This document shows positions 1 to 64,000 of a DNA stretch of 64,000 nt, piece by piece. Under the pieces are notes generated by a model that was not told the origin of the DNA, did not search any database, and worked only from the letters and a program-made list of their open reading frames with translations. The DNA comes from Acinetobacter proteolyticus (GTDB lineage: Bacteria; Pseudomonadota; Gammaproteobacteria; Pseudomonadales; Moraxellaceae). How positions within the stretch are numbered: position 1 is the first letter of the stretch; every line of letters begins with the position of its first letter. The position numbers and the translations under genes are program-made. The stretch spans positions 3,597,263 through 3,661,262 of the forward strand of contig NZ_KB849179.1 of NCBI RefSeq assembly GCF_000367945.1, written 5' to 3'.

Positions 1-1415
1 AGACTTTCAACACCTTGAAGCACATCAATACCAGACTGGATCACACCAGTAACAGGATTGTTGCCTAAGTCACCACCTGTAATACCGCCGATGATATCAG
101 TGATCGCACCTAAAGGACCGCCTTCACCGCCACCAATACCGCCCGTAATGCCACCGATAATGCCCGTGATTGCGCCCAGAGGACCACCTTCACCGCCGCC
201 AATTCCGCCAGTGATGCCACCAATAATGCCAGTAATTGTACCTAATGGACCTGTACTACCAATGTTGGTGATATCACCAATGATATGTTGCACTGTATTT
301 GATGCAATTGAACTATTATTTACAAGCGTACCCACAACACCAGTCAATGAACCTGTCGCGCCACCAAGATCAGCACCAGCAAGATGAGATACTGCTTCGA
401 GGGTACCATTAACTGTATCACGAGAAGTTTCAAAAGTGAGGGTACCTAGATTTGCTAAGTCTCCAATAGGATGTTCGGACTGGTGAACAGCGCTAATAAT
501 CGTACCTGCAACAGTATCAATGCCCGTATTGATGATGTCGGTTTTTAAACTCTCTAGCCCTTGAAGGACATCAATACCGCTTTGAATCACACCTGTTACT
601 GGATTATTCGCTAAATCACCACCCGTGATGCCGCCAATGATTCCAGTGACAGCACCGAGAGGACCACCTTCAGCCCCACCTGTAATGCCACCAATGATTC
701 CAGTGACAGCACCGAGAGGGCCACCTTCAGTTCCACCCGTAATGCCACCGATGATTCCAGTGACAGCACCTAGCGGGCCACCTTCAGCCCCACCTGTAAT
801 GCCACCAATGATTCCAGTGACAGCACCGAGAGGGCCACCTTCAGTTCCACCCGTAATGCCACCGATGATTCCAGTGACAGCACCTAGCGGGCCACCTTCA
901 GCCCCACCTGTAATGCCACCAATGATTCCAGTGACAGCACCGAGAGGGCCACCTTCAGTTCCACCCGTAATGCCACCGATGATTCCAGTGACAGCACCTA
1001 GCGGGCCACCTTCAGCCCCACCTGTAATGCCACCAATAATTCCAGTGACAGCACCGAGAGGACCACCTTCAGTCCCACCCGTAATGCCGCCAATAATTCC
1101 TGTTACTGCACCAAGAGGATTCCCGCCTGCACCGCCAGTAACTCCACCAAGAATATTTGTCACTGTTGAAAGAGGGCTAGAACCGCCTGTTACACCTCCT
1201 AAAATACCTGTAATTGCGCTGACTGGATTGCTTGCTGCTCCGTCTGTAAGATTACTAACCGTATGCGTTACAGTATTTGTTGAAACGATATTTGTAATTG
1301 TAGATAGGGATAATGGAGCAAGGATTGAACCGCCAACGTGTGATGTCGAGATACTACTATCAACTAAACTTGAAGTAATACTTTTAATGGGTGATAAAAG
1401 ACTTTTGAAAAGCAT
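1..1415 (-). CDS. Large glycine-rich repeat protein, N-terminal part (runs off the left edge)
   Basis: The minus strand is open from an ATG at 1415-1413 to the window edge, about 471 codons; the stop lies outside. The first ~60 residues (MLFKSLLSPIKS...) are Ser/Thr-rich with no clear signal peptide. Nine copies of a 19-residue unit follow (GGPLGAVTGIIGGITGGTE type), then a ~100-residue non-repetitive segment (DIINTGIDTVAGTIISAV...), then 22-residue units containing GGIGGGE. No Cys is seen. The unit is rich in GxxxG/GG steps like glycine zippers and is not a Gly-X-Y collagen repeat, although such Acinetobacter proteins are often labelled collagen-like. A weak SD (TAGG) precedes the ATG. Surface or secreted location is inference; the function is unknown. 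Confidence 0.8.
   Translation of the reverse strand, partial: MLFKSLLSPIKSITSSLVDSSISTSHVGGSILAPLSLSTITNIVSTNTVTHTVSNLTDGAASNPVSAITGILGGVTGGSSPLSTVTNILGGVTGGAGGNPLGAVTGIIGGITGGTEGGPLGAVTGIIGGITGGAEGGPLGAVTGIIGGITGGTEGGPLGAVTGIIGGITGGAEGGPLGAVTGIIGGITGGTEGGPLGAVTGIIGGITGGAEGGPLGAVTGIIGGITGGTEGGPLGAVTGIIGGITGGAEGGPLGAVTGIIGGITGGDLANNPVTGVIQSGIDVLQGLESLKTDIINTGIDTVAGTIISAVHQSEHPIGDLANLGTLTFETSRDTVNGTLEAVSHLAGADLGGATGSLTGVVGTLVNNSSIASNTVQHIIGDITNIGSTGPLGTITGIIGGITGGIGGGEGGPLGAITGIIGGITGGIGGGEGGPLGAITDIIGGITGGDLGNNPVTGVIQSGIDVLQGVES
625..1130 (-). repeat. Nine-copy 57-bp tandem repeat with 114-bp higher-order period
   Basis: A 57-bp unit (19 codons) recurs with the phrase ccagtgaca at about 643, 700, 757, 814, 871, 928, 985 and 1042, and a diverged copy at 1099. 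Two unit types alternate (…TTCAGCCCCACC… and …TTCAGTTCCACC…), so the near-exact period is 114 bp, with equivalent positions at 664, 778, 892 and 1006. The outer copies are more diverged. This lies inside the repeat-protein gene, and copy-number change would keep the reading frame. Confidence 0.92.
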
Positions 1416-1475
1416 AACGATACCTATATTTTTAAAGTTGTGTTGTTTTGAGTAATTATTAAATGGTTTTGGTTT

Positions 1476-1491
1476 TGTGATTAAAGTCACA
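1476..1491. promoter_or_regulatory. CRP/Vfr-type palindrome TGTGATTAAAGTCACA
   Basis: This is a perfect match to TGTGA-N6-TCACA, centred about 68 bp upstream of the start codon of the repeat-protein gene and inside the AT-rich leader. No other gene starts nearby. Acinetobacter encodes a CRP/Vfr homologue; control of this gene by it is inference. Confidence 0.6.
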
Positions 1492-2061
1492 TTAATCGTA
1501 TTTAGTGTTATATGTGGCAATTATTTTGTCAATCTGTAACGGTTTAAAAATGGATTGTTAAATATGAGTTTAAGATACTGAATTTTAATATATTTATGGC
1601 TTGATAAATTTTATTAAATTTACATTTGTATTTTATTTAAAAAAGGATAGTGTTTTTTACTTAGTTCATTTAGTCTGTTTTATCAGATAATTAAAGTCAT
1701 ATTTAGGTTTGAAGTTGGTATCGAAATAAGAAATTTTTAAGATTTGTTACTGCTTTGCAAAAAAATATTTCTAATAAATTTTTAATGATATTTAATTAAT
1801 AAAGATCAATATTTTAAATTTTTTCTTAATTCATTTTTTTTAAATTAACATAAATCTAAAGTCGTAGTATTTAGCATGTTTTGGGGATGTTGTTAAAAAA
1901 AACTTACCAATCAGAGGAATGTTATAAAGGGATAGCTTGAGTGATTTTAATGAAATGAGAGCGTACGGCAGAATTTTAAGGTGATTATGGGTGTATTTTG
2001 TTCAAACAACAACAGAGTGCCGAATCTATAGCCAGTTGAGTGCAATCTTGTGAAAAAAGGC
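1492..2061. other. AT-rich intergenic region without recognisable gene
   Basis: About 570 bp of very AT-rich DNA lies between the repeat-protein gene and the tRNA promoter. No ORF with a good start, no repeat and no RNA signature was seen on either strand. It is probably the upstream regulatory zone of the repeat-protein gene. Confidence 0.5.
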
Positions 2062-2089
2062 TTATCATTTGGGGGGAAGTGCGTATAAT
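2062..2089 (+). promoter_or_regulatory. tRNA-Arg promoter
   Basis: The -10 TATAAT is at 2084-2089 and a -35-like TTATCA at 2062-2067, with a 16-bp spacer containing six G. The mature tRNA starts 17 bp after the -10. Confidence 0.65.
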
Positions 2090-2105
2090 GCGCTTCATCA
2101 AATAT

Positions 2106-2182
2106 GCGCTCATAGCTCAGCTGGATAGAGCACTTGGCTACGAACTAAGGGGTCGGGAGTTCGAATCTCTCTGAGCGCACCA
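2106..2182 (+). tRNA. tRNA-Arg (anticodon ACG)
   Basis: A full cloverleaf can be folded by eye. The acceptor stem is GCGCTCA/TGAGCGC, the D arm GCTC/GAGC, the anticodon stem CTTGG/CTAAG with loop CTACGAA (anticodon ACG), and the T arm GGGAG-TTCGAAT-CTCTC. CCA is encoded. Length is 77 nt. ACG is expected to be modified to ICG and to read CGU/CGC/CGA. Its own promoter and terminator flank it. Confidence 0.97.
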
Positions 2183-2194
2183 ATTTGAATAAAG

Positions 2195-2220
2195 AAAACC
2201 GCTTAAATGCGGTTTTTTTA
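2195..2220. terminator. Bidirectional terminator of tRNA-Arg and the SRPBCC gene
   Basis: The hairpin AAAACCGC-TTAAAT-GCGGTTTT has a T tract on both strands. It lies between the tRNA and the stop codon of the convergent minus-strand gene. Confidence 0.85.
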
Positions 2221-2224
2221 CGTC

Positions 2225-3523
2225 TTATGTTTTTGCTTTAATTTTTTGTACAAACACGGCATTACCCCCAACGGCGGGAAGTACATCATGATAAGGCAGA
2301 CTGCGCATGGCCCTTAACAAGAATGGGGCTTTTTCATCGATTTTCATCGCGCTGGTTATGCTGAATAAGCTGCCTTGATTAAGTGAACTCAACTGCATTT
2401 TTCCTTTAATAAAACGCAAATCTCCACCATTGGCATAAAAATTATTTTCAGCCGCTTGCGGATAGTTAAAGCGTAACTTAAAGGCAAAGGGAATATTGAT
2501 GACACCTAGACCAACATTGACTTGAATATCCGCATCCTGTGCCTGATTTTGGATGGGAGTGGTCACCACTTTTTTAATTTGCCGAGGGAACAGTTCCTGA
2601 TAGGCCGATGGGCTCAGCCATTTCTGCAAGGGTTGAGTCGGTTGTTTATAAAATTCATAGGTGGTGGTAAAACGCATGGATTCTCGGCCATGGGTATACA
2701 GCATACTGGTCGGTGCATGAATGACACTGACAGGTTGCTGAGCGGATTGAATCAATTGTGTGACTTTATTCAGTTGTGCTGCATTCAACTGCGGATTCGG
2801 CATTTGTCCTGCATTGAGTGGTTTAAGATTGGATTGAATAAAACGGGCTCTTAAGGATTCTAAAATAAAGGCATTACTACTACTTGGAATTCCGAGTTTG
2901 ACCTCAGGAATGGCATTTAGAATTTTCTTAAAAATAAATCCTTTGGGTTGATTCAAATCACCCCATTGGGTCAAGGTGATTAAGGTGCGGTTCTCGTCCA
3001 GTGCAAACCATTCAAATTTACCGACGCCGTAGGGAATCGGCGCATCAATCACCAGACTGGCAATACTATTCGACTTAATCTGATGTTGTAGGGTGACGTC
3101 TTCATTAAAATTGAGTACAGGAATTGGGGTCGGAATCGAGACTCGATATTTCATTTGAACAATATTGCCAGACTGTTCTAATGTCTTCGCCGATTTGAGC
3201 GTTGGGAATAATCCGACATAATGGCTGAAATCGGTCAGTGTTTTGGCCACTTGTTGTGCATTAACGGGAACAATGATCGCGGCTGAGTTAAAACTGACAT
3301 TGGGCTGAGGATTGCTTTTCAGTGTCGGAACCGCTGTTTTGGTTGCAGGATGACCGTAAATAAAAATATTGTTTTGGGTATAACTGGCCAACAGTTGCGG
3401 ATTGTTTTGAAATGGTTGTAGGGCACTCGGAATATTGTCTGTCCAAGGCAAGATTTGTGCAAAACAGCTTTGTGTGAGCCCGAATAAAACACAGGGCAAG
3501 ATTAGACGATTCAAATAAGCCAT
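2225..3523 (-). CDS. Exported SRPBCC/START-like protein
   Basis: The start is placed at the ATG at 3523 (MAYLNRLILPCVLFGL…), preceded by AAGGAATGTG; the longer reading adds 22 residues with no SD. The product has 432 residues. Residues 1-22 form a signal peptide ending SCFAQ. A segment around residues 80-200 (VPVNAQQVAKTLTDFSHYVG… YRVSIPTP…) looks like an SRPBCC/polyketide-cyclase helix-grip fold. The C-terminal half resembles a second similar domain (VNVGLGVINIPFAFKLRF). This is an inferred periplasmic or outer-membrane-associated lipid-binding protein. The family assignment is by pattern only and the substrate is unknown. Confidence 0.6.
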   Translation of the reverse strand: MAYLNRLILPCVLFGLTQSCFAQILPWTDNIPSALQPFQNNPQLLASYTQNNIFIYGHPATKTAVPTLKSNPQPNVSFNSAAIIVPVNAQQVAKTLTDFSHYVGLFPTLKSAKTLEQSGNIVQMKYRVSIPTPIPVLNFNEDVTLQHQIKSNSIASLVIDAPIPYGVGKFEWFALDENRTLITLTQWGDLNQPKGFIFKKILNAIPEVKLGIPSSSNAFILESLRARFIQSNLKPLNAGQMPNPQLNAAQLNKVTQLIQSAQQPVSVIHAPTSMLYTHGRESMRFTTTYEFYKQPTQPLQKWLSPSAYQELFPRQIKKVVTTPIQNQAQDADIQVNVGLGVINIPFAFKLRFNYPQAAENNFYANGGDLRFIKGKMQLSSLNQGSLFSITSAMKIDEKAPFLLRAMRSLPYHDVLPAVGGNAVFVQKIKAKT

Positions 3524-3643
3524 CACATTCCTTTGATTTTTATCCGTGATTTCATCCAATGACCAGATCCCTCTCACTAGAGCGATCAATACTGCTTATT
3601 AATAAAATTTTTTATGCATGAAAAATAGTCATGTTGTGTAAAA

Positions 3644-3670
3644 CCCGCTCAAGTGGCTGTCTGGAGCGGG
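3644..3670 (-). terminator. Terminator of the downstream-facing lipoprotein gene
   Basis: On the minus strand CCCGCTCC and GAGCGGG flank a 13-nt loop and are followed by TTTTAC, directly after the lipoprotein gene at 3683-4471. Confidence 0.65.
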
Positions 3671-3682
3671 GCTGGGAAAAGT

Positions 3683-4471
3683 TTATTGTTCAGCCATTAA
3701 GCTTTTACGACGATAGACAAACAAGATGGCACCCAGTGGCAATGCAATTTGCAAGATAATTGGACTATAGACCGTTTGCTGGAAGTAACCTGCACCTAAG
3801 ACTAAGAAGCTCAGCATTTGAAAAGCGTAACTGCCATCGGTCCAATTTAGTGAAAATTGCATAAAGCCAAAGCAAATAAAAATTAACCACGCCCATTTCC
3901 GTTTTTGCATGGGGGTTCTTATGCATAGGATAAAGGCATATATACAAAACAGCGGAATCGCAATGGCAAGGATGAACACGACATAATGCAGTAGACTTTT
4001 TCCTGCAAATGTAAAGCCATGCATGGCTTGGACTGAATGGTCAATCGGTTCAACATGAATGCCAATAATACGGATTTGATCTGCCTGTTTACTGAGTACG
4101 ATTTTATTCATCAGCCAATGATCCGCAAATTCATATTCAAAGCTTAATTGATAAGTGACGACATCTTTAAATAAGCTTTTATTGGCTGCAATTAACTTGA
4201 TATTTTTAACGGGTTCATCCGGAAATAAGCCCGCCATTTGGATCAAGGTGCTATGGGTGGATTCATCTTGCAGTTCTGGACTGAGATATTTCTCAACTGC
4301 GGCATAGTTTTTGTTGCTGAGTTGATTAAACATATCCTCGGCAAAAGCCTTTTCTTGGGGCGGTACAATCTTTTCGAGAAAGGATTGTTGGTTACAGGCG
4401 CTGAGTGTGATCAAAAGACCTAAAAGAAGCAGCAAAGATCTAAACTGTTGTGGCATCTTCATCATTTTCAT
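3683..4471 (-). CDS. Putative membrane-anchored lipoprotein
   Basis: The product has 262 residues. The N terminus (MKMMKMPQQ… LLLLGLLITLSAC) is a lipoprotein signal peptide with lipobox LSAC. A soluble domain of ~130 residues follows (FAEDMFNQLSNKNYAAVEKYL…), resembling small DUF-type folds that follow lipoprotein signals. The C-terminal ~100 residues hold about three hydrophobic helices (LLHYVVFILAIAIPLFCIYA and others). Lipidated N terminus plus multiple TM helices is uncommon. Several in-frame Met codons (4471, 4465, 4462, 4456) lack a clear SD, so the start is uncertain. Unknown function. Confidence 0.65.
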   Translation of the reverse strand: MKMMKMPQQFRSLLLLLGLLITLSACNQQSFLEKIVPPQEKAFAEDMFNQLSNKNYAAVEKYLSPELQDESTHSTLIQMAGLFPDEPVKNIKLIAANKSLFKDVVTYQLSFEYEFADHWLMNKIVLSKQADQIRIIGIHVEPIDHSVQAMHGFTFAGKSLLHYVVFILAIAIPLFCIYAFILCIRTPMQKRKWAWLIFICFGFMQFSLNWTDGSYAFQMLSFLVLGAGYFQQTVYSPIILQIALPLGAILFVYRRKSLMAEQ

Positions 4472-4634
4472 ACTGTTAAATTCATCGATAAAACTAAATT
4501 GATATAAAAGGGCGAGCCCAAAAGAGAGAAAACATCACACTTAAATTTTGTATTAAATCGCGATAAATGTGATTTCCCATTAAATCATTTATGTTCTAAT
4601 AGATCAGTTTTTTTTCAAATGTTAGAAATCAAAA

Positions 4635-5132
4635 ATGTCTGAACAACGTCCAAGTGTATCGGTGCGCTATTATTTGAATTTAGAAGAATCACAAGATGGT
4701 TTTGCTTTGGTCACTTTTGGCAAAAAAACCTTTAGCCGCTTTTTAACCCCAGTGATCAGTATTGCGATTATTTTGTGGGGAGTCTATTTAGGTTTTTCTG
4801 GCGTTGGGCGTTATTACGTTGCACTGGGTGCTTTTTTCCTGGTGATGCAAGCAGTCATGCGCTACTGGTTATTACCGATGTTGTTTAAGCGCCAATTTGT
4901 ACGTTATCAGTTTGGTAAAAGCGAGCAGGGCATTGATCTTTATCAAGATCATTTTGAACTATATGCCGCAGGCAAAAAACAAAGTGCACAATATGCTGAA
5001 GTCCAATCATTTGCGGTGGGTAAGTTGACCTACATGTTGGAGCTGAAAAGTCATACTGTGGTGATCGTGCCTAAACGTGCATTTAGTGATTCAGCAGATC
5101 AAACAAAATTTGAAAATAGTTTTAAAAAGTAA
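4635..5132 (+). CDS. YcxB-like membrane protein
   Basis: The 165-residue product has two TM helices near residues 35-75 (LTPVISIAIILWGVYLGF and YYVALGAFFLVMQAVM) and a C-terminal soluble segment (YQFGKSEQGIDLYQDHFEL…VIVPKRAF). This matches the layout of the YcxB-like family: two TM segments then a PH-like domain ending with a VPKRAF motif. It is upstream of and co-directional with the FAH-family gene, 33 bp from that start. Inner membrane location is predicted; the biochemical role is unknown. Confidence 0.7.
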   Translation: MSEQRPSVSVRYYLNLEESQDGFALVTFGKKTFSRFLTPVISIAIILWGVYLGFSGVGRYYVALGAFFLVMQAVMRYWLLPMLFKRQFVRYQFGKSEQGIDLYQDHFELYAAGKKQSAQYAEVQSFAVGKLTYMLELKSHTVVIVPKRAFSDSADQTKFENSFKK

Positions 5133-5165
5133 ATTTATCGACGGTTGAAAGAACAAGGAGTTTTC

Positions 5166-5807
5166 ATGAGTACACGTCCTTCAAAAATTGTGTGTGTCGG
5201 TCGAAATTATGCGGAACATGCCAAGGAATTGGGCAATGCCATTCCTGACCGTGCCTTGCTATTTATTAAGCCACCAAGCAGTATTGGCTCTTTAGCTCAA
5301 GGTGTGAGCTGGAATCAGGCTTTGGGTGAATGTCATTATGAATGCGAAATTTGTTTGCAAATCGCACATCCATTATCGCAAGAAACCGATCCAGCCAAAG
5401 CCCTAGAAGCCATTGGTGCAATCACTTTAGGTCTGGATTTGACCCTGCGTGATTTACAGAGCGATTTAAAATCCAAGGGCGAACCGTGGGAACGTGCCAA
5501 AGCCTTTGATGGCGCCTGTATTTTGGCGGACTGGATTGAAGCAGATGAAATTGGTGACTTGCAAGAGCTAGAGCTAATTTTGAATATCAATGGGGTAGAC
5601 CGTCAGCATGGTTTTACTAAAGATATGATCTTTGATATTGGGACTCTACTTGTTGAGATTAACAAATCATTTAGTCTGGAAGCAGGCGATGTGATTATGA
5701 CAGGAACACCCGCAGGCGTGGGGGCATTACGTGCCAATGATCAATTGACCATGAAATTGATTACCCAGTCTGGCGAATATGACTGGGATACCTTTGTCAA
5801 AGCCTAA
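5166..5807 (+). CDS. Fumarylacetoacetate hydrolase family protein (YcgM-like acylpyruvase)
   Basis: The start is the ATG at 5166, preceded by AACAAGGAG; an upstream in-frame start has no SD. The product has 213 residues, the usual size of single-domain FAH proteins. Motifs are VCVGRNYAEHAKELGN at the start, the metal-binding CHYECEICLQI (the two E align with the FAH metal site), LGLDLTLRDLQ, and the C-terminal GDVIMTGTPAGVGAL. The family cleaves C-C bonds of acylpyruvates or decarboxylates oxaloacetate with Mg2+/Mn2+. E. coli YcgM is the closest recalled model. The precise substrate is not shown by sequence. Confidence 0.88.
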   Translation: MSTRPSKIVCVGRNYAEHAKELGNAIPDRALLFIKPPSSIGSLAQGVSWNQALGECHYECEICLQIAHPLSQETDPAKALEAIGAITLGLDLTLRDLQSDLKSKGEPWERAKAFDGACILADWIEADEIGDLQELELILNINGVDRQHGFTKDMIFDIGTLLVEINKSFSLEAGDVIMTGTPAGVGALRANDQLTMKLITQSGEYDWDTFVKA

Positions 5808-5821
5808 GTTGAAATAAAAGG

Positions 5822-5855
5822 ATGGTGCTGTTCTGAAGAGCAGCGCCATTTTTTA
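5822..5855 (+). terminator. Terminator after the FAH-family gene
   Basis: The hairpin GGTGCTG…AGCAGCGCC is followed by ATTTTTT, 15 bp after the stop codon. Confidence 0.7.
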
Positions 5856-5912
5856 TATCTGAAAGTATGATTTTCCGTTGAGTCCAATCTTCGTTAAGGC
5901 GTTGATAGCAAC

Positions 5913-6713
5913 TTAACTGCCTTGATACAGCTTACGAAACTGGTCTGGGGTGAAATGCATCCAGCGTTTAAACATATAAATAAAAGCTGATGAGCTGGCA
6001 TAACCTAAATCTAGCGCAATATTTTCAATAGTCTTGCCCTGATTTAACATCGACATCGCTTTCATCACTTTTAAACGTTGCCGCCATTCATGCAATGACA
6101 TTCCTAACTCTTTTTGGCTATAACGGGCAAGGGTGCGTTCAGTCATATTGATCATCTGTGCCAGCTGTTCCAGAGTGCTGTTATCAGCAGGAAATTCATG
6201 TAAGTGCATCAATATTTTCGCCAGCGCGGGATGCTCCGTGGTTGGCAGATAACTGCCCACCAACTCTGCATGAGTCAGTGAATCGAGCAAAACTTGCAGC
6301 AAGCGTAAATATTCTGGATCTTGTTCAGCAAAGGGGTGTTTACGAATATGTTCGAGCAGCGCAGAGACTAAAGGTGCAGACAATAAGATACCCGCCTGTT
6401 GAGGCATATTGCGGCAGAGGGATTCATGCACGTATAAGGTGCAATGCGTCACCTCGTTACGATTGATACCACTATGCTGTACATGCGGTGGCAACCAGAT
6501 CCCGTAAGGTGGTGGGGTTAAATAATGAATTTGCTCAATATTGACTTCTAAAACGCCGTCGAAGGCATAGATAAACTCCCCCCAAGCATGGGCATGTTTG
6601 GGATAAAAAGTCTCCGCAGGTGCATCACGGATCTGTAGCCACAAGGGTGCTGGAATCTCATTGTAGGTCGGGATGGCCTGAAAATCTTGAATCCGTTGTG
6701 CTGATTTTTTCAT
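5913..6713 (-). CDS. AraC-family regulator with N-terminal cupin
   Basis: The 266-residue product starts at the ATG at 6713 (MKKSAQRIQDFQ…); the upstream in-frame start is a GTG. Residues ~20-100 form a cupin-type sensing domain (FYPKHAHAWGEFIYAFDGVLEV…PPYGIWLPPHVQHS). The C-terminal ~100 residues hold two HTH motifs (LEQLAQMINMTERTLARYSQ and IENIALDLGYASSSAFIYMF) ending FTPDQFRKL. It is divergent from an EamA transporter gene, and a perfect 13-bp inverted repeat sits between them. Control of that transporter and of itself is inferred. The ligand is unknown. Confidence 0.9.
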   Translation of the reverse strand: MKKSAQRIQDFQAIPTYNEIPAPLWLQIRDAPAETFYPKHAHAWGEFIYAFDGVLEVNIEQIHYLTPPPYGIWLPPHVQHSGINRNEVTHCTLYVHESLCRNMPQQAGILLSAPLVSALLEHIRKHPFAEQDPEYLRLLQVLLDSLTHAELVGSYLPTTEHPALAKILMHLHEFPADNSTLEQLAQMINMTERTLARYSQKELGMSLHEWRQRLKVMKAMSMLNQGKTIENIALDLGYASSSAFIYMFKRWMHFTPDQFRKLYQGS

Positions 6714-6745
6714 AACATGAGAATTGCCTGAAAACACGCATCTAT

Positions 6746-6779
6746 TGTCGTATTTTCACTATATCATGAAAATACGACA
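6746..6779. promoter_or_regulatory. Perfect inverted repeat between araC-type and eamA-type genes
   Basis: The arm TGTCGTATTTTCA (6746-6758) and its exact complement TGAAAATACGACA (6767-6779) are separated by 8 bp. It is 33 bp from the regulator start and 41 bp from the transporter start, well placed for an operator that controls both. Confidence 0.75.
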
Positions 6780-6820
6780 GTCTTATATTGAGGCTCAAGC
6801 CATAAAATCAGGAATGCGAA

Positions 6821-7726
6821 ATGGATGAGCGCAAAGTATTAGATGCAACCGCATCAAGTCTGATGATCGTACTGTGTATGATTTGGGGACTACAACAAGT
6901 CATTTTAAAAATGGCAGCGCCTGATATTTCGCCCTTAATGCAAATCGCGCTACGTTCTGGCCTTGCCGCTATACTACTTTTACCCTTACTTTACCTCGAT
7001 AAAACCAGTCAGCTTTTTAATCGCCAGAATTTGAAAGCGGGCGCATTGGTCGCCTTTTTATTTTCTTTAGAATTCTTTTTATTGGCACAAGCTCTACAAT
7101 TAACCTCGGCTTCACATGCTGTGGTACTGCTGTATACCGCACCGATTTTTGTCGCCTTGGGACTACATTGGAAGCTTCCTTCCGAGCGCTTGAGTCTGTT
7201 GCAATGGACAGGCATCGGGATTGCTTTTTTAGGGATCGTGGTGACGTTCTTACGTACTAACTCAGGCGCATCAATTGCGGATCGTCAAATGTTGTGGGGG
7301 GACTTACTGGCTTTGGCTGGCAGTATTGCTTGGGCAGCAACCACCATTACCGTACGTTTATCCTCACTTGCACAAGCGGCGGTGACTCAAACGCTGTTTT
7401 ATCAATTGGCCGGTAGTTTTGTATTATTGTTTGGCGCTGCGATTGTTTTGGGACAAGCGACGATTCACTTTACTCCATTGGTGATGGGCAGTCTGGCTTT
7501 CCATACTTTGGTGGTTTCTTTTGCCAGTTTCTTGGCATGGTTTTGGTTGCTACGAAATTATTTAGCTTCCCGCCTTGGCGTCTTTTCCTTCCTGACTCCC
7601 TTATTTGGGATGGCTTTTGGCGTCTGGTTATTGGGCGAAAAAATTGAGCTGAACTTTGTGATTGGTTCTGCGTTGGTCTTGGTTGGCATTGTGGTGGTGA
7701 GTTTACAGGGCTGGTTAAGGAAATAA
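6821..7726 (+). CDS. DMT-superfamily (EamA) transporter
   Basis: The 301-residue product has ten predicted hydrophobic helices arranged as two EamA repeats, the first beginning SLMIVLCMIWGLQQVILK and the second near residue 155 (GDLLALAGSIAWAATTITV). It ends LVLVGIVVVSLQGWLRK. SD AGGAATGCG precedes the ATG. The family exports or imports small metabolites such as amino acids or drugs across the inner membrane; the substrate cannot be read from sequence. The divergent AraC regulator and shared palindrome suggest inducible export. Confidence 0.88.
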   Translation: MDERKVLDATASSLMIVLCMIWGLQQVILKMAAPDISPLMQIALRSGLAAILLLPLLYLDKTSQLFNRQNLKAGALVAFLFSLEFFLLAQALQLTSASHAVVLLYTAPIFVALGLHWKLPSERLSLLQWTGIGIAFLGIVVTFLRTNSGASIADRQMLWGDLLALAGSIAWAATTITVRLSSLAQAAVTQTLFYQLAGSFVLLFGAAIVLGQATIHFTPLVMGSLAFHTLVVSFASFLAWFWLLRNYLASRLGVFSFLTPLFGMAFGVWLLGEKIELNFVIGSALVLVGIVVVSLQGWLRK

Positions 7727-7751
7727 AAAAGACCTCTTGCGAGGTCTTTTT
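7726..7751. terminator. Bidirectional terminator between eamA-type and yihY-type genes
   Basis: AAAAAGACCTC-TTGC-GAGGTCTTTTT is symmetrical, with A/T tracts serving both convergent genes. Confidence 0.9.
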
Positions 7752-7753
7752 AC

Positions 7754-9004
7754 TTATTTCTGTTCAAATAGGGTGGACAGTGGAATGGACAGCTTGGCTG
7801 CTAAATAATCATTAGTTTCAACCAAGGAAGGGCCAAGTCGCTCCATCCATTCATCGTCCTGATGAATATGCTCAACATCGGGACGTAACGGTAGTGGATA
7901 AGGCAATGCGGTGAAGAAGCTCCAGAAATCCACCTGAGCCAGATTACGGACCAACACATATTCGTCTTTATCCGTGCGCATAATCAGGTTCTGGGCTTCC
8001 AGTTGCAAGATAAAAGATGGTAAGCGGCCGAGTTCACCCCGACCAATAATATTTAACAGCTCTTTTTCACTGACACTTTGTCCGATTTGCTGTTTTTTAT
8101 AAAATAATTCCAGAATATCCAACATCATTAATATTGGATGACGCTTTTGTTCTTTACCTGAGTGAAAGGCGGTGAGCGCATAACTGATTTCCACGCCTAA
8201 TAAGATAATGTTCCAAGATAAATAAATCCATAGCAGGAAAATCGGTACCGCTGCAAAAGCACCATACACGATTTCATAGCTGGTAAAGTTACTCATCACC
8301 CAACCAAAAAAGCGCTTCAAAATTTCGAAGATGGTCGCACTAAAGCAGGCTGCGATCAGTGCTGAAAGGGCAGGAACAATACGGTTGGGAATGGTCCAAT
8401 ATAAAATAAAGAAACCGATAATGGTTAATAAAAATGAAATCAACCACAGAATAAAAGCACCATCGAGTTGATAACCCGCAAAATTATTACTGAGTACATT
8501 GATTGATGCTACGGTCGAAGACAGCACAAAGGCACTGCCCAAAACAATGGGTCCTAATGAAATGATGGTCCAGTAACGCATAAAACCGACCAAACCCGTT
8601 CGAGTCTCCTTCACTCGCCAAATCCGGTTAAATACATTCTCAATCGAGGTCAGCATCAGCACGGTGGTGACAAACAGGAACAGCACACCAATGATGGTCA
8701 GGTTACTGGATTTTTCGGTAAAGGCATTGAGGGCCTTGTCAAAAGCAATGGTGCTTTTTGGTAGAAAGTTACTGTAGATCAACTGTTGTAGTTGCTGTCT
8801 GGCGGGTTCTAAAGCTTTAATCGAGGAGATAATCACTAAAAAAACCGTCAGCATCGGTACCACTGCAAACAGGGTGGTATAGGTTAAACCACCTGCCTGT
8901 TCCCGACAGCGATCTGCTTCAAAGCGTCGTAACACAAACACAATAAATTGAAACCATGTTTTTTCTAAAAAAGGCAGTTTTTTTAGATAACGATTTAAGA
9001 TCAT
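7754..9004 (-). CDS. YihY-family inner membrane protein
   Basis: The start is placed at the ATG at 9004 (MILNRYLKKLPF…), with AGGA upstream; a longer reading adds 88 residues unlike the family and would overlap wrbA on the other strand. The product has 416 residues. The family signature is ADRCREQAGGLTYTTLFAVVP. Six TM helices run to about residue 290, then there is a ~130-residue soluble C-terminal domain with winged-helix character (LLNIIGRGELGRLPSFILQL). Formerly called RNase BN in error. The role is unknown, and an envelope or transport function is only assumed. Confidence 0.88.
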   Translation of the reverse strand: MILNRYLKKLPFLEKTWFQFIVFVLRRFEADRCREQAGGLTYTTLFAVVPMLTVFLVIISSIKALEPARQQLQQLIYSNFLPKSTIAFDKALNAFTEKSSNLTIIGVLFLFVTTVLMLTSIENVFNRIWRVKETRTGLVGFMRYWTIISLGPIVLGSAFVLSSTVASINVLSNNFAGYQLDGAFILWLISFLLTIIGFFILYWTIPNRIVPALSALIAACFSATIFEILKRFFGWVMSNFTSYEIVYGAFAAVPIFLLWIYLSWNIILLGVEISYALTAFHSGKEQKRHPILMMLDILELFYKKQQIGQSVSEKELLNIIGRGELGRLPSFILQLEAQNLIMRTDKDEYVLVRNLAQVDFWSFFTALPYPLPLRPDVEHIHQDDEWMERLGPSLVETNDYLAAKLSIPLSTLFEQK

Positions 9005-9018
9005 GGGTTCTATCCTAG

Positions 9019-10088
<1,070 letters not shown>

Positions 10089-10173
10089 CGACTCTCTCCT
10101 GAAAGGAATAGAATCAATATACGCTGTTTTTGAAAGATTGATAAAAAGATTGATAAATAGCTTAAATTATTGG

Positions 10174-10200
10174 GCTAAAAAAGGGAGCATTCGCTCCCAT
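10174..10200 (-). terminator. Terminator of lgt
   Basis: On the minus strand GGGAGC-GAAT-GCTCCC is followed by TTTTTTAGC, just after the lgt stop. Confidence 0.88.
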
Positions 10201-10205
10201 TTTTA

Positions 10206-11018
10206 TTATTTCTTTAACTGCCAGTCATAGATGTTTTTACGGTAAGCGTACCAGATCATCCACAGACCAATAATAATCATTGGGAAGCTGAGAATCTGGC
10301 CTTTGGTCATCCAGCCAAATAAAATGTAGCCTTGGTCTGCATCGGGTTCGCGGAAGAATTCCATAAAGAAGCGAGCAATACCATAGCCGACAAGGAATAG
10401 AGCTGAAACGGCCATACGCGGACGAGGTTTAGAGCTAAACCACCACAATACGATAAAGAGGATCAAACCTTCACACAGTGCTTGATAGATTTGTGAGGGA
10501 TGGCGCACCAAACCGAGTGGATCTGTTGGGAAAATCATTCCAAAGGGATAGCTTGGGTCTTGTACTGGGCGACCATACAGTTCACCGCCAATAAAGTTAC
10601 CAAAACGCCCGAACATTAAGCCTGTTGGCACACATGGCGCAATAAAATCCAAGGTTTGGAACCATGTTTTTTGGTATTTTTTACACCAAAACAGCATCGC
10701 AATCATCACACCGAGGAAGCCGCCGTGGAAGCTCATGCCACCAGTCCAGACTTGGAATAACCACAATGGATTTTCTAAAAATTTACCAAATTCGTAGAAC
10801 AGCACATAGCCGACACGGCCACCGAGCACAACACCTAATGCGCCGTAGAAGACCAGGTCTGACACCATGTCGCCTGTCCAGCCATCACGTTGTTTAGCGC
10901 GATACGATGCTAAACCCCATGCACATAGAAAAGCCAGAAGATACATCAGCCCGTACCAGTGCACTTTGACGGGTCCTAAGCTCAGCGCAACTGGATCAAT
11001 ATTTGGATAGGTCAGCAT
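10206..11018 (-). CDS. lgt: Prolipoprotein diacylglyceryl transferase
   Basis: The 270-residue product has seven predicted TM helices. The Lgt signature is FGRFGNFIGGELYGRPV near residue 140. The essential regions are YGLMYLLAF near the N terminus and GGMSFHGGFLGV. SD GAGGAGCAGCG precedes the ATG. Lgt moves diacylglyceryl from phosphatidylglycerol to the lipobox Cys of prolipoproteins in the inner membrane, the first step in maturing the lipoproteins encoded elsewhere in this window. Confidence 0.96.
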   Translation of the reverse strand: MLTYPNIDPVALSLGPVKVHWYGLMYLLAFLCAWGLASYRAKQRDGWTGDMVSDLVFYGALGVVLGGRVGYVLFYEFGKFLENPLWLFQVWTGGMSFHGGFLGVMIAMLFWCKKYQKTWFQTLDFIAPCVPTGLMFGRFGNFIGGELYGRPVQDPSYPFGMIFPTDPLGLVRHPSQIYQALCEGLILFIVLWWFSSKPRPRMAVSALFLVGYGIARFFMEFFREPDADQGYILFGWMTKGQILSFPMIIIGLWMIWYAYRKNIYDWQLKK

Positions 11019-11128
11019 CGCTGCTCCTCAATTTTATATTTTGAGCAGATTGTAGCGGAATGATGTGAAAAATGTTGTACATTCAATGTGAAAGATCGAT
11101 GTCCCAAAACGTGGGAGAAAAAGGAATT

Positions 11129-11911
11129 ATGTGTATTGTCGCTTTTGCATGGCAGGTGCTAGATGAGATGCCGCTGTGTTTAATCTCAAATCGGGATGAA
11201 TTTTATCATCGGCCCAGTGCTGCCTTGCATGCATGGCAAAATAGCAGCATTGTAGCCGGACAGGATTTACAATCAGGTGGAACCTGGATGGGGGTGACAG
11301 CATTGGGGCGTTGGGCGATTGTCACCAATTTCCGTAATGGTCGCGATCAAAAAAGTTATACGACTTCTCGCGGGCATCTGATTCAATCTTTTTTAGAAAG
11401 TAATTTAGCCCCGATCCGTTTTGCGCAGCAATTGGAACAACAGCAACAGGATTATGCAGGTTTTAATTTGTTTGTCGGAGATCAAACCCAAGCAGTATAT
11501 ATGAGTAACCGTGGTGAAGCCCCTCAAGTGCTCGCCAATGGGGTGTATGTGGTGTCCAATGGTCTCATGTCAGAAGATTGGGCCAAGACTCGACATTTGC
11601 GTAAACGCTTTACTCAAGAATTTTTACCGATGTTGCAGCAACCACAAATTGCTGAATCCGCAATTGATGCCGCCGCTTGGGATATTTTGGAAGATGAGCG
11701 TAAAGTTATCGCCAATCTGCTACCCGATACGGGAATTAATCCAGAGATGGAGGCCTTATTGTCGTCCACCTTTATTCAAAGTCCAATTTATGGGACACGA
11801 TGTTCTAATTTTTTAAGATTGACGGACACTGAATGGCAATGGTTGGAGAAATCTCAACAAGGAGAACAGCAGGGGCAGGTGGTTGATCTGCACATCGATT
11901 TGAATCTTTAG
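11129..11911 (+). CDS. NRDE (TANGO2-like) family protein
   Basis: The 260-residue product starts at the ATG at 11129 with AAGGA upstream. Family marks are the conserved MCIVAFAW start, LISNRDEFYHRP (the NRDE motif), GGTWMGVTALGRWAIVTNFR, and a C-terminal YGTRCSNFLRL. The Cys right after Met recalls Ntn-hydrolase-like families, but activity in bacterial homologues is not established. Cytoplasmic; role unknown (heme handling has been proposed for eukaryotic TANGO2/HRG-9 relatives). Confidence 0.88.
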   Translation: MCIVAFAWQVLDEMPLCLISNRDEFYHRPSAALHAWQNSSIVAGQDLQSGGTWMGVTALGRWAIVTNFRNGRDQKSYTTSRGHLIQSFLESNLAPIRFAQQLEQQQQDYAGFNLFVGDQTQAVYMSNRGEAPQVLANGVYVVSNGLMSEDWAKTRHLRKRFTQEFLPMLQQPQIAESAIDAAAWDILEDERKVIANLLPDTGINPEMEALLSSTFIQSPIYGTRCSNFLRLTDTEWQWLEKSQQGEQQGQVVDLHIDLNL

Positions 11912-11963
11912 GTTGATATGTTATAACATAATTGTCTATATAAAACAACAAGATGAAATAATA

Positions 11964-12008
11964 CTGTCATCAAGGTGACATAAAAGGGTCACCCAGCATT
12001 GTTATGGT
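11964..12008 (+). promoter_or_regulatory. Candidate PhoB-dependent promoter of the phoA-like pair
   Basis: Three PHO half-sites lie at an 11-bp period: CTGTCAT (11964-11970), GTGACAT (11975-11981) and GGGTCAC (11986-11992), with 4-bp spacers caag and aaaa. A -10-like TATGGT (12003-12008) begins exactly 10 bp after the last one, as in PhoB-activated promoters where the PHO box replaces the -35. The same geometry recurs upstream of phoX. Confidence 0.65.
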
Positions 12009-12053
12009 CTAGTCAATCAAGTTACGTCCAAACAATACATCTGGGGATATTCT

Positions 12054-13646
12054 ATGTTCTTATCAAAGACGGGCTTTTCCAAAAAGCTATTGGCGGTCAG
12101 TTTAATGGCAGTTTTGTCAGCTGGAATGACTGCTTGTAACAATAGTGATAATAATGACGAAACAGAAGTACCAAAAACACCAACCGCAAAAAATGTAATT
12201 TTCTTCTTGGGCGATGGGATGGGGATTACCACCTTAACCGCATCGCGTATTTATTCCGTTGGGGAAGATGGAGATTTGACCATTGATACGCTCCCAGAAA
12301 CTGCATTTGTGCGTACCTTTTCAGAAGATGGTCAGGTGACAGACAGTGCACCATCTATGGCAGCGTATATGACTGGTGTGAAAATGAACAATGAAGTCAT
12401 TTCCATGCAGTCAGGTACCATCGCATCACCACCGAAAGCAGACGGTACCAGTACCTGTGACGATGTTGCAGCCAATAAAGGCAAGAAGCCAGCAGAAACA
12501 TTGCTGGAACTTGCTAAGGCACAAGGCATGGGGACTGGGCTTGTCACCACAACCCGTGTGACGCATGCAACACCAGCCACCACTTATGCGCATGTGTGCC
12601 ATCGTGATGCTGAAAATGATATCGCAGCACAATTGGTTCCTGCGGGTAAGGGAACAGGATGGGGCGCGTATAACACTAAATTAAACGATGGTGTGGATGT
12701 GGTCTTGGGTGGTGGCTTACGCCAGTTTAAACCAACGACAGTATCGGGCGGTAAACGGGCTGATGGCCGTGATCTGATCAAAGAAATGCAAGATCAGGGC
12801 TATAGCTTTGTTTCAAGCGGAAGTGATTTAACCAAAATTGATCCGAGTAAAACCAAGAAATTATTGGGCTTATTCAATGCCAGCCATATGAACTATGACT
12901 TGGATCGTACCAATAAGAAAATTGATGAGCCAAGTCTTGCTGATATGACCACCAAGGCCATTGATGTCCTCCAAGCAAAAAACAAAAGCTTCTTCTTGAT
13001 GGTTGAGGGTGGACGTATTGACCATGCTCTGCATGACACCAATGCCAAGCGCGCCTTACAAGATACGGTTGCGTTTGATAATGCAATCAAAGCTGCGATT
13101 GATAAAGTTAAACAAACCGATCCTGAGCTCAAGAATACCTTGATCGTGGTCACGGCTGACCATGACCACACCATGGTCTTGAATGGTTATGCAAAACGTA
13201 CCGGTAAATATGTGAAAGGAGCAGAGACTAGTGTGCTCGGTTTAGTCAAAAACTATAACAAAGCAGGTTTCTCAACCGATGTGAATGGTAACCCATATCC
13301 AATTATCGGCTTTGGTACAGGTAAAAAGCGTTTAGACAATGATCGTATCGAAGCGCGTGGGGCATTGGCCGATAACGACAGCTGTAATCCAGTGACGGGC
13401 CCAGCGGGTAAATTTACTGATAGTCGTGGTACGGATATCGACAAAGAAGGGTGGTGCACGGGTACTGCTGCAGATGACTTCCAGCAAGAGGCTGTGGTGC
13501 AAACTGGGTTTGCAGACAGTGAAACACATGGGGGTACCGATGTGTTCCTGGGTGCGATTGGTGTTGGTTCAGACAACTTCCACGGTAGCCTTGAAAACAT
13601 CGAAGTCTTTAACTTAGTTCGCAAAGCCATTGGCCTAGATAAATAA
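12054..13646 (+). CDS. PhoA-family alkaline phosphatase, lipoprotein form
   Basis: The 530-residue product has a signal peptide ending MTAC (Cys28), so it is probably lipidated. Alkaline phosphatase marks are FFLGDGMG (metal Asp54), VTDSAPSMAAYMTG (nucleophile Ser98), THATPATTYAHV, GGRIDHALH, TADHDHTM and SETHGGTDV (Zn ligands). It is larger than E. coli PhoA because of inserts. It hydrolyses phosphomonoesters outside the inner membrane. It is the first gene of a two-gene operon with a paralogue 17 bp downstream, behind PHO-type half-sites. Confidence 0.92.
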   Translation: MFLSKTGFSKKLLAVSLMAVLSAGMTACNNSDNNDETEVPKTPTAKNVIFFLGDGMGITTLTASRIYSVGEDGDLTIDTLPETAFVRTFSEDGQVTDSAPSMAAYMTGVKMNNEVISMQSGTIASPPKADGTSTCDDVAANKGKKPAETLLELAKAQGMGTGLVTTTRVTHATPATTYAHVCHRDAENDIAAQLVPAGKGTGWGAYNTKLNDGVDVVLGGGLRQFKPTTVSGGKRADGRDLIKEMQDQGYSFVSSGSDLTKIDPSKTKKLLGLFNASHMNYDLDRTNKKIDEPSLADMTTKAIDVLQAKNKSFFLMVEGGRIDHALHDTNAKRALQDTVAFDNAIKAAIDKVKQTDPELKNTLIVVTADHDHTMVLNGYAKRTGKYVKGAETSVLGLVKNYNKAGFSTDVNGNPYPIIGFGTGKKRLDNDRIEARGALADNDSCNPVTGPAGKFTDSRGTDIDKEGWCTGTAADDFQQEAVVQTGFADSETHGGTDVFLGAIGVGSDNFHGSLENIEVFNLVRKAIGLDK

Positions 13647-13663
13647 CAACAGACTGGAGAACG

Positions 13664-15202
13664 ATGATGTTAAAACAATTTAAATTAGGTCAGTTCGGTA
13701 TGAAAGCATCTGTTTTAACTGCTACATTAGTTGCTGCAAGCACTGGTGCACAAGCTGCGGGTGAAGCCAAGAATATCATTTTCTTCTTGGGTGATGGCAT
13801 GGGCCCAACCACCGTCACAGCAAGCCGTATTTATGGTTATGGTGAATCTGGCAAATTAACCATGGACACCTTACGTCGTACTGTACGTATCAAGACCTAT
13901 TCAGAAGATGGTCAAACCACCGACAGTGCACCATCAATGGCTGCTTATATGACGGGCAAGAAAACTCGTAATGAAGTGATTGGGATGACGCCTGGAACGA
14001 TCGCGGTTGAACCAAGTGCGGGTACAGCACCAGATGGTACCAAAGTATCGAATGCCATTAATAATTGCCCAACCCCAGGTTCGAGTGTAGCGGCAGGAAG
14101 TCCTGCGGAAACGATTTTGGAATTGGCTAAAGCCAGTGGCAAGAAAGTCGGTGCCATTACCACCACAGAATTGACCCATGCAACTCCAGCGGCGACCTTT
14201 GCTCATGTGTGTAATCGTAATGCGCAGTTTGAGATTGCGCGTCAGGTGATTCCTGGTGGTGCAGGTTATAATACAAAACTGTTAGATGGCGTTGATGTAT
14301 TGATGGGTGGAGGGCGCAATCATTTCACCCCTTATAATGCGACTGACAATAAAAAGGGTCGTGTTGATGGGCGTAACTTACTGAATGAATTAAAAGCTAA
14401 AAACTACACCGTAGGTGCAACCAAAGCAGAGATGGATGCAGCGCCACTGAATAAAAAATATATTGGTCTTTATTCTGCAACCTCACATCTGGAATACGAT
14501 TTAGACCGAGCACGAACAGCGCCAAACCAACCAAGTTTGGCTGAAATGACCGCAAAATCGATTGATTTACTACAAGCTCAAGATACTGCAGGCAAAGGCT
14601 TTTTCTTGATGGTGGAAGGCGGGCGTATTGACCATGCCCTGCATGGAACCAATGCCAAACGCGCATTGCAAGACACCATTGCTTTTGATAATGCAATTAA
14701 GACGGCATTGGATAAAATCAAGAAAACTGACCCTGAATTAAAGAATACCCTGATCGTTGTGACCGCTGACCATGACCATACCATGACCTTTAACGGTTAT
14801 ACCGCGCGTACGGGGAAAACAACAACCACCAACCCGGGTATTTTGGGTTTGAGCTATAGCTATCAAGAAGCCAAAGCAACAGACGCCCGTACGCGTGTAT
14901 TGGCTGACGGCAAGAAGCATGCACCGAATCTGGATGTCAATGGTAAAACCTCAACCACCTTGGTATTTGGTAATGGTGGTGGCCCGCGTCCAACATCGCG
15001 CATCGACATTACTGACAATGACGCAGCTGCAGATGATTATTTACAAGAAGTTGGTGTAAAACTCGGCAATCCTGGTTCCGAAACCCATGGGGGTGGTGAT
15101 GTACTGTTATTTGCAGAAGGCGCGGGTTCACAAGTATTTAAAGGTACACGTGAAAATGCATGGGTATTCAGCAAGTTAAAAGAAGCCTTTGGTTTTAAAT
15201 AG
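13664..15202 (+). CDS. PhoA-family alkaline phosphatase, soluble exported form
   Basis: The 512-residue product has a cleavable signal peptide (TLVAASTGAQAA) and no lipobox. It has the same motif order as the upstream copy: FFLGDGMG, TTDSAPSMAAYMTG (Ser88), THATPAATFAHV, GGRIDHALH, TADHDHTM and GSETHGGGDV. SD TGGAGAACG precedes the ATG; a second ATG follows directly. The two enzymes are tandem paralogues whose main difference is the anchor. The stop TAG shares its G with the first base of a terminal inverted repeat, so the 3' end coincides with an inserted element. Confidence 0.92.
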   Translation: MMLKQFKLGQFGMKASVLTATLVAASTGAQAAGEAKNIIFFLGDGMGPTTVTASRIYGYGESGKLTMDTLRRTVRIKTYSEDGQTTDSAPSMAAYMTGKKTRNEVIGMTPGTIAVEPSAGTAPDGTKVSNAINNCPTPGSSVAAGSPAETILELAKASGKKVGAITTTELTHATPAATFAHVCNRNAQFEIARQVIPGGAGYNTKLLDGVDVLMGGGRNHFTPYNATDNKKGRVDGRNLLNELKAKNYTVGATKAEMDAAPLNKKYIGLYSATSHLEYDLDRARTAPNQPSLAEMTAKSIDLLQAQDTAGKGFFLMVEGGRIDHALHGTNAKRALQDTIAFDNAIKTALDKIKKTDPELKNTLIVVTADHDHTMTFNGYTARTGKTTTTNPGILGLSYSYQEAKATDARTRVLADGKKHAPNLDVNGKTSTTLVFGNGGGPRPTSRIDITDNDAAADDYLQEVGVKLGNPGSETHGGGDVLLFAEGAGSQVFKGTRENAWVFSKLKEAFGFK

Positions 15203-15481
15203 GGTCTGCTAACATTTCACTTTACGAGCGATAGCTCTCATTGCGACAGAGGATGTTTTTAGACGATACAAGGCAGGTTTTGTGAAACTTAGTCATTCTA
15301 AATAAGCAAGACCTAACAAAGTAGCGGCAAAAAACACCCCTGTCCCGTAGGGTTATGGCTAAAACTTCCATAAACTGCGTTATGAAACTTGACAAGGGGG
15401 ATAGCCATTGTCTGCGTTTCATGCCTTGTTTCTGTTGTTTTAGCCAATAACGCAAGGCATGGTTGAAATGTTAACCGACCC
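15202..15481. repeat. MITE-like element with terminal inverted repeats
   Basis: GGGTCTGCTAACATTTCA (15202-15219) and TGAAATGTTAACCGACCC (15464-15481) are inverted copies, 16 of 18 matching. Within the 280 bp there is an inner hairpin ATGCCTTG/CAAGGCAT (15421-15460). It contains no convincing gene; a 77-codon minus-strand reading frame is basic, Trp/Arg/Phe-rich and looks fortuitous. The sequence resembles interspersed repeats I recall from Acinetobacter genomes, but copy number cannot be checked here. It fills most of the gap between the phosphatase operon and the next gene. Confidence 0.65.
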
Positions 15482-15518
15482 TCAACACTTTATTGAAGAT
15501 TTTCATCATATTGCAAAC

Positions 15519-15549
15519 AACCTCAGTCACTATGACTGAGGTTTTTTTA
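15519..15549 (+). terminator. Terminator of the phoA-like operon
   Basis: The stem AACCTCAGTC/GACTGAGGTT with 5-nt loop ACTAT is followed by seven T. It lies only 14 bp before the next start codon. Confidence 0.9.
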
Positions 15550-15562
15550 TGTAGGAAATAAC

Positions 15563-16213
15563 ATGCGTCTAGTGATGAGTGCAGTATTACTGAGCCTGGG
15601 AATGACATCTTTACATGCAGCTCCAGTATTAAGTGCCAATATTACCCGTGAGACCCAAACCATTGGCAATGATGGAGTGACACGTACCAGTGTGTTTCAG
15701 GAGCGCATGTATCGTAATACTCAGAATATCTGGATTGAACGTGTACTGCCTAAACATCATCAACATGGACATGAAAAGGGTGGGCATAAACATTTAGATT
15801 TAGCGGAAGCAGCCCAACATTATTTTATTGATCAGAAAAAACAGCCCAAACTCAATTTGGTGCTGATGGAAGATAAAACTGTGGTCCATTTGCAAGATGC
15901 GGATGTCGATATGTTAGGACTCAGCAACTGTTGGAACTGTGTGTATTTTTTGATTGACCCTAAAAGTTTAAAGGGAATGACCGTCAAGAAAAAAGACAGC
16001 AACAGCACTTGGTATGAAAGCCAGAATAAGAAAAATAAAATGAATATTGAATGGGATAATCGCAATAACATTGCCAAACGAGTTGAAGTGCGCAGTCTAG
16101 ATGGTTTGCGCTATGACATTCTGAAAGCCAATATCCAACAGGTCAATATTGCAGAACCTTGGAAAAGCTACAGTAAATTTACCAGCAAAGATTATTCAGA
16201 CTTTGGTGATTAA
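15563..16213 (+). CDS. Exported His-rich protein of unknown function
   Basis: The 216-residue product has signal peptide MRLVMSAVLLSLGMTSLHAA, with SD TAGGAAATAAC. A His cluster HHQHGHEKGGHKH (residues 65-77) and a CWNC pair (123-126) could bind metal or form a disulfide. The rest is mixed alpha/beta with no motif I recognise. It follows the two Zn-type alkaline phosphatases on the same strand, but a strong terminator separates them, so expression would need read-through or a promoter in the repeat element. A metal-handling role next to metallophosphatases is speculation. Confidence 0.75.
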   Translation: MRLVMSAVLLSLGMTSLHAAPVLSANITRETQTIGNDGVTRTSVFQERMYRNTQNIWIERVLPKHHQHGHEKGGHKHLDLAEAAQHYFIDQKKQPKLNLVLMEDKTVVHLQDADVDMLGLSNCWNCVYFLIDPKSLKGMTVKKKDSNSTWYESQNKKNKMNIEWDNRNNIAKRVEVRSLDGLRYDILKANIQQVNIAEPWKSYSKFTSKDYSDFGD

Positions 16214-16240
16214 TTGCATAAAGCTGGATTGACTGAATTG

Positions 16241-16267
16241 AGCTCCTTTTTAAAGGGGCTTTTTTTA
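16241..16267 (+). terminator. Terminator of the His-rich protein gene
   Basis: AGCTCCTTT and AAAGGGGCT pair around a short loop, with a run of seven T after. Confidence 0.75.
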
Positions 16268-16394
16268 TCATAAAAATAGATTGGCTAAGCGAATACGCTC
16301 ATTTGAATACTTGAATAAAATGAGCCTACTGTTCGATTCATTTTATATCAACACCAGCGCTAGCCGAATGGTTGGATTGTGATGGATTGAGATT

Positions 16395-16430
16395 AGTAAA
16401 TGCCGACATGATGTCGGCATTTACTTTTTA
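16395..16430. terminator. Long hairpin downstream of phoX
   Basis: The perfect 15-bp arms AGTAAATGCCGACAT and ATGTCGGCATTTACT are followed by TTTTT on the plus strand. It lies 17 bp past the phoX stop. It may work in both directions, although the T tract favours the plus strand. Confidence 0.7.
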
Positions 16431-16446
16431 AGATGAACGCTGAAAT

Positions 16447-18432
16447 TTAAGCTTTCTTCTCAATCGATGGTCCGACTGGGTCAGCAGTGATATAGCCGAC
16501 ACTTGCACTATAACCACCATTGTAGTTGGCTAATACTTTTGCTTTTAATTCAGCAGGAAGGCTTGAGCTATCACCCGCATGTTGGAAGTTGCTCATGATA
16601 TAGGTCCAGCCATTGACCGAATCAACTGCATGTAGACCAGTCGACTCTGCACCTGCTGGTGTAGACAGAATTCGGTCTAAAGACTTGGTCTCAACGTTAT
16701 AAGCCCAAAGGAAGTTATTGGTATGGTTACCACTATCTTCACCGATGAACAAAGTACGTAAAGTTTCAGAGAATTTTAGGTTGTCTGGGCTTGCAATGTT
16801 ATTGGGATCAGCCGTATTACCCAAGCTATCTACTGGAATATCTTTGCCCATCAGAACCATATGGCTTTGGTAAGGTGTCCATTCACTATTGATCACATTG
16901 TTTAGGTGGTCAACTTGGCTGCCTTTCAGGTCATGCGCAAGTACACCGCCTGCTTTCAATGTATTCTTGAATTTGACATTATGTGCAGCAACCCAGCTCG
17001 ATTTACCCTCAATCATCGAGTCTTGAATATTGGCAAGTGCAGAATAAGCCACCTTGTCCTTGATATTCACGGTGGTTCCTTCCATCTTGGTAAATGCCAT
17101 ACTACCGCCTTTGAGGGCTGCATAACGGTGCGTTTCGAGGAAGGCAGCAGCTAATTCGATTTCTGCTTTGCTGAAACCGTTATTGGCTTCTTTTAACTTG
17201 ATCCAAAGTGTCTTCTTATCTAGGACAATCTGCGTATAACCCGTTAAGTCTGCAGGTGCCGTGGTTAAGCTCTCCATAATGTGTTCAGCTTTAATGCCGC
17301 GAACATTGACCAAGTCTTCAATGGTTTTACTGTCAGTATGACCCAGTTTGATCCATTTAATTGGTGCTGTAGAGGTTTCATTCAGCTCAGCAGTGTATTT
17401 TGCAACGTATAGCGTCCCCGCAGATAAATCTTTTTCCTTATCTGCAACAAACATAAAGAAACCGCCGTTGGTATAGTCATCACCCATGATCACGGTACGG
17501 TTGTCTGGCATTACTTGAATCAATTCATGTGAAATACGGCCTAAACAATAGTGTTTAACCGCTGTACCACGTCCTTTACCATCCAGAATGATTTCTGGTA
17601 AATGACCATAGTTATAGGCATTAGCTGTATTTTCATTGCCATATAGATTTTTACTGTAGGCTCTTAATGTGGCTAAGGTACTACCGATTTGATCAAAAGC
17701 ATCTGGTTCATATTCTTCACTTGAAAGGTGTGTATTCCAGGGTGAAAGGCTAGCGCCACAAGTAATCCATAGACCATGAACTTTAGACATATCGACATTG
17801 AAGTATTTTTTCAATGCAAGATGTCCGGTTTTTTGATCTTGATCTAAGGTCAATACGGCAATTGGCGACGGCAACTGACCATACATACTTTGTTTGGCCA
17901 AGTTTTGTGTGGTGTATTCAAACTGCACCACATGGAACACTGGATTGTTGACGCCGTCAACTTTTGCATCTTTGAGATGAATCATTGAAGAGCCATCTGG
18001 ACAGTCAGAGAAGAATTGACGCTCTTGACCTACAACCGATGTATCTCGGATTGGTTGGTTATTAATGTCGTAATAGCTACCTGCGATAATTTTGCCGCCG
18101 TTGATATTGTCAACTTCCATACCGGTACGGAAAAATTCTTGATAACCTAATTTATATTCAGTGCTGGTATTGTCTTCCCAAGTCACTGTTAAACTTGATT
18201 TAACAGAAGTTGTTGCCATTTCTGCTGTGGTTGATGGTGCAGCCATTGGCGTAAATTTGGCATTTTTAAATTTAACCAACTTTGCTGGTGGTGTAACAAC
18301 GTTATTATCGTTGTCATCATTACAACCCGTTAAAGCTGCTGCTGTGCCCATTGCCCCTAGTGGTAAAAACGGAACACCCGCGAACCATTTTAAAATATCA
18401 CGACGACTTGGCTGATTGGTATTGGCTGTCAT
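16447..18432 (-). CDS. phoX: PhoX-family alkaline phosphatase (Tat lipoprotein)
   Basis: The start is the ATG at 18432 (661 residues); a longer reading would run into the promoter. The N terminus carries a twin-arginine signal SRRDILKWF (Arg10-Arg11) then the lipobox LTGC (Cys37). Downstream text fits PhoX/DUF839 proteins: GYQEFFRTGMEVDNINGGK, TCGASLSPWNTHLSSEEYEPDAF, YCLGRISHELIQVMPDNRT, GDDYTNGGFFMFVADK and FIGEDSGNHTNNFLWAYNVE. PhoX is a Ca2+/Fe-dependent monomeric phosphatase exported folded through Tat. Here it lies just downstream of tatABC on the same strand, with its own PHO-type promoter. Confidence 0.92.
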   Translation of the reverse strand: MTANTNQPSRRDILKWFAGVPFLPLGAMGTAAALTGCNDDNDNNVVTPPAKLVKFKNAKFTPMAAPSTTAEMATTSVKSSLTVTWEDNTSTEYKLGYQEFFRTGMEVDNINGGKIIAGSYYDINNQPIRDTSVVGQERQFFSDCPDGSSMIHLKDAKVDGVNNPVFHVVQFEYTTQNLAKQSMYGQLPSPIAVLTLDQDQKTGHLALKKYFNVDMSKVHGLWITCGASLSPWNTHLSSEEYEPDAFDQIGSTLATLRAYSKNLYGNENTANAYNYGHLPEIILDGKGRGTAVKHYCLGRISHELIQVMPDNRTVIMGDDYTNGGFFMFVADKEKDLSAGTLYVAKYTAELNETSTAPIKWIKLGHTDSKTIEDLVNVRGIKAEHIMESLTTAPADLTGYTQIVLDKKTLWIKLKEANNGFSKAEIELAAAFLETHRYAALKGGSMAFTKMEGTTVNIKDKVAYSALANIQDSMIEGKSSWVAAHNVKFKNTLKAGGVLAHDLKGSQVDHLNNVINSEWTPYQSHMVLMGKDIPVDSLGNTADPNNIASPDNLKFSETLRTLFIGEDSGNHTNNFLWAYNVETKSLDRILSTPAGAESTGLHAVDSVNGWTYIMSNFQHAGDSSSLPAELKAKVLANYNGGYSASVGYITADPVGPSIEKKA

Positions 18433-18475
18433 AGTAAATCCGTATCTGTAATATATGGTAAATAAATCCTGATCG

Positions 18476-18531
18476 ATTCTATGAAGCGGAGATGACAGTT
18501 TTCTGACAGTTTGAAGGCAGTTTGAAGACAA
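18476..18531 (-). promoter_or_regulatory. PhoB-dependent promoter of phoX (tandem PHO boxes)
   Basis: On the minus strand four half-sites lie at an 11-bp period: TTGTCTT, CTGCCTT, CTGTCAG, CTGTCAT (18531 to 18492), with spacers CAAA, CAAA, AAAA. The last pair (18509-18492) matches the enteric PHO-box consensus at 17 of 18 positions. TAGAAT (18481-18476) begins 10 bp later as the -10. The phoX ATG is 60 bp from the box. Confidence 0.85.
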
Positions 18532-18614
18532 TTTTTATTTTGTAAATAATTAATAAATATGGAATTAGAAAAATAATCCCTGAACTATTTTCAGGGATTA
18601 TTCACCTATTTGAA

Positions 18615-19379
18615 TTAAGCAGCGGCTTTTCTTTTTTCCAGTATTTTTCCAAATAATAAACCCAATTCAAATAGCATCCACATCGGAACTGCCAGCATGA
18701 TCATGGATAAGGCATCGGGTGGCGTCACAAACATTGCGACAAAAAAACACCCGACTACGATGAAGCGACGCTTTTCAATGAGCGTTTGGGTACTGACCAC
18801 GCCAATTAAAATCAGTACTAAAGTAATAATTGGGATTTCAAAGGTAAAACCAAACACCAAGAATAATTTTAGACAGAAGCTGAGATAGCTGTTGATGTCT
18901 GTCATTGGTGCAACTGTTTCTGGGGAAACACTAATAAAGAAATGTAAAATCGCTGGTAAGGTAATGAAATAAGCAAATGCCACACCTAAATAGAACAGCA
19001 CAATACTGCCTAATAAGAGTGGAATAGCCAAATGACGTTCTTTTTCATACAGTGCAGGTTTGATGAATGACCAGATCTGATAAATGATATACGGCATGGC
19101 CAACATGAATGCGACAAATAGATTCAGCTTAAACGGTGCCATAAATGTTGCAGTGACATCGGTTGCAATCATGGTGGAGGTTGCAGGCAGCTGTTGTCTC
19201 AAAGGCTCAGAAAGCCATTGATAGGTCGTATTTCTAAAGGGCAATAAGCAGAAGAAAAGAAAAATCGTGACCCCAACAATCTTAAATAGATATTGTCGCA
19301 GCACAATCAAATGCTGCATGACAGGCATTTGTTGTAAGGATTCCTCAGGACTGACTGAAGTCGATGGTAATTGGCTCAT
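18615..19379 (-). CDS. tatC: Twin-arginine translocase subunit TatC
   Basis: The 254-residue product has six TM helices. TatC marks are MPVMQHLIVLRQYLFKIV near the start, FMAPFKLNLFVAFMLAMPYIIYQ, FIKPALYEKERH and VSPETVAPMTDINSYLSF. Its ATG overlaps the tatB stop (ATGA). TatC binds the RR signal of folded substrates at the inner membrane. It ends 183 bp before the start of PhoX, itself a Tat substrate. Confidence 0.95.
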   Translation of the reverse strand: MSQLPSTSVSPEESLQQMPVMQHLIVLRQYLFKIVGVTIFLFFCLLPFRNTTYQWLSEPLRQQLPATSTMIATDVTATFMAPFKLNLFVAFMLAMPYIIYQIWSFIKPALYEKERHLAIPLLLGSIVLFYLGVAFAYFITLPAILHFFISVSPETVAPMTDINSYLSFCLKLFLVFGFTFEIPIITLVLILIGVVSTQTLIEKRRFIVVGCFFVAMFVTPPDALSMIMLAVPMWMLFELGLLFGKILEKRKAAA

Positions 19380-19816
19380 ACGGCAATCTTTAATTCTGGA
19401 TCAAACTGTTGAGTCGATAGATTCGGCGCTAGTTTGAAAGGTAACTTCTTTTGATATTCAAGACTGAAAGGGATGATCGCTTGCTGAGAAAAAAGCGTAT
19501 AGATGATCGGGGCTTTCGTCTCAGTTTTTACTTCTTCAGCTTCAGAAGGCGTTTGTGTATTTTTAAGCGCGTCCAGCTGTTGTTGCATCCTGCGTTCAAG
19601 TTCAGTGATTTTATCAATTTCTTTTTGCATTTCTTCGCGGAACTCAGAAAGGCGTAATTCTCGATCAATTTCGTTCTGAATGTTGTTGATAAACTTTTTA
19701 ATTTTTCCATACCATTTCGCTACGAACCGTGCAGCTTCTGGCAATTTATCAGGACCGAGCACTAGCAATGCAATCACGGCAAAGCAAAAGATTTCGGTCA
19801 TTCCCAAATTCAGCAT
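19376..19816 (-). CDS. tatB: Twin-arginine translocase subunit TatB
   Basis: The 146-residue product has one N-terminal TM helix (MTEIFCFAVIALLVLGPDKLPEAARFVAKW) with the conserved GPDKLP hinge, then a long amphipathic, charged helix (EFREEMQKEIDKITELERRMQQQLD). TatB forms the substrate-receptor complex with TatC. Gap to tatA is 12 bp. Confidence 0.93.
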   Translation of the reverse strand: MLNLGMTEIFCFAVIALLVLGPDKLPEAARFVAKWYGKIKKFINNIQNEIDRELRLSEFREEMQKEIDKITELERRMQQQLDALKNTQTPSEAEEVKTETKAPIIYTLFSQQAIIPFSLEYQKKLPFKLAPNLSTQQFDPELKIAV

Positions 19817-19828
19817 AATCGTGCTCGC

Positions 19829-20044
19829 TTAGCTTTTTACTGAGCTTTCAGTATTTTTAACTTGAGCATCAATGGTGCGAGGTTCATTTAAAGGTGTCGC
19901 AGCTTCTTCTTCTTTCATTGACTTTTTGAAATCTTTGACAGCGCCGCCAACGTCTTTACCGAGGTTTTTTAGCTTTGATGTACCGAACAGTAGAATCACT
20001 ACAATTGCAAAAATCAGTACGTGCCAAATTGATAAACCAGCCAT
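19829..20044 (-). CDS. tatA: Twin-arginine translocase subunit TatA
   Basis: The 71-residue product starts [21 protein letters not shown]; the ATG at 20044 (or the adjacent 20047) has SD AGGAATAG, while a longer reading does not. The TM helix is followed by the [10 protein letters not shown] hinge and the amphipathic helix [14 protein letters not shown], the TatA layout. TatA oligomers form the translocation path. First gene of tatABC. Confidence 0.93.
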
Positions 20045-20196
20045 CATTCTATTCCTATAAAACTTTGGATATATCTCAACAGCTTGCCATGACAAAGATG
20101 TGACACTTATATTGCAGTTTTAAGACAACACATTTACCCAATGCTAAATAGTGCTAGCATAAGCAACATATCAAGACATGATAAAAACAGATCGAC

Positions 20197-21084
20197 ATGA
20201 CCTTTATTCTCCCCATCAGTGCCTTTATTTTTGGGCTGTTGCTTGCTCAATTCAAAGTCGCGGAACAGGCGAAGAAAATCTTATCTTCCTTATTGGCACG
20301 CTTATTTATTCCTGTGGTAATCATCTACAACATGGTGTTTTATCAGGCAGGTAGCTTTGCACTGATGGGATTTAGTTTTATTACATCGATTCTTTTATTT
20401 TATGGTTTTTTCCATTTTTCAAAGGATCTCTTACAAGCGCTCTGTATGAGTTATAGCAATATTGGTTGGTTAGGTTTTCCATTTGCCATCGCCTTATTTG
20501 GAGAGCAGGTCAGTGGTGCCATGATCGCGCTGTATATTGGGGGTTCATTGTTTGGCAATATTTGGGCAGTTGCTGCGGTTTCAGAAGGGCCCACTGATTA
20601 CCTTGCAACACTGCAAAAAGTTCTGAAGTCACCACCGGTATTGGCCTTGTTTGCAGCCTTAATTCTATGGCTCTTGGGGATTCATCGTTTACAGGGTAAT
20701 TTTGTTCTAGAGGGACTGTATGATATTGCCAAATTTGGGATGAGCTTTGCGGGCATGTGTATTTTAGGCATGTGGCTGAGACATACCCGCGTACATATGG
20801 CTGATTTGTGGCTGAGTACTCGAACCTTAATGTTTAAGCTATTGTCTGGCGTCGTGATCTGTACGTTGACCTATTATTTTATTGCGATTCCGCAGATTGA
20901 ATCATTGCTCCCAGTTTTGTTTTTCCTATTTTGTTTACCACCCGCCGCCAATATCGTTGCGTTGGAAACCCATTATCAAGGTACGGGCATCTCAGCCCGC
21001 TATATTGCTGCGGGAACCATCGTAAGCTGTGTGGTGATTGTGATCTATGGTCTATTGCTGCATATAAAAAGTGCCCTCATATAG
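20197..21084 (+). CDS. AEC-family (auxin efflux carrier-like) permease
   Basis: The 295-residue product has about ten hydrophobic helices in two halves (MTFILPISAFIFGLLLAQF…; PPVLALFAALILWLLGI). A conserved mid-region is MSYSNIGWLGFPFAIALFG, typical of the AEC transporters (N…G.P). The substrate is unknown; relatives move organic acids or amino acids. It stands divergent from tatABC and convergent with rdgB. Confidence 0.82.
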   Translation: MTFILPISAFIFGLLLAQFKVAEQAKKILSSLLARLFIPVVIIYNMVFYQAGSFALMGFSFITSILLFYGFFHFSKDLLQALCMSYSNIGWLGFPFAIALFGEQVSGAMIALYIGGSLFGNIWAVAAVSEGPTDYLATLQKVLKSPPVLALFAALILWLLGIHRLQGNFVLEGLYDIAKFGMSFAGMCILGMWLRHTRVHMADLWLSTRTLMFKLLSGVVICTLTYYFIAIPQIESLLPVLFFLFCLPPAANIVALETHYQGTGISARYIAAGTIVSCVVIVIYGLLLHIKSALI

Positions 21085-21094
21085 GAGAGCACTT
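21067..21094. terminator. Terminator between the AEC gene and rdgB
   Basis: AAAGTGC and GCACTTT arms enclose a loop with a short CCT/AGG pairing. It overlaps the end of the AEC gene and lies 8 bp from the rdgB stop. Confidence 0.6.
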
Positions 21095-21101
21095 TAGGGT
21101 T

Positions 21102-21725
21102 TTAAACCAAACTGGCTTTAAACAGCTGCATGGCTTGACCACGATGGCTGATTTTATTTTTCTCAGCTTTGCTCAGTTCAGCACTGGAAATATTTAATTC
21201 TGGTAACCAGAATAAAGGGTCATAACCGAAACCGTTTTCACCACGTGCTGCTGCTAAAATCTCACCTTTCCAGATGCCTTGGAAAATTTGTGGAAGTGGG
21301 TCTTCTGCATGAGTGACCAGTGCCAATACGCAGACAAACATCCCTTCAATGGCTTCGCCGTCTTTACGCAAAGGCGCAAGATCCGCCAGTAATTTTTGGT
21401 TATTGGCAGCATCATTACCATGTTCGCCCGCATAGCGTGCCGAGTAAATCCCAGGCGCACCGCCTAAAATAGGCACACAAAGTCCTGAGTCATCTGCAAG
21501 CGCTGGTTTACCTGAAAGTTTAGACGCATGGCGTGCTTTGATAATGGCATTTTCAACAAAGCTGAGGCCGTCTTCAATCGCATCTTCAATATCAAGTTTA
21601 CCTTGAGGAATAATCTCGACAGGAAGATCAAGTTGTTGAAAGAGATGTTCAAATTCGACTACTTTGCCTTTGTTATTACTTGCAAGGACAAGGCTGCCTT
21701 GGTTGAGCCATGGTTGGGTAGACAT
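21102..21725 (-). CDS. rdgB: XTP/dITP diphosphatase (RdgB/HAM1)
   Basis: The start is the ATG at 21725 (MSTQPWLNQGSLVLASNNKGK). The 207-residue product has all family motifs: SNNKGKVVEF, FVENAIIKARHAS, ALADDSGL, GAPGIYSARYAGEHG and ENGFGYDPLFW. The enzyme removes XTP, ITP and dITP from the nucleotide pool and so prevents their incorporation into DNA. Cytoplasmic; Mg2+-dependent. Confidence 0.95.
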   Translation of the reverse strand: MSTQPWLNQGSLVLASNNKGKVVEFEHLFQQLDLPVEIIPQGKLDIEDAIEDGLSFVENAIIKARHASKLSGKPALADDSGLCVPILGGAPGIYSARYAGEHGNDAANNQKLLADLAPLRKDGEAIEGMFVCVLALVTHAEDPLPQIFQGIWKGEILAAARGENGFGYDPLFWLPELNISSAELSKAEKNKISHRGQAMQLFKASLV

Positions 21726-21802
21726 GCTGAAAAATCTCAATATTTTAAATCAGATGAATTGTACTCGATTTGGTGGTCTAAGTTGGTTGTATGTCTTTAT
21801 GA

Positions 21803-22243
21803 TTAAACGCCAAGAAGGGTAAGTCCATCAATACCTTGTTCTAATAGCTTGTTTAAGAAACGTATAAGATCATCCATCATTTTGATTACATCCGCTTTAT
21901 ATCTCGGATATTTTTTCTTAAAAAGTTTAGTTTCCTGTTTAAATAAAAGATGAACATTATCGTGATAGCGTAAATATTTTTTAGCCTCTAAGTAAATTTT
22001 ATAGGTATTAAGTTTTGCAATAATTTGTACTATTTCTTCTGCATCAAGATACGTATTTTCCCAATGTGACCAAGGGCTTTCATTCCCTAAAAATAAGTGC
22101 TCGACTAATGAAAATGCGATTTCATCAATGACAATTGAATGATCACAATTTGGATTTCGTTGCAAATCATAAGGAATGATTTGCATGTTAAGACCTGTAT
22201 AAATTCCATCTGAATAGGGCGTAACTGTAAAAGAAAATTTCAT
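21803..22243 (-). CDS. Hypothetical protein, 146 residues, AT-rich
   Basis: The product (MKFSFTVTPYSDGIYTGLN…LEQGIDGLTLLGV) has no signal peptide or TM segment. Its middle is rich in Lys, Tyr and Leu (AKKYLRYHDNVHLLFKQETKLFKKKYPRY). The gene is visibly more AT-rich than rdgB or metX. It starts 1 bp after the methyltransferase stop, so the two are probably cotranscribed. Its size and composition resemble small immunity or antitoxin-type orphan proteins, but nothing in the sequence proves this. Confidence 0.6.
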   Translation of the reverse strand: MKFSFTVTPYSDGIYTGLNMQIIPYDLQRNPNCDHSIVIDEIAFSLVEHLFLGNESPWSHWENTYLDAEEIVQIIAKLNTYKIYLEAKKYLRYHDNVHLLFKQETKLFKKKYPRYKADVIKMMDDLIRFLNKLLEQGIDGLTLLGV

Positions 22244-22244
22244 G

Positions 22245-22826
22245 CTAAATTTTTTTCAAGATCAGTGTATGGAAATTCCAGAATTTCATTTTTCCGTGAG
22301 CATTTGGATGTTCTGTTCTAGTTTCTTCATTCATTAAAATTTCATAATCATCAATGAACAGTTGTTCAATTTGCTTGCGATCAAATCCTTGCATAGTCTG
22401 AGGCTGTTGTAATAACCAAGGGTCATCTTGACCTAAAAGTTGTATTAATAAAATTCCGCCTTGGGGCAAGGCATGTTTCATCTTTGCGAGTACATGATCA
22501 ATTTGGCTGGGGGCACAAAAGAACAGACTGAATAGAGCAACGATAATGCTGGCTGAAGGAAATGGATAGTCTTCAAAAATATGATTTGAGAAAAAGAATT
22601 TAGGATGATTTTTAAATCGATGCTGACACACCTGTTGTGCTGCTTCGGATGGATCAAAGGCGTGAACCTGATAATCATGTTTGAGTAAGAAGGCAGCCTC
22701 ATTGCCCGCACCGCATCCACAATCGATCACAACACGAGGGAGAGTCTCGTCAACATACTGGAGTGCATATTCCAAGATCGGACGATGGGGCTGATCTTGG
22801 GTGAGTTCAGCAAATATCTGGGGCAT
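22245..22826 (-). CDS. Class I SAM-dependent methyltransferase
   Basis: The 193-residue product has the SAM-binding motif I VVIDCGCGAGNEAAFL (~residue 33), motif II VHAFDPSEAA and a motif IV region SASIIVALFSLFF. The C terminus is WNFHTLILKKI. It is similar in size to tellurite-resistance TehB-like and small-molecule methyltransferases. The substrate is unknown. It forms a two-gene unit with the 146-residue protein. Confidence 0.8.
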   Translation of the reverse strand: MPQIFAELTQDQPHRPILEYALQYVDETLPRVVIDCGCGAGNEAAFLLKHDYQVHAFDPSEAAQQVCQHRFKNHPKFFFSNHIFEDYPFPSASIIVALFSLFFCAPSQIDHVLAKMKHALPQGGILLIQLLGQDDPWLLQQPQTMQGFDRKQIEQLFIDDYEILMNEETRTEHPNAHGKMKFWNFHTLILKKI

Positions 22827-22929
22827 GAGTGCTAAAGAATGAAGAATTTAATATAAATAGCAGTTTAAGTTCTTTTTGTAAAAGTAGAAATTAGACTACA
22901 TTTAAATCAATTGAGAATAAAACCAATAA

Positions 22930-22956
22930 AAAACCGACTTGTGATAGTCGGTTTTT
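22930..22956 (-). terminator. Terminator of the metX-metW-sel1 operon
   Basis: AAACCGACT and AGTCGGTTT pair with a 6-nt loop, with T tract on the minus strand, 26 bp after the Sel1 gene. Confidence 0.88.
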
Positions 22957-22981
22957 TATTACTCAATAGCTCTAAGCAAGA

Positions 22982-23569
22982 TTATTGCGCTTGAATCCAT
23001 TTATCAGCACGGTCACGTGCAGTACGAATCTGATCTTGAGTCAAGTTTGCAGCCAACGCGGTTTTCTTACCTTCAGAAAGACTGATTACTTTAGTGTCCA
23101 ACATACCATCGCGGGTTGAAAGCTCATACCATTGATAAGCACCGACAAAGTTCTTTTTCTGCTCTTCCATCATAGCAAGATTGAAGCTGGCACGGTTGTC
23201 ACCATTGCTTGCTGCTTTCTCGAAATATTTACGTGCTAAAGCTTCGTCTTTCTTTACACCAATGCCATCTGCATACATGCGGCCAACATTCAATTGTGCT
23301 GCAGATAAACCTTGATCTGCTGCTGCCTTGAATAAAGTGAAAGCTTGTTTTTCATCTTTAGCTACTTCTTTACCAAACTGGTAACGGGTTGCTAAGTAAA
23401 ACTGTGCCCCAGCTTGACCAGATTTTGCTGCGCTTTGCAATTCATTGATACCCATCACTGAATATCGCGCTGCCTGTGTTGCAACCGATTGAGGTTGAGC
23501 AACATAGTCAGCGTGCGCTTGTATACTGATCAGACCAAATAAAAATGTGCTGATTAATGTCTTTTTCAT
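22982..23569 (-). CDS. Exported Sel1-repeat protein
   Basis: The 195-residue product has a signal peptide (MKKTLISTFLFGLISIQAHA) and three Sel1/TPR-like repeats: AGAQFYLATRYQFGKEVAKDE…, LSAAQLNVGRMYADGIGVKKDE… and NRASFNLAMMEEQKK…. Such repeats form alpha-solenoids for protein contacts in the periplasm. Its ATG overlaps the metW stop by 4 bp (ATGA), so it is in the metX operon although it has no evident link to methionine. Confidence 0.85.
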   Translation of the reverse strand: MKKTLISTFLFGLISIQAHADYVAQPQSVATQAARYSVMGINELQSAAKSGQAGAQFYLATRYQFGKEVAKDEKQAFTLFKAAADQGLSAAQLNVGRMYADGIGVKKDEALARKYFEKAASNGDNRASFNLAMMEEQKKNFVGAYQWYELSTRDGMLDTKVISLSEGKKTALAANLTQDQIRTARDRADKWIQAQ

Positions 23570-24159
23570 AGAGCGCTCACTCGATAAATTGCGACTTCAC
23601 CAAATAGGTTCGGCATATGCTTACTGAGCATACTACCTTGTTGGTCACCATTAACGGCAAGTCGATTAATAATTTTAATCCGATTCTCAGCACATAAGGC
23701 TTCAAAGTCACGGAAAGTACATAAATGAATATTCGGGGTGTTATACCACATATAGGGTAAAGCTTCCGAAACAGGCATTTTCCCTTTCAAGGCAAGAAAA
23801 GAACGTGTCTTCCAATGCGCAAAGTTTGGAAAAGTAATAATGGCCTGTTTGCCGACACGCACCATATCACGAAGTAATACATCGGGTGCATCTACAGCTT
23901 GCAAAGCTTGTGCCATGACCACAGAGTCAAAAGACTGGTCGGCAAAACGGCTTAAACCAAGGTTTAAGTCCTGTTGGATAATATTTAACCCCCGACTGAT
24001 GGCAATTGCAATCTTTTCTTGATCAATTTCTAGCCCATAGGCACGAATATTGTGCTGTTTGCTCATATGAGCCAGCAATTCACCATCACCACAACCTAAG
24101 TCTAACACGCTAGAGTTCGGGTTAATCCATCTTTCGGCGAGTTGTTGATCTATACGCAT
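23566..24159 (-). CDS. metW: MetW, partner of homoserine acetyltransferase
   Basis: The 197-residue product has the methyltransferase-like fold typical of MetW: SSVLDLGCGDGELLAHM, DLNLGLSRFADQSFDSVVMAQALQ and ITFPNFAHWKTRSFLALKGKMP, then PYMWYNTPNIHLCTFRDFEALC. MetW is almost always encoded beside metX and is needed for full MetX activity in several proteobacteria. Start and metX stop overlap (TAATG). Confidence 0.95.
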   Translation of the reverse strand: MRIDQQLAERWINPNSSVLDLGCGDGELLAHMSKQHNIRAYGLEIDQEKIAIAISRGLNIIQQDLNLGLSRFADQSFDSVVMAQALQAVDAPDVLLRDMVRVGKQAIITFPNFAHWKTRSFLALKGKMPVSEALPYMWYNTPNIHLCTFRDFEALCAENRIKIINRLAVNGDQQGSMLSKHMPNLFGEVAIYRVSAL

Positions 24160-25319
24160 TAGTACTGCTCCTGCGATGTCGATTGCAACTGTTGTTCTCC
24201 ACCTAAAAATGCGCGTAGCGTTTTCACATACAGTGGAATAGGGAATAAGAACGAGTCATGGCCTTGTTCAGCATCAATATCTAAGTAGCTGACAGGCTTA
24301 TGATTATCAATCAAAGCATCCACCAGTTCCTGAGAACGACTTGGACTAAAACGCCAGTCTGTGGTAAATGAAATCACCAAAAATTGGCACTTCGGTTGAC
24401 TCATTGCCTTCGTCAAAGAATGTTCATATTCACGCGAAGGGTCAAAATAATCCAAGGCCTTGGTCATAATCAAGTAAGTATTTGCATCGAAATTGCGGCT
24501 AAATTGTTCGCCTTGGTAACGCAAATAGCTTTCCACTTGGAATTCGACATCAAAACCATACATAAATTTGCCTGATTTTAAATCGCGACCAAATTTCTGT
24601 TTCATGGCTTCTTCAGACAAGTAGGTGATATGGCCGACCATGCGTGCCAAAATCAAGCCACGTTTTGGATAACTGTCATTTTCCAGATAGCGACCATGAT
24701 GGAAATCAGGATCAGATAGAATCGATTGGCGTGCAACTTCGTTGAAGGCAATATTCTGTGCCGATAATTTTGGTGCGCTGGCGATAATGGCACATTTTTT
24801 TAAGCGGTCAGGATAATCCAGTGACCATTGCAGGGCTTGCATGCCGCCCAGTGAGCCACCAATGACAGAATACCAAACTTTAACGCCTAAACGGTCAGAC
24901 AACATGGCTTGGGTTTTGACCCAGTCACGCACCGTGACCAATGGAAAGTCAGGACCATAGGGGCGATTTTCATTTTCTGGATTCGGTGAAGTAGGGCCAG
25001 TTGAACCATTGCATCCACCGATATTATTTAAGGAAACAACAAAGAAGTGATTGGTATCAATGGCTTTTCCAGGACCAATACAGCTGTCCCACCAGCCTGC
25101 TTTTTTGTCATCTTCATGATGATAGCCTGCCGCATGGTGATGCCCTGATAGCGCATGGCAAATCAGAATGGCATTGGATTGGTCTGCATTGAGTGTTCCA
25201 TAGGTTTCAACCATTAAATCGAAACGTGGCAATACGCGGCCACATTCAAGTTCTAACGGTTGTTCAAACTGAAACTTTTGTGGTGTGACTACGCCCACTG
25301 AATCCGATGGAAAAGACAC
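24159..25319 (-). CDS. metX: Homoserine O-acetyltransferase
   Basis: The 386-residue alpha/beta hydrolase starts at a GTG (25319), consistent with the conserved Acinetobacter start MSFPSDSVG. Motifs are [31 protein letters not shown], the nucleophile elbow [12 protein letters not shown], and the C-terminal Asp/His region [11 protein letters not shown]…EQGHDSFL. It acylates homoserine in methionine synthesis. Most MetX enzymes use acetyl-CoA, although some are succinyltransferases, which cannot be excluded by eye. It leads the metX-metW-sel1 operon. Confidence 0.93.
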
Positions 25320-25354
25320 TGGAATGATTCGCCCTATAATAAATCATTAATAAT

Positions 25355-25381
25355 AAAAGGATACCAATTCAGGTATCCTTT
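25355..25381 (-). terminator. Terminator of leuA
   Basis: AAAGGATACC-AATTCA-GGTATCCTTT is a perfect 10-bp stem, with TTTTATTATT on the minus strand. It sits 65 bp after leuA and ahead of metX. Confidence 0.85.
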
Positions 25382-25445
25382 CAAAAGTCATTTTTTCTGA
25401 TATTACAACTCAGCTTTACTGACGATTATGTGATATTTCACCTTT

Positions 25446-27143
25446 CTAAACGGCTGCAGCAGCCACTTGATCGGTGGTTAATACCCCTTGTTCAATCAAA
25501 CGGTTGGTACATGCAATGATGGCTTCGATTGATGAAGTCACGATGTTGTCATGGACACCCGCACCAAATGCGCTCTTACCTGTGCCTTTCACTTGAAGCT
25601 CAATCAAGGCAAGTGCTTTGGCATTGGCACCTGAACTGATACTGCGCTCTTCATAGTTCACAACATCAATTGGTAACTGTAAGGCATTCAACATGGCTGA
25701 GATCGGGCCATTACCTTCTCCACGGAGACGCTGAATTTCACCGTCAATTTCAACGTCTAATTCAATGATTTGTGTACCATTGATATCCGACAATTGATAA
25801 TGTTTGGTTTGATAATGGCTATTCTTCACATCCACATAAGTATTTTCAAATAAGGTCCAGATTTCATGTGCACTGATTTCTGTACCATTTTCATCGGTAT
25901 GCTGCTGTACGATCTGACTGAATTCGATTTGAACACGTCGTGGCAAGGCAACGTTGTAGTTCGATTCCAATAAGTAAGCGATACCGCCTTTACCTGATTG
26001 GCTGTTGACGCGAATCACTGCATCGTAGTCACGACCCAAGTCTTTTGGATCGATTGGCAAGTATGGCATATCCCAGATTTCTTCATTTTTCTGGAATTCG
26101 AAGCCTTTTTTAATCGCATCTTGGTGTGAACCAGAGAACGCGGTAAAGACTAAATCACCTGCATATGGATGACGAGGGTGCACAGGTAAACCTGTACATT
26201 CTTCAACTGTTGCAATGATTTCATTGATATTTGAGAAGTCTAAGTTTGGTGCAACACCTTGGGTATACATGTTCAAGGCGATCGCAGCAACGTCCACATT
26301 ACCCGTACGTTCACCATTACCAAACACACAACCTTCTACACGGTCAGCACCTGCCATAATCGCCAATTCAGAGGCTGCGATACCACAACCACGGTCATTA
26401 TGACAATGCACAGAGATAATCACGCCATCACGACGTGCCAAGTTACGGTGCATCCATTCGATTTGATCGGCATAGACATTTGGTGTAGACACTTCAACTG
26501 TTGCAGGCAAGTTCAAGATGACTTTATTGGTTGGTGAAGCTTCCCAAATTTCAGTCACAGCATCACAGACATCTTTGGCAACGTCTAATTCAGTTGCAGA
26601 GAAACATTCTGGGCTATACTGGAAAATCCAGTCTGTTGCAGGGTATTGCGCTGCATATTCTTTGACTTTGCTTGCCGCATTAATGGCAAGTTGTTTTGAG
26701 CCATTGGCATCGACATTTAAGACCTTCTGGCGGAAAGTCGGTGAGTTTGAATTATAGATATGCACAATGGCACGTTCTGCACCGATTAATGCTTCAAAAG
26801 TACGTTCAATCAAATGATCACGTGCTTGAACCAAAACCTCGATATAAACATCTTCAGGAATCAAATCTTCTTCGATCAACTTACGGGTAAAGTCGAAGTC
26901 AATTTGAGATGCAGAAGGGAAACCAATTTCAATATGTTTGAAGCCGATTTTAACCAACATGTGGAACATTTTTAATTTTTGATCCATATCCATCGGCTCA
27001 AAAATCGCTTGGTTACCGTCACGAAGGTCGGTACTCATCCAAATCGGCGCTTGATTGATTTCATTATTCGGCCATTGGCGATCTGGTAAATCCACTCGCT
27101 GGTACATACGGCGGTATTTTTTGCTTGGGTCAGCCAACATCAT
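25446..27143 (-). CDS. leuA: 2-isopropylmalate synthase (long, actinobacterial-type form)
   Basis: The 565-residue product starts MMLADPSKKYRRMYQRV, with SD AAGGAG 7 bp from the ATG. The TIM-barrel start is STDLRDGNQAIFEPMD (metal and substrate site), with HCHNDRG carrying two His ligands. The C-terminal regulatory (LeuA dimer) domain runs from about residue 430. The total length and start fit the 560-600-residue LeuA class rather than the E. coli-like 523-residue class. It condenses acetyl-CoA with 2-oxoisovalerate. Leucine feedback and the leader peptide upstream are probable controls. Confidence 0.95.
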   Translation of the reverse strand: MMLADPSKKYRRMYQRVDLPDRQWPNNEINQAPIWMSTDLRDGNQAIFEPMDMDQKLKMFHMLVKIGFKHIEIGFPSASQIDFDFTRKLIEEDLIPEDVYIEVLVQARDHLIERTFEALIGAERAIVHIYNSNSPTFRQKVLNVDANGSKQLAINAASKVKEYAAQYPATDWIFQYSPECFSATELDVAKDVCDAVTEIWEASPTNKVILNLPATVEVSTPNVYADQIEWMHRNLARRDGVIISVHCHNDRGCGIAASELAIMAGADRVEGCVFGNGERTGNVDVAAIALNMYTQGVAPNLDFSNINEIIATVEECTGLPVHPRHPYAGDLVFTAFSGSHQDAIKKGFEFQKNEEIWDMPYLPIDPKDLGRDYDAVIRVNSQSGKGGIAYLLESNYNVALPRRVQIEFSQIVQQHTDENGTEISAHEIWTLFENTYVDVKNSHYQTKHYQLSDINGTQIIELDVEIDGEIQRLRGEGNGPISAMLNALQLPIDVVNYEERSISSGANAKALALIELQVKGTGKSAFGAGVHDNIVTSSIEAIIACTNRLIEQGVLTTDQVAAAAV

Positions 27144-27276
27144 GAGAAAACTCCTTGTCGTAGCATGGTTGCTGAGTCAAATAAAAGGCAACGTGCTACA
27201 GATATATATGGTGTCTATAAGAATTAATTTAAAGCGAATTCGGGGATCGAGTGCCTAAAAAAGTAGGCGAAAAAAT
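27144..27276 (-). promoter_or_regulatory. leuA leader RNA with hairpins before the leuA SD
   Basis: After the leader-peptide stop come ATTTTTT, a hairpin GCCTA-CTTTTT-TAGGC (about 27253-27268), and a strong stem GTAGCACGTTGC/GCAACCATGCTAC (27160-27199) that ends 5 bp before the SD ACAAGGAG. The last stem could hide or expose the leuA start region depending on ribosome position on the leader. No classical GC-rich stem followed by a U tract was found, so the exact mechanism is open. Confidence 0.55.
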
Positions 27277-27363
27277 TTATACGCGCGCGAGGCGCAGCAT
27301 CAGGAGAAGTGCAGCGAGATGTGTTGTATGAGACGGGTGGGTAAAGCCGCGATTTGTTTTCAT
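27277..27363 (-). CDS. leuL: Leucine-rich leader peptide upstream of leuA (28 residues)
   Basis: This short frame reads ATGAAAACAAATCGC… and ends …HLAALLLMLRLARV then TAA. Six of 28 residues are Leu, five of them in a 7-residue run interrupted by one Met and one Arg, coded by CTC, CTT, CTC, CTG, CTG, CTC. A second ATG lies directly upstream (27366). The SD is weak. It is 133 bp from leuA on the same strand. The position and Leu-codon cluster are those of a transcription-attenuation leader peptide; expression is inferred. It is too short for ordinary ORF calling. Confidence 0.75.
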   Translation of the reverse strand: MKTNRGFTHPSHTTHLAALLLMLRLARV

Positions 27364-27553
27364 CATCTACCATTCATATGGGGTATTTAATTTTGCAGTT
27401 ATATTAATCATCTAACGATATTCAGTCTAGGCGAAAATACAGACGACTGCAAAGGTCTATAAAACATTTTAATTTGAATGAATGGAAAATATTTTCCTAA
27501 TTTTTGCGCTATTTTGTGTTTGGTGAGAAAAAATTCCCATAATTTTGTCAATT

Positions 27554-27580
27554 AGAGATAAAAAAATTAATTTTATCTCT
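27554..27580 (-). terminator. Possible terminator of piuC
   Basis: AGAGATAAAA and TTTTATCTCT arms face each other across a 7-nt loop, 22 bp past the piuC stop. The stem is AT-rich and has no clear T tract, so it may be weak. Confidence 0.4.
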
Positions 27581-27601
27581 TTGATATGAAATGTGTACGA
27601 A

Positions 27602-28285
27602 TTATAGCTCAGCCCACTTTCGCATGAGGTTGTGATAAAGATTGGTCATTTTAATCACTTCTTGATGAGTGTCACCAAGCTGTACACGCAAATTTTGGAT
27701 CGTCTGATCCAGTGTAAATAACATATTACGTTCTGCATCATCACGGATCATGCTTTGTAACCAAAAGAATGAGGCCGTTCGACACCCGCTACTAATTGCA
27801 GTCACTTCATGCAGACTAGATGAAGGGTAGAGCACCATATCGCCCGCAGGTAATTTGGCTTCATGATAGCCGTAAGTATCTTCAATGACCAACTCACCGC
27901 CTTCATATTCATCAGGTTCTGATAAAAACAAAGTGCAAGATAAATCGGTACGTAAGCGTTCTTTCGTGCCACGAATTCGACGGATTGAATTATCAACATG
28001 AAATCCAAAAGATTCCTGATTTTCATAACGATTGAAAAGTGGGGGGATAATATCCAGCGGTAAAGCGGCTGAGAGAAACAGGGGATGCTTACCCAGTTCT
28101 TCTAAAATGATGTTACTGAGATGGTGGGTTAAAGGGTGATCTTCAGGCAGTTGCTGATTATTTTTCACTGTAGCGGAGAGGGTACCTGCCGTAACTTTGC
28201 CGTTGGTCCATTCGATTTTATCCATTTCTTCGCGAAAGTACTGAACTTGTTCTTTGCTTAATACATTTGGAATATGGTGGATCAC
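27602..28285 (-). CDS. piuC: PiuC-type Fe(II)/2-oxoglutarate dioxygenase (PKHD-type)
   Basis: The 227-residue product starts at a GTG at 28285 with SD AAAGGTAGC. The iron triad is FGFHVDN (His96, Asp98) and SSLHEVTAISSGCR (His159), with Arg169 for 2-oxoglutarate. The PKHD family fingerprint RYENQESFGFHVDNSIR is present. In Pseudomonas and Acinetobacter, piuC lies beside the receptor piuA, as here, and is iron-regulated; its substrate is not settled. It follows piuA on the same strand. Confidence 0.92.
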   Translation of the reverse strand: MIHHIPNVLSKEQVQYFREEMDKIEWTNGKVTAGTLSATVKNNQQLPEDHPLTHHLSNIILEELGKHPLFLSAALPLDIIPPLFNRYENQESFGFHVDNSIRRIRGTKERLRTDLSCTLFLSEPDEYEGGELVIEDTYGYHEAKLPAGDMVLYPSSSLHEVTAISSGCRTASFFWLQSMIRDDAERNMLFTLDQTIQNLRVQLGDTHQEVIKMTNLYHNLMRKWAEL

Positions 28286-28317
28286 GATAGCTACCTTTGT
28301 GGAAACAATGAATGATA

Positions 28318-28381
28318 AAAAATAGCCTCATTATGAGGCTATTTTTGCAATAAAATCCATAATTAAACTATGGGTTTTATT
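28318..28381 (-). terminator. Two tandem hairpins between piuA and piuC
   Basis: The first hairpin is AAAAATAGCCTCA-TTA-TGAGGCTATTTTT (28318-28346). The second has arms 28349-28361 and 28369-28381 with one mismatch and lies nearer to piuA. The pair should end most piuA transcripts, leaving some read-through or a separate piuC promoter. Confidence 0.75.
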
Positions 28382-28386
28382 GAGGG

Positions 28387-30666
28387 TTAGTATTTGAAGT
28401 TGACAGACAATACTGCACTGCGTCCTTCCGCTTCAGTTGCATAGTGCGATGCATAGGCTTTCGTGAAATAACGTTTATCCGATAAATTATTAATGTTTAG
28501 TTGTAGGTCAACATTTTTATCAACGTTATAACGAGCCATTGCATCGTAACGAACATAGCCTGGAACCCATTTGGTATTCGCTGCATCACCATAGACTTTA
28601 TCCATCGCTACTGCACCAGCGCCTAAAGTCAGCTGTGGTAAAACTTTATAGGTTGTCCAAAGCGTTGCTGAGTTTTTCGCAACGTTTTGAACTTGGTTAC
28701 CATTATTTGGACTTGCTACATATTTACCACTGCTGTCCTTAACGAAGCCAGCATCTACGATTTCACTATCTAAATAGGTATAACCAGCCGATACCGCCCA
28801 TTTATCTGTGATATAACCATTCGCACCAAGCTCAATACCATCAACACGTGTTTCACCAATGTTTCTGGTGAAACCATCCGTATCTAAGGCACGTGTATTC
28901 TCTTTTTCAGTACGGAAAATAGCAGCAGTTAAATTCAATTTATCATTCAATAAATCCCATTTAGTGCCGATTTCATATGTTTTAACTTCTTCAGGTTTTA
29001 GGTTGTTGATCGCACGAGACTGTTCATCCGTTGTGTTTCGGCCAGGTACGCTAATACCTTCTGAACCGTCACCCGCATCAACACCGACAGGGTTTGCAGA
29101 GGTTGCATAGCTGATATAAATCGCACCGTTTTCAGCTGGTTTGAATGTAAGGCCAGCTTGATAATTGAAGAAATCATGACTTGAATCGTACTTTGTTCCA
29201 GCTTTGATTGAACCTGAATCCTTGTTGTACTTCATATCAGTTTCAAATTTGTCCCAACGTACCCCAAGGTCAAGTAACCATTGTGGGGTAAGGGTGATAT
29301 TGTCTAGAACATACACTGATTGCGTTTTTGAGGTGATATTTGTGACATTAGGATTTGCTTTGATATTACCTAACCATGCATCACCTGCATGAGGGTTGTT
29401 TAGATCGGTACACCAACCATTGGAACTGCTTAACGAACAAGCATTATTTGCACCGCTTCCCCCAATTTTTGCAGTGTTTGGATCGGTAACAATGTTGGTT
29501 CCACGATCTGAATCTTGTTTAGAATATTCAACACCCGTATTAAAGCTGTGCTTAAGTGAACCTGTGTTGAACTTACCCGTTAATGCCAACTGATCTGTAA
29601 AGGTATCTGTATTGGTTAAATTGGTATTGACTCGGCGCCAAACTTGACCATTTACAATATTACCTTGACTATCATCTGGTTGAGTCCATAAATAATCATT
29701 TTTAGATTTGCTATAGACGGCTGTATTACTTAGGGTTAAATTTTCGGTTAAATCATGTTCTAACTTGATGGTACCGATCTGATTTTCTTGTTTTTGGAAG
29801 TCACGATCTTTCCAACCGTAATAGATACCTTGCTTAACATCTACAGGTTTACTAGCAGTTGCTTTTTTGGTCGTATCATATTGATATGGAACACCAGAAT
29901 CTGGTTCATCATTAGTTTTTAAGTAGTAATAACTTAAGGTACCACGTGTCGCAGAATCTAGACCAAAGCTGATACTTGGAGCAATACCCGCACGCTTATA
30001 CTCGGCACCCTCATGTTGCCCAGCTTTTTCATTTTGGTGGCCCATGACTACAACACGGCCTGCAACACCATTACCAAAATCTTTATTCCCGTCTAAAGTA
30101 ATTCGGGCATAGTTGTCTGTACCACCAGAAATCGAACCTTCTAAAGCATCACCTTTTTTAGCGACTTTAGAAATCATGTTGATGCTACCGCCTGATGTAC
30201 CTGCACCACCTAAGGCAGACGCAGAACCTTTGGTTACTTCTACTTGTTCAACTGCAAACATTTCGCGGTTTTGAGATGTTGAACTACGAACACCGTCAAC
30301 ATACATTGAGCTTTCAGAGTTATAACCACGAATAAATGGGCGGTCACCGTTTGGGTTACCGCCTTCACCTGCACCGAGTGTAATACCTGGAATGGTACGT
30401 AATGCATCACTTAAGGTCGTAACCTGAGTGTCTTCAATCAGTTGTTTAGAAATCACAGAAACTGATTTTGGAGTATCAAGTAGAGGAGCAACAAATTTAG
30501 TATTTGCAGATTTATCGACTTTCAAACTTTGTTCTTTTTCAGCTTGAGCATGAATTGTTGGAAGCTGAACTGCCTGATCTTGTGCAATCGCTGGTACTGC
30601 AATTACTGAGAGTGAAGATGCAATTGCAGAAGAAACGAGTTTCTTCCGTGATTTAATAAAAGACAT
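28387..30666 (-). CDS. piuA: TonB-dependent siderophore receptor PiuA
   Basis: The 759-residue product has signal peptide …SLSVIAVPAIAQ, then the plug domain (LLDTPKSVSVISKQLIEDTQV, LSDALRTIPGITLGAG, RPFIRGYNSESSMYVDGVR, VEVTKGSASALGG) and a 22-strand barrel that ends in aromatic Phe-Lys-Tyr. The plug pattern is that of catecholate receptors (Fiu/PiuA type) that also import siderophore-mimic antibiotics. It sits beside piuC. A Fur box lies 35 bp upstream of the ATG. Confidence 0.9.
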   Translation of the reverse strand: MSFIKSRKKLVSSAIASSLSVIAVPAIAQDQAVQLPTIHAQAEKEQSLKVDKSANTKFVAPLLDTPKSVSVISKQLIEDTQVTTLSDALRTIPGITLGAGEGGNPNGDRPFIRGYNSESSMYVDGVRSSTSQNREMFAVEQVEVTKGSASALGGAGTSGGSINMISKVAKKGDALEGSISGGTDNYARITLDGNKDFGNGVAGRVVVMGHQNEKAGQHEGAEYKRAGIAPSISFGLDSATRGTLSYYYLKTNDEPDSGVPYQYDTTKKATASKPVDVKQGIYYGWKDRDFQKQENQIGTIKLEHDLTENLTLSNTAVYSKSKNDYLWTQPDDSQGNIVNGQVWRRVNTNLTNTDTFTDQLALTGKFNTGSLKHSFNTGVEYSKQDSDRGTNIVTDPNTAKIGGSGANNACSLSSSNGWCTDLNNPHAGDAWLGNIKANPNVTNITSKTQSVYVLDNITLTPQWLLDLGVRWDKFETDMKYNKDSGSIKAGTKYDSSHDFFNYQAGLTFKPAENGAIYISYATSANPVGVDAGDGSEGISVPGRNTTDEQSRAINNLKPEEVKTYEIGTKWDLLNDKLNLTAAIFRTEKENTRALDTDGFTRNIGETRVDGIELGANGYITDKWAVSAGYTYLDSEIVDAGFVKDSSGKYVASPNNGNQVQNVAKNSATLWTTYKVLPQLTLGAGAVAMDKVYGDAANTKWVPGYVRYDAMARYNVDKNVDLQLNINNLSDKRYFTKAYASHYATEAEGRSAVLSVNFKY

Positions 30667-30700
30667 GGGGCACGCCTAACAGTGTAAAAATTTATGCAAA

Positions 30701-30715
30701 GGATAATCATTGTCA
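30701..30715. promoter_or_regulatory. Fur box upstream of piuA
   Basis: GGATAATCATTGTCA matches the 7-1-7 Fur consensus TGATAAT-N-ATTATCA at 12 of 14 positions. It is 35 bp upstream of the piuA ATG. Confidence 0.8.
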
Positions 30716-31093
30716 TTTCTATATTCATTTGTTTGGGATTGTTTTTTTCAATTGTTTCTAATTATTACAATGGAAACTTAAATAATTTTTCATCCTTAAT
30801 TGTTCAATAATGTTGTTAATTTGTTGATTTTTTTATTTAATCTAAAAAAACGATTGTTTTTTAAGGTTTGACTTTTAATTTAGATGTTGCAGTTTCTTCA
30901 TTTAACTTTTGAATATCAGTTCGTTATTTTGAATAGGTAAAGAGAAAAAAGTATTGCTAGAGAAAATAAGGAGAATATTACCCAAAATTTCTATTCTTGA
31001 CGCTCGGATGCTTTGGAGAGCTAGATTAAATTTTTAGGGTACTAGATAATTACCAAAGTGTTTACTGCTAAGAATAGCGTGATTGGGGTGAAT
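30716..31093. other. AT-rich intergenic region between the two TonB receptor genes
   Basis: No ORF with a credible start or RNA structure was seen in this ~380-bp stretch on either strand. It holds the upstream part of the piuA promoter region. Confidence 0.5.
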
Positions 31094-31094
31094 A

Positions 31095-31120
31095 AAAAAC
31101 CTGCATTAAGGCAGGTTTTT
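31095..31120 (-). terminator. Terminator of the second TonB receptor gene
   Basis: AAAAACCTGC-ATTAAG-GCAGGTTTTT is symmetrical, and its T tract serves the minus strand, 31 bp after the stop. Confidence 0.85.
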
Positions 31121-31151
31121 TATACTTGTTAGGTTGGTTGTTGGTTAACAC

Positions 31152-33332
31152 TTAGAAGTCATATGACACAGATAACCAGAAGTTACGACCTGCAAGGTAA
31201 GTGCCTGACATTCCAGAGCCAATCACCATATAGTCATAATAAGAAGCTGGGTTTCCATTGGCATCAATATAAGAACCATTGCTGGTGAAATCTTTGTCGA
31301 GTAGGTTATTCACTGCACCATTGAAGCGCAGTTGATCATTGACACTATAGCTTGCACCTAGGTTGAATAAGTTATAACCCTTTAATTTGTTGTTGGTCGC
31401 ATTATAAATCAGCGCGGCATCACCTGTGGTTTGTTCTGTATCGTAGCGTTTACGCTCTGATTTATATTCATGTTGCAACCATAGATCAAAGGCATCATTG
31501 ATATGCCAAGTTGAGGTCATATTAAAGGCATTTTTAGGGACATTACTTAGATATGAACCTTTATTCTTACCTTTGGTAATTTCGGTTTCCATATAAGTAT
31601 ATGCAGCTTTGATATCCCATTCAGGAAGAATGCTATATTTCAAACTGAGTTCAACACCTTTGGTTTCAGCTTCATCTGCATTGATACTTTGTGAAAAAGT
31701 ATCTTGAGTAATATGTGAACCATAACTCACACAACCTGGCTGATTTGGATTAGTTGCTGAAGAACAGTTGGGTAATTCTGGTCCATCACTGATAATTAGG
31801 TTCTTAATTTTATTAAAAAATGCTGTGGTGGTCAGGTCTAAATTGCCATTGTTATAATTGAAGCCAAGTTCATAGTTGGTTGATTCTTCAGGTTTTAAGT
31901 CAGGAGAGCCAATACCAAAGGTGGTACCTTGTCCACTAATACTAACAATACCATTATGCAGTGCTTTGGCTGAAGGCGCTTTATAACCTGTGCTCACGCC
32001 ACCTTTAAATGTAAGTTCGTCATTTGCATTCCAAACGAGGTATGCACGTGGGCTAAACTGACTACCGAAACCCGAGTGATCTTCATAGCGACCACCAAGG
32101 GTAAAGCCGAGGCTGTCGAGAATGCGCCATTCATCTTCCGCATAGATAGAAAAAGAATCTTTTTTGAATGTCGCGCCAATGCCTGCAATATCATCTGCAA
32201 TTTTTGCTTCTTTATATTCAGCACCAACTGTGAGTTTATGATCTGCAATTGGCATCACCACATGTGAGTCGGCGACGAAATCCGTATTTTTTAAAGTACG
32301 ATCCTGACCAGCTGAAGCATTACCCGGGAATGTATTACGCGGAATAGTACGCCCAACAGTCTCTGTTTTAGTTTGGCTGACATAAGAGTTCCATTGACCA
32401 AAGCTATAATCACCATTATGACCGACGGCGATTTGATCGCGTTTAAACTCTAATTCATCTTTATAGCCATTGGCACGTGCAGGCGTATCCAATGTTCCTA
32501 AGCGGTTATCGTCATTTTTATAGGTTTGGCTGGAGTGAAAACCATCCACCCAGAAATTATTTTGCTCATTTAATTTAAAGGATAGTTTTCCACCGACATC
32601 GTAGATATCAGCTTCGCTTGGGCGTGGATCACGACCAGAGGTACCGGGAATTCGTTCAGATTTTTGACGATCTAAGTAAGAACCACGTAGCTGTACGCCT
32701 AGCTTGTCTTGAATAATCGGACCATTGACCACGACACTGGTTTTCCATGAATCCGCTTCACCGCCATGTTCCATGACATTGCCACTGACGGTGACATTGC
32801 CATTCCATTCGTTGCTGATTTTCTTGGTAATAATGTTAATTACACCCCCCATCGCTTCTGAACCATAGCGCGTTGCCATTGGTCCACGAATCACTTCAAT
32901 TCTTTCGATTGACGCGAGTGGAGGTAAGAAACCATTTGCAGATTCACCAAAACCATTTGGGGTGACATCTGAAGAGGTGGTTTGGCGACGGCCATCAATC
33001 AGAATCAGGCTATATTCACTGCCTAAGCCACGCATTTTAATATTCAAACCAGAGGTTTTCCCAATACCGTCTCGGATATCAATGCCTGGAACATCTGCAA
33101 GTAGATCAGCAATGCTGGTTGCATTTTTCTTTTCAATATCTTCTTTTGTCACCACGCTAATCGAAGCGGGTGCATTTTTAATGTCTTGCTCAAAGCCAGC
33201 AGCAGATACCACAATGGTAGCAAGTTGGTGGGTATTGGTATTTTCAGATGCTGCCGTTGTATCTGCGAAAGCGGATGTGGTCATTGCCCCAAGGAGTGCA
33301 AATGAGAGGGGATGCAAATTAAATTTACTCAT
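31152..33332 (-). CDS. TonB-dependent receptor, FepA/PirA-like
   Basis: The start is the ATG at 33332 (MSKFNLHPLSFALLGAMTTSAFA, 726 residues), chosen because it opens a signal peptide; the longer reading adds 15 residues. TonB-box region is ATIVVSAAG. The plug includes NAPASISVVTKEDIEKKNATSIADLLADVPGID and GGVINIITKK. The barrel ends FWLSVSYDF. Motif layout resembles ferric-enterobactin type receptors (FepA, PirA). The substrate is inferred as catecholate siderophore. It is not in an operon with piuA; each has its own Fur box. Confidence 0.85.
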   Translation of the reverse strand: MSKFNLHPLSFALLGAMTTSAFADTTAASENTNTHQLATIVVSAAGFEQDIKNAPASISVVTKEDIEKKNATSIADLLADVPGIDIRDGIGKTSGLNIKMRGLGSEYSLILIDGRRQTTSSDVTPNGFGESANGFLPPLASIERIEVIRGPMATRYGSEAMGGVINIITKKISNEWNGNVTVSGNVMEHGGEADSWKTSVVVNGPIIQDKLGVQLRGSYLDRQKSERIPGTSGRDPRPSEADIYDVGGKLSFKLNEQNNFWVDGFHSSQTYKNDDNRLGTLDTPARANGYKDELEFKRDQIAVGHNGDYSFGQWNSYVSQTKTETVGRTIPRNTFPGNASAGQDRTLKNTDFVADSHVVMPIADHKLTVGAEYKEAKIADDIAGIGATFKKDSFSIYAEDEWRILDSLGFTLGGRYEDHSGFGSQFSPRAYLVWNANDELTFKGGVSTGYKAPSAKALHNGIVSISGQGTTFGIGSPDLKPEESTNYELGFNYNNGNLDLTTTAFFNKIKNLIISDGPELPNCSSATNPNQPGCVSYGSHITQDTFSQSINADEAETKGVELSLKYSILPEWDIKAAYTYMETEITKGKNKGSYLSNVPKNAFNMTSTWHINDAFDLWLQHEYKSERKRYDTEQTTGDAALIYNATNNKLKGYNLFNLGASYSVNDQLRFNGAVNNLLDKDFTSNGSYIDANGNPASYYDYMVIGSGMSGTYLAGRNFWLSVSYDF

Positions 33333-33395
33333 AACTAGAGTTCCAAAGCTGGACGAGAAAAAACAATAAATGCGCAAAAACAGCGTAAAGTATAG

Positions 33396-33410
33396 TGATA
33401 ATACTTATCA
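33396..33410. promoter_or_regulatory. Fur box upstream of the second receptor
   Basis: TGATAATACTTATCA matches the 15-bp Fur consensus at 13 of 14 informative positions. It is 64 bp upstream of the chosen ATG. Confidence 0.85.
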
Positions 33411-33579
33411 TTAACAACAAAAGATAACATTTGATTTAAGGTTATTTTAAGAAATCTATGTTTTTGGCTAAAATGAGAAATATATTTGCTTTTTTAGCAT
33501 CCGATTTTGTATATCCAGAAAGTTGTCATATAATGTGGCACTTTAAAAATTGTTATTACTAACTAATATCGAGGAAGCC

Positions 33580-34911
33580 ATGCAAGTAACGACTGAAGCG
33601 GTTTCGGGCGTTGCCCGTCGTTTAAATGTTTCTGTACCGACGAGCCGTGTTAACGAGCAGTTTGAAGCTCGCTTACAACGCACTGCCAAAACTGTGAAGA
33701 TCAACGGCTTCCGTCCAGGTAAAGTGCCTTTGAATGTTGTTCGCCGTGAATATGGTGCGGGCATTTATCAAGAAGTTGTGAATGACATCATTCGTGACAG
33801 CGTATTTGAAGCAATTCAACAAGAAAAAATCAATGCGGTCGGTATGCCGAACATTGAGAAAGTTGAAAACAAAGATGATGCTTTAGTTTTTGAAGCAACT
33901 GTAGAAGTTTATCCAGAAGTAGAAGTGAAAGCTTTTGCTGACTTGGAAGTTGAGCGTAAATCATCAGAAATCAACGACAAAGACGTTGATGTTATGATCG
34001 AAAACTTACAAAAACAACGTCAAACTTGGGCTGTGACCAAAGGCATGGCGAAGAAAGACATGCAAGTGACTTTCGACTTCGAAGGGACTGTTGATGGTGA
34101 GAAGTTTGAAGGCGGCGCTGCTGAAGACTTTAAACTCGTACTTGGTTCAGGTCGTATGATCCCAGGTTTTGAAGATGGTATCGTTGGTATGAAAGCTGGC
34201 GAAGAGAAAGTGATTGATGTGACTTTCCCTGAAGATTACCAAGCTGAAAACTTAGCGGGTAAAGCGGCTCAATTCAAAATCACTGTGAAGCAAGTTGAAA
34301 AAGCAAAACTCCCAGAAATCGATGCTGAATTCTTAAAAATCTTTGGTTTAACTGAAGAAGAAGGCTTAGATAAGTTAAAAGCTGACGTTCGTAAAAATAT
34401 GGAACGTGAAGTTCGTAACGGTCTTCGTAACCAAGTTAAACAAGCTGCATTTGATGCACTTGTTGCTGCAAACGAAATCGAAGTTCCTGCTTCAATGGTT
34501 GCTCAAGAAATTGACCGTCAACGTCAACAAATGATCCAACAGTTCACTCAACAGTTTGGTGCTCAAGGTGCAGGCGCATTTGACAGCAGCATGCTTCCAG
34601 ATGAATTGTTCAAAGAACAAGCTGAAAAATCAGTGAAGCTTGGCGTATTGGTAAGTAAAGTATTGGCTGATGCTAAACTTGAAGTTGACCAAGCACGTGT
34701 TGATGCTTACATCGATGACATGGCTTCTTCTTATGAAGATCCAACAGAAGTGGTTGAATACTTCAAAAATGACAAGCAGCAACGTGCTCAAATCGAAGCA
34801 GTTGTGTTGGAAGACCAAGTGGTTGATCACATCTTAGCTGCGGCTAAAGTAAGTGATGTAGCGATCAGCTATGAAGACTTATTAAAAGAACAACAAGCTC
34901 GTCGTGGCTAA
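33580..34911 (+). CDS. tig: Trigger factor
   Basis: The start is the ATG at 33580 ([20 protein letters not shown], 443 residues), with SD GAGGAAGCC. The N-terminal ribosome-binding domain holds the signature [14 protein letters not shown]. The PPIase (FKBP-like) domain runs ~residues 155-240 ([15 protein letters not shown]… [14 protein letters not shown]), and the C-terminal domain binds nascent chains. It is a ribosome-associated chaperone. Upstream of clpP-clpX in the common tig-clpP-clpX order. Confidence 0.97.
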
Positions 34912-34933
34912 TCTTTTGAAAAGTTGATTCAAG

Positions 34934-34960
34934 AAAAAGGCGCTTAATGCGCCTTTTTCT
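34934..34960 (+). terminator. Terminator of tig
   Basis: AAAAAGGCGC-TTAAT-GCGCCTTTTT stem with T tract, 22 bp after the stop. Confidence 0.9.
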
Positions 34961-35182
34961 TTTAGGCTTTGCTTTACTTTTATTGATGCATTTTGTGATA
35001 AGCCAAAACATCGCGGAAAGTGCTGCAAAGCCTCTGTTATGAAAGTGTTAATTTAATTCGAAATTGCCAGATTTTAGTCTAAATAATCGAATATTTCAGA
35101 TTGAACCTTTTGCAATTTCATTGATTATCCCTCATATTGTTGGCATAGATCGAGTCACAATAATTTAGGAATAAGTAAACGT

Positions 35183-35788
35183 ATGTATGTTCCAACAATT
35201 GAAAATGCTTTAGTTCCTGTTGTCGTTGAACAATCATCTCGTGGTGAGCGTTCATTCGATATTTATTCACGTCTATTACGTGAACGTGTTATTTTTTTAA
35301 CGGGTGAAGTTGAAGATAACATGGCGAACTTAATCGTTGCGCAGATGTTATTCTTAGAAGCAGAAAATCCAGAAAAAGATATTCACCTTTATATTAACTC
35401 ACCGGGTGGTTCAGTCACTGCAGGTATGGCGATTTATGACACCATGCAGTTTATTAAACCCGATGTTGTGACTTACTGTATGGGGCAAGCGGCATCAATG
35501 GGCGCGTTCCTATTGAATGCAGGTGCAAAAGGCAAACGTTACTGTCTTGAAAATGCACGTGTCATGATCCACCAACCTTTAGGCGGCTTCCGTGGTCAGG
35601 CCTCTGATATTGAAATTCACGCACGTGAAATTCTGTTCATTAAAGAGCGTTTAAATCGTTTAATGGCTGAACATAGTGGCCAAGATTACGAGACCGTTGC
35701 ACGTGATACAGATCGTGATAATTTCATGACAGCACAAGCAGCCAAAGAATATGGTTTAGTCGATGAAGTGCTAAGCAAACGTCCCTGA
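35183..35788 (+). CDS. clpP: ATP-dependent Clp protease proteolytic subunit
   Basis: The 201-residue product has the full ClpP serine-protease set: [15 protein letters not shown] (Ser105), [11 protein letters not shown] (His130) and Asp179 in RDTDRDN. The glycine-rich [18 protein letters not shown] belongs to the head domain. No long propeptide is evident. ClpP forms a 14-mer barrel fed by ClpX, which is encoded 42 bp downstream. Confidence 0.97.
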
Positions 35789-35830
35789 TTTTTTAGGACC
35801 TAAGTTTAAGATTTAAGTTGTGGAGTAAAT

Positions 35831-37141
35831 ATGTCCGAACATCCTCAAGGACAAAAACATTGTTCATTTTGTGGTAAAACGCAATCTGAAGTTGGAAAGC
35901 TGATTGCAGGTGAGGACGCATATATTTGTAATGAGTGTGTAGATGTCTGCTTGGACTTGGTTCAAACCAGTCAACAAGTTGAAGCAGGGGATTGGGCAAC
36001 CAAAGCCTTGCCGAAACCACATGAAATACGTGCTGCCTTAGACCAATATGTGATTGGGCAAGATGTTGCAAAGAAAACCTTATCGGTTGCAGTATATAAC
36101 CATTATAAACGTTTGAAAGTGGGTCAGTCGACTCATGGACATCAAGAGATTGAAATTGCGAAAAGTAATATTTTGCTGATTGGACCGACAGGTTCAGGTA
36201 AAACATTATTGGCGCAAACACTTGCGCGTTTGCTTGATGTGCCTTTTGCGATGGCAGATGCAACCACTTTAACCGAAGCAGGTTATGTGGGTGAAGATGT
36301 TGAAAACATCGTGCAAAAATTATTGCAAAAAGCGGATTATGATGTAGAGAAAGCACAAAAAGGCATTATCTACATTGATGAGATTGATAAGATTACGCGT
36401 AAATCTGAAAATCCATCGATTACCCGTGATGTGTCAGGCGAAGGCGTACAACAAGCATTATTGAAAATGATTGAAGGTACGGTTGCGTCTATCCCACCAC
36501 AAGGTGGTCGTAAGCACCCGCAGCAAGAGTTCATCCAAATTGATACAGCCAATATCCTGTTCATTTGTGGTGGTGCATTCTCTGGTCTGGAAAAAATTGT
36601 CCAACAGCGTCAAGAGAAAGGCGGGATTGGTTTCACTGCAGATGTGAAAAATAAAGACGACAGTAAAAAAGTCTCTGAATTGTTCCGTCAGGTCGAAGCA
36701 ACGGACTTGGTTAAATTCGGTTTAATTCCTGAATTTATCGGCCGTTTGCCGGTGATTGCAACTTTAGAAGAGCTGGATGAAGAAGCGTTGATGCAGATTC
36801 TGACAGAACCTAAAAATGCATTAACACGCCAATACCAATATCTCTTCACCATGGAAAATGTAGATCTGGTCTTTGATGAATCTGCATTACGTGCCGTGGC
36901 GAAGAAAGCACTTGAGCGTAATACCGGCGCGCGTGGTCTGCGTTCTATTCTGGAAAATGTGTTACTGGAAACCATGTATGACTTACCAAGTCGTACGGAT
37001 GTGGGAACCGTGATTGTGGATGAAGCTGTCATTAATGGTACGGCTAAACCAACATTCAAAGCAGAGCGTTTACCGCAAGTGGGTACGCCAGAAGTAGCAG
37101 AAAAGAAGGATTTGAAGGTGATTGATTCTAAATCAGCCTAA
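35831..37141 (+). CDS. clpX: ATP-dependent Clp protease ATP-binding subunit ClpX
   Basis: The 436-residue product has an N-terminal zinc-binding domain ([13 protein letters not shown]… CNECVDVC; Cys11, 14, 33, 36), then the AAA+ domain with Walker A GPTGSGKT, Walker [11 protein letters not shown] and sensor regions, and a C-terminal small domain ([13 protein letters not shown]). The substrate-pore GYVGED is present. SD GTGGAG. ClpX unfolds tagged proteins for ClpP. Confidence 0.97.
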
Positions 37142-37154
37142 TTCTCATTCATCT

Positions 37155-37193
37155 AAAAAAGCATGAAAGGCTTGGCTTTTCATGCTTTTTTTA
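37155..37193 (+). terminator. Terminator of clpX
   Basis: AAAAGCATGAAA and TTTTCATGCTTTTTT arms flank a short loop with a long T tract, 14 bp after the stop. Confidence 0.88.
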
Positions 37194-37294
37194 TTTGCAA
37201 TTAGGCGTTGAGGTGTTAATCTTAAAAAATTGAAAAAATGTGCATAGTTTTGCGCGGTTAAAAATAAATCCAAGAAAACGCCTTGAGGGATGTC

Positions 37295-38011
37295 ATGCGT
37301 TATTTAATATTGTCATTATGTTGTGCAGGGGTGTTGGCTGGCTGTCAAAGTCATAAGACAGTTGAAGAAAAACCAACCGCACTGACTGCAACACTACCCC
37401 CAGTTGATACAGCAAAAGAACCAGGTCTATTAGATCAATATCACGTGGGTGGCTTTAGCGTAGGTGGTTGGGTTAATCAAAAATTAGGCCAATATTACGC
37501 ACCTATTAAACCGCAAAATGAACAAGCTGCGGTGGTCTATTTATATCGTCCAGATACGCGTTGGAATCGTCAAGAAATTGCGGCGGCCAATTTATTTATC
37601 AATGGGCATCGTATTCCGAGTTTATTGCATAATCACTATTATTGGTTAGAGCTTCCTGCGGGTACCTATCGCCTGAGTGTGAGTCGTCCTTTGGCGGGAT
37701 TACACTTCCAGAAACCTAAATATTTAGATTTTACCGTCGATGCTGCACAAACCTACTTTATTAAATATGATGAAGAAAATAAAATTTCACGTAGTGAGCA
37801 TACAGGCCCATTTATGATTACGCCTGACAAGGTGGCGCATCAGGAAATCGCATTCACACGGCTAAAATCTTCCAGTTATAACTTTGTCGCTCAAGATGTA
37901 TCGGGCAAGGTTCGTTCAAAACCTCAAGAATTAAAACCTGCCAAATATGATGAAAAGTCAGAAGTGCATTTGGTCAAGCCATTTAAACTCTGGAATCCTT
38001 TGACTTGGTAA
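37295..38011 (+). CDS. DUF2846-type lipoprotein
   Basis: The start is the ATG at 37295; the in-frame codon 12 bp earlier is TTG, and GAGGG lies at the right distance for the ATG. The signal peptide ends VLAGC, so the product (238 residues) is a lipoprotein. A core segment AAVVYLYRPDTRWNRQEI… LPAGTYRLSVSRP… LDFTVDAAQTYFIKY matches the layout of DUF2846 proteins. A long polar tail follows. Role unknown; probably anchored in the outer membrane. Confidence 0.8.
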   Translation: MRYLILSLCCAGVLAGCQSHKTVEEKPTALTATLPPVDTAKEPGLLDQYHVGGFSVGGWVNQKLGQYYAPIKPQNEQAAVVYLYRPDTRWNRQEIAAANLFINGHRIPSLLHNHYYWLELPAGTYRLSVSRPLAGLHFQKPKYLDFTVDAAQTYFIKYDEENKISRSEHTGPFMITPDKVAHQEIAFTRLKSSSYNFVAQDVSGKVRSKPQELKPAKYDEKSEVHLVKPFKLWNPLTW

Positions 38012-38035
38012 GAAGGATAATCAAAAAAGAGCAGT

Positions 38036-38578
38036 TTATTCCTCTTGAATTAAAGGTTGAATGATGGTGAGGAACTGCTGTTGCAGTTTCGAACTTTGTT
38101 CAGGGTCATTTAAGGTTTTTTGACTGAGATTATTCATATATTGAAAAACATTGGTGCTAATCTGCATGGTTTTTTGATTGATGGATTGACCTTCAGGTGT
38201 TTTTAAAAACCTTAAATAAGCCTGTACTTCTTCTTCACTCAGTGCATCGGCATAAATTTTCTCAATCGTCTGTAACGTTTCAGGACGGGCAAATACTTTG
38301 GCGCTGGTTTCTTTGAGTAGTTGGCTCAGTTCTAAAACGGCGAGATGCTCTTGAGTCGTGGTTAATTTTTCTTTTCCGAGTACCCGCAATAGGATATTTT
38401 CGGCCTCAAGATCAAGTGTCGGTTGCATCTCATCAAGTGAGGTATTTAACACATGTTCAAGATCACTGAGTTTAATCAGCTCCTTGACCGATTGGCTCTG
38501 AGCAGGAGACGCACAAGTACTTTGTATGCTACCGAGAAGGCATAGTCCAATCACCATGTTGAACATGTATTTATTCAT
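38036..38578 (-). CDS. Exported DUF2059-like protein
   Basis: The 180-residue product has signal peptide MNKYMFNMVIGLCLLGSIQSTCASP, then an all-helical body (KELIKLSDLEHVLN… LQTIEKIYADALSEEEVQAYLRFLKTPEGQSI), the pattern of DUF2059, where ..LS.EE…FY.TPEG. repeats are typical. Function unknown; periplasmic. Convergent with the DUF2846 lipoprotein gene. Confidence 0.78.
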   Translation of the reverse strand: MNKYMFNMVIGLCLLGSIQSTCASPAQSQSVKELIKLSDLEHVLNTSLDEMQPTLDLEAENILLRVLGKEKLTTTQEHLAVLELSQLLKETSAKVFARPETLQTIEKIYADALSEEEVQAYLRFLKTPEGQSINQKTMQISTNVFQYMNNLSQKTLNDPEQSSKLQQQFLTIIQPLIQEE

Positions 38579-38635
38579 CTATAGACCGCCTTATTATTCT
38601 CATCTTTTTTCTAATTTAGCAGAAGCCACAGGCAA

Positions 38636-38664
38636 AAAAATAGCCGAATACGATGATTCGGCTA
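38636..38664 (-). terminator. Terminator of fumA
   Basis: On the minus strand ATAGCCGAAT-CATCGT-ATTCGGCTAT is followed by TTTTTTT, directly after the fumarase gene. Confidence 0.88.
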
Positions 38665-38681
38665 TTTGAATTGTATGAATA

Positions 38682-40208
38682 TTATGACGCAGCGGCATCT
38701 ACCACTGGAATCTTACCGATTTTCGCTTGCCAGATTTTTGGTGCTGTTGCATGAATCGAAGTACCATTCACATCAACTGCAACAGAGACAGGCATATCTT
38801 CAACCACGAATTTGTAGATTGCTTCCATACCTAAGTCTGCAAAGGCAACGACTTCCGCTTCACGAACTGCTTTAGACACGAGGTAAGCAGCACCACCAAC
38901 AGCCATTAAATAAGTTGCTTGATTGTCTTTGATCGCTTCAATTGCAGCAGGACCACGATCCGCTTTACCAATCATGCCGAATAAGCCAGTTGCTTCTAAC
39001 ACTTGACGAGTGAACTTATCCATACGGGTTGCTGTTGTTGGGCCAGCAGGACCAACCACTTCATCGCCAACTGGATCGACTGGACCCACGTAGTAAATAA
39101 ATTTACCTTTTAGATCGACTGGAAGTTCTTCACCATTATTTAACATGTCGACCATGCGCTTATGTGCAGCATCACGACCTGTATAAATTGTACCGTTTAA
39201 TAATAATGTATCGCCTGGCTTCCAAGCATTCATTTCTTCTTGAGTAATGGTATCAAGGTTGACACGCTTCGATTGAGACGAATCCCACGTTACAGCAGGG
39301 TAGTCTTCAAGTTTTGGTGCTTGAATATGTGCAACACCAGTACCATCTAATTGGAAGTGGGCGTGACGAGTCGCAGCGCAGTTTGGAATCATACCGACTG
39401 GCTTACCTGCCGCATGACATGGGTAATCCTTGATTTTAATATCAAGAACTGTGGTTAAACCACCAAGACCTTGTGCGCCAATACCCAATGCATTCACTTT
39501 CTCGAAGATCTCGATACGGAGTTCTTCCATTTTGCTTTGTGGGCCACGACGAAGTAATTCGTCCATGTTGATTTCTTCCATAAGTGCTTCTTTTGCAAGC
39601 ATCATGGCTTTTTCAGCAGTACCACCGATACCAATACCGAGCATACCCGGTGGACACCAGCCTGCACCCATAGTTGGAACAGTTTTAAGTACCCAATCCA
39701 CGATTGAATCAGATGGATTGAGCATCGCAAGTTTAGATTTATTTTCTGAACCGCCACCCTTCGCTGCAACGGTAATATCAACTTTATTACCCGGTACGAG
39801 TTTGTAGTGAATCACGGCAGGGGTATTGTCTTTGGTATTTTTACGACCAAAAGCTGGATCTGCTAAAACAGAAGCACGGAGTACGTTTGAGTTCTCTAGA
39901 TAACCTTGGCGTACACCTTCGTTGACTGCATCATCCAAGCTCATGGTTAAATCAAATTTAACATCTAAGCCGACTTCAAGGAAAACGTTAACGATCCCTG
40001 TATCCTGACAGATTGGTCGGTGACCTTCAGCACACATACGTGAGTTGATCAGGATTTGGGCAATAGCATCTTTTGCAGCTTTGTTTTCTTCACGATCATA
40101 AGCACGGCTCATCGCTTGGATGAAGTCTTGTGGGTGATAGTAAGAAATAAACTGCAGGGCATCCTTGATTGATGTAATCAAGTCATCTTGTTTGATGATC
40201 GTTGTCAT
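38682..40208 (-). CDS. fumA: Class I fumarate hydratase (4Fe-4S)
   Basis: The 508-residue product is a fused alpha/beta class I fumarase. The N-terminal half carries RMCAEGHRPICQDTGIVNVF, GGGSENKSKLAMLNPSD, GWCPPGMLGIGIGGTAEKAM and NCAATRHAHF (cluster Cys region). The C-terminal half carries GTIYTGRDAAHKRMVD and GPAGPTTATRMD. The cluster activates fumarate/malate interconversion and is oxygen-sensitive. It is a TCA-cycle enzyme, cytoplasmic; whether it is the main fumarase cannot be seen here. Confidence 0.95.
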   Translation of the reverse strand: MTTIIKQDDLITSIKDALQFISYYHPQDFIQAMSRAYDREENKAAKDAIAQILINSRMCAEGHRPICQDTGIVNVFLEVGLDVKFDLTMSLDDAVNEGVRQGYLENSNVLRASVLADPAFGRKNTKDNTPAVIHYKLVPGNKVDITVAAKGGGSENKSKLAMLNPSDSIVDWVLKTVPTMGAGWCPPGMLGIGIGGTAEKAMMLAKEALMEEINMDELLRRGPQSKMEELRIEIFEKVNALGIGAQGLGGLTTVLDIKIKDYPCHAAGKPVGMIPNCAATRHAHFQLDGTGVAHIQAPKLEDYPAVTWDSSQSKRVNLDTITQEEMNAWKPGDTLLLNGTIYTGRDAAHKRMVDMLNNGEELPVDLKGKFIYYVGPVDPVGDEVVGPAGPTTATRMDKFTRQVLEATGLFGMIGKADRGPAAIEAIKDNQATYLMAVGGAAYLVSKAVREAEVVAFADLGMEAIYKFVVEDMPVSVAVDVNGTSIHATAPKIWQAKIGKIPVVDAAAS

Positions 40209-40356
40209 ATCAAATTTCTCTTGAGCGGGCGATTAGCTGGCGGGCTAAATTATATGACAAAAAGCAATGAATGTGGGAGTTTTAGCTTAGATTTAGCGAA
40301 AGGTCTAAGCTGATCCTTCGATCCAAATTACAGCAACAAAAGATGCGCTGTGGATT

Positions 40357-41217
40357 TTAGTTTTTTCTCAGTTGAGATGGACTATAGCCAAACTGTTTCT
40401 TAAAGCGATGGCTAAAATGGCTGCTGGAGCTAAAACCATATTGCACAGCAATCTCTGTCAGATTCGCTGTGGTCTGTTCCAGTGCTTGATGAGCACGCTC
40501 AAGACGGCGTTGCATCACATATTGATGCGGTGGCATCTGCATCGATTGTTTAAACATATGCGCAAAATGATACTCGCTGAGTTGCGCTTGCTGAGCCAGA
40601 TCGGACAAGGTCAAACTCAAATGGAGATTTTGATCAATCCATTCTAATAGCTGCTTAAGCAGATAAGGAGACAGCCCCCCTTTGACTTCAGGTGCTTGCC
40701 ATTGTGCATGACTATAATTTTTGATCAGATGATTGAGTAACAGCGTTGTTGCGGTACTCATCTGCAAATGGTTTTCACGATCTTGCCATGCGCCATTGAG
40801 TAAAAAGTGCCGATAAATCATCGAAATTTGTGGGTCAGCCACAAAAATTTGTGGATTTAAAATGATCTGACTCGGTTCACGATCCCAGACTTGTTCTGCC
40901 ACACGTTGTAAGTGCTGTTCAGTATAGTAAAGATGTACAAAGGTGAGTGGGTCACGTAGGTCCCAAGTCGACTCGAAATCTTGTGGCATCAGGCACATAC
41001 GGTCAGGACCACCGCCATTGTGCCAGCCTTGTTGGGTTTTTTGATAGCTTTCATAACCGCCCTGAATATACATACTCAAAGTGTGGTGATTGCTACAGAC
41101 ACTGACACGGTCTTGGTTATTTTGCCACATGGCCAACTGCATACCCGAACCCAGTTCTACCGAGTCGAGCAATTGCGCTTTATATTGCTGTAATTGATCT
41201 AGAATCTGATATTTCAT
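40357..41217 (-). CDS. AraC-family regulator
   Basis: The 286-residue product has an N-terminal sensing domain of ~170 residues with no clear cupin metal motif, then an AraC DNA-binding domain: LTLSDLAQQAQLSEYHFAHM and LTEIAVQYGFSSSSHFSHRF, ending YSPSQLRKN. It is divergent from an EamA transporter with a 180-bp gap, the same arrangement as at 5.9-7.7 kb. No long palindrome was found in this gap. Target and ligand unknown. Confidence 0.9.
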   Translation of the reverse strand: MKYQILDQLQQYKAQLLDSVELGSGMQLAMWQNNQDRVSVCSNHHTLSMYIQGGYESYQKTQQGWHNGGGPDRMCLMPQDFESTWDLRDPLTFVHLYYTEQHLQRVAEQVWDREPSQIILNPQIFVADPQISMIYRHFLLNGAWQDRENHLQMSTATTLLLNHLIKNYSHAQWQAPEVKGGLSPYLLKQLLEWIDQNLHLSLTLSDLAQQAQLSEYHFAHMFKQSMQMPPHQYVMQRRLERAHQALEQTTANLTEIAVQYGFSSSSHFSHRFKKQFGYSPSQLRKN

Positions 41218-41397
41218 CTTCTATACGCAGTGCCAAATATGATCCCATTTAGTGTAGAACTTTCAGCCAGTTTTGTCATCTGGTCAAAAAATTTAGAAAA
41301 ACGCAAATCCATGACAATCACCGCAAGATGGTGCAAGTAATCAACTGCCCCAACCCTGCAAAATATAACAGTTATTGTTGAGTTTGGTTCTAATGAT

Positions 41398-42312
41398 ATG
41401 AATGCGCTGTTATATGCTTTGGTTGTGGTGATCTGGGGCACCACATGGATTGCGATCAGTCTACAACAACAAAGTGGGATATCAGCCAGTGTTGCAGTGT
41501 TCTGGCGTTTTTTTATTTCTGCAATGGTGTTATTTGCTTTCGTTGCTTTGAGCCGAAAGTTGCAGAAACTGGCAGGCAAAGATCATCTGTTTTGTATGTT
41601 ACAGGCCTGCTGTATTTTTGGCTTTAACTTTGTCTGTTTTTATTATGCGGTGCAATATATCAGTAGTGGTTTAGAGGCCGTGATTTTTTCCATGGCGGTG
41701 ATTTTCAATACCATCAATGCCCGATTATTTTTCTCTCAGCAGGTTTCTTCACGGTTTTATCCTGCCGCTTTACTTGGTGTGCTGGGGATTATTGCCTTGT
41801 TCTGGCATGACGTGGTGGGCACCACTTTAAATCGCAATACATTGATTGGTATTGGACTCTGTATTTTAGGGACTTATGGTTTCTCTTTGGGCAATATGAT
41901 CAGTACGCGCCATCAAAAACATGGCTTGGATATTTTTACCACCAATGCCTACGGGATGTTGTATGGCTCATTGCTAATGGCCTTGATCTCATGGTTTAGA
42001 CAGGATCAGTTTTTCCCGAGTATGCAATTCAGTGCAATCAGTGCTTTACTGTATCTCGCGATCTTTGGTTCAGTGATTGGTTTCACTGCCTATTTCTATC
42101 TGGTCGGACGGATTGGTGCAGGTAAGGCAGCTTATAGTACCTTGTTATTTCCTTTGGTCGCATTGGTGATTTCGACTGTATGGGAAGGCTATCACTGGCA
42201 AATGAATGCGGTGATTGGGGTGATTTTGATCTTATGTGGTAATGCGATTTTCTTTGTAAAAGGGCCGCAAACCAAGAAAGTTCAGGCATTAAATAAGCCA
42301 GAATCCTGTTAA
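41398..42312 (+). CDS. DMT-superfamily (EamA) transporter
   Basis: The 304-residue product has ten hydrophobic helices in two EamA halves: MNALLYALVVVIWGTTWIAIS, and in the second half LSLGNMISTRHQKHG…FTTNAYGMLYGSLLMALISW. It ends GVILILCGNAIFFVKG, with a polar tail. The WGTTW motif near the N terminus is a common EamA mark. The substrate is unknown; the neighbouring AraC gene probably controls it. Confidence 0.88.
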   Translation: MNALLYALVVVIWGTTWIAISLQQQSGISASVAVFWRFFISAMVLFAFVALSRKLQKLAGKDHLFCMLQACCIFGFNFVCFYYAVQYISSGLEAVIFSMAVIFNTINARLFFSQQVSSRFYPAALLGVLGIIALFWHDVVGTTLNRNTLIGIGLCILGTYGFSLGNMISTRHQKHGLDIFTTNAYGMLYGSLLMALISWFRQDQFFPSMQFSAISALLYLAIFGSVIGFTAYFYLVGRIGAGKAAYSTLLFPLVALVISTVWEGYHWQMNAVIGVILILCGNAIFFVKGPQTKKVQALNKPESC

Positions 42313-42362
42313 GATTTTGCTCAATGGCTTTAAAAAAGCAATGACGCATAATAGGCAATGAC

Positions 42363-42971
42363 ATGGTACAGGAACATCTAGCACTGCATATTATTGAACT
42401 CTATCAGCAGCATGCTGGTGAATGGATCGAACTACGAGGCAAGGTACTATCTGAGAAAGTTTGGCTCGATCGTTTTCTAGCCTTGCTCCCAAGCTCGGCA
42501 AGTATTTTGGATTTAGGTTGTGGCTCTGCTCAACCTATTGCTGCTTATTTTATTGCCCAAGGACATCATATAACAGGGGTAGATACTTCGGAATACATGA
42601 TTGAAATGGCACGGCAGTCTTTCCCTGAACATGTTTGGGTACAGCAAGATTTTCGGGAGTACCTTCCTGAACAAAAGTTTCAAGGGATTATTGCGTGGGA
42701 TAGTTTCTTCCACTTAACCCAAGATGATCAACGAAACATGTTTAAACGTTTTGCCGAATATGCACAATCAGGTACAGCTTTAATGTTTAGCAGTGGGCCT
42801 GAACAGGGCGAGGCGATTGGTTCGTTATGTGGAGAGCCACTGTACCATGCCAGTCTTTCAGCGGAGGAATATCAGACTTTGCTGCAAGATCATGGATTTA
42901 CACTGATTAAAACGATTGCTGAAGATATTGAATGTACGGGACATACGGTCTGGTTAGCTCAATATCGCTAA
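42363..42971 (+). CDS. Class I SAM-dependent methyltransferase
   Basis: The 202-residue product has motif I ILDLGCGSAQPIAAYF, motif II ITGVDTSEYMIEMAR, and IIAWDSFFHLTQDDQR in the motif-IV position. Fold and size fit small-molecule methyltransferases. It follows the EamA gene by 50 bp on the same strand and could be cotranscribed. The substrate is unknown. Confidence 0.82.
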   Translation: MVQEHLALHIIELYQQHAGEWIELRGKVLSEKVWLDRFLALLPSSASILDLGCGSAQPIAAYFIAQGHHITGVDTSEYMIEMARQSFPEHVWVQQDFREYLPEQKFQGIIAWDSFFHLTQDDQRNMFKRFAEYAQSGTALMFSSGPEQGEAIGSLCGEPLYHASLSAEEYQTLLQDHGFTLIKTIAEDIECTGHTVWLAQYR

Positions 42972-42973
42972 TA

Positions 42974-43004
42974 AAAAAGCCCTTTACATTGAAAGGGCTT
43001 TTTC
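42974..43004. terminator. Bidirectional terminator between the methyltransferase gene and pta
   Basis: AAAAAGCCCTTT-ACATTG-AAAGGGCTTTTT is a near-symmetrical stem serving both convergent genes. Confidence 0.9.
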
Positions 43005-43025
43005 AATTTCAATCGAATCGTGAAT

Positions 43026-45161
43026 TTAATCTTGTTGTTTGGCCTGAATCGCAGTTAAAGCAATGGTAAACACAATATCATCAACCAATGCGCCACGAGA
43101 CAAGTCATTCACAGGCTTGTTTAAACCTTGTAGCATTGGACCAACACTCACCACATTGGCAGCACGTTGTACCGCTTTATAGGTGGTATTACCTGTGTTC
43201 AGATCAGGGAAAATAAATACATTGGCACGTCCTGCCACTTGCGAGTCTGGTGCTTTTTGGCGACCAACACTTTCAACCGAAGCGGCGTCGTATTGCAATG
43301 GACCGTCAATCAATAAATCAGGACGGCGTTGCTGTGCAATTTTAGTTGCCTCAGCCACTTTCTCAACATCAGCGCCTGTGCCAGATGTGCCAGTAGAATA
43401 GCTGATCATGGCAATGCGTGGATCGAGACCAAAGGCCTTAGCTGAATCTGCTGATTGAATCGCAATCTCAGCAAGTTGTTCTGCATTCGGATCTGGGTTA
43501 ATCGCACAGTCACCATAGACATAGACTTCATCAGGCAACAACATAAAGAAAATGGATGAGACCAGTGAGTAATTCGGTGCGGTCTTAATTAGCTGGAATG
43601 CAGGGCGTACGGTGTTGGCCGTGGTATGAATCGCGCCAGACACCAAACCATCGACTTGATCGAGTGCCAACATCATGGTGCCAAGCACCACGGTATCTTG
43701 CAGCTGTGCTTTGGCTTGTAGTGCGTCGAGCTTACCTTTACGCAGTTCTACCATCGGTTCGATGTATTGATCACGAATCGTATCTGGGTCAATGATCTGT
43801 AAATCTTCGGGTAACTGAATACCGCGTGCTTTAGCTACTTCGGCAACCGATTCAGGCTTTGCCAATAAAATACACTGCGCAATGCCACGGGTTTGACAGA
43901 TGACAGCCGCTTGTACTGTGCGTGGCTCATCACCTTCAGGCAGGACAATGCATTTTTTCGCAGCAATGGATTTCTGTACCAGCTCGTAACGGAAAGCAGA
44001 TGGTGACAGGCGAGGGTGTAAGTTGTTTTGAGTATGTTGATCCAGCCAATTACTATCTAGATGACTGGACACGAAACGGGTCACCTGTTCGGCACGCTCA
44101 GTATCATCAATGGGAATCTCATTACCAAAGCGATGCAGCAGTTGTGCCGTTTCTAAAGTATCAAGTGGGGTATGTAAAATTGGTAACCCCTGTTTGATCG
44201 CACTTTGGCAAAATTCGAGTACATTGCTTGCAGGCGCAGCTTGCTCGGTTAACACCAGACCCGCGAGTGGCGTACCATTGCTGCTGGCAAGACTGGCAGC
44301 CAAGATCGCATCAGTTCGTTGTGATGCGCTAATAATCAGTTCACCCGCAACAAATTTATGCAGTTCTGATTCGATATTGGAGGCAATTAAACTGGTATGT
44401 AGAATACGACGTTGTTTAGCCTCACCTTGATGCAACCATGTACCATTGATGATCGAAGCGATATCTAAACTACGAGGCACACTGAGGGTATTGCTGAATG
44501 GCACCAATCCAATAATCGGGAGTTCATCGGTGCCCATAAAGCGGTTATAACGTTGTAACTCTAAGGCAAAAGCATCGATGTGTTGATCTAGACGCAGACT
44601 TGGATCAAGTGTGACCGGAATTTCGGCCGTGCCCTCAGGTAAGCCTTTGGTCCGCATAAACAACACACCTGTCGTGCGTGCCGACGCTGCGCCACCGAAT
44701 TGACGTAAGTGCGCATCGACTCTTTCCGCTGTTTTACGTGGATCAGCTAAATCTGCGGTGCTGACCAATACCACTTGCGCATCCAGTGCTTGTGCGAGTG
44801 CGGCATTGATTTCACTGACAAAATGATCTTGTCCATTCGGCACTAAACCTTCAACGATAATCACATCATGATCAGCTGAAATTTGACGGTGTAGCGCAAC
44901 AGCTTCTTCAAGCAATTCATCTGTTTCACCCAAGGCAATCAGTTGAGTCAGTCTTTCATAGGTGATTGGCTCGGCAGATTTATGCTGAAATAAATGACGA
45001 TAGAGTGTCGTGGTACGGTCAACCGTGGTGTCTGCTATTTGAGAATAAGGTTTTAAGAAACCCGCATTAATCCCTTTACAATCTAGTGCATAGATCATAC
45101 CTAAGCAGGCTGAAGTTAAGCCAACACCTTCACCTGTGGGGATGAGTAAAATCGTATTCAT
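43026..45161 (-). CDS. pta: Phosphate acetyltransferase
   Basis: The 711-residue product is the long Pta form. The N terminus is a P-loop-like dethiobiotin-synthetase-type domain (MNTILLIPTGEGVGLTSACLGMIYAL), the middle a DRTGG domain (GELIISASQRTDAILAAS), and the C-terminal ~330 residues the catalytic PTA_PTB domain (CIVLPEGDEPRTVQAA, GLVSGAIHTTANTVRPAFQLIKT, ISYSTGTSGTGADVEKV). It interconverts acetyl-CoA and acetyl phosphate. It follows ackA by 29 bp. Confidence 0.96.
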   Translation of the reverse strand: MNTILLIPTGEGVGLTSACLGMIYALDCKGINAGFLKPYSQIADTTVDRTTTLYRHLFQHKSAEPITYERLTQLIALGETDELLEEAVALHRQISADHDVIIVEGLVPNGQDHFVSEINAALAQALDAQVVLVSTADLADPRKTAERVDAHLRQFGGAASARTTGVLFMRTKGLPEGTAEIPVTLDPSLRLDQHIDAFALELQRYNRFMGTDELPIIGLVPFSNTLSVPRSLDIASIINGTWLHQGEAKQRRILHTSLIASNIESELHKFVAGELIISASQRTDAILAASLASSNGTPLAGLVLTEQAAPASNVLEFCQSAIKQGLPILHTPLDTLETAQLLHRFGNEIPIDDTERAEQVTRFVSSHLDSNWLDQHTQNNLHPRLSPSAFRYELVQKSIAAKKCIVLPEGDEPRTVQAAVICQTRGIAQCILLAKPESVAEVAKARGIQLPEDLQIIDPDTIRDQYIEPMVELRKGKLDALQAKAQLQDTVVLGTMMLALDQVDGLVSGAIHTTANTVRPAFQLIKTAPNYSLVSSIFFMLLPDEVYVYGDCAINPDPNAEQLAEIAIQSADSAKAFGLDPRIAMISYSTGTSGTGADVEKVAEATKIAQQRRPDLLIDGPLQYDAASVESVGRQKAPDSQVAGRANVFIFPDLNTGNTTYKAVQRAANVVSVGPMLQGLNKPVNDLSRGALVDDIVFTIALTAIQAKQQD

Positions 45162-45190
45162 AGTGACCTTAAAATTGTCTAATATTTTGA

Positions 45191-46366
45191 TTAAATCGTG
45201 TGTTCAAGTACTTGGCGTGTTTCTTTGGCAATACGACCTTCTTCATCAGTCGGAATCACCCAAATTTGTGGACCTGTACCATTGTCGATACGACCTTCTG
45301 TGCCACGCGGTAATGCATTATTTTTCTCTTGACTAAACTGTAAACCAAAGTGGGCTAAATAGCCTAAAGTCTTTTCACGGACATAAGCTGAGTTTTCACC
45401 AATACCACCTGTAAAGACTAGACCATCTAGACGCGGCAGGCCGCAACTTAAAGCCGATAAAGATTTGGCTAAGCGATAGCAGAACACTTCAATGGCTAGG
45501 GTTGCGCCTTCGTGACCATTTTCAGAGGCTTCTACCAAGGTGCGCATATCATTGGATAAACCAGATAAGCCCAATAAGCCACTCTCTTTATTCAACATGC
45601 TGTCAATTTTTTGGATATCCCAGCCCAAATTGCTGGCAAGGAACAGATGTAAACTTGGATCAACATCGCCGCTACGTGTACCCATCACCACACCTTCAAG
45701 CGGGGTCATACCCATCGAGGTATCGACACTATGACCATTCCAGACAGCACAGGTCGAACTACCATTGCCTAAATGGGCACTGAGCCAGCCCCCTTCATTT
45801 TTATGGCCTGCCAGTTCGCTGGCGCGTTCAGTCACATAAGCATGGCTGGTGCCGTGGAAACCATAGCGACGCACTTGATGTTCGGTATACAAATATTGCG
45901 GTAGGGCATAGCGATAGGCGCGTTCAGGCATGGTTTGGTGGAAAGCGGTATCGAATACAGCCACTTGTGGCAACTGTGGGAATAAACGCATGGTGGCTTC
46001 AATTCCAATCAGATGTGCTGGATTGTGAAGCGGTGCAAGGGGGGTCGCTGCTTCAATGCGTTCAACCAGTTCAGGTGTAAGCAGTTCTGCTTTGGTGATG
46101 TTCCCGCCATGAACCACACGATGCCCAATCGCTTGCGGGTTATAGTTGGCTAAACGAGCCAATAAGGTTTCAAGCGCTTTGGCATGATCTGCATAAGGAA
46201 TTGAAAGTTCCAGTGGTTCGCCCCCAAGCGTGACGCCTTTGATACGGGCATCTGCCGCGCCCAGATTTTCTGCCAAACCATAAATACGATCTTCACGACG
46301 TTCAGAAATGAGTGCGTATTTGATTGATGATGAACCACAGTTAATTACTAATACAGATATAGCCAC
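45191..46366 (-). CDS. ackA: Acetate kinase
   Basis: The 391-residue product starts at a GTG at 46366. ASKHA-kinase marks are [66 protein letters not shown] and GTRSGDVDP. It makes acetyl phosphate/ATP. ackA precedes pta, and acetyl phosphate is also a possible donor for response regulators including PhoB. Confidence 0.96.
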
Positions 46367-46598
46367 GTTTGAACACCTAACAGATTTTAAATTTTATGAT
46401 GAACATCTTGATTTTGCTGCAACGCATGAGGCAGTGGAATCAAGCGCAATGTTTTAACATGGGATGTCGTCTTGGCGAAGATAGACTTTAGCCTATACAA
46501 CCCGTTTATAAATCAACCTATTGAGTATAGTTTGGAAATGCTCGGTTCTTTTGATTGATCTGTTGGTTTTATCATTATTTTTGTATGCAAATATATAA

Positions 46599-46638
46599 AA
46601 ACACGATAAAGATCAATTGAATGGCCTTTATCGTGTTT
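46599..46638 (-). terminator. Terminator of proA
   Basis: AACACGATAAAG and CTTTATCGTGTT pair across a 14-nt loop, with TTTTTATAT on the minus strand, 24 bp after the proA stop. Confidence 0.85.
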
Positions 46639-46661
46639 CTGTGTACAAATACTCGATTTTG

Positions 46662-47927
46662 TTATTGGCGGATTTGACCGTCACCAAAAACGATCCATTT
46701 TTGTGAGGTTAAACCTTCGAGACCAACTGGACCACGGGCATGGATTTTATCGGTTGAAATGCCGATTTCTGCACCTAGACCATATTCAAAACCATCAGCG
46801 AAACGGGTTGAAGCATTGATTATGACTGAACTTGAATCCACACGTGCTAAGAATTCACGGGCTAGACTAAAGTTTTCAGTAATAATCGCATCGGTATGGT
46901 GTGAACCATACTTATTGATATGCTCAATCGCTTCATCCATACCAGTGACCACTTTGATTGCAAGAATAGGACCAAGATATTCGGTATACCAATCTTCCTC
47001 TGTGGCTGTTTTTACAGATACGCCTAAGATACGTTGAGTTTCAGCACAACCACGTAATTCAACCTGTTTTTCAGCATAAAGTTCAGCAATCCGTGGTAAG
47101 AACTCTTCTGCAATGGTTTCATCGACCAATAAGGTTTCCATGGCATTACAGACGCCATAACGATGCGTTTTGGCATTCAGGGCGATTGGTAAGGCTTTTT
47201 GTAAGTCCGCTTGTGCTTCAACAAACACATGGCAGTTGCCATCTAAGTGTTTAATCACCGGAATACGTGCTTCATTACTGATACGTTCAATCAGACTTTT
47301 ACCACCACGCGGCACAATCACATCCACAAATTCAGTCATGGTGATCAGATGACCCACTGCGGCACGATCAGGGGTGTCAATCACTTGTACGGAATGTTCA
47401 GGTAAACCCGAGATTTGTAGGCCATGTTGAATTGCAGTTGCAATGGCTTTATTGGATTCAAGTGCTTCTGATCCACCACGTAAAATAATCGCGTTGCCAG
47501 ATTTCAAAGCCAATGACGCTGCTTCAAGGGTCACATTGGGTCTTGATTCATAGATCATACCAATTACACCCAAAGGCACACGCATTTTTCCAAGCTGAAT
47601 GCCTGAAGGGCGATAGGCTAAATCGGTAATTTCTCCAATAGGATCAATTAAGGCAATCACATCTTTTAAGCCTTGCAGCATGCCTTTGAAACGCGCAGGG
47701 GTAAGTTCTAAACGATCAAGCAAAGCACTGTCGAGTTGACGCTGACGACCATTGTCCATATCAATTTGATTGGCTGCTAAAATTTGGGCTTGATTATTTT
47801 CTAAAGCCGTATAGATTGCAGATAAGGCATGGTTTTTCAAATGTGTCGACGCGCTCGTTAATATACGAGAGGCTTGACGTGCTTGAGCACCGACCTGTTG
47901 CATATAATTTTGAATAGAATCTTGCAT
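46662..47927 (-). CDS. proA: Glutamate-5-semialdehyde dehydrogenase (gamma-glutamyl phosphate reductase)
   Basis: The start is the ATG at 47927 ([20 protein letters not shown], 421 residues); an upstream reading adds 36 unlike residues. The fold is aldehyde-dehydrogenase-like, with [45 protein letters not shown] and the catalytic Cys in [13 protein letters not shown]. It makes glutamate semialdehyde with NADPH, the second step in proline synthesis. proB is not in this window. Confidence 0.95.
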
Positions 47928-48281
47928 AGCAGTTTGAGATTTGCATGTATTTATAAAGATAGTAACAGTCAACGGCTGAACAATGAATAGGCTGAACTGA
48001 CAATTCAAAAAATTATGAAGCGTTAATTGGCGCAAAAGTTTTTATTTTAGTGCGACGAAGATATTGAATCTAAAGCTGAGATTACATATTTTGCAAAAGA
48101 TTAATGTTCTAAACAAGATAAGTGGTTAAGGAAATGATTGCGTATAAAACGTGCATATGTATAGAATGAAAAAGTATAGGATAAATGTAATACAAATTTT
48201 ATAAATTTGTTAACTTGCAAGTAGAAATCGCTGAAAATGAGATTCTTGCAACAAAAAAATAAACAAGGATGGAGGAAGGAC
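47928..48281. other. Divergent intergenic region proA / hydrolase
   Basis: About 350 bp of AT-rich DNA holds the two outward promoters. No small ORF, repeat or RNA structure was convincing. The SD AGGAAGGAC for the hydrolase lies at its right edge. Confidence 0.55.
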
Positions 48282-49595
48282 ATGAATTCCATTATCCAAA
48301 TGGACTCGGATATAAATCATACCTACACAGGCTTTGGTTTTTTCGACATTTACAATAAAAACAGTTTTAAGCAGCCAGCACGTACTACGTGGATTGATGG
48401 TTGGAAAATTGAATATATGGCAATTGCAGATCCGAAAACGATCTACAACACGCCAATTGTAATTGTCGGGGGCGCATTTCAAAATTTTAACTCTTATAAG
48501 TATTGTGTTGAGCAACTCTTTGAGAGTGGACCCGTTATTTTAATCGATTTACCTTCAATGGGAGCGAATCAACAAATTCGCAATGTTGATACAGGTGAGT
48601 CTGCTGGAATTCTGGAACTACCTGATTTATCTAAAATGCTTGGTCAATGGCTGGATATTGTTGGCATTGATAAAGTTTCTGTGATGGGCATGTCATTGGG
48701 TTCTGTCGTGGCCTCGTCATTTGCAGATCAACGCCCTGAATTGATTGATCGTATGGTGTTGATGGGGGTGATGCAGAAGACCCGTAAAAGCTGGCGCATG
48801 CTGCTAGAAGAGTCGCTGCACTTAATGCGTGAAAACCGCATGGAAGAGTTTGGCCAAGCCGTGATTCTTTATTTGGTGAATCACGCTAAACTCGATAAAA
48901 CCAGGATGTCGCCAACAGCAAAGCGTTTGTTTTTTAGACAGATGGCGGAGTTTAGTGCAACTGAACGTGAGCGTTATGAAATCAACTGCAATCGTTTATT
49001 ACGTTTAAGTGATGTCCCTGTACCCCAATGTAAAACATTGGTTGCAGCAGGGCAGTATGACAGCTTTACTTTACCGCATGAAAATGCAGATTTTGCACTG
49101 CAGTGTCAGGATATGCAATTCGCTTTAATTGCCAACGCAGATCACGTGCCGCAACTCCAGCGCCGTAAAGAAACCATGAATTTGTTTACCACCTTCTTAA
49201 AAGGAGAATCCATCGACAATTTAGATGGCATTATCCCAATGAGCCGTGAACAAATGCAGCAGATTGAGCGCCGTGGTGAAGAACGTATTTCAGTATTACA
49301 GCCTGAAAGTAAATTGTCGCATCGCCATCTTGAGACAGAAGTGGATGTGAAGATTGTTGATATCACTTTCTTTGGCGTGTATTTAAAACTGCATAATCTT
49401 GAACAGCTTGATTTTATCAATCAACATCCGCGTGATTTAGCACTGCATTTAGCAGATGAAGAAGGTGAGTTTAAAATTGAATGTTTAATCTTTGATGCAA
49501 CTGAGCAAGGACTGCGCATCTTATTTAAACATGGTAATTTTGATATCGCAGAGCGTTTGACTCGTTTTATTCAACGTCAACAGCCAACTGAATAA
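48282..49595 (+). CDS. Alpha/beta hydrolase fused to a C-terminal PilZ-like domain
   Basis: The start is the ATG at 48282 (MNSIIQMDSD, 437 residues) with SD AGGAAGGAC. Residues ~50-310 form an alpha/beta hydrolase: VIVGGAFQNFNSY, nucleophile elbow VMGMSLGSV (Ser138) and the catalytic-His region ANADHVPQ (His288). Residues ~325-430 look like a PilZ domain: ERRGEERISV carries RxxxR (331-335) and VDITFFGVYLKL carries D-x-T-x-x-G (360-365), close to the c-di-GMP-binding pattern with Thr for Ser. c-di-GMP-gated lipid or ester hydrolysis is an inference; I know of no characterised homologue. Confidence 0.75.
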   Translation: MNSIIQMDSDINHTYTGFGFFDIYNKNSFKQPARTTWIDGWKIEYMAIADPKTIYNTPIVIVGGAFQNFNSYKYCVEQLFESGPVILIDLPSMGANQQIRNVDTGESAGILELPDLSKMLGQWLDIVGIDKVSVMGMSLGSVVASSFADQRPELIDRMVLMGVMQKTRKSWRMLLEESLHLMRENRMEEFGQAVILYLVNHAKLDKTRMSPTAKRLFFRQMAEFSATERERYEINCNRLLRLSDVPVPQCKTLVAAGQYDSFTLPHENADFALQCQDMQFALIANADHVPQLQRRKETMNLFTTFLKGESIDNLDGIIPMSREQMQQIERRGEERISVLQPESKLSHRHLETEVDVKIVDITFFGVYLKLHNLEQLDFINQHPRDLALHLADEEGEFKIECLIFDATEQGLRILFKHGNFDIAERLTRFIQRQQPTE

Positions 49596-49612
49596 CGGGT
49601 ATTCAAGAATTA

Positions 49613-49642
49613 AAAAAAGTGGCAATTTGCCACTTTTCTTTT
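49613..49642. terminator. Terminator between the PilZ fusion and the methyltransferase gene
   Basis: AAAAGTGGCAA-T-TTGCCACTTTT is symmetrical, with T runs on both strands. Confidence 0.88.
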
Positions 49643-49650
49643 TGGTCGAG

Positions 49651-50493
49651 TTATTTATTGGTCGCTTGGATCATCCAGACCAAGTCACCTAAATGTTGCT
49701 GCGTATTTTCGAGGACTGCGTGTTCAAAAAATTGCTTTGGTTGCAGGACGTCAACTTGATTAAAGCCTGCTTCTTGGAAAAATTGTTCGATTTCGGCAGG
49801 GGTTTGAAAATGAAAGCTAAACGCACTGCGAGACATCCATTTGAGTAAACGGCTGCTGTTCCAGATAATCGTTGCTAATTTGTTTTGGGTTGGTTCCGGA
49901 TAGATGTCAGTTAAATAGTGCAATGCTTTAAAACCCTGACCATAGTTGGCAATGGCTTGGATGAGCTGCTGTAACATTGGTTTTTCAAAGTAATTGATCA
50001 GCCCTTCACTGATAATCACCAATGGACGTTGAGGATCAAATACCTCAAATGCAGCAGCAAAGGCTTCGGTAAATAAGTCGACAGATAGAACTTCATCTAC
50101 ATTATTTTCAATTTGTTGTAGTGCTGCCTGTTTGGTGGCGGCCATGTCAGGTAAATCTAGTTCACGGTAAGTGATATTGGGATAATGTTGTCTAAACCAC
50201 CAACCACGTGGCGATAGACCACAAGCAATTTCAAGCACTTGTAGCTCAGGATGCTGCTCAATCAATTCTTTTAACTGGTTGTCGAGCATGCTGTGACGTT
50301 GTTTGAGCGTGGTGCGCATGCTACCACCGACATATTTTTCAGCCCAACTTTCAATTGGATGAACTAAGGCGGCTAAAGTTTTTCCTTTGGCGGTTGCCAG
50401 TGCTGGATGTGAAATCCCCATTTGATACCAGATATAGCCAGTGTAGTGTGCGGTAAATGAAATGTGGCGGTGTTTCGAAAGTTGTTGTGTCAT
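49651..50493 (-). CDS. Leucine-carboxyl-methyltransferase-like (LCM-type) SAM methyltransferase
   Basis: The 280-residue product resembles LCM-type methyltransferases: QVLEIACGLSPRGWWFRQHYPNITYRELDLPDM gives the SAM site and acidic-loop DLP, and PLVIISEGLINYFEKPMLQ is the family's EGLxxYF segment. SD AGGACAG. Related bacterial proteins act on O or carboxyl groups; the substrate is unknown. Confidence 0.8.
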   Translation of the reverse strand: MTQQLSKHRHISFTAHYTGYIWYQMGISHPALATAKGKTLAALVHPIESWAEKYVGGSMRTTLKQRHSMLDNQLKELIEQHPELQVLEIACGLSPRGWWFRQHYPNITYRELDLPDMAATKQAALQQIENNVDEVLSVDLFTEAFAAAFEVFDPQRPLVIISEGLINYFEKPMLQQLIQAIANYGQGFKALHYLTDIYPEPTQNKLATIIWNSSRLLKWMSRSAFSFHFQTPAEIEQFFQEAGFNQVDVLQPKQFFEHAVLENTQQHLGDLVWMIQATNK

Positions 50494-50594
50494 CTGTCCT
50501 AGACTCTATTTTTCCTAATTGAGATATATAAAATTAATCGCTTTTTTGAGTTGAGATTTTTCTACCAAATCCGATTTTAGGTTTGTTATTTACT

Positions 50595-50720
50595 ATCGTG
50601 GGGCGGCATGGATGCCGCCGTTGGGCTGGGGTTACAAGGATGTACCCTCAGCCTAACAAAGGATTTTTGCTTACTTTTCATCCCTGAAAAGTAAGTCGAG
50701 CCGAAGGCAAAATCCTTCAA
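50595..50720. repeat. Palindromic, multi-hairpin intergenic element
   Basis: Several perfect hairpins lie together: GGCGGCAT/ATGCCGCC (50602-50619), GGCTGGGG…CCCTCAGCC (50624-50653), CTTACTTTTCA-TCCC-TGAAAAGTAAG (50670-50695), and an outer pairing AAGGATTTT/AAAATCCTT (50659-50717). No ORF fits. It lies between the methyltransferase and nagZ. I recall similar sequences scattered in Acinetobacter genomes, but cannot count copies here. Confidence 0.7.
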
Positions 50721-50782
50721 TCAGATGAGCACTCGGCAAGATTCCATTATGTTAATAAAACGATGAAGAAATCTAAGTAAAG

Positions 50783-51805
50783 TTAGAATGAATTTTTAAA
50801 CTCTTCAATGACTTTTCTGACGCTGTGCCAGTTTTCATCGTCTAAGGTCAATGTCGTACCGATTTGGATATTTGGAATTTTGCCGCGCATACGCTCTAAA
50901 CGTTGCTGATTTGGTAACGCCAGCGTCTGGATTCCATCCAATGCAGTACATGCAGCCGCACGGTCATTACAAACTAAGCCCATATCACAACCCGCATTTA
51001 AAGCCGCTTGAATACGAGCATCGGCACCGCCAGCGACACAGGCCGCTTGCATACTCAAGTCATCTGAGAAGAGTACGCCGTCGAATTTAAGCTGTTGGCG
51101 TAAGATTTCTTGTAGCCAGAACGGAGAGAAGCCTGCTGGATTTGGATCAACTTGATCATAGATCACATGAGCAGGCATCAATGCATCTAGTTGAGGCATC
51201 AACTTGATAAAGCTCTGCATGTCTTTGTCGTAGATTTCTTGGTATGAGCGACTGTCAATTGCAGCGGCAACGTGCGAGTCAGCTTTGACTGAACCATGAC
51301 CAGGGAAGTGTTTGCCCGTAGTGGCCATGCCTGCTTGTTTCATACCGCGCATAAAGGCATCAGCCAGCGGCACGATGTCTTGCATGTTTTTGGCAAAACC
51401 ACGATCACCAATCACATCACTCACGTCATTCAGGTCCAAAACAGGGGCGAAGCTAAAATCAATACCGACCGCGAGGACTTCAGTCGCCATTAACCAGCCA
51501 CATTGTTCAGCCAGTTCAATTGCTTGTTGTGGATTGCTGAGATAGCGCTCACCCAATCGGCCCATTGCTGGAAGTAGCGTAAAGCCTTGTCTTAAGCGTT
51601 GGACGCGACCACCTTCCTGATCAACGGCAATCAAAATCTCTGGACGGATTTGACGCATATGGTCGGTTAAGGCACGGACTTGTTGAGGGGATTCAATATT
51701 TCGTGCAAATAAAATCATGCCACCGACTTGCGGAGCTCGTAATAGTTCAATATCTTCTTGAGTAAGTTCTGTGCCAGCAATATCCAGCATCAACGCGCCG
51801 ATCAT
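50783..51805 (-). CDS. nagZ: Beta-N-acetylhexosaminidase NagZ
   Basis: The 340-residue GH3 enzyme carries KHFPGHGSVKADSH (His of the catalytic loop), LFSDDLSM (nucleophile Asp) and VDQEGGRVQRLR. NagZ removes GlcNAc from anhydro-muropeptides in the cytoplasm during cell-wall recycling. In many Gram-negatives its products control AmpC; that link is not visible here. SD GGAATCCTT. Confidence 0.95.
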   Translation of the reverse strand: MIGALMLDIAGTELTQEDIELLRAPQVGGMILFARNIESPQQVRALTDHMRQIRPEILIAVDQEGGRVQRLRQGFTLLPAMGRLGERYLSNPQQAIELAEQCGWLMATEVLAVGIDFSFAPVLDLNDVSDVIGDRGFAKNMQDIVPLADAFMRGMKQAGMATTGKHFPGHGSVKADSHVAAAIDSRSYQEIYDKDMQSFIKLMPQLDALMPAHVIYDQVDPNPAGFSPFWLQEILRQQLKFDGVLFSDDLSMQAACVAGGADARIQAALNAGCDMGLVCNDRAAACTALDGIQTLALPNQQRLERMRGKIPNIQIGTTLTLDDENWHSVRKVIEEFKNSF

Positions 51806-52054
51806 AAGGATTCCGTTTGATTTTTGATAAAAAATTTGATGAAAAAAACGATAGCTAAATTGTGCAATGATTTGCTACATTTTGTCAGTACAGAATATGA
51901 TAAAACTACATGATATTGATGATAAGTGCTTGTTGGTCATTTATTTAGGGTGACCGATGAGTTTTACATGTTGTGAAGTGCTTGGATGAAATATGTTCAT
52001 TTTAATCACGTCCACATGTAATAATTGCCATATCCAAGGAAGTACCAAAATTTT

Positions 52055-54238
52055 ATGAAACTTCAAATGATAGCGTGTGCAGTTGCAATCGCGACTGGTG
52101 GTTTATTTTTCTCTCATACCATGAATGAGGCATTTGCGGCGACTGAGGCACCTGTCGTTTCAACGGTAATCAAGCCATCACAAGAACAGGCCTTGGTTGC
52201 ACGTCAGTTAGCCACATTGGTTGATCGTCAGCATTATTTAAATATGCGCCTCGACGCAACCACTTCAAACCGTATTTTGAATATGTATTTGGATAGTCTT
52301 GATCCAGATCATTCATTATTTTTAAGCAGCGAAGTAGAAGACTATCAAAAAAAATATGGGTCAACATTTGGTAGTTCATTAAAAGCGGGTAATTTAACGG
52401 GACCTTTTCTGATTCATGCGCAATATCGTGATCGTTTGAAACAATTCTATGAGTTTATGTTGGCTGAGTTGAAAAAGCCGCAGAACCTGAATCAAAAAGA
52501 TGTCTATCTCGATACGGACCGTGAAAAAGCGCCGTATTTTAAAACTACAGCTGAGCAACAACAGCATTGGCAAAGAATGTTGGTGTCACAGCTGATCAAT
52601 TTAACCATTAGTAAAGAAGAAGAGCAGGCCAAGCAAAAAGCGCTGAAAGCAGACCCATCACTGGCGAATGGTCAGGATTTAACTGGGCCTGAGGACTTAA
52701 CCCCTGTTCAAACCTTGACGAAACGTTATACCCGTCAGTTAGAACGTATTGGCCGTGTTAAAAGCGATGATGTGCTGGATAAAACCTTAAATGCCATGTT
52801 AGCAACCTATGATCCACACAGTAACTACTATCCACCGATTGATGCGATGGAGCTGAACCGCCAGACCACTTTGCAATTGGAAGGAATTGGGGTTTCGATT
52901 CGTCCTGAACGTGGTAATGAAGATTACACCAAAATTGAAACCATCGTTGAGGGTGGTCCAGCCAGTAAATCGGGTCAGGTAAAATCAGGTGATCGCATTA
53001 TTGGTGTGGCTCAAGATGGCGAGAAAATGGTCGATGTGATTGGCTGGCCAAGCTCAGAAATCGTGGGATTGATTCGTGGTAAGCGCGGTACCAAAGTGGT
53101 GGTACGTTTACTGGGTGCTGGTGCTTCGATGAGTCAAGCACGTAATGTGACCTTAACCCGTGACATTATTCAAGAAGAAGATGCGGGTGTGCGTTCACGT
53201 ACCGTTGAAATTACCCGTGATGGTAAAAAGCATCTCTTTGGTGTGATTGAAATCCCATCGTTCTATTTTGACTATCGCTCTCGTCGTGCGGGTACTGAAT
53301 ATCGTTCAGTCTCTGAAGATACTGCGAAGGCTCTAGAGTCACTCAAAGCACAAAAAGTTGAAGGTATTCTTGTCGACTTACGTAATGATCCAGGTGGTTC
53401 TTTAGAAGAAGTGGCGCGTATGCTCGGTCAGGTGATTAAGTCTGGTCCTGTGGTGCAAATCCGTGATGGTAACGGTAACGTCAATGTATTTGAAGATACT
53501 GATGGGGGGGAGCAGATCTATGCAGGTCCAATGGCCGTTTTAGTGAATTTGGCCTCAGCATCTGCAAGTGAGATTTACTCTGCTGCGATTCAGGATTATG
53601 AGCGCGGGATTATCATTGGCAGTACTACGACTGGTAAAGGAACAGCACAGGTTCAATTAGACTCTTTGGCTTATGGTCAGGCGACGTTAACTCAGCGTAA
53701 GTTCTATCGTATTACCGGTGGCAGTACCCAAAATAAAGGTGTGATCCCAGATATCAAGTTGGTTGATATCTATAATGAAGAGTTTGGGGAGCGTAAAGCG
53801 AAGAATGCCTTGAAGTGGGATACCATTCCAACTGCACCATTTAAGCGAGAAGGCTCTGTTCAACCTTATGTGGCAAAATTGTCCCAGTTGTCTGAGCAAC
53901 GTGTTGCAGCTGATTCTCAATTTAAATATTTAGAAGCACGTAAAGCAATTGCCAAGAAAACTTCAGATCAGAAGAAAGTGGTGCTCGATATTGATCAACG
54001 TCGTGCCGAGTTGATTGATCTTGAGAAACAAACCCTAAATGCCGAAAACCAGCGTCGTAGTGCGACAGGTTTAGCACCTTATGCAAATTGGGAAAGCTAC
54101 CAAGCTTCGATCGATGCCTTGGTAGAGTCGCGTGCCAAAATGAAAGCACACTTACGTCCGCCATTGCCTGAAGAAGAGACCTTCATTAATGAAGCCGCAA
54201 ATGTCTTGTTAGATTACTCGAAGTTGCAGTCTCGTTAA
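52055..54238 (+). CDS. prc: C-terminal processing (tail-specific) protease Prc
   Basis: The start is the ATG at 52055 (MKLQMIACAVAIATGGLFF, 727 residues); the upstream alternative is TTG. A signal peptide is followed by the N-terminal helical region, a PDZ domain ~residues 235-330 (GIGVSIRPERGNEDYTKIETIVEGG), the S41 protease core (VEGILVDLRNDPGGSLEEVARML, NLASASASEIYSAAIQDY with the Ser, and GTTTTGKGTAQ? region TTTGKGTAQ with the Lys), and a C-terminal DUF3340-like tail. It degrades or trims periplasmic proteins, including cell-wall enzymes, at their C terminus. Confidence 0.95.
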   Translation: MKLQMIACAVAIATGGLFFSHTMNEAFAATEAPVVSTVIKPSQEQALVARQLATLVDRQHYLNMRLDATTSNRILNMYLDSLDPDHSLFLSSEVEDYQKKYGSTFGSSLKAGNLTGPFLIHAQYRDRLKQFYEFMLAELKKPQNLNQKDVYLDTDREKAPYFKTTAEQQQHWQRMLVSQLINLTISKEEEQAKQKALKADPSLANGQDLTGPEDLTPVQTLTKRYTRQLERIGRVKSDDVLDKTLNAMLATYDPHSNYYPPIDAMELNRQTTLQLEGIGVSIRPERGNEDYTKIETIVEGGPASKSGQVKSGDRIIGVAQDGEKMVDVIGWPSSEIVGLIRGKRGTKVVVRLLGAGASMSQARNVTLTRDIIQEEDAGVRSRTVEITRDGKKHLFGVIEIPSFYFDYRSRRAGTEYRSVSEDTAKALESLKAQKVEGILVDLRNDPGGSLEEVARMLGQVIKSGPVVQIRDGNGNVNVFEDTDGGEQIYAGPMAVLVNLASASASEIYSAAIQDYERGIIIGSTTTGKGTAQVQLDSLAYGQATLTQRKFYRITGGSTQNKGVIPDIKLVDIYNEEFGERKAKNALKWDTIPTAPFKREGSVQPYVAKLSQLSEQRVAADSQFKYLEARKAIAKKTSDQKKVVLDIDQRRAELIDLEKQTLNAENQRRSATGLAPYANWESYQASIDALVESRAKMKAHLRPPLPEEETFINEAANVLLDYSKLQSR

Positions 54239-54259
54239 CAGCTGCAGTGTTCTAGCCAT

Positions 54260-54291
54260 AAAAAAGCCCTGTGTGATACAGGGCTTTTTTA
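54260..54291. terminator. Terminator between prc and the DUF2147 gene
   Basis: AAAAAGCCCTGT and ACAGGGCTTTTT pair around a short loop, with A/T tracts for both convergent genes. Confidence 0.9.
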
Positions 54292-54309
54292 TGAGTATTT
54301 TTATTGTAT

Positions 54310-54759
54310 TTAGTTGACCCGAATCCAGATTTGACTGCGGCCCAATACTGAGACACCAACATAACCACGTAAGTGCAAACGTTGTCCATTAGAACTCAGT
54401 TTTGCCGTCAGGCTATAGACACGGCCACTATTGGGATCAAGGATTTTCCCGCCCGTATAGGTAAGGTCTTTTTTATGTTTTAGCTTGGTGATGGCATTCA
54501 AACCTAAAATCGGTTTGTTGGTATAAGGTGCAGGGCAGCCTGTGCAAAGTTCTTTGGGTGTATAGCCAGTACGTGGGGTAATTTTGATAATTTTACCTGT
54601 ATAGGAACCATCCGCTTCTTGTGTGATTTCAACTTGTCCTTTGGGTGCACCGGTTACATCGTCCACACTTTGCCAAATCCCGCTAATATCTTGAGCAAAA
54701 GCAAAATGACTTAAGGTAAAAAGAAAGAAAAAAGAAATCAGTTTTTGCAAATTGTTCAT
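54310..54759 (-). CDS. DUF2147 exported protein, copy 1
   Basis: The start is the ATG at 54759 with SD AAGGGGG; the in-frame codon 6 bp upstream is TTG. The 149-residue product has a signal peptide (SFFFLFTLSHFAFA), then the DUF2147 core GIWQSVDDVTGAPKGQVEI, KIIKITPRTGYTPKELCTGCPAPYTNKPI, SNGQRLHLRGYVG. Two Cys (CTGC) are in the core. A paralogue with the same motifs lies at 57700-58146. Function unknown; periplasmic. Confidence 0.85.
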   Translation of the reverse strand: MNNLQKLISFFFLFTLSHFAFAQDISGIWQSVDDVTGAPKGQVEITQEADGSYTGKIIKITPRTGYTPKELCTGCPAPYTNKPILGLNAITKLKHKKDLTYTGGKILDPNSGRVYSLTAKLSSNGQRLHLRGYVGVSVLGRSQIWIRVN

Positions 54760-55019
54760 GTTCAAGCCCCCTTGTTGCCATGATGTCTTGCTATTATTTC
54801 GGATTTCTAATTACAGATTCAATCATTATTTTACAGTTGTAAATTTTTATAATTGAAGTTTCAATCAATTTTTTATGCTTCTGATCGATAAAAATCTAAG
54901 TCCTCAGAACCGAAAAATTTCGACTTTTACTGGTTTTAAGCGTTTCTGACTGTGGGCGATAACAGGCTGAACAGGTCTGTGAAATTCGCATGAAACGTTT
55001 ATTTTAGTCAGGATGCCGC

Positions 55020-55934
55020 CTAGGTTGAAGTCCAATAATGCGGATCTGCAAAGCGCTCAACCAAGAGGTCGAGTAAGGCACGTAATGCGGCCGACATTTG
55101 GCGGCGTGTATTGTAGACACCATAAATCCCGAGTGTTTGTGGTTGCCATTCAGCTAAGAGTAGCACAAGACGTCCATCATCAATCCCGGGTCGAGCTGCA
55201 TAAGCGGGTAACATCGCGATACCTGTGCCTTGTAAGGTGGCACTTAAGAGGACGTTAGATTCGTTGGCACTCAGATTGCCACCGACCAGAACTTCTGTAA
55301 CACCTTCTGGACCATTGAATTGCCATAAGCTTTTGTTGAAATGTGTGTAGGGCATGCAATTGTGTAGCGCTAAATCCTCAGGTGTGCGTGGAATCCCATG
55401 CTTTGCTAAGTAAGCTGGGGCAGCGCATACCACTGAGGCACATTTTCCGAGTGGACGTGCAATGAGGTTAGGATCAAGCTCGTTGGTTACACGAATGGCA
55501 AGGTCGATGCGCTCTTGAACCAAATTAACGATGCGGTCATTGATATGTAGATCCACTGAGGTCTTCGGATAACGAAGCAAAAAGTCTGTAATCGCAGGAG
55601 TGAGCACATCTTGTGCCAAAGATTGGGAACAGCTTACTCGTAATAAACCGCTTGGCTGTTCATTTAAATCACCCACTGCTGAAGGGATTTCATTGGCAAT
55701 GTCTAATAATTGACGACAGCGCAGCAGGGTTGCCTCGCCCGCAGGAGTAAGGCTCAAGCGTCTGGTTGTGCGATGGAGCAGACGCGCACCTGCCCATTGT
55801 TCCATTACGGAGAGATAACGGGTCACCATGGCACGTGAGAGATCTAATGATTCTGCTGCTGCAGTCATACTGCCACGTTCCACAATAGCAATAAATACGA
55901 AGCAGGCAGTAACACGATCCATTGAGTGATCCAT
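55020..55934 (-). CDS. LysR-family regulator
   Basis: The 304-residue product has an N-terminal winged HTH (MDRVTACFVFIAIVERGSMTAAAESLDLSRAMVTRYLSVMEQ) and a C-terminal ligand domain (LLRVSCSQSLAQDVLTPAI…). An alternative start at 55922 lacks an SD; AGGA lies 12 bp from the chosen ATG. It is divergent from the MBL-fold/DsbA-like pair. Two inverted repeats lie in the shared 122-bp intergenic region. Probable activator or repressor of that pair; the ligand is unknown. Confidence 0.9.
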   Translation of the reverse strand: MDHSMDRVTACFVFIAIVERGSMTAAAESLDLSRAMVTRYLSVMEQWAGARLLHRTTRRLSLTPAGEATLLRCRQLLDIANEIPSAVGDLNEQPSGLLRVSCSQSLAQDVLTPAITDFLLRYPKTSVDLHINDRIVNLVQERIDLAIRVTNELDPNLIARPLGKCASVVCAAPAYLAKHGIPRTPEDLALHNCMPYTHFNKSLWQFNGPEGVTEVLVGGNLSANESNVLLSATLQGTGIAMLPAYAARPGIDDGRLVLLLAEWQPQTLGIYGVYNTRRQMSAALRALLDLLVERFADPHYWTST

Positions 55935-55945
55935 GAGATAAGTCC

Positions 55946-56009
55946 TATTTGTTCATTTTATGCAACAAATAAGCTCATTTCAAACGGTTTTTAGCGCGAT
56001 TAAATGAGC
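55946..56009. promoter_or_regulatory. Candidate LysR operators between regulator and MBL gene
   Basis: Two inverted repeats lie in the gap: TATTTGTT/AACAAATA (55946-55971, 10-bp spacer) and GCTCATTT/AAATGAGC (55973-56009, 21-bp spacer). LysR proteins bind dyads of T-N11-A type, and the first repeat fits T-rich half-sites. Both are within 45-110 bp of the MBL start. Confidence 0.55.
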
Positions 56010-56056
56010 ATATATTGGTTTTATTCCAATTTTACGTTTAAAAGGAGTAATTCATC

Positions 56057-56881
56057 ATGACTCATTCTCTTTCTATCGATGTTTTTAATCCGGGCCCTGC
56101 ATCTATTTTTCCAGTATCTTCAGTCCTCATTTCTGGTGAGCGCGAGGCTGTATTGATTGATGCTCAGTTCCAGCGAAATGATGCAGAAGCGTTGGTTGAA
56201 AAGATTAAAGCGGGTGGACGTAAATTAACGACCATCTATATTAGTCATAGCGATCCAGACTATTATTTCGGTCTAGATACACTGCATACAGCCTTTCCAG
56301 AGGCTAAAATTATTGCTTCTGCCCCTACAGTTGCTGCAATTGAGGCAACCAAAGAAATCAAACTTGCATACTGGGGACCACAACTTAAGGACAATGTACC
56401 GAAAGCGATTCTAGTACCTGAGGTGCTCGACGGTGATCGCTTTGAGCTAGAAGGTCATACATTACAAATTATTGGTTTAGATGGTGCAACCCCAGCGCGT
56501 AGTTTGGTATGGATCGATTCATTGAAAGCGGTTGTTGGGGGGATTCCTGTACAAGCGAATCAACATGTGTGGATGGCGGACACAGCAACATTAAGTTCTC
56601 GTCAAAACTGGTTGAAAACCTTAGAACATATTCAATCTTTAAACCCTGAGCTGGTTATACCAGGCCACTACCAACTGAGTAATGATGGTGAGCCACCTTA
56701 TACGATTCAATCTGTGGCCTTTATGCAAGCGTATTTAGAGCTTTATGAAAAAGAAGTGAATACATCTGAGACGGCTGATGCACTGATTGCTGCCATGTTG
56801 AAGCATTATCCAGATCTGGCAGATCGTTCATATTTGGAGTTAGGCGCTAAAGTGGTGAAAGGGGAATTACAATGGCCTTAA
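56057..56881 (+). CDS. MBL-fold protein with altered metal motif
   Basis: The 274-residue product starts with SD AAAGGAG. The metallo-beta-lactamase fold is seen in AVLIDAQFQRNDAEALVEKI and in the motif region IYISHSDPDYYFGL, where the canonical HxHxDH reads H64-x-D66-x-D68-Y69. A later PGH motif is present (ELVIPGHY). The first motif departs from the usual metal ligands, so metal binding and activity are uncertain. It precedes a DsbA-like gene with 10 bp overlap and is divergent from LysR. Confidence 0.8.
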   Translation: MTHSLSIDVFNPGPASIFPVSSVLISGEREAVLIDAQFQRNDAEALVEKIKAGGRKLTTIYISHSDPDYYFGLDTLHTAFPEAKIIASAPTVAAIEATKEIKLAYWGPQLKDNVPKAILVPEVLDGDRFELEGHTLQIIGLDGATPARSLVWIDSLKAVVGGIPVQANQHVWMADTATLSSRQNWLKTLEHIQSLNPELVIPGHYQLSNDGEPPYTIQSVAFMQAYLELYEKEVNTSETADALIAAMLKHYPDLADRSYLELGAKVVKGELQWP

Positions 56882-57567
56882 TCAATACCCAAACCAAAGC
56901 CAATGATGCTGTTGCGACATTACATTATATTTTCGACCCTTTATGTGGTTGGTGTTATGCCGTTGCACCTTTGGTCGAAGCGGCACGTCAAGTACCAGGT
57001 TTGAAAATTGAGTTACACGGTGGAGGCATGATGACCGCTGCCAATGGTCGTCGTAAAATGATCACACCAGCGTGGCGTGAATATGTTAAACCCAATGATC
57101 TCCGTATCGCACAACTCAGTGGACAAACTTTTGGTGATGCCTACCATGAAATTTTGTTGAATGATATGACTGCAATACTGGACTCAGAACCACCGACGAT
57201 TGCGATACTCGCAGCTGAGTCGATTGCCGAGCGTGGTTTAGACATGTTGCATCGTTTGCAGCAAGCACATTATCTGGAAGGTCGACGTATTGCCGATTTC
57301 TCTGTGTTGGATGATATCGCCATAGAAATGGGTTTAGACATTCATCTGTTCAAGGCAGCAATGCAAGTGCAAGCTGGACTGGCAATCCAGCAGCACTTTG
57401 GCAAGAGTCATGCATTACTTAACCGTATCGGTGGCGGTGGTTTCCCGACATTTATATTGAGTCATGCAAATCGCCAAATCCAGCGTTTAGATAGCACGAT
57501 TTGGTTAGGTCGACCTGAAGCTTGGCAAGTGCATCTAGAGCAAATGATCAAGCACGGTTCAGATTAA
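56872..57567 (+). CDS. DsbA-family (thioredoxin-like) protein
   Basis: The 231-residue product has the thioredoxin start LHYIFDPLCGWCYAVAPLVE, with redox pair CGWC (Cys25, Cys28), a long helical insert typical of DsbA/FrnE-like proteins, and the cis-Pro segment GGGGFPTFIL. No signal peptide is visible, so a cytoplasmic location is likely. It overlaps the MBL gene by 10 bp, which suggests coupled translation. Likely a dithiol isomerase or oxidoreductase; the substrate is unknown. Confidence 0.88.
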   Translation: MALINTQTKANDAVATLHYIFDPLCGWCYAVAPLVEAARQVPGLKIELHGGGMMTAANGRRKMITPAWREYVKPNDLRIAQLSGQTFGDAYHEILLNDMTAILDSEPPTIAILAAESIAERGLDMLHRLQQAHYLEGRRIADFSVLDDIAIEMGLDIHLFKAAMQVQAGLAIQQHFGKSHALLNRIGGGGFPTFILSHANRQIQRLDSTIWLGRPEAWQVHLEQMIKHGSD

Positions 57568-57592
57568 TTTAATTTGGTTTATTTGGTTAAAT

Positions 57593-57636
57593 AAAAAAGC
57601 TTCTTCATCTTATAAGGGTATGAAGAAGCTTTTTTT
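57593..57636 (+). terminator. Terminator of the MBL-dsbA-like operon
   Basis: AAAAAAGCTTCTTCAT and ATGAAGAAGCTTTTTT are perfect 16-bp arms around an 11-nt loop, with a T tract. Confidence 0.9.
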
Positions 57637-57699
57637 GTTGGAACCGATATCAATTTGATCAAAGAAAAGTGCGTATCATGGCTCAAAATTTTATTGATT

Positions 57700-58146
57700 T
57701 TACTCTGCACGAATCCAGATCTGGTTACGACCCAAAGCAGAAACACCGAGATAACCACGTAAATGCAAACGTTTGCCATTGGCGCTGAGTTTGGCCTTCA
57801 TACTATAAATTTTGCCTGTATTAGGATCTAAAATACGCCCATTGGTATAGTTTAGGCCTTCGCTATATTTTAGCCCTGTCACTACATCTAAACCAACAAT
57901 CGGTTTATTGGTATAGGGTGCAGGACAGTCCACACAGGTTTCTTTCGGTGTATAGCCTGTACGTGGAGTAATTTTGACTACTTTGCCTGCATAGGTGCCA
58001 TTCGCTTCTTTGCGAATTTCAACCAATGCCTTAGGCGCCCCCGTTTTATCATCAATACTTTGCCAGAGCCCCGTAATATCCTCTGCAAAAGTAAAACTGC
58101 TCACCGCAGATAAAAGTAACGCACTTAATAATTGTTTGCCCATCAT
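57700..58146 (-). CDS. DUF2147 exported protein, copy 2
   Basis: The 148-residue product has SD AAGGA, signal peptide (LLSALLLSAVSSFTFA), and the same motif order as copy 1: GLWQSIDDKTGAPKALVEI, KVVKITPRTGYTPKETCVDCPAPYTNKPI, SANGKRLHLRGYLG, and terminal GRNQIWIRAE. It is about 70% identical to copy 1 by eye over the mature region. Function unknown. The pair flanks the LysR/MBL/DsbA-like block. Confidence 0.85.
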   Translation of the reverse strand: MMGKQLLSALLLSAVSSFTFAEDITGLWQSIDDKTGAPKALVEIRKEANGTYAGKVVKITPRTGYTPKETCVDCPAPYTNKPIVGLDVVTGLKYSEGLNYTNGRILDPNTGKIYSMKAKLSANGKRLHLRGYLGVSALGRNQIWIRAE

Positions 58147-58230
58147 TAAAAATCCTTTTAACGTTTAAGCTTACATTATGGAGGATATCTGACAACTAGT
58201 TCAATCTTTATGTGATATTTGAGGCAAATT

Positions 58231-58899
58231 TTAAGATAAAGACAGGATAAATGTTGGCAGCCAAATGGCTGTAAATACACCATTTACTGCCATACCAAAG
58301 GCGGCATAGCGTCCTGTAACTGGACCACGTTGCCATGCTTGCGCAGTACCAATCGCATGCGCAGCTAAACCCAAGGCCAGACCTGAAGCGCGTTCATCAT
58401 GAATATGTTTTAAGATCCACGGGGAGAATGCAGCCCCGATCACACCCGATAAAATCACAATCAATGTCACCATCATTAAAGGGGCATGCAGTAGTGTTGC
58501 AATGTTCAAGGCAATGGGGGTGGTCACAGCACGTGTCGCAAAAGCCATAATCGTTGGCTCAGACATGTGCAGTAAATAGGCCAAGCCCATCGGCAAAGCA
58601 ACCGCACTGATACTGGCGAAACATAGGATGCCAATCATTGATTTCAGTGGTAGGTCATCATAACGCATGGCGGCTAATGGAATGGCCAAAGCAACCGTGA
58701 CATAGCCAAGCAGGTGATTGAATACCCCATTCACGTTATCCATATATTGTTGGTAAGGAATACCGAAGATGGCTAAGAATGCAATCACGATAAACATGCC
58801 AAACACAATCAGCGGAACCTGAGGCATTTTTTGATTGAGTGGTTTGGCAATAAGATAACTGATGAGGGTAATCACGAAGCCATAAATAACCATCGACAT
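58231..58899 (-). CDS. lrgB: LrgB-family membrane protein
   Basis: The 222-residue product has about six to seven TM helices. LrgB marks are RAVTTPIALNIATLLHAP, GAAFSPWILKHIHDERASGLALGLAAHAIGTAQA and GMAVNGVF. SD AAGGAG. The LrgB/CidB family works with LrgA/CidA in pyruvate/lactate or murein-hydrolase-linked traffic; the activity in Acinetobacter is not known. It is encoded 11 bp after the lrgA-like gene. Confidence 0.88.
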   Translation of the reverse strand: MSMVIYGFVITLISYLIAKPLNQKMPQVPLIVFGMFIVIAFLAIFGIPYQQYMDNVNGVFNHLLGYVTVALAIPLAAMRYDDLPLKSMIGILCFASISAVALPMGLAYLLHMSEPTIMAFATRAVTTPIALNIATLLHAPLMMVTLIVILSGVIGAAFSPWILKHIHDERASGLALGLAAHAIGTAQAWQRGPVTGRYAAFGMAVNGVFTAIWLPTFILSLS

Positions 58900-58910
58900 A
58901 GATCAGCTCC

Positions 58911-59273
58911 TTATAACCAACGCTTCGCCATTTTGGCATAAATCCATAATGGCAATAACGTACTGAAAGTTAAGATAAATAAAAATGCAGGAATTTCTTT
59001 GCCCATATGTACCAACATGATTAATGAGCCTGCACAGATCGGTAGAAAAGCAAATGCACTTTCTTTTAAGATTTTGTTATTGGTATCAATTAAACGATTA
59101 GAGATTTTTTTAAATCTTCTCCAAATTAACAGGGTTGCTAATAAGCCAATCAGTCCGACCAAATTGCCCAGTTCAGGATGACCTAAAGCCTTTGTGATCG
59201 CGACAGCCCCTTCACGATAGACAATGATTAAGAGAATCGTACCAAACCAAGCTGTCCAATCAATATTCTTCAT
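58911..59273 (-). CDS. lrgA: LrgA/CidA-family membrane protein
   Basis: The 120-residue product has four hydrophobic helices (TAWFGTILLIIVY, NLVGLIGLLATLLIW, FAFLPICAGSLIMLV, IPAFLFILTFSTLLPLWIY). The conserved FxPICAGS-type loop fits LrgA/CidA holin-like proteins. It lies just upstream of lrgB on the same strand and forms a two-gene operon. Confidence 0.85.
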   Translation of the reverse strand: MKNIDWTAWFGTILLIIVYREGAVAITKALGHPELGNLVGLIGLLATLLIWRRFKKISNRLIDTNNKILKESAFAFLPICAGSLIMLVHMGKEIPAFLFILTFSTLLPLWIYAKMAKRWL

Positions 59274-59316
59274 TTTCTTTGTTACTCTCGTTTATCTGAA
59301 CGATGGCTGATCGCAA

Positions 59317-60660
59317 TTATTGTGATGGATGATCGATCTCAAATTCTTCCAAAGGTCGCTGAAATAAGGAAGCTTTTTTTCCAAGAATTTCGTCTAATGG
59401 TAAATGCGCTTGTTTGATGAGTTGTTCCAGTTTATGAGGGGCAATACACACCGACAAATGCAGATCACCCTGATCGTCATACTGTTCGGATTGAATCACA
59501 TTCAGCGTATAAAGTTGTGTGCGTAATTTACCGTAAGCGGGTTTTAACACTAAGTCAAATTGTTGTAATTGCCCCATCAGGCATTGTTGCACCGCTTGGC
59601 TGAGTAATTCGAGTCCTTGACCTGAATGGGCAGATACATAGACCCGATCAGGGACGTCTGCTGTTTTATAAATAATTTTGGCGGCATCACCGCTGAGATC
59701 AATTTTATTGTAGACATGCAAAATCGGGGCGTCAGCGCCAATTTCTTTGAGGACCGACTCTACGGCTTCAATCTGTTCAGGCATATTCGGACTACTGCTA
59801 TCAATGACATGTAAGAGCAGCGTTGCTTCTAGCGTTTCTTCTAAAGTGGCTTTGAACGACTCAACCAGATCATGTTGCAGGTTACGAACAAAGCCGACCG
59901 TATCAGCCAGTACAACAGTACCAATACCGTCCCAATCTAAACGACGTAAGGTTGGGTCAAGGGTTGCAAACAGTTGATCGGCAGCGTAGACATCGCTTTT
60001 GGCCAGAATATTGAATAAGGTTGATTTTCCAGCATTGGTATAGCCCACCAAAGAAATGGTCGGGATGGCTGCTTTTTGACGTGCCGCACGACCTTGTAAG
60101 CGGGTTTGCTGTACTTTAATCAGTTTATCTTTGAGTTGGGTAATACGGACGCGGATTAAGCGGCGATCAGTTTCCAGTTGCGATTCACCTGGTCCACGTA
60201 AGCCAATGCCACCTTTTTGTTGTTCGAGATTACCAGTAAAACCACGAATTAAACGGGTAGATAAATGTTTAAGTTGAGCCAGTTCAACCTGTAATTTACC
60301 TTCATGGGTGCGTGCGCGTAGCGCAAAAATATCCAGAATTAAACCTGTACGGTCAATCACACGGCATTTCAGAATTCGTTCAAGATTACGCTCTTGGGCT
60401 GGTGACAGTGAATGGTCGAAAATCACCAATTCCGCTTCGAGGGTCTGGACCAACTCAGCAATCTCATCTACCTTGCCTGAACCGATAAAAAATTTCGGGT
60501 CAGGTTTATTGCGTTGCACAATCAGATGTTCAAGGATTTCAGCGCCAGCAGATTGAGCGAGCAATCGAAACTCTTCAGCATCAAGATCATCGAGGAGTTG
60601 AACAGACACACTGACTAAAATTGCCCGTTCACCGCTTTGACGCTGCTCAAAATTTTCCAC
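59317..60660 (-). CDS. hflX: GTPase HflX
   Basis: The 447-residue product starts at a GTG at 60660 (MENFEQRQSGERAILVSVSVQ). The N-terminal HflX domain carries FIGSGKVDEIAELV and FDHSLSPAQERNLE, the linker carries GPGESQLETDRRLIR, and the G domain carries GYTNAGKSTLFN (G1), DTVGFVR (G3) and NKID (G4). HflX binds 50S and splits stalled ribosomes after stress. Next to hfq in many bacteria, but hfq is not seen here. Confidence 0.95.
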   Translation of the reverse strand: MENFEQRQSGERAILVSVSVQLLDDLDAEEFRLLAQSAGAEILEHLIVQRNKPDPKFFIGSGKVDEIAELVQTLEAELVIFDHSLSPAQERNLERILKCRVIDRTGLILDIFALRARTHEGKLQVELAQLKHLSTRLIRGFTGNLEQQKGGIGLRGPGESQLETDRRLIRVRITQLKDKLIKVQQTRLQGRAARQKAAIPTISLVGYTNAGKSTLFNILAKSDVYAADQLFATLDPTLRRLDWDGIGTVVLADTVGFVRNLQHDLVESFKATLEETLEATLLLHVIDSSSPNMPEQIEAVESVLKEIGADAPILHVYNKIDLSGDAAKIIYKTADVPDRVYVSAHSGQGLELLSQAVQQCLMGQLQQFDLVLKPAYGKLRTQLYTLNVIQSEQYDDQGDLHLSVCIAPHKLEQLIKQAHLPLDEILGKKASLFQRPLEEFEIDHPSQ

Positions 60661-60734
60661 GTGCTTATGAAATCCTTATTTTTAAAGTCTTATTCTAGAA
60701 TAAACTTCAAGTAAAGGGCAAAGGCTTCGCGGAT

Positions 60735-60875
60735 TTATATGATATTGCGACGGACCAGTTCAATGAATCCGACTAAGGTACCCATATATAGAATCGACCA
60801 TCCCAAAAACATTCTTAAGGCATAGCCATAAGGAATGGTGGTTTGTGTTTCAGATGTCGTGCTTTGCGGGTTCAT
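60735..60875 (-). CDS. Small single-TM membrane protein, 46 residues
   Basis: This frame is below the usual length limit. It starts with ATG at 60875 with SD AAAAGGTGATGTG, and ends TAA. The sequence begins MNPQSTTSETQTTIPYGYAL, has a TM stretch MFLGWSILYMGTLVGFIEL, and ends VRRNII, so N-out/C-in or N-in is not decided; basic residues follow the TM. The SD, polar-TM-basic layout and isolation upstream of hflX on the same strand make it a credible gene. Function unknown. Confidence 0.65.
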   Translation of the reverse strand: MNPQSTTSETQTTIPYGYALRMFLGWSILYMGTLVGFIELVRRNII

Positions 60876-61065
60876 CACATCACCTTTTAATCTGTAAATT
60901 CGATTTATTTATAATATTTGATCTAATAAATCTTTTAAAATTGAAAAAATTTATGCTCACATTCGTTTTTTGTTATGAAGGAAACTTCTATAAGGCAATA
61001 TCGGCATGATATAACAGGGTTAATTCAATGCATACGTGCATACATGCGTACGGTTTTAAGAATTT

Positions 61066-61896
61066 ATGACTCAACAAGCAACAACAGTAAATCATACTCC
61101 TTTAAGTTTGTTTTCAAAATTTGGTTTATACAGTAAAAAATTAGTCGCAGGTTTAGAGACGATTGGTGAAGGTTTTTATCTTATTTACCGTCATGGTTTA
61201 TATAAAGATCCAAATAATCCTGTCAATACTCGCTATGTGCAGTATTTCTGCCGCCGTTTGTGTGAAGTCTTTAATATTGAAGTTGAAGTGCATGGTGCTA
61301 TTCCGCGTGAACCGGCCCTATGGGTCAGCAACCATATTTCTTGGTTGGATGTGGCTGTTTTAGGCTCAGGTGCACGTATCTTTTTCTTAGCCAAAGCTGA
61401 AGTGGAAAAGTGGCCTATTTTAGGCAACTTGGCAAAGGGTGGCGGAACTTTATTTATTAAGCGGGGCTCAGGGGATTCGATTCGAATCCGTGAGCAAATT
61501 ACTGAATTTTTAAAACAAGATATTCCTGTGCTGTTCTTTCCTGAAGCCACCACAACTGATGGTAGTAAAGTGAAAAAAGTACACGGACGTTTATTAGGCG
61601 CAGCAATTGAAGCACAGCGACCTGTACAGATTTGTGTGATTTGCTATGTCAATCAACAGGGTGAACTGGATTTGGTTGCGCCGTTTATTGGCGAGATGTC
61701 CTTTGCTGAACATGTGCAACGTGTTTTGGAAATGCCTAAAGTCACGGCACATTTACTGACTTTACCTGCGATTCCAGTCGAAGGGCATACGGTAGAAACG
61801 CTGACCAAGGAAGTCGACCGCCAAATGCGCGCTGGTCTAGAGCGCTTGCAGCGAAAAGTACTCTCCGTGCTGCCAGAAAGCTTGGAAACTACATAA
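61066..61896 (+). CDS. 1-acyl-sn-glycerol-3-phosphate acyltransferase family protein
   Basis: The 276-residue product has the PlsC acyltransferase motifs: NHISWLD (His90-x4-Asp95) and LFFPEATTTDG (motif III/IV region), plus GGTLFIKRGSGDSIR. It transfers acyl chains to lysophosphatidate or related acceptors in the inner membrane. SD is weak. Its end overlaps the convergent phospholipase-D-family gene by 8 bp. Confidence 0.88.
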   Translation: MTQQATTVNHTPLSLFSKFGLYSKKLVAGLETIGEGFYLIYRHGLYKDPNNPVNTRYVQYFCRRLCEVFNIEVEVHGAIPREPALWVSNHISWLDVAVLGSGARIFFLAKAEVEKWPILGNLAKGGGTLFIKRGSGDSIRIREQITEFLKQDIPVLFFPEATTTDGSKVKKVHGRLLGAAIEAQRPVQICVICYVNQQGELDLVAPFIGEMSFAEHVQRVLEMPKVTAHLLTLPAIPVEGHTVETLTKEVDRQMRAGLERLQRKVLSVLPESLETT

Positions 61897-63517
61897 ACCC
61901 TTCAATTGGCAGCCATGAAATCACTTTCATGCCTGCTCTTTGCCACCATTTCATCTTGGGTTCTTTGGTATAAATCAGAGGACCTTGTGGCGTTTCACGT
62001 TGCCAGGTGATTTTCTTGTTGGCATCTAAAACCAAACGATATGCATAGGTTTTTAAGTTTTGATCCATAGTGGCATGCACTGCTTGTGCCAAGGGTGGGC
62101 TATTCAGTAAGACACCAATCTCGGTATTCAAATAGGCCGATCGTGGATCAAAATTAAAAGAACCAATAAAGACCTGTTTTTCATCGAGTGCCATCAGTTT
62201 GGCATGTAGACTCGAACGACTTAAACCTTTGATATTCACCTTGGCTTTTTTGGCCAGATCTTCGGTATGTTTATCCAGATCACTTTTATCTAAAGCAGGT
62301 AAAAACTCATACAGCTGTACGCCATTTTCCAGCAGTTCTTGGCGGTATTTACCATAAAAAGCATGTACCACTGCTACGTCATTGGCTTTAAAAGAATTGG
62401 TTAATACTCTGACTTCGATCCCATCTTGTGCCAAATCACTTAAAATTTTTGTCCCTTTCTTTTCGGGAACAAAATAAGCAGAAATTAAATCGATATTCTT
62501 TTCGGGTTGTTCGAGATGGTTAATTAACTGGAAGTTGAGATGTTCTTCTTTTTTTGCTTTGGATTTAATTTTATCTGGAGAGTCTTTGACCACTTCTGCC
62601 TTGACCCAGTCGAGTGAAATATCCCGATCCATGAGGGCATCGACGGCTTGGGAGCGACTGGTTAAATCGACATAGTTTTGTACAGTGATTCGTTTATAGT
62701 GCTCATCAAGTTGCTCTTTAAGACTCTCATAGCTTAAGCGGTGAGCACTTTGTTTCACTACTTCTCGGACATCATAGGCATATTCATGATTCCAGTAATC
62801 ATCAAATGATTTGGAGATATCATTTACAGCCGTACCAAACAACATCACATCCACATCAGAAAATTGATAGGTATCACTCACGTTATAATATTGATTGGTC
62901 ATATTGCGACCACCAATCAAAGCAACCTGATGATCCGCAATAAAGCTCTTATTGTGCATGCGACGGTTAATGCGCTTCAAATCCAGTACCATATCAATTG
63001 CACGATATTTTCGGAAACGGTAAGGATTAAAGAGTTTTACCTCGATATTGGGATGCTGTGCCAAAGCTAAAAAAATGCCTTCAGTGTGCTTGGCATTATT
63101 ATCATCAATGAGTAGTCGCACTCGAACCCCACGATCTGCAGCACGGATCAGTGCGTGCAAGGCCAAAGCTCCAACTTTGTCATTGTCCCAAATATAGTAT
63201 TGTAAATCTAAGGTCTTTTCGGCTTTATCAATTAAACGTAGTCGAGCTGCAAGCGCTTCTAAGGGTTCATATAAAACGTGATAACCCGTGAGATCGGGAT
63301 GCTGTTGCTGTAAGGGTTTTATGACCTGCGCCAAAGATGTTTGTGAGGTATCAATCTGTGCAGTTGTTTGAATGACAGGTTCGATTTTATGTTTAGGTAA
63401 GGTACTACAACCAGTAACAGTAAGCGCAATTGAGCAATAAATCGCAATCATACTTTTATTGTAAGCGCTTGTACTTATCTTTGTATGTTTGCTATTTAAA
63501 TGAGAAAATTGCGTCAT
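61889..63517 (-). CDS. Phospholipase D / cardiolipin synthase family lipoprotein
   Basis: The 542-residue product has two HKD motifs: RMHNKSFIADHQVALIGGRN and SLHAKLMALDEKQVFIGSFN, each followed by an N…FDPRS/GRN segment. The N terminus includes a lipobox TVTGC at about Cys37; whether translation begins at the ATG at 63517 or at 63451 is open. Size and domain order resemble ClsC/YmdC-type cardiolipin synthases. It acts on phospholipids in the cell envelope. The convergent neighbour is an acyltransferase, also a lipid enzyme. Confidence 0.85.
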   Translation of the reverse strand: MTQFSHLNSKHTKISTSAYNKSMIAIYCSIALTVTGCSTLPKHKIEPVIQTTAQIDTSQTSLAQVIKPLQQQHPDLTGYHVLYEPLEALAARLRLIDKAEKTLDLQYYIWDNDKVGALALHALIRAADRGVRVRLLIDDNNAKHTEGIFLALAQHPNIEVKLFNPYRFRKYRAIDMVLDLKRINRRMHNKSFIADHQVALIGGRNMTNQYYNVSDTYQFSDVDVMLFGTAVNDISKSFDDYWNHEYAYDVREVVKQSAHRLSYESLKEQLDEHYKRITVQNYVDLTSRSQAVDALMDRDISLDWVKAEVVKDSPDKIKSKAKKEEHLNFQLINHLEQPEKNIDLISAYFVPEKKGTKILSDLAQDGIEVRVLTNSFKANDVAVVHAFYGKYRQELLENGVQLYEFLPALDKSDLDKHTEDLAKKAKVNIKGLSRSSLHAKLMALDEKQVFIGSFNFDPRSAYLNTEIGVLLNSPPLAQAVHATMDQNLKTYAYRLVLDANKKITWQRETPQGPLIYTKEPKMKWWQRAGMKVISWLPIEGFM

Positions 63518-63620
63518 AATCGTTACTGATTAAAAGTTGGGCTCGAGTATACCACTTCATCGAAAAAGATAAATATAAGATGAGATGTATGCCCCTAAGG
63601 TAAAGTTAATGAGGGCTGTA

Positions 63621-64000
63621 ATGTCGAATTCGGATAGTATTATTTTGGGTTTTTATCTTATTTTTGCTGTTCTGGCATTTTGGGCATTGATTCAAGCATG
63701 GGTTCATCAAGCACGTACAGAAACCATCCATCCCTTTAAAGCCTTTGTACATTTATTGGCGTTTTATCTGTCTTATTTATTAGTTCCATTGTGGTTTTTT
63801 AGCATTTATGCCGGTTGGGTTGGATATTACAGTCTCCATCAAGCAGGATTCGTTTTTTTACTCAGCAGTGTGTTGATCTATGCGCGTTTTATTGAACCGC
63901 ATCAAATTCATGTTCAACATCATCAGTATCGACTGAATTCAGAGCGCGAGTTTCATCAACCGATTAAAGTGGCTTTAGTTGCTGATATGCATGTTGGATT
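63621..64000 (+). CDS. Membrane-anchored metallophosphoesterase, N-terminal part
   Basis: The frame is open from the ATG at 63621 (SD GAGGG) to the window edge. About three TM helices come first (SIILGFYLIFAVLAFWALIQ; FKAFVHLLAFYLSYLLVPLWFF; GFVFLLSSVLIYARF), then the metallophosphoesterase start IKVALVADMHVG, whose D-x-H is the first metal motif of calcineurin-type phosphoesterases. The rest is outside. Similar proteins are YaeI-like phosphodiesterases. Confidence 0.8.
   Translation, partial: MSNSDSIILGFYLIFAVLAFWALIQAWVHQARTETIHPFKAFVHLLAFYLSYLLVPLWFFSIYAGWVGYYSLHQAGFVFLLSSVLIYARFIEPHQIHVQHHQYRLNSEREFHQPIKVALVADMHVG

Follow-up and report, generated by a model that had tools for sequence, protein, structure and literature searches.

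The 64,000-nt stretch of Acinetobacter proteolyticus DNA analyzed here (the window) carries, ahead of leuA, a short ORF that very probably encodes a leucine-responsive leader peptide, i.e., a LeuL-type stalling ORF controlling leuA. The leader ORF (27277-27366, minus strand; 29 codons plus stop; MMKTNRGFTHPSHTTHLAALLLMLRLARV) comes from the ORF list and is accompanied by related tails in 67/147 Acinetobacter species; counted from its second ATG, the peptide has 28 aa. Its six Leu codons (CTC, CTT, CTC, CTG, CTG, and CTC), its strand, and the 133 nt between its stop codon and the leuA ATG (27143) bear out the original prediction of a short Leu-rich frame before leuA. As a full explanation, a leader that senses leucine through ribosome stalling, together with a lock on the leuA Shine-Dalgarno (SD) that opens for leuA translation when leucine is short, has in our estimate an even chance of being correct.

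Conservation of the leader ORF within Acinetobacter

The downstream gene, leuA (25446-27143, minus strand), encodes a long-type 2-isopropylmalate synthase of 565 aa, matching NCBIfam TIGR00970 and NF002991 above their cut-offs, and its SD, AAGGAG, is read from the sequence at 27151-27156 (minus strand). From codon counts, stalling would be expected on the codons CTT CTC CTG ATG CTG (27295-27309, minus strand): CTC and CTG together make up one of the 38 Leu codons in the window leuA (CTC 1, CTG 0), and across the 66 Acinetobacter species with the nucleotide core defined below, the leader Leu positions are CTC in 57, CTG in 62, and CTG in all 66. For Arg, the core uses CGC, and the window leuA has CGT 18 times and CGC five times. 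A candidate promoter for the leader transcript, TTGCAG-17-TAGACT (27424-27452, minus strand), was picked out by eye only, and TTTTCRCCTAGACTG at this site is common to many, not all, leader species; a consensus promoter scan gave one weak site only, and the candidate was not among its results. The genes farther upstream on the minus strand encode an Fe2+-dependent dioxygenase (27602-28285) and a TonB-dependent siderophore receptor (28387-30666), for which we saw no link to leucine.

LeuA was found in 172/175 genomes of the genus, from which 148 upstream regions were taken and 147 compared, locus L100 being left out because its LeuA start motif is missing. The nucleotide core CTGCG[CT]-N5-GCGC occurs upstream of leuA in 66/147 species (0.015 expected in shuffles) and an ORF with a related tail in 67/147 (69 regex matches minus the spurious L132 and L133), leaving about 80/147 species without a leader; since the species are related, none of these counts represents independent events. 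L025 has a diverged leader that the nucleotide core misses, and it is scored as non-leader in the core, folding, terminator, and stem counts and in the tree. In 66/66 species, the frame of the core continues open for 18 codons or more upstream with an ATG in it, and the remaining two frames hold an ATG in 0/66 and 20/66, the latter frame being open in 40/66. The N-terminal half of the leader is variable, with indels in multiples of three bases in the part of the Acinetobacter alignment that was inspected. Among named element-bearing records, those matching the locus best are Acinetobacter sp. ANC 3929 (91.4% over 4,223 nt), A. colistiniresistens (89.5% over 4,522 nt), and A. higginsii (91.1% over 3,554 nt), and genomosp. 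15BJ matches at 92.6% over 3,028 nt. The leader is also present in the record of the A. baylyi type strain (L167). The core has a single exact match in the genome of the window, with no second one elsewhere. In five loci (L055, L070, L072, L073, and L074), the stop codon after the core is lost and the ORF runs five codons longer (..LLMLRQARILSFCL), the T run being retained. The original prediction had named an alignment of leuA upstream regions as its refuting test; here the prediction passed that test, the Leu frame and the Leu run being kept in 66-67 of the 147 Acinetobacter species, and conservation of the leader is also seen outside the genus.

Core hairpin and leaders beyond the genus

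The end of the ORF forms the core hairpin AUGC(U)GCGC-CUC-GCGCGCGU (27281-27300, minus strand), identified from the MFE fold, a scan, conservation, and frame-shifted variants, with an alternative register UGCGC-N5-GCGCG at 27282-27296 (minus strand). Scanning a genome collection with TGCTGCGCNNNGCGCGCRYATAA gave 95 stretches, of which 80 were analyzed (38 Acinetobacter and 42 others). The titles of 30 of these 42 name betaproteobacterial groups, and the remainder are Alkanindiges, other Moraxellaceae, MAGs of gammaproteobacteria or of proteobacteria not further specified, and a single Eubacterium MAG, apparently a chance match; the first long downstream ORF is LeuA-like in 69/80 stretches. Because the TGCTGCGCNNNGCGCGCRYATAA pattern itself imposes the core, we also took a leuA-anchored set from a betaproteobacterial order, which we infer to be Burkholderiales since its loci best match betaproteobacterial records (e.g., 89% over 2,608 nt). 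This set comprises 90 regions (30 long-type and 60 short-type) from at least 150 LeuA places in the order, chosen from the top of each type group, with several short-type rows passed over, one skipped at a contig end, and about 18 more long-type places lying outside the 90.

Within 320 nt upstream of leuA, the core is found in 43/90 regions (0.2 expected in shuffles), and its frame is open for at least 18 codons with an ATG in 43/43; the other two frames are open in 28/43 and 35/43 and hold an ATG in only five and six. A broader test, for an ORF that has a Leu run and closes with a GC hairpin, finds 48/90 regions (reverse complement, 1/90), consisting of 38 of the 43 core loci and 10 others, with L310 judged spurious and L378 uncertain. 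The leader occurs ahead of both LeuA types, long and short. Across 140 genomes of the order, at least 41 of 66 pattern places precede a listed LeuA match by no more than 330 nt, and the reversed control pattern gives seven places. We rejected the core as an element preceding other genes: for the 25/66 places away from the LeuA matches listed, the letters, surroundings aside, looked like chance. In the host family, the strict pattern is found in 21/119 genomes and 4/16 genera (one genus being a single genome), with a control count of 0.

That the frame is fortuitous, and its conservation that of a DNA site or of chance, could be argued from the absence of the leader in about half of the species and from GCGC-N5-GCGC being an inverted repeat in DNA as well. 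However, the same frame with an ATG in every core-bearing locus of both sets (66/66 and 43/43), the Leu run, the stop close behind the hairpin, and the three-base indels make this reading hardly credible.

Core bases 0-4 and 11-14, including wobble bases, are invariant in 40/40 leaders of the order and almost invariant in 62 Acinetobacter leaders; the peptide pattern by which these rows were chosen sets some of the codon letters and leaves the wobble bases free. The sole change at core base 5 gives a G-U pair, base 10 is G in 7/40 leaders of the order, where the stem can become GCGCC/GGCGC, and the A residue of the peptide tail is also found as G, S, or T. Eight further loci carry TGCGC(G)-N4-(C)GCGCA or a near variant of it, in which the hairpin is kept with a four-base loop and the 3' arm lies in another frame, so that the peptide ends in LRVRAH, LRGRAH, LRPRAN, LRVCAH, or LRVRAR, with the stop codon still within a few bases of the stem. 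Since these eight loci shift the frame of the 3' arm yet retain the stem, it is mainly the RNA hairpin that is kept, and judging from the sequences, the hairpin seems to be under stronger selection than the peptide tail. The near-invariance of the core, down to its wobble bases, seems to exceed what pairing or the peptide would require by itself, and would fit a hairpin serving as the site of an RNA-binding factor, or a C-terminal LLRxAR acting as an exit-tunnel arrest peptide, with the Leu codons being secondary. We consider this improbable: the frame-shifted loci keep the hairpin and lose the residues, which weakens the arrest-peptide version, as does the variation of the A residue in LLRxAR-type tails, and we know of no RNA-binding factor of such a kind.

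Beyond the stop codon, the MFE fold of the window contains a small hairpin, GCCUA-N6-UAGGC (27253-27268, minus strand), whose arms appear by eye to vary jointly in relatives, uncounted. The tract after the stop is T-rich in Acinetobacter and almost free of G in the betaproteobacterial order (47% C and 3.5% G over the 10 nt at +20 to +30).

Predicted Shine-Dalgarno pairing and possible transcription attenuation

In the MFE fold of the window, CUCCU within the Leu codons (27302-27306, minus strand), also recovered in the pairing-partner analysis, pairs with AGGAG of the leuA SD, forming a helix that encloses the core hairpin, the small post-stop hairpin, and the SD-proximal stem. Across 64 distinct leader-species sequences, masking 27 nt over the Leu codons raises the predicted SD accessibility from 0.24 to 0.49; the corresponding values are 0.25 with the stop region masked, 0.25 with upstream control masks, and 0.24 with downstream masks. 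Under Leu-codon masking, 53/64 sequences gain more than 0.1, none loses that much, and 11/64 show no rise; under stop masking, three rise. Accessibility is also higher when the leader is shuffled (0.42) or its Leu codons are recoded to TTA (0.48), and it is 0.43 in 78 distinct sequences of species without the leader. Of the counted SD pairing, 83% falls on positions -8 to -5, within the Leu codons. The folding is thermodynamic, leaving co-transcription and ribosomes aside, and a five-base helix spanning about 150 nt is modest.

As a plausible mechanism predicted by folding, the CUC-CUG Leu codons of the resting mRNA would pair with the leuA SD AGGAG, resulting in poor leuA translation, with the core hairpin and the SD-proximal stem flanking the lock helix. 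When leucyl-tRNA is short, ribosomes may stall on CTC-CTG-ATG-CTG and cover CUCCU, leaving the SD free and allowing leuA to be translated; when leucine is plentiful, ribosomes would reach the stop codon and the lock would re-form. Freeing of the SD by a leucine-starved, stalled ribosome agrees with the masking, shuffling, and TTA-recoding results, and the folding predictions support, for the main Acinetobacter clade, the earlier suggestion that control may act on translation of leuA. For this species, we judge it about equally probable that the predicted lock is or is not the main output.

As a general output, the SD lock was rejected. In the betaproteobacterial order, where 37/43 loci had a usable start and SD, only 6/37 gain more than 0.1 in SD accessibility on Leu-codon masking and one falls; the SD there is mostly paired anyway (0.18 accessible), with its partners scattered (29 sequences). 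In Alkanindiges, other MAGs, and deep Acinetobacter (L025 not included), 0/9 rise by more than 0.1. Being unseen in the order and in these nine deep relatives, the lock would seem to be a local addition to an older element, and since the GC hairpin is common to betaproteobacteria and Alkanindiges, the hairpin would be older than the lock. Outside this Acinetobacter clade, the output step must differ.

Close to the SD, the stem-loop GTAGC.GTTGC/GCAAC.GCTAC (27160-27199, minus strand) was obtained from RNAalifold on 54 leader-species sequences and from single-sequence folds; it is exact in the window and ends 3 nt before the SD AAGGAG. In these 54 distinct sequences, the three outer pairs are kept in 54/54, the fourth in 53/54, and the fifth in 41/53, and the outermost pair changes from G-C to A-U in eight. 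The strong stem near the SD that had been proposed is real, its pairs being kept, but it is not specific to the leader: single-sequence folds predict it in 65/66 species with the core and in 75/81 without it. Because it is predicted with or without a leader, this stem does not itself belong to the sensor. For the non-leader set, and likewise for all species together, RNAalifold found no consensus structure.

The main competing reading is transcription attenuation at the core hairpin. Here the hairpin and the post-stop tract would halt transcription, except when a ribosome held up on the Leu codons sits over the 5' arm; in Acinetobacter the hairpin and T run would serve as an intrinsic terminator, and in betaproteobacteria Rho would act at the C-rich tract. 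The original prediction held the usual terminator to be absent or unclear, and this does not hold: a T run directly follows the stop codon (27270-27275, minus strand) and, together with the core hairpin, forms a terminator-like site at the ORF end in the window (27296-27270; two overlapping scan matches, 0.2 expected). Such a site overlaps the ORF end in 43/66 leader-bearing Acinetobacter species (2.8 in shuffles), and a T run follows the core in 63/66, where shuffling those bases would give 50.9. The C-rich, G-poor tract of the betaproteobacterial order points the same way, as do Campylobacter LeuL transcripts, whose ends are reported to lie a short way past the stop codon (PMC3847290), and one principle would cover both beta- and gammaproteobacteria. 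On the other hand, the T run of the window begins six bases past a five-pair stem, 23/66 Acinetobacter species fail the terminator scan, and in the order 41/43 loci fail it and 38/43 have no T run. A ribosome at the stop codon would cover the hairpin as well, so that termination in the fed state would need prior release of the ribosome, and attenuation leaves the predicted pairing of Leu codons with the SD unexplained. We regard attenuation as the principal output as possible yet rather doubtful; intrinsic or Rho-dependent, it could act together with the SD lock. A classical terminator farther downstream was rejected, being found in only 5/66 Acinetobacter species and 10/43 loci of the order.

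Known leucine leaders and the DNA dyad of leaderless species

In enteric bacteria, leucine leaders are textbook knowledge; behind the leader ORF, an antiterminator and a U-run terminator form as alternatives to each other. No Rfam family matched the window leader or 10 loci at the gathering score, and the Rfam Leu leader, RF00512, is missing even from the E<=10 list for 27100-27600; among NCBIfam models, none matched eight leaders, and Pfam gave one weak match below cut-off. The enteric leu attenuator, whose Rfam Leu leader entry is RF00512 (PMC3766115), has a leader of roughly 28 aa that contains Leu codons and precedes leuA (PMC6123439). The leader studied here resembles this attenuator in its length of about 28 aa and its Leu codons before leuA, but differs in the missing RF00512 match and in a Leu run directly adjoining a hairpin within the ORF.

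In Actinobacteria, the LEU element (Seliverstov et al. 2005, PMC1262725) places a leader ORF containing a Leu run ahead of leuA, and a base stem between these Leu codons and the leuA SD has been predicted. The Leu-run ORF before leuA is shared, and folding predicts the Leu/SD pairing in the main Acinetobacter clade, window included; in contrast, the predicted SD pairing is limited to that clade, being unseen in the betaproteobacterial order and the deep relatives, and the ORF of the Acinetobacter leader closes with a GC hairpin, the stem next to the SD being a separate one. The LEU element also has a predicted pseudoknot (PMC1262725), a kind of fold outside the scope of the folding programs used here. 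Epsilonproteobacterial LeuL (20-35 aa, with several C-terminal Leu residues and rare Leu codons) is similar as portrayed in PMC3847290, the window leader having 29 aa and CTC/CTG codons that are rare in leuA, although the passages on LeuL report transcripts ending just behind the stop and mention no GC core hairpin. In actinobacterial ilvB leaders, runs of regulatory codons overlap a hairpin plus U run (PMC1262725; ilvB-II, PMC10272879), similar to the regulatory codons that overlap or adjoin the terminator-like hairpin here, but those leaders concern another gene and other codons, and their intrinsic terminator is reported to be clear. The Acinetobacter leader would work like leucine leaders, yet belongs to none of the compared systems. 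The literature searched contained no report of this leader or of leuA leader control in Acinetobacter or betaproteobacteria; leu attenuators of betaproteobacteria may already appear in Vitreschak 2004 and Lopatovskaya 2010.

In the leaderless Acinetobacter species, the upstream-region comparison points to a possible alternative. A perfect dyad ATAGA-N5-TCTAT is present in 75/81 species without the nucleotide core and in 0/66 with it (e.g., L012, L013, L014, L018, and L020), sitting just upstream of the SD-proximal stem; the corresponding site in the window (27204-27218, minus strand) reads ATAGACACCATATAT. We take the dyad to fit the T-N11-A operator of a LysR-type regulator, and because it does so and alternates with the leader, control of leuA has possibly been swapped. 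A quick tree, with modest supports and long branches, suggests that the leader is ancestral in Acinetobacter and was lost more than once.

With a confidence somewhat below even, we propose one old module, consisting of a Leu run, a near-invariant GC hairpin, a stop codon, and a pyrimidine-rich tract, common to leuA of beta- and gammaproteobacteria and to two LeuA types, with its output re-wired (an SD lock in one Acinetobacter clade, something different elsewhere) and the module lost in other Acinetobacter lineages, where the perfect DNA dyad takes over its place at leuA; it would be a new leader class outside Rfam 15. Its 15-base core would allow leucine control to be predicted in many genomes, the apparently different outputs are a natural test of how attenuators are re-wired, and the alternation of leader and DNA dyad within one genus is directly testable.

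Other short frames were seen near leuA. In L162, L198, L207, L221, L286, and L288, in all six downstream of the leader, and in L310 and L327, from some beta- and gammaproteobacterial genomes, a second short frame reads ...LRLRSGCQA-like or ...IGCRA-like and is possibly another leader. In L308 and L315, about 120 nt before leuA, a different Leu-rich ORF, ...LSLALLLMS.GQR(K/Q), is followed by a GCGCGCGC stretch.
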